Positions 1 through 20,304 of a stretch of DNA of 20,304 nucleotides are shown here, one piece after another. The position numbers were made by a program, and so were the translations under genes. The DNA is from Pseudomonadota bacterium (GTDB lineage: Bacteria; Pseudomonadota; Alphaproteobacteria; Rhizobiales; Tepidamorphaceae), in contig JAEYRQ010000071.1 of NCBI GenBank assembly GCA_023435545.1, forward strand, positions 1 to 20,304, in the 5' to 3' direction. The notes beneath the pieces are model-generated. The model ran no database searches and was not told the DNA's origin. It worked only from the letters and a program-made list of their open reading frames with translations. How positions within the stretch are numbered: the stretch's first letter is position 1; every line of letters begins with the position of its first letter.

Positions 1-69
1 GATCGGGTCCCAACTGCGGTCGGCTGCGTCCCGATCCCGGCTCTCCACTGCGTTGCGGCCGGGATGACG
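1..69. repeat. Palindromic intergenic repeat, copy A (cut by window edge)
   Basis: This is the right-hand part of a nested inverted-repeat element. The 12-mer TCCCGATCCCGG lies at 29-40 and the 13-mer GGCCGGGATGACG at 57-69. Both occur in the same order and orientation in the complete copy at 15266-15372. The partner of the inner arm begins at base 1 (GATCGGG), so the left outer arm must lie outside the window. It sits just beyond the end of the TRAP large-permease gene, where it could form a strong hairpin in the 3' end of that transcript. No coding function is seen in 1-108. Confidence 0.75.
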
Positions 70-108
70 CGGTTGCGATGTGGCTGTCGGTCGATCATGC
101 AGCCCTCG

Positions 109-1398
109 TCACATCGTCCCCGGCAGCACCAGCGCCATCCACGGCAGGGCGATCAGCAGCACGATGCGGACGATGTCCATGACGATGAAGGGGACGACGC
201 CGCGGAAGATGGTCCCGGTCGGCACCTCCGGCACGATCGATTTCAGCACGAACACGTTGAGCCCGACCGGCGGCGTGATCAGGCTGATTTCGATCGCCAC
301 GACGACGAAGATGCCGAACCAGATCGGATCGACGCCGAGGCTGACGATCACCGGGAAGAAGACCGGCACGGTGAGCAGCATCATCGAGATCGATTCCAGC
401 ACCGCGCCGAGCAGCAGATAGATCACGAGGATCACCAGCAACACCGTGGTCGGGTGCGCGCCGAGCGCGGTGATCCAGGTCCTCAGGTCGCCGGGCATGC
501 CGGCGAGGTTGACGAAGTTGGAGAACAGCAGCGCCCCGAACAGGATGAAGAACAGCATCGCTGTCATCCGCCCGGTCTCCACCAGCACCTCGTAGAGAGT
601 GCGGAAGTTCAGCCGGCCGCGCACCAGCGCGATCAGGAAGGCGCCGAAGGCGCCGATGCCGGCCGCCTCGGTGGCGGTGAAGATGCCGAGATAGATGCCG
701 CCCATGACGCAGGCGAACAGCGCCAGGATTCCGGCGACGCCTTTGGTCGCCTTGATCCGCTCGATCAGCGGCAGCGGATCGGCATGACGCGCCTGGTCCG
801 GCTTCAGCACCAGCGAGACCCGCACCGCGATCAGGTAACCGAGGATGCCGACGAGGCCGGGGATGATGCCGGCCAGGAACAGCTTGCCGATGTCCTGCTG
901 GGTGATCACCCCGTAGAGCACCAGCACGATCGAGGGCGGAATCAGGATTCCCAGCGTTCCGCCGGCGGCGATCGAGCCGGTGGCGAGCGCCTCCGAATAG
1001 CCGTAGCGGCGCATCGAGGGCATCGACACGCGCGCCATCGTCGCGGCGGTCGCCAGCGAGGAGCCGCAGACCGAGGAGAAGCCGCCGCAGGCGACGATGG
1101 TCGCCATGGCCAGCCCGCCGCGATAGTGCCGCAGCCAGGCGTTGGCGGCGGCGTACATGTCGTCGGCGAGCCCGGCCTTGAGCACGAAATTGCCCATCAG
1201 CACGAACAGCGGCATCACCGAGAGCGTGTAGCTCATGCCGTTGTCGTAGAAGACCTGGCCGAGCATCGACAGCGCCGGCGACGTGCCGATCTGGACGATG
1301 ATTCCGACGAGCGCCACCGCCGTCATGGCGAAAGCGATCGGCACGCCGGCGGCGATCACCGCCAGCAGCACGAGGATGCCGACGATCCAGTCAATCAT
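109..1398 (-). CDS. dctM: TRAP transporter large permease (DctM family)
   Basis: This is the large membrane subunit of a tripartite ATP-independent periplasmic transporter. It carries the sodium- or proton-coupled transport path for substrate delivered by the periplasmic DctP. The 429-residue length is normal for the family. The protein is almost wholly hydrophobic, with about a dozen membrane segments starting at residue 4. Family-typical stretches include the small-residue-rich GSSLATAATMARVSMP region and the later GTLGILIPPSIVLVLYG loop. It starts inside the end of the DctQ gene (8-base overlap, ATGATTGA), which shows translational coupling. It is the last gene of the seven-gene minus-strand operon and is followed by a palindromic repeat. 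The substrate cannot be read from this subunit; a carboxylate is likely from the DctP features. Confidence 0.93.
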   Translation of the reverse strand: MIDWIVGILVLLAVIAAGVPIAFAMTAVALVGIIVQIGTSPALSMLGQVFYDNGMSYTLSVMPLFVLMGNFVLKAGLADDMYAAANAWLRHYRGGLAMATIVACGGFSSVCGSSLATAATMARVSMPSMRRYGYSEALATGSIAAGGTLGILIPPSIVLVLYGVITQQDIGKLFLAGIIPGLVGILGYLIAVRVSLVLKPDQARHADPLPLIERIKATKGVAGILALFACVMGGIYLGIFTATEAAGIGAFGAFLIALVRGRLNFRTLYEVLVETGRMTAMLFFILFGALLFSNFVNLAGMPGDLRTWITALGAHPTTVLLVILVIYLLLGAVLESISMMLLTVPVFFPVIVSLGVDPIWFGIFVVVAIEISLITPPVGLNVFVLKSIVPEVPTGTIFRGVVPFIVMDIVRIVLLIALPWMALVLPGTM

Positions 1399-1945
1399 AT
1401 GCGGTGCTGCCGGCCGGTGGGGAAGCCTTCGCGCCGCGCGCCGCGGCGATGTGCTCGCGCGCGACCACCAGCAGGGCGAGCGCGCCGAGCACGGTGAAGC
1501 CCGCCATGGTGTAGCCGATCGGCCCCTTCGGCATCCTGAGGAAGATCGTCACGTCGCCGTAGGAGGCGAGCTGCAGGGAATGCACCGTCAGCCGCCAGGC
1601 GATGACGATGAGGATCGCCGCGCAGAAGACCGAGACGACTGCCGCGTGGATGTTGCGCAGCCTCGGCCGGAACCGCTCGGTGATCAGCGTCACCGCGACG
1701 TGCTCCTCCTTCAGGCAGACCAGCGGCAGGCCGATGAAGATAACCAGCGCCAGCGTGATCTCGGTGATCTCGAAGGCGCCGGGCAGTGGCCGCGACAGCA
1801 CGTAGCGGCCGAACACGTCGATGGTCGTCACCATCATCAACGCCATCAGCAGCACCACGACCATCAGGCCGAGCGTGAACTCGGCCGCCCGCAGGGCGCG
1901 CCCGCGCCCTGCGGTAATGCCGCCCGTTTCGGACGAGTCGGACAT
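1391..1945 (-). CDS. dctQ: TRAP transporter small permease (DctQ family)
   Basis: This is the small membrane subunit of the TRAP transporter, needed to assemble with DctM in the inner membrane. It has 184 residues and a polar N-terminus of about 20 residues. Four hydrophobic segments follow, at roughly 22-45, 60-80, 102-122 and 148-165. The motif FGRYVLSRPLPGAFEITE after the first helix is typical of DctQ (F.RYv...p....eE). The start follows the DctP stop by 19 bases and has no strong ribosome binding site, which suggests translation depends on the upstream gene. The family assignment is secure from topology and position; the substrate is unknown. Confidence 0.9.
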   Translation of the reverse strand: MSDSSETGGITAGRGRALRAAEFTLGLMVVVLLMALMMVTTIDVFGRYVLSRPLPGAFEITEITLALVIFIGLPLVCLKEEHVAVTLITERFRPRLRNIHAAVVSVFCAAILIVIAWRLTVHSLQLASYGDVTIFLRMPKGPIGYTMAGFTVLGALALLVVAREHIAAARGAKASPPAGSTAYD

Positions 1946-1964
1946 CGCTGTCAGGAAAGGCCGG

Positions 1965-2993
1965 TCAGTTGCCGGCCTTCACCTTGGCGATCTCCGCCAC
2001 CAGCGCGTCGTAGACCTCCTGGCCGTTGACGCCCTTCGCGGTGATCTTGGCCAGCACCTGCTCCTCATAGGGCTTGATCGCCGCCTTGATGGCGTCGAGT
2101 TCGCCGGGTGCCGGGTCGTGCAGCGTGATCTTGCCCTTCTGCTTGATCATCTCGATCGCCGCGTCGTCGGCCTTGTCCCAGACCTCGCCGGCCATCTTCG
2201 CCAGCGCCTCGCCGGAGACGCTGAGGATCGCGTCCTGGTCCTCCTTGGGCAGGGCGTCCCATTTGGCCTGGTTCATCACCAGGAACATCGAGGCGGTGTA
2301 GAGGCCGCCCGGCACGATCAGGCCCTGGTCGAGCACCTCGTCGATCTTGAAGGCGGTGACCGATTCCGGCGGGAACTGGATGCCGTCGGCGACGCCACCC
2401 GACAGGATCTCGTAGGCCTTGGTCACCGGCGCCTGGATCGGCACCAGCTCGAGCGCATTGGACACCGCCTGGGCGAAGCCGCCGCCGATGCGGATCTTCG
2501 AGCCCTTGATCTGGTCGAGCGAGGTGACGTCGCGGCCGCGCGTCCACAGCTGGCCGGGGCCGTGCGTCCACACGCCGAGCAGCTTGGCGCCGCGGTGCTC
2601 GTCGAGCTTCTCCAGGTATTCGGAGTGGATCCGCCACCAGGCCGGCGACAGGTAGGCCGACTTCTCGCACAGGAACGACATCTCGGCGAGTTCCGTCACC
2701 TCGAAGCGGCCGGGCGTATAGTTGTGGACGCCGAAGGTGACGTCGGCGACGCCGTTGACCGCGAAGTCGAAATGCGCCGGCGGCGGCCCGAGCGGCGCGT
2801 CGAGGACCTGCATGACGACGCGGCCCTGGGTCGCCTCCTCGACCTGCTTGGTCCAGGGCACGATGATCTCGGCGAACAGCGGATGCTGCGGCGGCAGCCA
2901 GTTGGCGACGCGCAGCGTCGTCTGGGCGGAGGCGGGAGAGGCTGCGAGCGCGACGCCCGCGGCCATGAGCAAAGCACCGAAAGTCTTCTTCAT
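1965..2993 (-). CDS. dctP: TRAP transporter periplasmic solute-binding protein (DctP family)
   Basis: This periplasmic receptor captures the solute for the DctQM membrane pair. The chosen start gives MKKTFGALL, a classic signal peptide (KK, hydrophobic core, cleavage near ASA-QTT at residues 22-24), and 342 residues in all. The upstream in-frame ATG at 3002 is rejected because the GAGGGG ribosome site touches it directly, whereas it sits 9 bases ahead of the ATG at 2993. The stretch GSKIRIGGG holds the family's conserved arginine, which in characterised DctP proteins clamps a carboxylate. It is followed by the usual PVTKAYEILSGGVADG segment. A gap of about 50 bases and a GC hairpin separate it from the upstream ligase gene, so its expression level may be set separately. 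An aromatic or other organic acid is a reasonable inferred ligand. Confidence 0.92.
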   Translation of the reverse strand: MKKTFGALLMAAGVALAASPASAQTTLRVANWLPPQHPLFAEIIVPWTKQVEEATQGRVVMQVLDAPLGPPPAHFDFAVNGVADVTFGVHNYTPGRFEVTELAEMSFLCEKSAYLSPAWWRIHSEYLEKLDEHRGAKLLGVWTHGPGQLWTRGRDVTSLDQIKGSKIRIGGGFAQAVSNALELVPIQAPVTKAYEILSGGVADGIQFPPESVTAFKIDEVLDQGLIVPGGLYTASMFLVMNQAKWDALPKEDQDAILSVSGEALAKMAGEVWDKADDAAIEMIKQKGKITLHDPAPGELDAIKAAIKPYEEQVLAKITAKGVNGQEVYDALVAEIAKVKAGN

Positions 2994-3038
2994 CGGAACC
3001 ATCCCCTCTTGTTGGATGTGTGACGCGGCGGCGCCGGT

Positions 3039-3055
3039 CCCCCGTCAGGCGGGGG
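3039..3055 (-). other. GC-rich hairpin spanning the ligase stop codon
   Basis: CCCCCG (3039-3044) and CGGGGG (3050-3055) form a perfect 6-bp stem with a 5-base loop that holds the ligase stop codon. In the minus-strand transcript no U-run follows it, so it does not look like a classical intrinsic terminator. It sits at the border between the enzyme genes and the TRAP genes. It may stabilise one part of the mRNA or dampen read-through. This role is inferred. Confidence 0.4.
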
Positions 3056-4559
3056 TTTGGGTCGCCTCCGAAACCAGTCTGGAAACCTCGTCGACTCTGA
3101 CCTTTCCGAGCGCGCTCTTGGGCAGTTCGTCCACGAATACCACGTCGCGCGGCTGCTTGAAGCGGGCGAGCCGCCCCTGGAAGTGGGCGAGCACCTCGTC
3201 GCGGCCGATATCCTCATCGCCGCGCACGATCACCGCCACCGGCACGGCGCCCCAGCGCGCATCGGGGCGCCCGACGACGCAGCATTCGGCGACGCCCGGC
3301 ATCTCCCGGAGCAGGCGCTCGGCCTCCGCCGGATAGTTGTTCTCGCCGCCGGAGATGATGACGTTCTTGATGCGGTCGCGGAACCAGTAGTCGCCATTCG
3401 CGTCCATCTCCGCCACATCGCCGGAACGGAACCAGCCGTCCTCAAATGCCCGCGCGGTCTCGGCGGGATCGTTCCAGTAGCCGGTGGCGACGTGGCCGCC
3501 GCGCACCAGCACCTCGCCGGGAACGCCGGGCCCGACGTCGCTGCCGGTGGCGTCCACCAGCCGGACCTCGGTGTGAAGGCCCGGGCGGCCCATCGAGCCG
3601 GCGGTGGCAAAGGCGCGATCGGCGCGCTGGTAGATGGCGATCGGCGCGGTCTCGGAGGAGCCGTAGATCTGGATCACCGGCACGCCGCGGGCGTGGAAGG
3701 CTTGAATCATCTCCATCGGAACCGCCATCGAGCCGGTGGCGACCGCACGCAGCGGGGAGAGGTCGGTCGCTTGCCAGTCGGGATGGGCGATGGCCGCGGC
3801 CATCGTCGCCGGCACCAGAACGGTCAGCGTGGGGCGCTCTTCCCGCACCGCCCGCAGGAACGCGCCCGGCTCGAAGCGGTCGTGCAGGATCACGGTCGCG
3901 CCCAGATGCAGCGCCGGTGTCGTCTGGATGTTCAGGCCCCCGACGTGGAACATCGGCAGCACGGTCAGCACCGTGTCCGCCGCGCTCATGTCATGCATGT
4001 GGATCGCGTTGACCGCGTTGCAGGCGATCGCCGACTGGGTCAGCACGGCACCCTTCGGCCGTCCCGTGGTGCCGGAGGTGTAGACGATCAGCAGCGGATC
4101 CTCGGGCGTGCCTACGGCGGGCGGCGGCGAACCGGCCGCCTCGATCAGGCTGGCCAGCGTCTCGCCGGCTCCCTCCAGTGGCACGATGCGAAGTCCGGCA
4201 GGCATCGAGGCCCCGTCCAGCGCGTCGAGGAACGGACGCTCGCCGATCAGCGCGTTGGCGCCGGCGTTCTGGAGGATGAAGGCATGCTCGGGCGCCGCCA
4301 GTCGCCAGTTCAGCGGCACGACGATGGCGCCGATGCGCGCGGCGGCGAAGACGAGCGCGATCATGTCCGGGTGGTTGGTGCCGAGCCAGGCGATCCGGTC
4401 GCCGCGCGCGATGCCGAGATCGCCGGCGAGCACCGCCGACATCCGCTCGACGCGCTCCGCCAGCGCCGCATAGGATAGGACATCGGCGCCGAATCGGATC
4501 GCGGGCTTCTCCGGATCGAAGCCTGCATGCGTCACGATCCAGCGCGAAATGTCCCGCAT
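3045..4559 (-). CDS. Acyl-CoA ligase (AMP-binding, ANL superfamily)
   Basis: This enzyme probably activates a carboxylic acid with ATP to the acyl-AMP and then to the CoA thioester in the cytoplasm. All core ANL motifs are present: the phosphate loop YTSGTTGRPKG (160-170), YGSSE (299-303), GWFRSGD with Asp381, the hinge region DRIKNVIISGGENNYP (395-410), and the C-terminal catalytic lysine in PKSALGK (Lys486). The 504-residue length is normal for medium-chain or aromatic acid ligases. The start lies 9 bases after the stop of the ACAD-like gene. In context it may activate an aromatic acid (anthranilate is one idea because of the nearby kynurenine genes) or a product of ring cleavage. The substrate pocket cannot be assigned by eye, so no symbol is given. 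Confidence 0.88.
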   Translation of the reverse strand: MRDISRWIVTHAGFDPEKPAIRFGADVLSYAALAERVERMSAVLAGDLGIARGDRIAWLGTNHPDMIALVFAAARIGAIVVPLNWRLAAPEHAFILQNAGANALIGERPFLDALDGASMPAGLRIVPLEGAGETLASLIEAAGSPPPAVGTPEDPLLIVYTSGTTGRPKGAVLTQSAIACNAVNAIHMHDMSAADTVLTVLPMFHVGGLNIQTTPALHLGATVILHDRFEPGAFLRAVREERPTLTVLVPATMAAAIAHPDWQATDLSPLRAVATGSMAVPMEMIQAFHARGVPVIQIYGSSETAPIAIYQRADRAFATAGSMGRPGLHTEVRLVDATGSDVGPGVPGEVLVRGGHVATGYWNDPAETARAFEDGWFRSGDVAEMDANGDYWFRDRIKNVIISGGENNYPAEAERLLREMPGVAECCVVGRPDARWGAVPVAVIVRGDEDIGRDEVLAHFQGRLARFKQPRDVVFVDELPKSALGKVRVDEVSRLVSEATQTPA

Positions 4560-4568
4560 GGCGCCCTG

Positions 4569-5840
4569 TCAGTCGTCCGTCTCGCCGGGATTGTAGAGTG
4601 CCTCGCGCCCGATCCGGTCGAGGCAGAGCTCGGCCGTCCACGGCAGCATCAGCGAGCCGCAGCGGCTGTCGCGGTAGAGGCGCTCGAGCGGCAGGGTCTT
4701 CAGCATCGACTGGCCACCGCAGGTCCGGATGGCGAGCTGGGCGAGCTCGTTGGCGTTCTCCATCACCGTATACTGCGCGGCGTAGGCACGCAGCACCTGT
4801 TCCCGGCTGGGGTCGGCGCAGGCCTCCGAGACCGCCTGGAACCACAGCGCCTTGGTCTGCTGCAGCATGACGAACATCTGCGCGACTGCGATCTGCTTGG
4901 TCGGGAACTTGCGCCGCTTCTCCGGGCCGGTGTTCGGGATCTCGCCGCGCAGATACTTCACGGTGAAATCGAAGGCCGCCTGGGCGATGCCGAGATAGGT
5001 CGGCGAGAGCGTCATGAACATGTGCGGCCAGCGCGAGGCGGCCTGATAGTAGACGCCGCGCGGCATCAGCGCCTGGTCGTCCTCGACGAACACGTCCTTG
5101 AGCAGGAGCGTGCGCGAGACGGTGCCGCGCATGCCCAGCGGATCCCAGTCGCCGACCACCTCGACGCCGTCTGCCGTGGCGGGAACGGCGATGTACATGG
5201 TGTCCTTGCGCGAAGGCCGCTCGCCGGGCTTCATCTCGCCGCACAAGACGCCGTAATAGTCGGCCGAGCCCGACAGCGAGGCGAAGATCTTCTTGCCGTT
5301 GATGATCCAGCCGCCGTCCACCCGCTTCGCCGAGGTCGAGAACGGCACGACGCCGGCAGCCGCCGCGCCGCCTTCCGAGAAAGGCTGGGCGAAGATGGCG
5401 CCGTCCTTGACGATCCGCTCATAGTGCTTGGCGCGGCGCCTGAGATGCGTCGCGCGGGTCTCCTCGTCCATGTCGAGGTCGTCGGACAACGGGCCGGACC
5501 ACAGGCACGAGCAGACATGCATGTTCCAGGTCAGCGCAGTCGCGCCGCAATAGCGGCCGATCTCGGCGGCGGTGGTGGCGTAGGCGCGGAAGCCGGCGCC
5601 GAAGCCGCCATGCTCCTTCGGCACGCTGATCGCCAGCAGCCCCGCCTCGTGCATGTCCTTGTAGTTCTCGGTCGGGAACTTCGCGTCGCGATCGTACTCC
5701 GCAGCGCGCGGCGCGAACCGCGCCTTGCCGATTCGCCGGGCGAGCGCGTTCAGCTCCGCTTCCTCATCGTCCAGCCGGAAGGCCTTCGGATCGAAGATCG
5801 GCGCGTCGACGTCGATTGCGTCGAGATCCGTGACGTTCAT
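4569..5840 (-). CDS. Acyl-CoA dehydrogenase-fold flavoprotein, possibly a group D flavin monooxygenase
   Basis: The 423 residues match the ACAD fold: an N-terminal helical domain with VPKEHGGFGAG (73-83), the middle beta domain with FSEGG (154-158), WIINGKKIFASLSGSADYY (178-196) and LGMRGTVSRTLLLKDVFV (235-252), and a C-terminal helical domain with IRTCGGQSMLKTLPLERLYRD. The region that carries the catalytic glutamate (YEGT) in most dehydrogenases reads MLPWTAEL (398-405). The alternative site used by isovaleryl-CoA dehydrogenase also seems to lack a glutamate. This fits ACAD-fold monooxygenases such as HpaB/C2 (about 420 residues) or HsaA, which take reduced flavin from a separate reductase; two such reductases are encoded divergently. 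The start at 5840 has GGGAGG upstream and overlaps the hydrolase stop (ATGA). A longer in-frame extension up to 6080 lies inside the hydrolase gene and is rejected. A true acyl-CoA dehydrogenase acting after the ligase remains possible. Confidence 0.8.
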   Translation of the reverse strand: MNVTDLDAIDVDAPIFDPKAFRLDDEEAELNALARRIGKARFAPRAAEYDRDAKFPTENYKDMHEAGLLAISVPKEHGGFGAGFRAYATTAAEIGRYCGATALTWNMHVCSCLWSGPLSDDLDMDEETRATHLRRRAKHYERIVKDGAIFAQPFSEGGAAAAGVVPFSTSAKRVDGGWIINGKKIFASLSGSADYYGVLCGEMKPGERPSRKDTMYIAVPATADGVEVVGDWDPLGMRGTVSRTLLLKDVFVEDDQALMPRGVYYQAASRWPHMFMTLSPTYLGIAQAAFDFTVKYLRGEIPNTGPEKRRKFPTKQIAVAQMFVMLQQTKALWFQAVSEACADPSREQVLRAYAAQYTVMENANELAQLAIRTCGGQSMLKTLPLERLYRDSRCGSLMLPWTAELCLDRIGREALYNPGETDD

Positions 5841-6589
5841 CGGGCGTCCTCCCGTATCGTGTCCAGAAACCGCCGCACGGCAGCCGCGAAGCGGTCGGGG
5901 CATTCGAGCGGGGCCATGTGGCCGGTCTTTTCCAGCACCTCCAGGCGCGCTCCCGGGATGGTCTCGGCCATCCGCGTCATCGTCTTCAGCGGCGCATTCG
6001 GGTCCATATCGCCTGCGATCAGCAGGGTCGGCACGGCGATCGAGCCGAGTTCCTCGCGGCGGTTGAAGGTGACGAGGCACTGAAGGCCGGCGCGGTAGCT
6101 CGCCTCGGGGAGCTCCGCCAGCAGCGCCTCGACGGCCGGCGCCGCGGCCGGATCCGGCTCGGGGCCCAGCAATTCGGCTGGTGCGGCGGCGGCGAGTTCG
6201 GCCATCGTCCGGCCCTCGTCGAGCGGCCCGAGCCGCGCCTTCAGGAACGCCTCCTGGAACGAGCCGTCGCGGCTGCCGAACACCGGCGTCGTTCCCGACA
6301 GGATCAGCGCGGCCACCCGGTCAGGATGGCGATGCACCAGTTCCTGCGCGACCATGCCGCCGATCGAATGGCCGAGCGGGATCGCACGCTCGATGCCGCG
6401 TGCGTCGAGTTCGGCGACCACGCCGTCGGCGAGGCTCTCGAACGTGAAGGGACCGTCGAGCGGCTTGCCGCCATAGCCCGGATAGTCCCAGGCGATGATC
6501 TCCACCGTGTCACGCAGGCGCTCGACCACCGGGACGAACATGCCGCAGTCCGAGCCGACGCCGCTGAGCAGGACGAGGGGGGCGCTCAT
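5837..6589 (-). CDS. Alpha/beta-hydrolase, NicD-like candidate deformylase
   Basis: This is a compact 250-residue alpha/beta-hydrolase. The nucleophile elbow GHSIGG has Ser75, the probable acid is Asp196 in AGDMDPNAP, and the histidine is His224 in GHMAPLE. The oxyanion region is near LLSGVGSD (7-14). It has no signal peptide, so it is cytoplasmic. It overlaps the NicX-like gene upstream and the ACAD-like gene downstream by 4 bases each (ATGA), so the three are translated as a unit. In the nicotinate pathway an alpha/beta-hydrolase, NicD, deformylates N-formylmaleamate, the product of NicX, so the pairing suggests that job. The same chemistry is needed for N-formylkynurenine, whose usual formamidase gene is absent here. 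Esterase, lactonase or C-C hydrolase activity cannot be excluded. Confidence 0.8.
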   Translation of the reverse strand: MSAPLVLLSGVGSDCGMFVPVVERLRDTVEIIAWDYPGYGGKPLDGPFTFESLADGVVAELDARGIERAIPLGHSIGGMVAQELVHRHPDRVAALILSGTTPVFGSRDGSFQEAFLKARLGPLDEGRTMAELAAAAPAELLGPEPDPAAAPAVEALLAELPEASYRAGLQCLVTFNRREELGSIAVPTLLIAGDMDPNAPLKTMTRMAETIPGARLEVLEKTGHMAPLECPDRFAAAVRRFLDTIREDAR

Positions 6590-7632
6590 GCTCGCGCCTC
6601 CACCAGCCGTCCCTCCTCGACCACTGCGACGCCATCGAGGCTGATGGTGCAGTTGCGGGTCGGCAGGTCGAAATGGCCCTTGGTGAACCGGCCCGCGAAC
6701 TCGTTGGCGCCGGTCGAGAACAGGAAGTTGCCGGCGAACGCCCGGATCTCGGTGCCGTTGGTGTCGCGCTGGTCGTACATGGTCAGCGCCTCGTATCGGG
6801 CGCCCTCGTTGAGGCCCCAGCCGACATGGCTGACCGCATAGGCGTTGCGGTCGCCCCAGGCGGCGAAGTAGCGGCGCATCAGCTCCGCGTCGGTGCCGCT
6901 GCCGGCGATGTCGACGACATAGTCGTCCTCGATCGTCAGCCGCACAGGGCTTTCCAGATAGCGCTTGAAGGTGAGGTTCACGTCGCCGGTATCGAGCACC
7001 AGCGTGCCGTTGACCGAGCCGGCCTTCGGGAAGGAGACGACGATGCCGCCCGGCCAGTGGGCGACCGTCTTCGGCCGGTCGGTGTAGCCCCAGACGCCGG
7101 CGGTCGCCGCCTCGCGCATGTTCACGGTGAGGTCGGTACCGGCCGTCGAGATGACGCGCATCTCGGCGGCGCCACGGGCAGCCTGCACCGCCGCCTTGAC
7201 CTTCGTCTCCATCGAGGGGTGCGGCACCAGCCGCTCCAGCGCCTCGGGGTGCTCGTTGGAGATCATCATGATGCGCGCGCCGCCGGAGATGACCTCGGGC
7301 AGTTCGGGTGCGTGCAGCAGCCCCTCGAGCGTGCAGTCGACGACGATTGCAGCCGCCTTCAGCCCCTCGATCGCCGCCCGCTGGCCGGTCAGGGCATTTG
7401 AAGCTCCGGTCGAGCGGACCGGGACCGGCGCGTCCTGCGGGGGCGTCGGCACGACGATGTGGAAGACGGTTGCGCCGAGGCGGGCGAGCGCCAGTTCGCA
7501 CAGTTGGACGTTGAGAGCGCGCGACTGCGTCTCAGAAAGGATGACCGCCATCTCTCCGGGTGCGACCTTGCAAAGCTCGAACACGCGCGCGAACGCGTCG
7601 ATCCACTTCGCCTCGATCCGATCGCTCAGCAT
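6586..7632 (-). CDS. NicX-like 2,5-dihydroxypyridine 5,6-dioxygenase family protein
   Basis: The 348-residue cytoplasmic protein resembles NicX, an Fe(II) ring-cleaving dioxygenase related to M29 aminopeptidases and unlike common extradiol enzymes. NicX opens 2,5-dihydroxypyridine to N-formylmaleamate. The iron ligands reported for Pseudomonas putida NicX (His265, His318, Asp320; about 350 residues) have apparent counterparts at His269 in SHVGWGLN and at His320 and Asp322 in TKGHFDLPTRN. Numbering and spacing nearly agree. Other visible family segments are STAGTDLTVN (162-171) and GGIVVSFPKAGSVNGT (195-210). The start has GGAGG four bases upstream and opens the operon next to the divergent control region. 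The follow-on enzymes maleamidase (NicF) and maleate isomerase (NicE) are missing here, so the substrate may be another hydroxylated or aminated ring. Many databases label such proteins M29 peptidases. Confidence 0.75.
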   Translation of the reverse strand: MLSDRIEAKWIDAFARVFELCKVAPGEMAVILSETQSRALNVQLCELALARLGATVFHIVVPTPPQDAPVPVRSTGASNALTGQRAAIEGLKAAAIVVDCTLEGLLHAPELPEVISGGARIMMISNEHPEALERLVPHPSMETKVKAAVQAARGAAEMRVISTAGTDLTVNMREAATAGVWGYTDRPKTVAHWPGGIVVSFPKAGSVNGTLVLDTGDVNLTFKRYLESPVRLTIEDDYVVDIAGSGTDAELMRRYFAAWGDRNAYAVSHVGWGLNEGARYEALTMYDQRDTNGTEIRAFAGNFLFSTGANEFAGRFTKGHFDLPTRNCTISLDGVAVVEEGRLVEARA

Positions 7633-7780
7633 CGGGCCTCCGTTCGTCCTCTGGCGGGGCTTCGCACCCTCGTCTTGCGGATGAGCCTAGCACGTCGCAT
7701 TATTGTATGAAAAGTGATAATTTGATGCTTGAAGTAATGCCCCGGCTATCGGCCGGCGGGGAGCCGCGGAGGTTCAGCGC
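7633..7780. promoter_or_regulatory. Divergent promoter/operator region between the two catabolic arms
   Basis: This 148-base gap separates the starts of the two arms and holds the most AT-rich patch of the region (7699-7738). Possible -10 hexamers are TACAAT on the minus strand (7702-7707 read in reverse) and GATAAT on the plus strand (7716-7721); good -35 boxes were not found. ATTAT (7699-7703) and ATAAT (7717-7721) form an imperfect 23-bp palindrome of the size bound by MarR dimers. GCTTGAAGTA (7727-7736) recurs as GCTTGAAGCA upstream of kynA. Ribosome sites GGAGG flank both ends (7768-7772 for the plus gene). The regulator could be the MarR-like domain of the adjacent reductase; that is inference. 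Confidence 0.5.
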
Positions 7781-8725
7781 ATGTCCGACCCGATCGCCTT
7801 TCGCATGGCGCTGGGGCGCTTCGTCACCGGGGTGACGGTGGTCACCACGCTCGACGAGGCGGACGCCCCGATCGGGCTGACCGCGAACTCCTTCAACTCC
7901 GTCTCGCTCGATCCGCCGCTGGTGCTGTGGAGCCTGTCGCGCCGATCGATCAACCTGCCGGTGTTCGAGCGGGCCTCGCATTTCGCGATCAACGTGCTGT
8001 CGGTCGATCAGAAACACCTGTCGGACCGCTTCGCGCGTCCGGTGGAAGACCGCTTCCGCGATGTCGACTGGAGACCCGGCGCCGGCGGCGCTCCGGTCCT
8101 CGGCGGCTGCGCGGCGGTGTTCGAATGCGCCAGCGAACAGCGCTACGAGGGCGGCGACCACGTCATCTTCATCGGCCGGGTCGAGCGCTTCGACCATGAG
8201 AACCGAGTGCCGCTCGCCTATCACGCCGGCGGCTACGCCACGACCGCGCAGTATTCCGGCGCCTTCACCGAGGGCCCGTTCACCGACGACTATCTGCTCT
8301 ACCTGCTCGCCAGAGCCTCGAGCCTGGCGTCAGGCGAGTTCCACGCCGAACTGGCCGGGCTCGGCGTACCCGTGCCGGTGTGGCGGGTGCTGGCGATCCT
8401 GACCGGCGCCGACGGCGGCCGTACGATCGGCGAGATCGCCGCCCGGGCGCTCCTGAAGCAGCCGACGGCGACCAAGATCGTCGACCGGATGGAGGAGCAG
8501 GGCTATGTGGTGCGGAGTCCCTCCCCCGACGACCGCCGCCGCGTCGTCGTGCAGCTCACCGCGCTCGGCAACGAGCTGGTCACCGACCTCATCGCCCGGG
8601 CGCAGGCGCACGAAACCGCGCTGCTCGGCACCCAGACCCCGGCTGAGGCGGAAATTCTGAAGCGGGTGCTCGGCCAGCTCATCGACCGGCTGGCGGAGCG
8701 GCGCGACAGGCGATCCGGCCGGTGA
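7781..8725 (+). CDS. Flavin reductase with C-terminal MarR domain (HPAH C1-type), copy 1
   Basis: This two-domain protein has 314 residues. Residues 5-160 form an HpaC-like NAD(P)H:flavin reductase domain, with RFVTGVTVVTT, TANSFNSVSLDPPLVLWSL (34-52), FAINVLS and GGDHVIFIGRVERF (124-137). Residues 170-310 form a MarR-type winged helix, with the helix-turn-helix near TIGEIAARALLKQPTATKIVDRMEEQGYV and an intact wing signature SPDDRRR (248-254). The same architecture is known in C1, the reductase of Acinetobacter p-hydroxyphenylacetate 3-hydroxylase, where the MarR-like part senses substrate and releases inhibition. It would supply FMNH2 or FADH2 to a partner oxygenase; the ACAD-fold protein in the divergent operon is the best candidate here. 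GGAGG lies 8 bases before the ATG. It leads the plus-strand operon. Whether the MarR domain also binds DNA is unknown. Confidence 0.87.
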   Translation: MSDPIAFRMALGRFVTGVTVVTTLDEADAPIGLTANSFNSVSLDPPLVLWSLSRRSINLPVFERASHFAINVLSVDQKHLSDRFARPVEDRFRDVDWRPGAGGAPVLGGCAAVFECASEQRYEGGDHVIFIGRVERFDHENRVPLAYHAGGYATTAQYSGAFTEGPFTDDYLLYLLARASSLASGEFHAELAGLGVPVPVWRVLAILTGADGGRTIGEIAARALLKQPTATKIVDRMEEQGYVVRSPSPDDRRRVVVQLTALGNELVTDLIARAQAHETALLGTQTPAEAEILKRVLGQLIDRLAERRDRRSGR

Positions 8726-8810
8726 CCCGGCGGTGGCACGGCCGCGCCGCCGCGATATATTCCGCCGAACGGACCCGCGCGGCATGCGCAATTCGAAGGA
8801 CGATCTGCCG

Positions 8811-9233
8811 ATGCTGACGCGAAGCGCCACGAAACTCACCCATGCCGGCGCGCTCGCCGCGCTCAATGCCTGCGTGGCCAAGGCCGAGCAGATGGGCGTG
8901 CCGCAATGCATCGCCGTGGTCGATGCCTCGGGCGTGCTGCTCGCCTTTGTGCGCATGGACGGCGCGCGGTTTCTCTCCAATGACTCCGCGATCGCCAAGG
9001 CGGTCAGTGCCGCTTCGACCCGCATGCCGACCTCGCGGCTTCCCGCTGACATGGAGATGAAGCTGGCGATGGCGACATCCGGAAGGCTCACGAACCTTAA
9101 GGGCGGGGTTCCGATCGTCTTCGACGGCGAGTGCATCGGCGGTATCGGCGTCGGATCGGGCACCGGTGCGCAGGACCTCGAGGTCGCCCGTTCCGGGCTC
9201 GCCGCCATCGGCGCGGACGATCAGTCACCCTGA
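8811..9233 (+). CDS. GlcG/HbpS-family (DUF336) protein
   Basis: The 140-residue protein has the GlcG/HbpS signatures: alternating small residues, AVVDASGVLLAFVRMDGA (38-55), a central helix with AIAKAVSAAS, and the glycine-rich end GVPIVFDGECIGGIGVGSGTGAQDLEVARSGLAAI. The family includes the haem-responsive HbpS of Streptomyces and many small proteins of unclear role beside catabolic oxidoreductases. The start at 8811 is preferred because AAGGA lies 10 bases upstream and because the family fold begins right after it. An in-frame ATG at 8784 and a longer frame from 8733 lack a ribosome site. It lies between the two reductase genes, 18 bases before the second. A TATATT patch near 8756 in the preceding gap could be a weak internal promoter. 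A cofactor-binding or accessory role is possible but not shown. Confidence 0.85.
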   Translation: MLTRSATKLTHAGALAALNACVAKAEQMGVPQCIAVVDASGVLLAFVRMDGARFLSNDSAIAKAVSAASTRMPTSRLPADMEMKLAMATSGRLTNLKGGVPIVFDGECIGGIGVGSGTGAQDLEVARSGLAAIGADDQSP

Positions 9234-9251
9234 GATGCCAGATTCCCTGAC

Positions 9252-10223
9252 ATGAACGAAGCACCCGCCCCACCCGTTCTGGCTCCCGGCAGCGACGCGC
9301 AAGACAGCCGGGCGCTCAGGCGGGCCCTCGGCCAGTTCGCCACCGGGGTGACCGTCGTCACCACCTGTGATCCCGTCGGCGGACAACCCGTCGGCATGAC
9401 CGCGAACTCGTTCTCGTCTGTCTCGCTCGACCCGCCGCTGATCCTGTGGTCGATCACCCGCACGTCGCGCAGCCTGCCGGCCTTCCTGTCCGCGCCGAAT
9501 TTTGCGGTGAACGTGCTTTCGGCCGACCAGATCGACCTGTCGGTGCGATTCGCCCGGCATGCCGAGGACAAGTTCGCCGGGCTCGCCTGGAGCAAGGGGC
9601 TCGGCGGCGTGCCCGTCCTGCCCAAGCTGTCGGCCCTGTTCGAATGCCACCGCGTCGCCTGCCACGAGGGCGGCGACCACGTGATCGTGGTCGGCGAAGT
9701 CCAGCGTTTCGAACGCTTCGAACGGCCGGGGCTGGTCTTCGCCGAGGGGCGGTACGGGCTCGTGGCCGACCATCCGATGCAGGATCGGCCGGTGCCGCAG
9801 GCCGGCGCGGACGGCGCGCCGCATCCCCACGACGATTTCCTGATTCCGCTGCTGTTCCGGGCCTATGAGGCGCTGTTCGCTGCCTTTTCCGAGGAGCTCG
9901 AGGCTGCCGGCACCAGCAGCGCCGAGATGCGTATCCTCGCCGTGCTGTCGATCCGCCCCGGTGCCGACTTCGAACGGCTGACGCGGGCGACCTATTTGGG
10001 CGAACAGACCACCGAGGCTGCGCTCGCGCCGCTGATCGCCGCCGGCTACGTTGCGGGTGGACGCCAATCGGGTCTCCGCCTCACCGACGCCGGCCGTGAC
10101 CGGCTCACCGGGTTGATCCGGCTGGCCGAGCGGTTCGAGACCGCACAATTGGGCGATCTCGGCGCCCGCGAGGTCGAGCGGCTGAGAGCCTTGCTGCGCC
10201 GCCTCGCCGGGGGACGTGCGTAG
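9252..10223 (+). CDS. Flavin reductase with degenerate C-terminal MarR-like domain, copy 2
   Basis: This 323-residue paralogue of the gene at 7781 has the same order of domains. The reductase half (about 20-175) has GQFATGVTVVTT, TANSFSSVSLDPPLILWSI (50-68), FAVNVLS and GGDHVIVVGEVQRF (140-153). The C-terminal half (about 195-320) keeps the helical pattern of MarR (SSAEMRILAVLSI, LAPLIAAGYVAG) but lacks the charged DDRRR wing, reading GGRQSGLRLT instead. It may therefore keep ligand sensing or dimerisation while having lost DNA binding. No clear ribosome site precedes the ATG, which overlaps the stop of a six-codon frame (9235-9255), so coupled translation is likely. It probably feeds reduced flavin to an oxygenase. 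The two copies may serve different oxygenases or different inducers. Confidence 0.85.
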   Translation: MNEAPAPPVLAPGSDAQDSRALRRALGQFATGVTVVTTCDPVGGQPVGMTANSFSSVSLDPPLILWSITRTSRSLPAFLSAPNFAVNVLSADQIDLSVRFARHAEDKFAGLAWSKGLGGVPVLPKLSALFECHRVACHEGGDHVIVVGEVQRFERFERPGLVFAEGRYGLVADHPMQDRPVPQAGADGAPHPHDDFLIPLLFRAYEALFAAFSEELEAAGTSSAEMRILAVLSIRPGADFERLTRATYLGEQTTEAALAPLIAAGYVAGGRQSGLRLTDAGRDRLTGLIRLAERFETAQLGDLGAREVERLRALLRRLAGGRA

Positions 10224-10346
10224 GACTGGGCCGGACCTCGATATTTTAGGCTTGAAGCAGTTCGGCGGCAGTGCGACTCTTCAGGGCATGTTGCCAGTTC
10301 GGACTCCGGGCCAGCAAGCCCGCCGGCCCTGATAAGGACATCCGCG
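10224..10346 (+). promoter_or_regulatory. Leader/possible promoter upstream of kynA
   Basis: The 123-base gap contains an AT-rich spot (ATATTTTA, 10241-10248) followed by GCTTGAAGCA (10250-10259). This resembles GCTTGAAGTA with its AT-rich left flank in the divergent region at 7717-7736. CAGTTCGG occurs twice, at 10258-10265 and 10295-10302, in direct orientation 37 bases apart. AAGGA (10334-10338) is the kynA ribosome site, 8 bases from the ATG. No convincing -35/-10 pair was found. The region could give kynA-kynU their own regulated promoter, but read-through from the reductase genes is equally possible. Confidence 0.4.
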
Positions 10347-11165
10347 ATGAGCACCGGTGGAATCGAGACCGACTTCCGCGACCGGATGAGCTATGGCGAC
10401 TACCTGCAGCTGGACACGCTGCTGTCGGCGCAGACGCCGCTCTCGCCGGAACACGACGAGCTGCTGTTCATCACCATCCACCAGGTCAAGGAATTGTGGA
10501 TGAAGCTGATGAACCACGAACTCGATGCGGCAACCGGCTTCATCCACGCCGACGATCTGCAGGCATCGTTCAAGTGTCTGGCCCGCGTCGGGCGCATCCA
10601 GGAGCAGCTGATCCAGGCCTGGGACGTGCTGTCGACGATGACGCCCGCCGACTATCTCGCATTCCGCTCCTATCTCGGCTCGTCGTCCGGCTTCCAGTCC
10701 TGGCAGTACCGGCTGATCGAGTTCAAGCTCGGTGCCAAGGACGCCCGCATGCTGGAGCCGCACCGCCACCGCCCCGATATCCTCGCCCGGCTGGAGGAGG
10801 CCTATGAGCGGCCGAGCATCTACGACGAGGCGCTCAGGGTGCTTGCCCGGCGCGGCTTCCCGGTGCCGGAGGAGGTGCTGGGCCGCGACGTGCGGCAGCC
10901 CTATGGGAAGAACGACGCGGTCGAGGCGATCTGGCTGGAAATCTACAAGAACCCGACGCGCTGGTTCGACCTCTACGAGCTCGCCGAGGAGCTGGTCGAC
11001 ATTGAGGACGCGTTCCAGCGCTGGCGCTTCCGCCACATGAAGACGGTGGAACGCATCATCGGCATGCGCACCGGCACCGGCGGATCCTCCGGCGTCTCCT
11101 ATCTCAGGCGCGCTCTCGACCAATCGTTCTTTCCGGAACTGTGGTCGGTCAGGACGCTGATCTGA
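10347..11165 (+). CDS. kynA: Tryptophan 2,3-dioxygenase
   Basis: This haem enzyme cleaves the pyrrole ring of L-tryptophan with O2 to give N-formylkynurenine, the first step of the kynurenine pathway, in the cytoplasm. Its 272 residues are normal for bacterial TDO. Family signatures are clear: [18 protein letters not shown], with the distal His45; SGFQS.QYR.IEF (114-126), with Arg122 for the substrate carboxylate; [13 protein letters not shown], with the axial haem ligand His230; and [11 protein letters not shown] (243-253). AAGGA lies 8 bases before the ATG. The kynureninase-like gene follows after 40 bases, so the two form a tryptophan-to-anthranilate unit. The usual formamidase gene kynB is not next to them. 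Confidence 0.96.
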
Positions 11166-11205
11166 GCCCGCGGTCGCGGGCGCGGGAGAAACCGGGAGAC
11201 CGGCC

Positions 11206-12360
11206 ATGCTCGATCTGAAGGATCACTTCTCCCGGTTTCTGGGCTCTAACCCCGACCGGCTGCATTTCGCCGCGCACAGCCATCATCCCTGGCCGGACGC
11301 GACCCGCGAGGCGCAGATCGAGGCGTGGGACACCGCAGCCCGGCTGATCGACGACAAGTGGGACTACGTGCTCGGGCCGCTGCTCGAAGAAGTTCGCCGC
11401 CATGTCGCAGGCCACCTGAACCTGGCCGATCCGGCGACGCTGGTCTTCGCGCCGAACACGCACGAGCTCTTGAAGCGACTCCTTTCATGCTTCCCGGCCG
11501 GCCATCGGGTGAGGATCGTGGCGAGCGAGGGTGAGTTCCACACCTTCACCCGCCAGATCGCCCGCCTCGCCGAAGACGGGCTGGTCGACCTCGTCACCGT
11601 GCCAGTCGAGCCCTTCGCGAGTTTCCCGGACCGCCTGGTCGAGACCGTGCGGACGGGGTGGGACCTCGTCTTCGTCAGTCAGGTGTTCTTCAATTCCGGA
11701 TTCGCCTGGGAGGATTTCGGGCGCCTCGCGGCGGCAGCGGGCGAGGCGATGGTGGTCATCGACGGCTATCACGGCTTCATGGCGCGCCCGACCGATCTGT
11801 CCGGCGTCGCGGATCGCTGCTTCTACATGGCCGGCGGCTACAAGTATGCGATGTCGGGCGAGGGCGCCTGCTTCCTGCATTGTCCGCCGGGCTGGGGCCC
11901 GCGCCCGCGCGACACCGGCTGGTACGCCGCCTTCGGCGCGCTGGCGGCGACGGGCGATGGCCGCGTCGCCTATTCGGCCGACGGCTGGCGCTTCATGGGG
12001 GCGACCTTCGATCCCTCCGGCCTGTTCCGGATGCGCGCGGCGATGCGCTGGCTCGCCGCGCAGGGGCTGGACGCGGGTCGGCTGCACGCCCATGCCCGCG
12101 CGCTGCAGGACAGGTTCCTCGCGGCCCTCCCGGCGGCCGGCCTGTCGTGGGGATCGCTGGTCGTCGATCCGGCGCGTCATGGGATCGGCAACTTCCTGAC
12201 CTTCCAGCTCGACGAAGCAGGGGAGCTCTACGGGAGGCTGCACGAGGCAGGCATTATCACCGACGTGCGCGGCCGCCGGCTGCGCTTCGGCTTCGGCATC
12301 TACCAGAGCGAAGGTGACGTCGACCGGCTCGTCGCGCGGATGGCGAAGCTCTCCGCCTGA
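11206..12360 (+). CDS. kynU: Kynureninase-like PLP enzyme (class V aminotransferase fold)
   Basis: The likely role is PLP-dependent cleavage of L-kynurenine to anthranilate and L-alanine, after KynA and a formamidase. Support comes from fold type I motifs: VVIDGYHGFMARP, whose Asp and His match the cofactor-contacting DLAHS.G..P stretch of kynureninases; GGYKYAMSGEGACFLH, with the Schiff-base lysine; and TGWYAAFG, resembling the SGWFGH segment. The protein is shorter (384 residues) than well-studied kynureninases (about 416), and the region after GW, ending in ATFDPSGLFRMRAAM, departs from the usual G(T/S)PPILS..AL. It thus belongs to a divergent branch. Substrate preference (kynurenine, hydroxykynurenine or formylkynurenine) is uncertain. 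The position directly after kynA is the strongest hint. Confidence 0.75.
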   Translation: MLDLKDHFSRFLGSNPDRLHFAAHSHHPWPDATREAQIEAWDTAARLIDDKWDYVLGPLLEEVRRHVAGHLNLADPATLVFAPNTHELLKRLLSCFPAGHRVRIVASEGEFHTFTRQIARLAEDGLVDLVTVPVEPFASFPDRLVETVRTGWDLVFVSQVFFNSGFAWEDFGRLAAAAGEAMVVIDGYHGFMARPTDLSGVADRCFYMAGGYKYAMSGEGACFLHCPPGWGPRPRDTGWYAAFGALAATGDGRVAYSADGWRFMGATFDPSGLFRMRAAMRWLAAQGLDAGRLHAHARALQDRFLAALPAAGLSWGSLVVDPARHGIGNFLTFQLDEAGELYGRLHEAGIITDVRGRRLRFGFGIYQSEGDVDRLVARMAKLSA

Positions 12361-12371
12361 GCCCGATTTCG

Positions 12372-12387
12372 CCGGTTTGGTTACCGG
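12372..12387 (+). terminator. Weak hairpin after the kynureninase-like gene
   Basis: CCGGT (12372-12376) and ACCGG (12383-12387) form a 5-bp stem with a 6-base loop, 12 bases after the stop codon. The sequence after it (AACTTAAACATTC) is AT-rich but has no U-run; a CTTTTTAT tract comes only at about 12410. It may mark the operon end, but the case is weak. The rest of the gap up to 12498 shows no clear gene or promoter. Confidence 0.25.
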
Positions 12388-12498
12388 AACTTAAACATTC
12401 TCGCGCCCTTTTTATCGGCCAGTCGAGGTCCGGGCGCGACCCTTTGCGCTACAGTCGACGGATCACTCGCCCGCCCCGAAGCCGAGGAGGAGCTAGGA

Positions 12499-13680
12499 AT
12501 GCGGACGACAACCACCGCCGCAATCGCACTGACCATGATTCTGGCCGCCGGGCCGGCCGCCGCCAATTTCGCCGGCTGCGTCGCCTCGCTGAAGAACGCG
12601 GCCGTCAAGGCCGGGGTCAGCCAGGCCGTCGTCGAGCAGGCGTTCAACTTCAACGCGCCCAACGACGTCGTGCTGCGCCTGTCCAAGGTGCAGCCGGAGT
12701 TCAAGACCCCGATCTGGGACTACATCGGCTTCCTTGTCGACGAGCAGCGTGTCGCCGACGGCCGGGCGATGATGGCGAAGTACGATTCGGTTCTGCGCCG
12801 CGCCGAGCAGCAGTTCGGCGTCAACCGCCACGTCATCGCGGCGGTGTGGGGCGTCGAGACCGACTACGGCCGCGAATCGGGCAGCCACTACCTGCCGCAT
12901 GCGCTGACCACGCTGGTCTGCGAGGGCGGCAGGCGCAAGGATTTCTGGCAGGCGGAGCTGATGGCGGCGCTGAAGCTCGTCAGCCGCGGCGATCTCGAGC
13001 TGAACGAGCTCTACGGTTCCTGGGCGGGCGCCTTCGGCCAGACCCAGTTCATCCCCACCACCTACGAGCGGCTGGCGGTCGATTTCGACGGCGACGGCCG
13101 CCGCGATCTCGTCCGCTCGGTGCCCGACGCACTCGGCTCGACCGCCAACTACCTGAAGCGCGGCGGCTGGCGGCCGGGCGAATCCTGGATGATCGAGGTG
13201 AAGGTGCCGCGCGGCTACAACGGCCCGTCCGGCCGCACCAACCGCGCCTCGCTGTCGACCTGGGGACAGCGCGGCATCGTGCGCGCCGACGGGGCTGCAC
13301 TGTCGGGCGGCGCCCAGGCGGGCCTGCTGCTGCCGGCCGGCGCCAACGGCCCGGCCTTCATGGTGTTCCCCAACTTCGACGCGATCTATTCCTACAACCG
13401 CGCCGAATCCTACGCACTGGCGATCTCGCATCTTGCCGATCGCCTCGCCGGCTATCCGGCCTTCCGCACGCCCTGGCCGACCGACGATCCGGGGCTGACC
13501 CGCGCCCAGCGGCTGCATCTGCAGAAGCTCCTGCTCGCACGCGGCTACGACATCGGCGAGGCGGACGGCAAGATCGGCCCGGTGACCCGGTCTGCGATCG
13601 CGGACGCGGAGAAGAAGCTCGGCATGCCGGAGACCGGACGCGCCGGCATGAAGATCTACCGGGCGCTCGGCGGCGGATAG
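12499..13680 (+). CDS. Secreted lytic murein transglycosylase, MltB/GH103 family, with peptidoglycan-binding domain
   Basis: This enzyme cleaves the glycan strands of peptidoglycan non-hydrolytically, leaving 1,6-anhydro ends, in the periplasm. The 393-residue precursor has a signal peptide (MRTTTTAAIALTMILAAGPAAA, cut near residue 22) without a lipobox, so it is probably soluble. The GH103 domain spans roughly 24-320. Its catalytic Glu120 lies in AVWGVETDYGRESGS, and the family signature GAFGQTQFIPTTY is at 177-189. A C-terminal PG_binding_1 domain (about 330-390) has QRLHLQKLLLARGYDIGEADGKIGPVTRSAI. GAGGAGG lies just upstream of the ATG. It is convergent with gpmA (12 bases between stop codons) and seems functionally unrelated to the catabolic genes to its left. 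Confidence 0.94.
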   Translation: MRTTTTAAIALTMILAAGPAAANFAGCVASLKNAAVKAGVSQAVVEQAFNFNAPNDVVLRLSKVQPEFKTPIWDYIGFLVDEQRVADGRAMMAKYDSVLRRAEQQFGVNRHVIAAVWGVETDYGRESGSHYLPHALTTLVCEGGRRKDFWQAELMAALKLVSRGDLELNELYGSWAGAFGQTQFIPTTYERLAVDFDGDGRRDLVRSVPDALGSTANYLKRGGWRPGESWMIEVKVPRGYNGPSGRTNRASLSTWGQRGIVRADGAALSGGAQAGLLLPAGANGPAFMVFPNFDAIYSYNRAESYALAISHLADRLAGYPAFRTPWPTDDPGLTRAQRLHLQKLLLARGYDIGEADGKIGPVTRSAIADAEKKLGMPETGRAGMKIYRALGGG

Positions 13681-13692
13681 CCGCCGGGTGAC

Positions 13693-14313
13693 CTACGCTG
13701 CGATGTCGAGGCGCTCGGCGACGGTCGAATCCGCCGCCAGCCGGTAGACGATCGGCACGCCGGTGGCGAGCTCGCGCTTGACGATGCCGTCGGGTCCGAG
13801 CCGCTCCAGCACCATGACGATCGAGCGCAGCGAGTTGCCGTGGGCAGCCACCAGCACCCGCTCGCCGCGCAAGACCCGGGGCAGGATCTCCGAGACGTAA
13901 TAGGGCAGCGTCCGGGCCACCGTGTCCTTCAGGCTCTCGCCGCCGGGCGGGGCGATGTCGTAGGAGCGGCGCCACTGATGCACCTGCTCCTCGCCCCACT
14001 TCGCCCGGGCGTCGTCCTTGTTGAGGCCGGTCAGATCGCCGTAGTCGCGCTCGTTCAGCGCCTGGTCGCGGATCACCGGCAGGCCTGTGAGGTTCATGTC
14101 CTCAAGGATGATGTCGAGCGTCTTCTGCGCGCGCGACAGGACGCTGGTGAAGGCGACATCGAAGGAGAGCCCGGCCGCCTTGAGCTGGTCGGCGGCGCGG
14201 TGCGCCTCGGCGACGCCCTGTTCGGTCAGGCCGGGATCCTTCCAGCCGGTGAACAGGTTCTTCAGGTTCCACTCGCTCTGTCCGTGGCGGACGAGCACCA
14301 GCAGTCGATCCAT
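13693..14313 (-). CDS. gpmA: 2,3-bisphosphoglycerate-dependent phosphoglycerate mutase
   Basis: This glycolytic and gluconeogenic enzyme interconverts 3- and 2-phosphoglycerate through a phosphohistidine. The signature [10 protein letters not shown] holds His10, which is phosphorylated. Glu88 lies in [14 protein letters not shown], and the second histidine, His158, in AAHGNSLR. At 206 residues it is the short alphaproteobacterial form; the E. coli enzyme has about 250. AGGGAG lies ahead of the start. The gene follows dapB by 34 bases and is probably cotranscribed with it, ending the housekeeping block. Confidence 0.96.
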
Positions 14314-14347
14314 CAGCCAACGCTCCCTGTGCGCGGTTGCGCTTTCA

Positions 14348-15160
14348 TCAATCTCCGAGCCCCAGCACGTCGGCCATCGAGTAGAGGCCGGGCTTGCGGC
14401 CGCGCGCCCACAGCGCCGCCTTAACCGCGCCGCGCGCGAACAGGCTGCGGTCCTCGGCGACGTGCCGAAGCTCGATCCGTTCGTAGGGGCCGGCGAACAT
14501 CACCGTGTGGTCACCGACCACGGTGCCGCCCCTGAGCGATTCGAAGCCAATGTCGCCGCGCTTGCGGGCGCCGGTGTGTCCGTGCCGGGTCCAGACCGCG
14601 TGGTCGTCGAGCGCGATTCCGCGACCTGCCGCCGCCGCCTCGCCCAGCATCAGCGCGGTGCCCGACGGCGCGTCGACCTTGTTGCGGTGGTGCATCTCGA
14701 CGATCTCGATGTCGAAGTCCGCATCCAGCGCGGCGGCCACCTTGCGCGTAATCGCCGCGAGCAGGTTGACGCCGAGGCTCATATTGCCGGAGCGCACCAC
14801 CGCCGCGTGGCGGGCAGCCGCCTCGAGCCTCGCCAGATCCTCCGGCGACAGGCCCGTGGTGCCGACGATATGGGCGATGCGCGCCTGCGCGGCGAGTTCG
14901 GAAAAGGCCACGGTCGCGGCCGGCGCGGTGAAGTCGAGCACGCCGTCGGCACGGGCGAAGACCGGCAGCGGATCGTCGGTCAGCGGAACGCCCAGGTCGC
15001 CGATGCCGGCGAGTGTACCGGCATCCTGGCCGATCTCGGCCGCGCCCTCGCGCTCGATCGCACCGACCAGCGTGGCTCCCTCGGCGTCGGCGACCGCGCG
15101 CACCAGCGCCCGGCCCATGCGGCCGGCGGCTCCCACCACGATCAGTCGCATGTCGGTCAT
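14348..15160 (-). CDS. dapB: 4-hydroxy-tetrahydrodipicolinate reductase
   Basis: DapB reduces 4-hydroxy-tetrahydrodipicolinate with NAD(P)H in the diaminopimelate/lysine pathway. The 270 residues show the Rossmann motif [13 protein letters not shown] (8-20), the segment [10 protein letters not shown], and the catalytic [16 protein letters not shown] (155-170) with His157 and Lys161. GGGAGG lies five bases before the ATG at 15160; an internal ATG three codons later is less well placed. The upstream gap of 251 bases holds a palindromic repeat, so dapB may have its own promoter near 15180. Confidence 0.97.
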
Positions 15161-15265
15161 CGCGCCCTCCCTGTGGCCGAGCGGTATATCAGGCGCCTGC
15201 CGGCGGACAAAGCCGTCCCGGGTCGCACGGGCCCGACATCAAGCGCGGATACGACTGACCACCTG

Positions 15266-15372
15266 CGTCATCCCGGCCGCAGGCGCAGCCGGAGAGCCGG
15301 GATCGGGATGCCGTAACGTCAGGGAAGTGCCGTCCCGATCCCGGATCGGCCACAAGGCCGGCCGGGATGACG
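15266..15372. repeat. Palindromic intergenic repeat, copy B (complete)
   Basis: This 107-base nested palindrome has perfect outer arms CGTCATCCCGGCC (15266-15278) and GGCCGGGATGACG (15360-15372), and perfect inner arms CCGGGATCGGGA (15297-15308) and TCCCGATCCCGG (15333-15344). A 24-base centre (15309-15332) separates the inner arms. The right inner and outer arms recur identically at 29-40 and 57-69. It carries no reading frame of note. It may be a small non-autonomous mobile or REP-like element able to fold into a cruciform or a strong RNA hairpin between DUF1330 and dapB. No target-site duplication was recognised. Confidence 0.85.
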
Positions 15373-15411
15373 CCCTTGCATCGGCACAACGCGATCGCCG
15401 GGCGCTGCCCG

Positions 15412-15717
15412 TCAGGACGGCTGGTCGCCGTCATAGCCCTCGACCACGGCCAGATCGACCTCGCCGGCATCGCCCCGCTCGGCAATGGCGTGCTGGTACT
15501 CCGGCGAGTGGTAGCAGTCGAGCGCCGCCTGATAGCTCGGGAACTCGATCACCACGTGCCGCGACTTCAACTCGCCGAGCTTGGTCTCGGCCTGCCCGGC
15601 GCGCACCAGGAAGCGGCCGCCGTACTTGGCGAAGGCGACGCCGTTCGCGGCCTGGTACCTCTTGTAGCCCTCGGGGTCCTTCACCGTGACGTGTCCGACC
15701 CAATAGCCCTTCGCCAT
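15412..15717 (-). CDS. DUF1330 family small protein
   Basis: The 101-residue protein belongs to DUF1330, a dimeric alpha/beta (ferredoxin-like) barrel family. Typical stretches are KGYWVGHVTVKDPEGYKRY at the start, GGRFLVRAG in the middle and VVIEFPSYQAALDCYHSPEYQ near the end. No enzymatic activity is established for the family. It has a good ribosome site (AGGGAG) and sits 28 bases from pyrF, in a position that from memory is common in Hyphomicrobiales. It has no signal peptide or membrane segment. Confidence 0.92.
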   Translation of the reverse strand: MAKGYWVGHVTVKDPEGYKRYQAANGVAFAKYGGRFLVRAGQAETKLGELKSRHVVIEFPSYQAALDCYHSPEYQHAIAERGDAGEVDLAVVEGYDGDQPS

Positions 15718-15745
15718 GTCCGTTCTCCCTTGATGGTTTGCTCAA

Positions 15746-16456
15746 TCAGTCGAGTGCCGCCGCGATCTCGGCGACGATGGCCTCCGCGGCCGCCCGCGGA
15801 TCGCCTGCGCCGATCACCGGCCGCGCCACGACGAGGCGGTCGGCGCCGGACCGAATCGCTGCCGTCGGCGTCGCCGCCCGCTTCTGGTCGCCGGCCTCGG
15901 CGCCCGCGGGCCGGATGCCGGGCGTGATCAGTTCCAGCCTGTCGCCGATGCGCGCACGGATCGCCTCCACCTCCAATGGCGAGCAGATCAGCCCGTCCAT
16001 GCCGATTTCGGCTGCCTGCTCGGCGCGTCGCAGCACCAGGTCGCAGACGCGTCCGGCATAGCCTGCCTCGGCGAGGTCAGCCTCGTCCACGCTCGTCAGC
16101 ACCGTGACACCGAGCAGCTTCAGCGGTGCATCGCCGCGCGCGGCGACGGCCGCCCGCATCGCCTGTGGATAGGCATGGATGGTGGTGAAGGTGACGCCCA
16201 TCATTGCAATCGCCTCGACGGCGTGGGCGACGGTGTTGGGGATGTCGAGCAGCTTCATGTCGAGGAAGACGCCCTTGCCCGCCTCGACGAGCGAACGCGC
16301 CAGCGGCAGGCCGCCGGAGAACGAGAGCTGCATCCCGATCTTGTAGATCGCGACGGCATCGTCCAGCGTCTCCACCATGCGCGCGGCGGTCTCGGGCGAG
16401 CCGAGGTCGAGCCCGATGATCAGCCGCTCGCGCGCGGGGATGCTGCGGGAGCTCAT
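15746..16456 (-). CDS. pyrF: Orotidine 5'-phosphate decarboxylase
   Basis: PyrF makes UMP from OMP, the last step of pyrimidine synthesis. The 236-residue protein has IIGLDLGSPETA near the start, a phosphate and substrate-contacting lysine in YKIGMQL, and the catalytic Asp-x-Lys-x-x-Asp array in FLDMKLLDIPNTVAHAV (Asp66, Lys68, Asp71). GVTVLTSVDEADL and LITPGIRP are also typical. The start at 16456 is chosen because GAGGAGA lies just upstream and the family begins there. A longer in-frame start at 16531 would add 25 residues without similarity. The gene lies between DUF1330 and a flavin reductase. Confidence 0.96.
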   Translation of the reverse strand: MSSRSIPARERLIIGLDLGSPETAARMVETLDDAVAIYKIGMQLSFSGGLPLARSLVEAGKGVFLDMKLLDIPNTVAHAVEAIAMMGVTFTTIHAYPQAMRAAVAARGDAPLKLLGVTVLTSVDEADLAEAGYAGRVCDLVLRRAEQAAEIGMDGLICSPLEVEAIRARIGDRLELITPGIRPAGAEAGDQKRAATPTAAIRSGADRLVVARPVIGAGDPRAAAEAIVAEIAAALD

Positions 16457-16546
16457 CGGGTCTCTCCTCGTCAAGGGATTCAGGTGCCGGTCGGCGCCAG
16501 CGGTTGTGAATAGCGCCGGCGCGCCTGTCAACCTGGTGGACTGTCG

Positions 16547-17128
16547 TCAGGCGGCGAATGTCCTCGCCATCTCCACCAGCCGCTCCGAGACCGTCTTCAG
16601 CATAGCGGCAGGCCGCTCGGCGACCAGATTGCCGGCCTCGTCGAAAGCGGAGGAGGCGGCGGGAACCGATACCATCTCCGGCACCATCAGCGTTCCCAGC
16701 GCGTTCTGGAGCGTATGACGAAGCTGCAGCAGCCCGCGATAGCCGCCGAAGCCCCCATCCGACACCCCGCCGAGCGCGAAGACGCGGCCCTTGTACGGAC
16801 CCGGCTTGCGGTCGGTGGCGCCGGACCGCGACACCCAGTCGATGGTGTTCTTCAGAAGCGGGGTGATGCCGCCATTGTATTCCGGCGCGACGATGAAAAT
16901 GCCCTGGTGCTCGGTGAACAGCTCCGCCAGCCGCTTCGCGGACTCCGGCACACCCTCGGCTTTCTCGAGGTCGCCGTTGTAGATCGGCATTGGATAGTCG
17001 GCGAGCGATATGTGGGTGACGTCGCCGCCCGCATCCGTGATCGTGTCGACGGCACGGACCGCCAGCTTCTCGTTGATCGAGCCGGTCCGGATGCTGCCGG
17101 CGAAAACAAGGATTCTGGGCTTCGACAC
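16547..17128 (-). CDS. NAD(P)H-dependent FMN reductase (flavodoxin-like fold)
   Basis: This cytoplasmic flavoprotein belongs to the NADPH-dependent FMN reductase/quinone reductase family. FMN phosphate contacts are in FAGSIRTGSINEKLA (9-23) and ring contacts in APEYNGGITPLLKNTIDWVSR (81-101). GVSDGGFGGYRGL is the usual later loop. The GTG at 17128 is preferred (193 residues) because GGGAG lies five bases upstream and the fold begins at once. ATG codons at 17152 and 17167 lie in the same frame without a good ribosome site. Its role may be quinone detoxification or azo/chromate reduction. It is not related in sequence to the MarR-fused reductases elsewhere in the window. Confidence 0.88.
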   Translation of the reverse strand: MSKPRILVFAGSIRTGSINEKLAVRAVDTITDAGGDVTHISLADYPMPIYNGDLEKAEGVPESAKRLAELFTEHQGIFIVAPEYNGGITPLLKNTIDWVSRSGATDRKPGPYKGRVFALGGVSDGGFGGYRGLLQLRHTLQNALGTLMVPEMVSVPAASSAFDEAGNLVAERPAAMLKTVSERLVEMARTFAA

Positions 17129-17216
17129 GCGCGCGCTCCCTATGCCAATCATGGTTCCGCGCTTCATCTAGGGTCGGCGCGCGGGCGGACCAGCGGCGCG
17201 GCCCCGAGCGTGCGGC

Positions 17217-17810
17217 CTATCGGCGGCTGTAGACCCAGACGGTGGCCGGCGGCAGGTTGAGCAGGACCCGATGGGCGAGGCGCACGTCGAAGTCGCCCTC
17301 GCCGGCGGGCACCGGCGGCTGGAAGGCATAGGTGAACTGGATCAGCGGCATGCCGGGCCGGCCAGCAGCAAGGCACGCCTCGACCAGCTCGACGCGCCGG
17401 CGCATCGGCCGGCTCAGCAGCGGCAGGCCGGTGACGACCGAGGCGACCGGGCCGACATCCAGCGCATCGAGATGGCTGCGGATCGCGTAGGCGTCGCCCT
17501 GGACCACTCTCACGCCGGGAAAGCGCTCGGCGAGCAACCGGCAGAAGTCCCGGTTGTATTCGATCAGCAACAGCCGTTCGGCAGGGATGCCGCGGTCCAG
17601 CATCGCGCGGGTGAACACGCCCGTGCCGGGGCCGAGCTCCACGATGATGCCGTCTCGTTCAATATCGACTTCCGCCGCCATTGCGCGGGCGAGCCAGCGT
17701 CCGGACGGGCTCACCGCGCCGGTCTTCAGGGGATTGCCGATCCATTCTCTGACGAAGCGCAGTTCGTCGAGGATGTCCTGCTTCTTCAGTTCGCCGCGGC
17801 TCGTCGTCAT
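17217..17810 (-). CDS. pmtA: SAM-dependent methyltransferase, rhizobial PmtA-like phospholipid N-methyltransferase
   Basis: This is a small soluble class I methyltransferase of 197 residues. The SAM-binding motif I is VELGPGTGVFTRAM (57-70), with the acidic end of strand 2 in LLIEYNRDF (Glu84) and VVQGDAY (102-108) next. The N-terminal FVREWIGNPLKTGAVSPSGRWLARAM matches, from memory, the Sinorhizobium-type PmtA that methylates phosphatidylethanolamine stepwise toward phosphatidylcholine. The length also fits. Related rRNA dimethyladenosine enzymes (KsgA) are longer and carry a C-terminal domain absent here. The location after dnaJ supports a conserved chromosomal gene. Activity on lipid is inferred from similarity only. 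Confidence 0.72.
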   Translation of the reverse strand: MTTSRGELKKQDILDELRFVREWIGNPLKTGAVSPSGRWLARAMAAEVDIERDGIIVELGPGTGVFTRAMLDRGIPAERLLLIEYNRDFCRLLAERFPGVRVVQGDAYAIRSHLDALDVGPVASVVTGLPLLSRPMRRRVELVEACLAAGRPGMPLIQFTYAFQPPVPAGEGDFDVRLAHRVLLNLPPATVWVYSRR

Positions 17811-17901
17811 GCTGTTCCGTCGCTATTTGCGTCCAAGCCAAAGTGACGTAGGGGCGGAATGGGGACAGAATGCGGCTGCGGACCTCGCATTTGCGTGAGC
17901 G

Positions 17902-19038
17902 CTAGCTTGCAAGTCCGCCCCAGAACTCCTTCACCTTGGAGAAGAACCCGGAGGATTCCGGATTGGTCGTTTCCGAGGAGACCCGCTCGAATTCCTCGAG
18001 CAGCTCGCGCTGGCGGCGCGACAGGTTGACCGGCGTCTCCACCACGGTCTGGATATAGAGGTCGCCCGTCTGCGGGCTGCGCAGCACCGGCATTCCCTTG
18101 CCCTTCAGCCGGAACTGCTTGCCGGACTGGGTTCCCGCCGGGACCTTCACCTTGGAGCGGCCGCCGTCCAGCGTCGGCACCTCCAGCTCCCCGCCGAGCG
18201 CGGCGGTGGTGATCGAGATCGGCACCCGGCAGAACAGGTCGGCGCCGTCGCGCTGGAAGATCTCGTGCGGCCTCACCGACAGGAAGATGTAGAGATCGCC
18301 GGGTGGGCCGCCCCTCAGCCCGGCCTCGCCCTCGTTGGAGAGGCGTATGCGGGTACCGTCCTCGACGCCGGCAGGGATGTTGATCGACAGCGTCCGTTCG
18401 CGCGAGACCCGCCCCGCCCCCCCGCAATCGGCGCAGGGCGTCTCGATGATCTCGCCGCGTCCCTGGCAGTGTGGGCAGGTGCGCTCGATAGCAAAGAAGC
18501 CCTGGGTGGCGCGCACCTTGCCGATGCCGCCGCAGGTGGTGCAGGTCTTCGGGCTGGTTCCCGGCGCCGCGCCGGTGCCCGAACAGCCCTCGCAGGCCAC
18601 GCTGGAGGGCACGCGCACCTCCGCGCCCTTGCCGCCGAAGGCCTCCTCCAGCGTGATCTCCATGTTGTAGCGCAGGTCGGCGCCGCGCTGGCGCCCGCCG
18701 CGTCCGCGCCCACGCCCGCCACCGACGAAGTCGCCGAACAGGTCGTCGAAGATCGAGGACATCGAGGCAGCGAAGTCGGAATTGAAGCCATGGCCGCCGC
18801 CCGGCCCCATGCCGTCGAAGGCGGCGTGGCCGAACTGGTCGTAGGCCGCCCGCTTCTGCGGGTCCTTCAGCGCCTCGTAGGCCTCGTTGATCTCCTTGAA
18901 CTTGTGCTCGGCCTGGGAATCGCCCGGATTGCGGTCCGGGTGGTACTGCATCGCCAGCTTGCGGAAGGCCGTCTTCAGCTCGCTCTCGCTGACGGTGCGG
19001 CTGCAGCCGAGGATCTCGTAGTAGTCACGCTTGGACAT
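17902..19038 (-). CDS. dnaJ: Chaperone DnaJ (Hsp40)
   Basis: This cochaperone stimulates the DnaK ATPase and delivers unfolded clients. The 378 residues have the full type I layout: a J domain (1-70) with HPD at 33-35, a Gly/Phe-rich linker (about 72-118) with an [11 protein letters not shown] tail, and four CxxCxGxG zinc motifs starting at Cys149, Cys166, Cys188 and Cys202. The C-terminal client-binding domains follow. GGGAG lies about 13 bases before the ATG. The 135-base gap to dnaK holds only a small hairpin (GTCCC/GGGAC, 19084-19097) without a U-run, so read-through from dnaK is likely. Confidence 0.98.
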
Positions 19039-19173
19039 GGCGCGCTTCGGTCTCCCGCCTCGTCCGGCTCCCGGCCGGGGCGTGTCCCTAGCGGGACGTG
19101 TAAACCAAGCGGCCCCCGATCAGGTGGAGCATCCGCTCTACGCGATCGAGGGCCGTCATGCTGGACCTCCGGA

Positions 19174-20304
<1,131 letters not shown>

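Follow-up and report, generated by a model that had tools for sequence, protein, structure and literature searches.

The window (the whole 20,304-nucleotide stretch of DNA analyzed) carries two divergent arms comprising 12 genes in total, seven on the minus strand against five on the plus strand, which combine a NicX-like ring-cleavage dioxygenase, a putative two-component flavin monooxygenase, a CoA ligase and a transporter with genes of kynurenine metabolism. We tentatively propose that this module degrades anthranilate or a close 2-aminobenzoate derived from tryptophan, via CoA activation, hydroxylation para to the amino group, and NicX-type opening of a benzene ring. The proposal draws on gene families, conservation, residue patterns, a motif in the intergenic gap and co-occurrence, from which we infer every substrate, product, and regulatory interaction discussed here. 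No description of such a route for tryptophan-derived aminobenzoate was found in the literature.

Organization and conservation of the divergent locus

The minus-strand arm begins at the NicX-like gene (6586..7632) and continues through an alpha/beta-hydrolase of the Abhydrolase family with a GHSIGG nucleophile motif (5837..6589), an ACAD-fold flavoprotein (4569..5840), and an AMP-forming acyl/aryl-CoA ligase (3045..4559; PF00501 and PF13193). The nearest solved structures to the ligase were 8weu and 8wev, the latter a feruloyl-CoA synthetase, and none of the ligase models fixed its substrate. A TRAP transporter follows, consisting of the solute-binding protein DctP (1965..3002; PF03480), the small permease DctQ (1391..1945; PF04290), and the large permease DctM (109..1398; PF06808, E 1.2e-96; TIGR00786, 319.8 > 268.45). 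The nearest solved relative of DctP was 4p56_A (E 4.5e-72), whose ligand we take to be mandelate. The minus-strand operon probably runs past position 109, because the closest relative (locus L153) has further genes beyond the dctM end, namely a 3-hydroxyacyl-CoA dehydrogenase and an octopine-dehydrogenase-like gene. The plus-strand arm encodes two flavin reductases, an accessory HbpS/GlcG-like protein (about 8811..9233; PF03928) whose gene, among the loci compared, sits next to the module in the closest relative alone, and the kynurenine genes kynA and kynU-like.

The 148-bp gap between the arms (7633–7780) contains a 22-bp operator-like motif, AATTATCACTTTTCATACAATA in its minus-strand reading (7701..7722, minus strand). 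Its position weight matrix (PWM) scored 34.3 at the best position in the window and −2.2 at the next. Eight genomes each had one copy at the module, with one weaker stray match in addition. The motif was not detected at the kyn or 2-aminobenzoyl-CoA-type loci scanned, where the best score was 2.2 vs a lowest training score of 20.3. A sequence-only reading of this DNA had described a divergent catabolic island with seven genes opposite five and a common control region; coordinates and family matches bear out the former, and the module-specific motif in the gap supports the latter.

Conservation of the gene set in related genomes, the check proposed by that reading, was evaluated in 80 related NicX loci (61 full length), counting neighbors within 10 kb. 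The core of NicX-like, hydrolase, ACAD, and ligase genes was kept in most of them (ACAD in 65, CoA ligase in 62, hydrolase in 62), and a flavin reductase was found in 59 and absent in 21/80. In the one Bradyrhizobium locus inspected here (L023), a flavin reductase lies ~6.5 kb away, beside a different flavoprotein-like gene. The gene set is present in Bradyrhizobium, Stappia, Roseibium, Thalassobaculum, and Tepidamorphus relatives, and in one Chloroflexi record.

The NicX-like dioxygenase and the putative flavin monooxygenase

To our knowledge, NicX-family Fe(II) dioxygenases are so far known for pyridine rings. The NicX-like protein of the window matched NicX (PDB 7cn3, E=4.8e-57) over nearly its full length and is predicted to be a non-haem Fe(II) ring-cleavage dioxygenase. 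Residue roles were taken from PMC7910607, which reports the Fe ligands and describes Glu177 as contacting N1 and O1 of the pyridine ring. Among 204 distinct family members, the Fe(II) ligands H265/S302/H318/D320 as well as H105/H189/R293 were invariant, and Glu177 occurred in none (V in 194, I in 4, T in 4, and N in 2). The window protein has Val180 at the Glu177 position and Phe312 at the Glu308 position, whereas both glutamates were kept in 3/3 canonical NicX proteins compared. Since Glu177 is missing from all 204 sequences, 2,5-dihydroxypyridine is an unlikely substrate of this family, and the earlier suggestion of a pyridine acid as the ring substrate loses its support. Most source names listed label the gene 'peptidase M29' or '2,5-dihydroxypyridine 5,6-dioxygenase'. 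Both names are probably wrong.

These residues also weigh on whether the module serves a nicotinate- or hydroxypyridine-type pathway similar to the classical nic cluster (nicC-E-D-X-F), which we regard as very unlikely. The near full-length NicX homology, the complete set of Fe ligands and the adjacent alpha/beta-hydrolase are shared with that cluster; however, Glu177 and Glu308 are replaced, the hydrolase is locally just 26–30% identical to NicD (across 76–99 residues), and the window contains a CoA ligase, an ACAD-fold protein, and a TRAP transporter instead of maleamate amidase or maleate isomerase genes. Canonical nic clusters differ in appearance: products of nicC/nicE/nicF type are present in the canonical loci L175 and L176 (gene names being our reading of the record product names), whereas the window's annotated proteins include no nicC-type FAD monooxygenase and no nicE- or nicF-type protein, an absence that the sequence-only reading had correctly noted.

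The ACAD-fold flavoprotein (PF02771/PF02770/PF08028, Acyl-CoA_dh), whose start codon was set by the ATGA overlap with the hydrolase stop, is predicted to be a flavin-dependent monooxygenase. Alignment to 4o5m placed no Glu at the dehydrogenase base position of either SCAD/MCAD or IVD (positions that we assume to be the catalytic ones), with Leu/Pro and Met found there; Leu384-Pro385 was present in 99/99 and Met259 in 98/99 distinct homologues. The lack of both bases is consistent with a monooxygenase. Its likely partners are a flavin reductase-MarR fusion (7781..8725, plus strand; PF01613 and PF12802), a reductase and likely regulator that matched the C1 reductase 5zc2 (E 3.4e-49), and a second flavin reductase whose MarR-like half is degenerate (9252..10223, plus strand; PF01613). 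The earlier claim of two reductase-MarR fusions stands for the first; the second had no match to the Pfam MarR domain, though it is 41% identical to the first over 302 aa. Together, the reductases and the ACAD-fold protein without dehydrogenase bases make up a candidate two-component flavin monooxygenase, as the sequence-only reading had supposed. The arrangement resembles p-hydroxyphenylacetate 3-hydroxylase, in which a C1 reductase with a MarR half serves a C2 ACAD-fold oxygenase, but both window proteins fall below the curated cut-offs for that system (209.9 of 340 for the first fusion against NF045919; 47.4 of 650 for the ACAD-fold protein), the latter being a member of its own, strongly conserved family.

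Kynurenine genes beside the module and across genomes

The end of the plus-strand arm encodes a tryptophan 2,3-dioxygenase, KynA (10347..11165; Trp_dioxygenase; TIGR03036 416.5, above the cut-off of 390.7), and a PLP enzyme of a diverged kynureninase family (11206..12360). The kynU-like protein had no match to the kynureninase model TIGR01814 at E 1e-3, but a profile of its 39-sequence family ranked kynureninase 1qz9 first (4.8e-13), followed by cysteine desulfurases (3e-6). Its K213, Y212, D186, H189, W239, and R360 align to kynureninase Lys227, Tyr226, Asp201, His204, Trp256, and Arg375, which we presume to be the PLP lysine and functionally important residues; Asp186, His189, Tyr212-Lys213, Trp239, and Arg360 were invariant in the 39 sequences. 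In all 7 genomes carrying a kynU-like gene, its homologue adjoins a TDO homologue. Compared with the kynA-kynB-kynU pathway, the window thus has a true kynA and an enzyme that retains the PLP lysine together with further kynureninase residues but lies outside TIGR01814, and kynB was not found in the window.

Physical linkage of the two arms is rare. Of the 29 module-bearing genomes in the order sample, one has kyn genes no more than 15 kb from the module, and kynU, kynB, and kynA occurred within 10 kb in 2/80 NicX loci. Because of this rarity, the kynA-kynU joint is best described as an arrangement particular to the lineage of the window, added to the conserved core. Loci L046 and L072 carry a second kyn joint that is built differently, and in genome G031 a single contig combines, within ~25 kb, kynU, kynA, kynB, and the NicX module with a benzoate-type CoA ligase and a gene of the 2-aminobenzoyl-CoA monooxygenase type.

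At the genome level, the kyn genes were associated with the module. Across 249 genomes of one order, with module presence scored by the ACAD gene (29 with, 220 without), kynureninase occurred in 22/29 vs 33/220 genomes (p 4e-11) and kynureninase or kynU-like in 26/29 vs 36/220 (p 3.6e-15), although the genomes compared are not independent in phylogeny. The gene hmgA was enriched too (23/29 vs 56/220), and the kyn association persisted within hmgA-positive (21/23 vs 23/56) and hmgA-negative genomes (5/6 vs 13/164). When the comparison was confined to genomes carrying the 2-aminobenzoyl-CoA monooxygenase family, the module was present in 25/55 kyn-positive vs 3/26 kyn-negative genomes (p 0.003). 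The sequence-only reading had taken rare co-location of the arms as evidence against itself; the rarity is real, yet its tryptophan/anthranilate link holds across genomes, beyond the hmgA control.

Candidate substrates and the proposed route

A possible, though rather unlikely, alternative is that the module degrades another imported aromatic acid and that the nearness of kynA and kynU-like is incidental, two arms of metabolically rich genomes sharing a gap. Rare kyn adjacency, the hmgA enrichment, a motif specific to the module, and dioxygenase genes near it in some loci (homogentisate-type in L165, L166, and, by coordinates, G331; protocatechuate in L156 and L158) favor this alternative, and we counted them, with the 21 loci missing a reductase, against anthranilate. 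Six Tardiphaga-type genomes with a NicX-like gene likewise had no kynureninase match (whole-genome ACAD known for one, G023). Against it, the kyn association survived both stratifications, and two loci carry the second kyn joint.

The aerobic 2-aminobenzoyl-CoA pathway (anthranilate CoA ligase, monooxygenase/reductase, and beta-oxidation-like enzymes) shares CoA activation of an aromatic acid with the module, and genes of its type adjoin kyn genes and, in Bradyrhizobium, the module itself. The known route is reported to reduce the ring (PMC4539516), whereas the module encodes a dioxygenase of the ring-cleaving kind and lacks an OYE-type reductase. A monooxygenase-type gene of this pathway lies within 10 kb in 34/80 NicX loci, many of them Bradyrhizobium-type, and we read these neighbors as belonging to it. 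The monooxygenase family was found in 28/29 ACAD-positive vs 53/220 ACAD-negative genomes; since these 28 have both, the two systems are not mutual replacements. The closest relative (G233) and others have an operon of this type with its own CoA ligase, leaving a second anthranilate route unneeded, which counts against our main reading. It is improbable, but conceivable, that the module instead salvages 5-hydroxyanthranilate or its CoA ester leaked by 2-aminobenzoyl-CoA monooxygenase/reductase, which is reported to yield 5-hydroxyanthraniloyl-CoA when NADH is limiting (PMC3534580), a product that also speaks for our main reading. Salvage fits the frequent co-presence and adjacency of that enzyme family and accounts for the module accompanying the pathway rather than replacing it. 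However, a dedicated transporter and hydroxylase-like protein would be superfluous, and the window offers no link to such an operon; none of its annotated proteins is of NF006101 type, and G233 has its copy on another contig.

Salicylate or another 2-hydroxybenzoate, with salicylyl-CoA hydroxylated at position 5 to a gentisyl ring before NicX-type cleavage, is a comparably weak candidate. The chemistry is the same, and a Bradyrhizobium neighbor passed the NCBIfam model named salicylyl-CoA 5-hydroxylase/oxidoreductase (1142.3 vs 1078). Yet in 14/62 kyn-positive genomes, by coordinate count, a member of that gene family (NF006101-type) is found no more than 15 kb from kynA, kynU, or kynU-like, which suggests 2-aminobenzoyl-CoA, and the kyn association would be left without explanation.

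In the anthranilate route that we favor, tryptophan would be converted to anthranilate by KynA, a formamidase absent from the window, and the kynU-like enzyme, and the TRAP transporter may import related aromatic acids. The CoA ligase would form the thioester, the ACAD-fold protein, supplied with reduced flavin by the reductase-MarR proteins, would install the 5-hydroxyl group, and the NicX-like enzyme would break the C5–C6 bond, as NicX does with 2,5-dihydroxypyridine. The alpha/beta-hydrolase could then remove either the resulting formyl group, in the manner of NicD, or the CoA. Dehydrogenases, whose genes the closest relative has just beyond the window, would complete the route. The MarR halves likely bind the gap motif and control both arms. 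MarR-type control recalls the iad auxin-degradation loci reported in Variovorax and Bradyrhizobium, for which anthranilate is given as the end product (PMC9613470, PMC12633357); unlike those loci, the window has no Rieske iadCDE-type proteins among its annotated proteins. That this would be an additional bacterial anthranilate route, separate from those through catechol, gentisate, 3-hydroxyanthranilate, and 2-aminobenzoyl-CoA reductase, is a more doubtful suggestion: a retooled NicX-family enzyme (Glu177 to Val, Glu308 to Phe) cleaving 5-hydroxyanthranilate or its CoA thioester at C5–C6, followed by NicD-like C-deformylation, under a MarR regulator fused to the reductase.

The operator-like motif at a single site offers a simple handle for an induction test. 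A confirmed substrate would fix many annotations and widen the scope of the NicX fold to include benzene as well as pyridine rings. It would also help explain the fate, in soil and marine bacteria, of anthranilate that stems from tryptophan or, in Bradyrhizobium, possibly also from auxin.

Gene content and conservation of the module

ORFs, translations and Pfam and NCBIfam searches bore out the genes that the sequence-only reading had described in the window (20,304 bases, GC 66–71%): families DctM, DctQ, DctP, AMP-binding, ACAD and alpha/beta-hydrolase, two flavin reductases (with MarR recognised by these searches in the first only), an HbpS-like protein, tryptophan 2,3-dioxygenase (TDO) and a class-V aminotransferase. 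The starts of the minus-strand ACAD-fold (4569–5840) and hydrolase (5837–6589) genes were refined, and both show ATGA-type overlaps with their neighbour, as expected of a single transcription unit; position 8811 is the likeliest start of the GlcG-like gene. Genes to the right of 12,360 are ordinary, comprising a lytic transglycosylase, a histidine phosphatase of the gpmA type, dapB, pyrF, an FMN reductase, a methyltransferase, dnaJ and dnaK. Synteny with the window's closest relative (genome G233, locus L153) runs from dctM through pyrF, with 94% identity for the NicX-like and 95% for the ACAD-fold protein. Judged from this relative, in which a 3-hydroxyacyl-CoA dehydrogenase and an octopine-dehydrogenase-like gene come right after dctM, the operon probably extends leftward of the window edge (1–108).

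We compared the best 80 of 204 candidate loci from genome contigs, a selection biased towards close relatives and Bradyrhizobium; 61 of the 80 were longer than 20 kb, and neighbours were called at identity thresholds and a coverage limit (50%) that we set ourselves. Among these 80 loci, the 10 kb around the NicX-like gene encoded the ACAD in 65, the CoA ligase and the hydrolase in 62 each, a flavin reductase in 59, a 3-hydroxyacyl-CoA dehydrogenase in 49, an octopine-dehydrogenase-like protein in 48, an enoyl-CoA hydratase in 45, a 2-aminobenzoyl-CoA-monooxygenase-type protein in 34, DctP in 9, DctM in 8, and kynU, kynB and kynA in two each. A wider draw from the class contained the ACAD in 9 of 190 genomes.

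Neighbourhoods varied. Homogentisate dioxygenase-type genes lay near the module in L166 (full HgmA), L165 (partial HgmA_N match) and, judged by coordinates, genome G331; in L156 and L158 the neighbours were of the protocatechuate 3,4-dioxygenase beta type. A divergent gene of ~400–430 codons beside or near the NicX-like gene encoded a cytochrome P450 in L166 (7045–8328) and L170 (13221–14492), and a cysteine-synthase-like PLP protein occupied such a position in L165 (6683–7879). A Chloroflexi locus (L015, 3514–9149) carried a compact module with an iron–sulphur protein (weak reductive-dehalogenase-type match) between the ACAD and CoA ligase genes; its genome has two kynureninase genes above the cut-off. 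Sister clusters on Ensifer/Aminobacter plasmids (L173, 9001–15210; L174, 8248–14694) kept the NicX-like protein (54%), the ACAD (~50%) and the hydrolase, alongside TetR, a flavin reductase and an APC permease; a CoA ligase was absent from the stretch shown, and a glutamine-synthetase-like gene and the permease replace the ligase and TRAP transporter of the module. This suggests activation of an amine by gamma-glutamylation instead of an acid by CoA.

Active-site residues of the NicX-like and ACAD-fold proteins

The NicX-like protein (6586–7632) aligned over nearly its full length with NicX (PDB 7cn3, E 4.8e-57). An excerpt of PMC7910607 gives the NicX Fe ligands as His265, Ser302, His318 and Asp320, the substrate contacts as Leu104, His105, Glu177 and His189, and N1 and O1 of 2,5-dihydroxypyridine as the atoms contacted by Glu177. 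The family set comprised 204 distinct sequences after removal of repeats: 120 proteins from databases, that of the window, those of the loci and two from plasmids; an initial residue count had omitted tblastn matches shorter than ~250 aligned residues. The four Fe ligands, His105, His189 and Arg293 were invariant in 204/204. By contrast, the Glu177 position held Val (194), Ile (4), Thr (4) or Asn (2), and the Glu308 position Phe (198), Tyr (4) or Val (2). Glutamate at both positions was kept in Pseudomonas putida NicX and in two NicX proteins (Azospirillum L175, Caballeronia L176) from classical clusters of FAD monooxygenase, Asp/Glu racemase, hydrolase, dioxygenase and isochorismatase-family genes. 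Relative to NicX, the family thus retains the catalytic core and has lost the pyridine-specific contact, so its substrate probably differs and is carbocyclic. The missing Glu177, kept in the three canonical NicX proteins, makes a pyridine or nicotinate substrate unlikely for the 204-member family, and that reading was rejected.

Relatives of the ACAD-fold protein in the order sample (249 genomes) were 51–95% identical, and the best solved relatives were 5z8t/5gj7 (E 5e-37). Aligned to isovaleryl-CoA dehydrogenase 4o5m, it carries Leu/Pro and Met at two positions that we take to be the catalytic-Glu sites of the acyl-CoA dehydrogenase superfamily. Across 99 distinct homologues (repeated genes removed; a first count had omitted tblastn matches below ~330 aligned residues), Leu384 and Pro385 were invariant and Met259 occurred in 98, a pattern more in keeping with monooxygenases that share this fold than with a dehydrogenase. 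The window's flavin reductase–MarR proteins are similar to the C1 component, the reductase, of p-hydroxyphenylacetate hydroxylase. Of the loci compared for this, 12 had the fusion and 11 separate reductase and MarR genes, and fusion is therefore not essential. Two observations speak against an ACAD–reductase pairing: no flavin reductase was found within 10 kb in 21 of the best 80 of 204 NicX loci, and the Bradyrhizobium locus L023 has its reductase at a distance of ~6.5 kb, next to a different flavoprotein-like gene.

Linkage to kynurenine and 2-aminobenzoyl-CoA genes

The sequence-only reading had joined both arms into one catabolic island. Fixed linkage is ruled out: kyn genes lay within 15 kb of the module in one of 29 ACAD-positive genomes of the order sample (the closest relative; counted by eye from coordinates) and within 10 kb in 2 of the best 80 of 204 loci (Bradyrhizobium L046 and L072). 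Linkage of the arms is physically rare, yet strong by genome content. One set of 249 genomes served every co-occurrence query and, because the genomes are related, the p values are too small: canonical kynureninase occurred in 22/29 ACAD-positive versus 33/220 ACAD-negative genomes (odds ratio 17.8, p 4e-11), kynureninase or kynU-like in 26/29 versus 36/220 (odds ratio 44, p 3.6e-15), and kynA in 20/29 versus 25/220 (p 7e-11; counted at E 1e-50, which leaves out diverged TDO homologues beside kynU-like genes). The control hmgA was likewise enriched (23/29 versus 56/220, odds ratio 11), which genomes rich in catabolic genes would be expected to show. The kyn–ACAD association held both with hmgA (21/23 versus 23/56) and without it (5/6 versus 13/164), and hmgA showed no association with the module among kyn-positive genomes (p 0.17). 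Of 33 NicX-like loci selected, 31 had their genomes searched for kynureninase, which exceeded the cut-off in 14 of these 31. Anthranilate 1,2-dioxygenase-type genes occurred in 0/29 ACAD-positive versus 6/220 ACAD-negative genomes, none of the six above the family cut-off.

In Bradyrhizobium/Tardiphaga-type genomes, SDR, enoyl-CoA hydratase and monooxygenase/reductase genes adjoin the module, with a benzoate-type CoA ligase a few kb beyond. NCBIfam names the oxygenase salicylyl-CoA 5-hydroxylase; we nevertheless read this operon as the 2-aminobenzoyl-CoA pathway, because other genomes (L177, L178, L181, L182, L184 and L185) have an operon of this type next to kynA/kynU or TDO/kynU-like genes. 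One contig of genome G031 holds kyn genes, the NicX module and such an operon within ~25 kb. The monooxygenase/reductase family lay within 15 kb of kynA, kynU or kynU-like genes in 14 of 62 kyn-positive genomes, again counted by eye. Among genomes with this family, the module occurred in 25/55 kyn-positive versus 3/26 kyn-negative (p 0.003, subject to the same relatedness). A module acting as plain substitute for the pathway should exclude it; that reading is rejected, as the family was present in 28/29 ACAD-positive versus 53/220 ACAD-negative genomes. Scores against NF006101 (salicylyl-CoA 5-hydroxylase/oxidoreductase) in the 249 genomes, binned at >1200, 1050–1200 and <1050 bits after viewing the list, fell mainly into two groups. 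Each group occurs in operons adjoining kyn-type genes, and many members of the family may be misnamed.

The window's kynA is canonical by NCBIfam. The kynU-like protein had no TIGR01814 match; its family profile hit kynureninase 1qz9 first (4.8e-13, versus 3e-6 for cysteine desulfurases), and aligned Lys, Tyr, Asp, His, Trp and Arg residues were invariant in 39 sequences. The gene occurred in 7 of 249 genomes, beside a TDO homologue in all seven, none of which had a kynureninase match at E 1e-50; in two (G319, G424) it also lay beside a 2-aminobenzoyl-CoA-type operon. This supports, without proving, a predicted kynureninase role. The TDO homologues paired with kynU-like genes in L157 (7724–8815) and L181 (5178–6248) scored 176.1 and 178.3 against TIGR03036 (cut-off 390.7), possibly forming a second pair that cleaves tryptophan or a substituted tryptophan.

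A candidate control site and a proposed chemistry

A motif with the core AAATATTCCTTTTCATATAATA recurs in the sequences upstream of the NicX-like gene. The seed matched at ≥17 of 22 positions in 27 of 83 upstream regions (maximum 13 in 83 shuffled regions), counts that are not independent, the seed having been picked by eye from some of the same regions. Regions lacking it were mostly from Bradyrhizobium, and weak versions precede the hydrolase operon in several such loci. The sole strong match in the window lies in the divergent gap (7701–7722; score 34.3, next −2.2). Allowing ≤3 mismatches in eight whole genomes, a better test though several of these genomes helped shape the pattern, we found a single copy of the motif per genome, preceding the NicX-like gene in six and the hydrolase–ACAD–ligase operon in G237 and G349; G010 had one additional, stray match with 3 mismatches. 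A reversed control gave one match across all eight. Loci with kyn and 2-aminobenzoyl-CoA-type genes scored 2.2 at most. A single candidate site would therefore serve the module, with the window's kynA and kynU-like genes placed under it by position, and the MarR halves are putative regulators binding it. A palindrome search of the gap gave nothing consistent, and a sigma-70 scan returned 0 sites. Because the MarR half resembles 7kfo and other chains, which we take to be the Variovorax iad regulator, an indole-3-acetate (IAA)/iad locus was considered; a Rieske-type protein is absent among the window's annotated proteins. 'M29', 'acyl-CoA dehydrogenase' and 'flavin reductase' were absent from the searched portions of PMC9613470 and PMC12633357.

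That the module encodes an anthranilate-type CoA route is our leading but tentative proposal, which we consider somewhat doubtful. NicX cuts the C5–C6 bond, adjoining the ring nitrogen, and NicD takes off the N-formyl group. In 5-hydroxyanthranilate, the carboxyl-bearing carbon would stand where the NicX substrate has nitrogen; cleavage at the corresponding bond would give a formyl group next to a (thio)ester, and the alpha/beta-hydrolase might strip it as NicD does with N-formyl, a scheme we infer from family chemistry. The route is weakened most by the 2-aminobenzoyl-CoA-type operon in the same genomes and by the varied homogentisate and protocatechuate dioxygenase-type neighbours. According to an excerpt of PMC3534580, the monooxygenase of that pathway yields 5-hydroxyanthraniloyl-CoA under limiting NADH, and a NicX-type enzyme could cleave this ring in the para-hydroxy/amino geometry. 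PMC4539516 reviews four aerobic routes for anthranilate, none with a NicX-type enzyme in the part consulted, and no paper on this gene set was among the matches listed in open-licence literature. We rate the module as a CoA-linked aromatic catabolic operon around a NicX-family dioxygenase with altered specificity.
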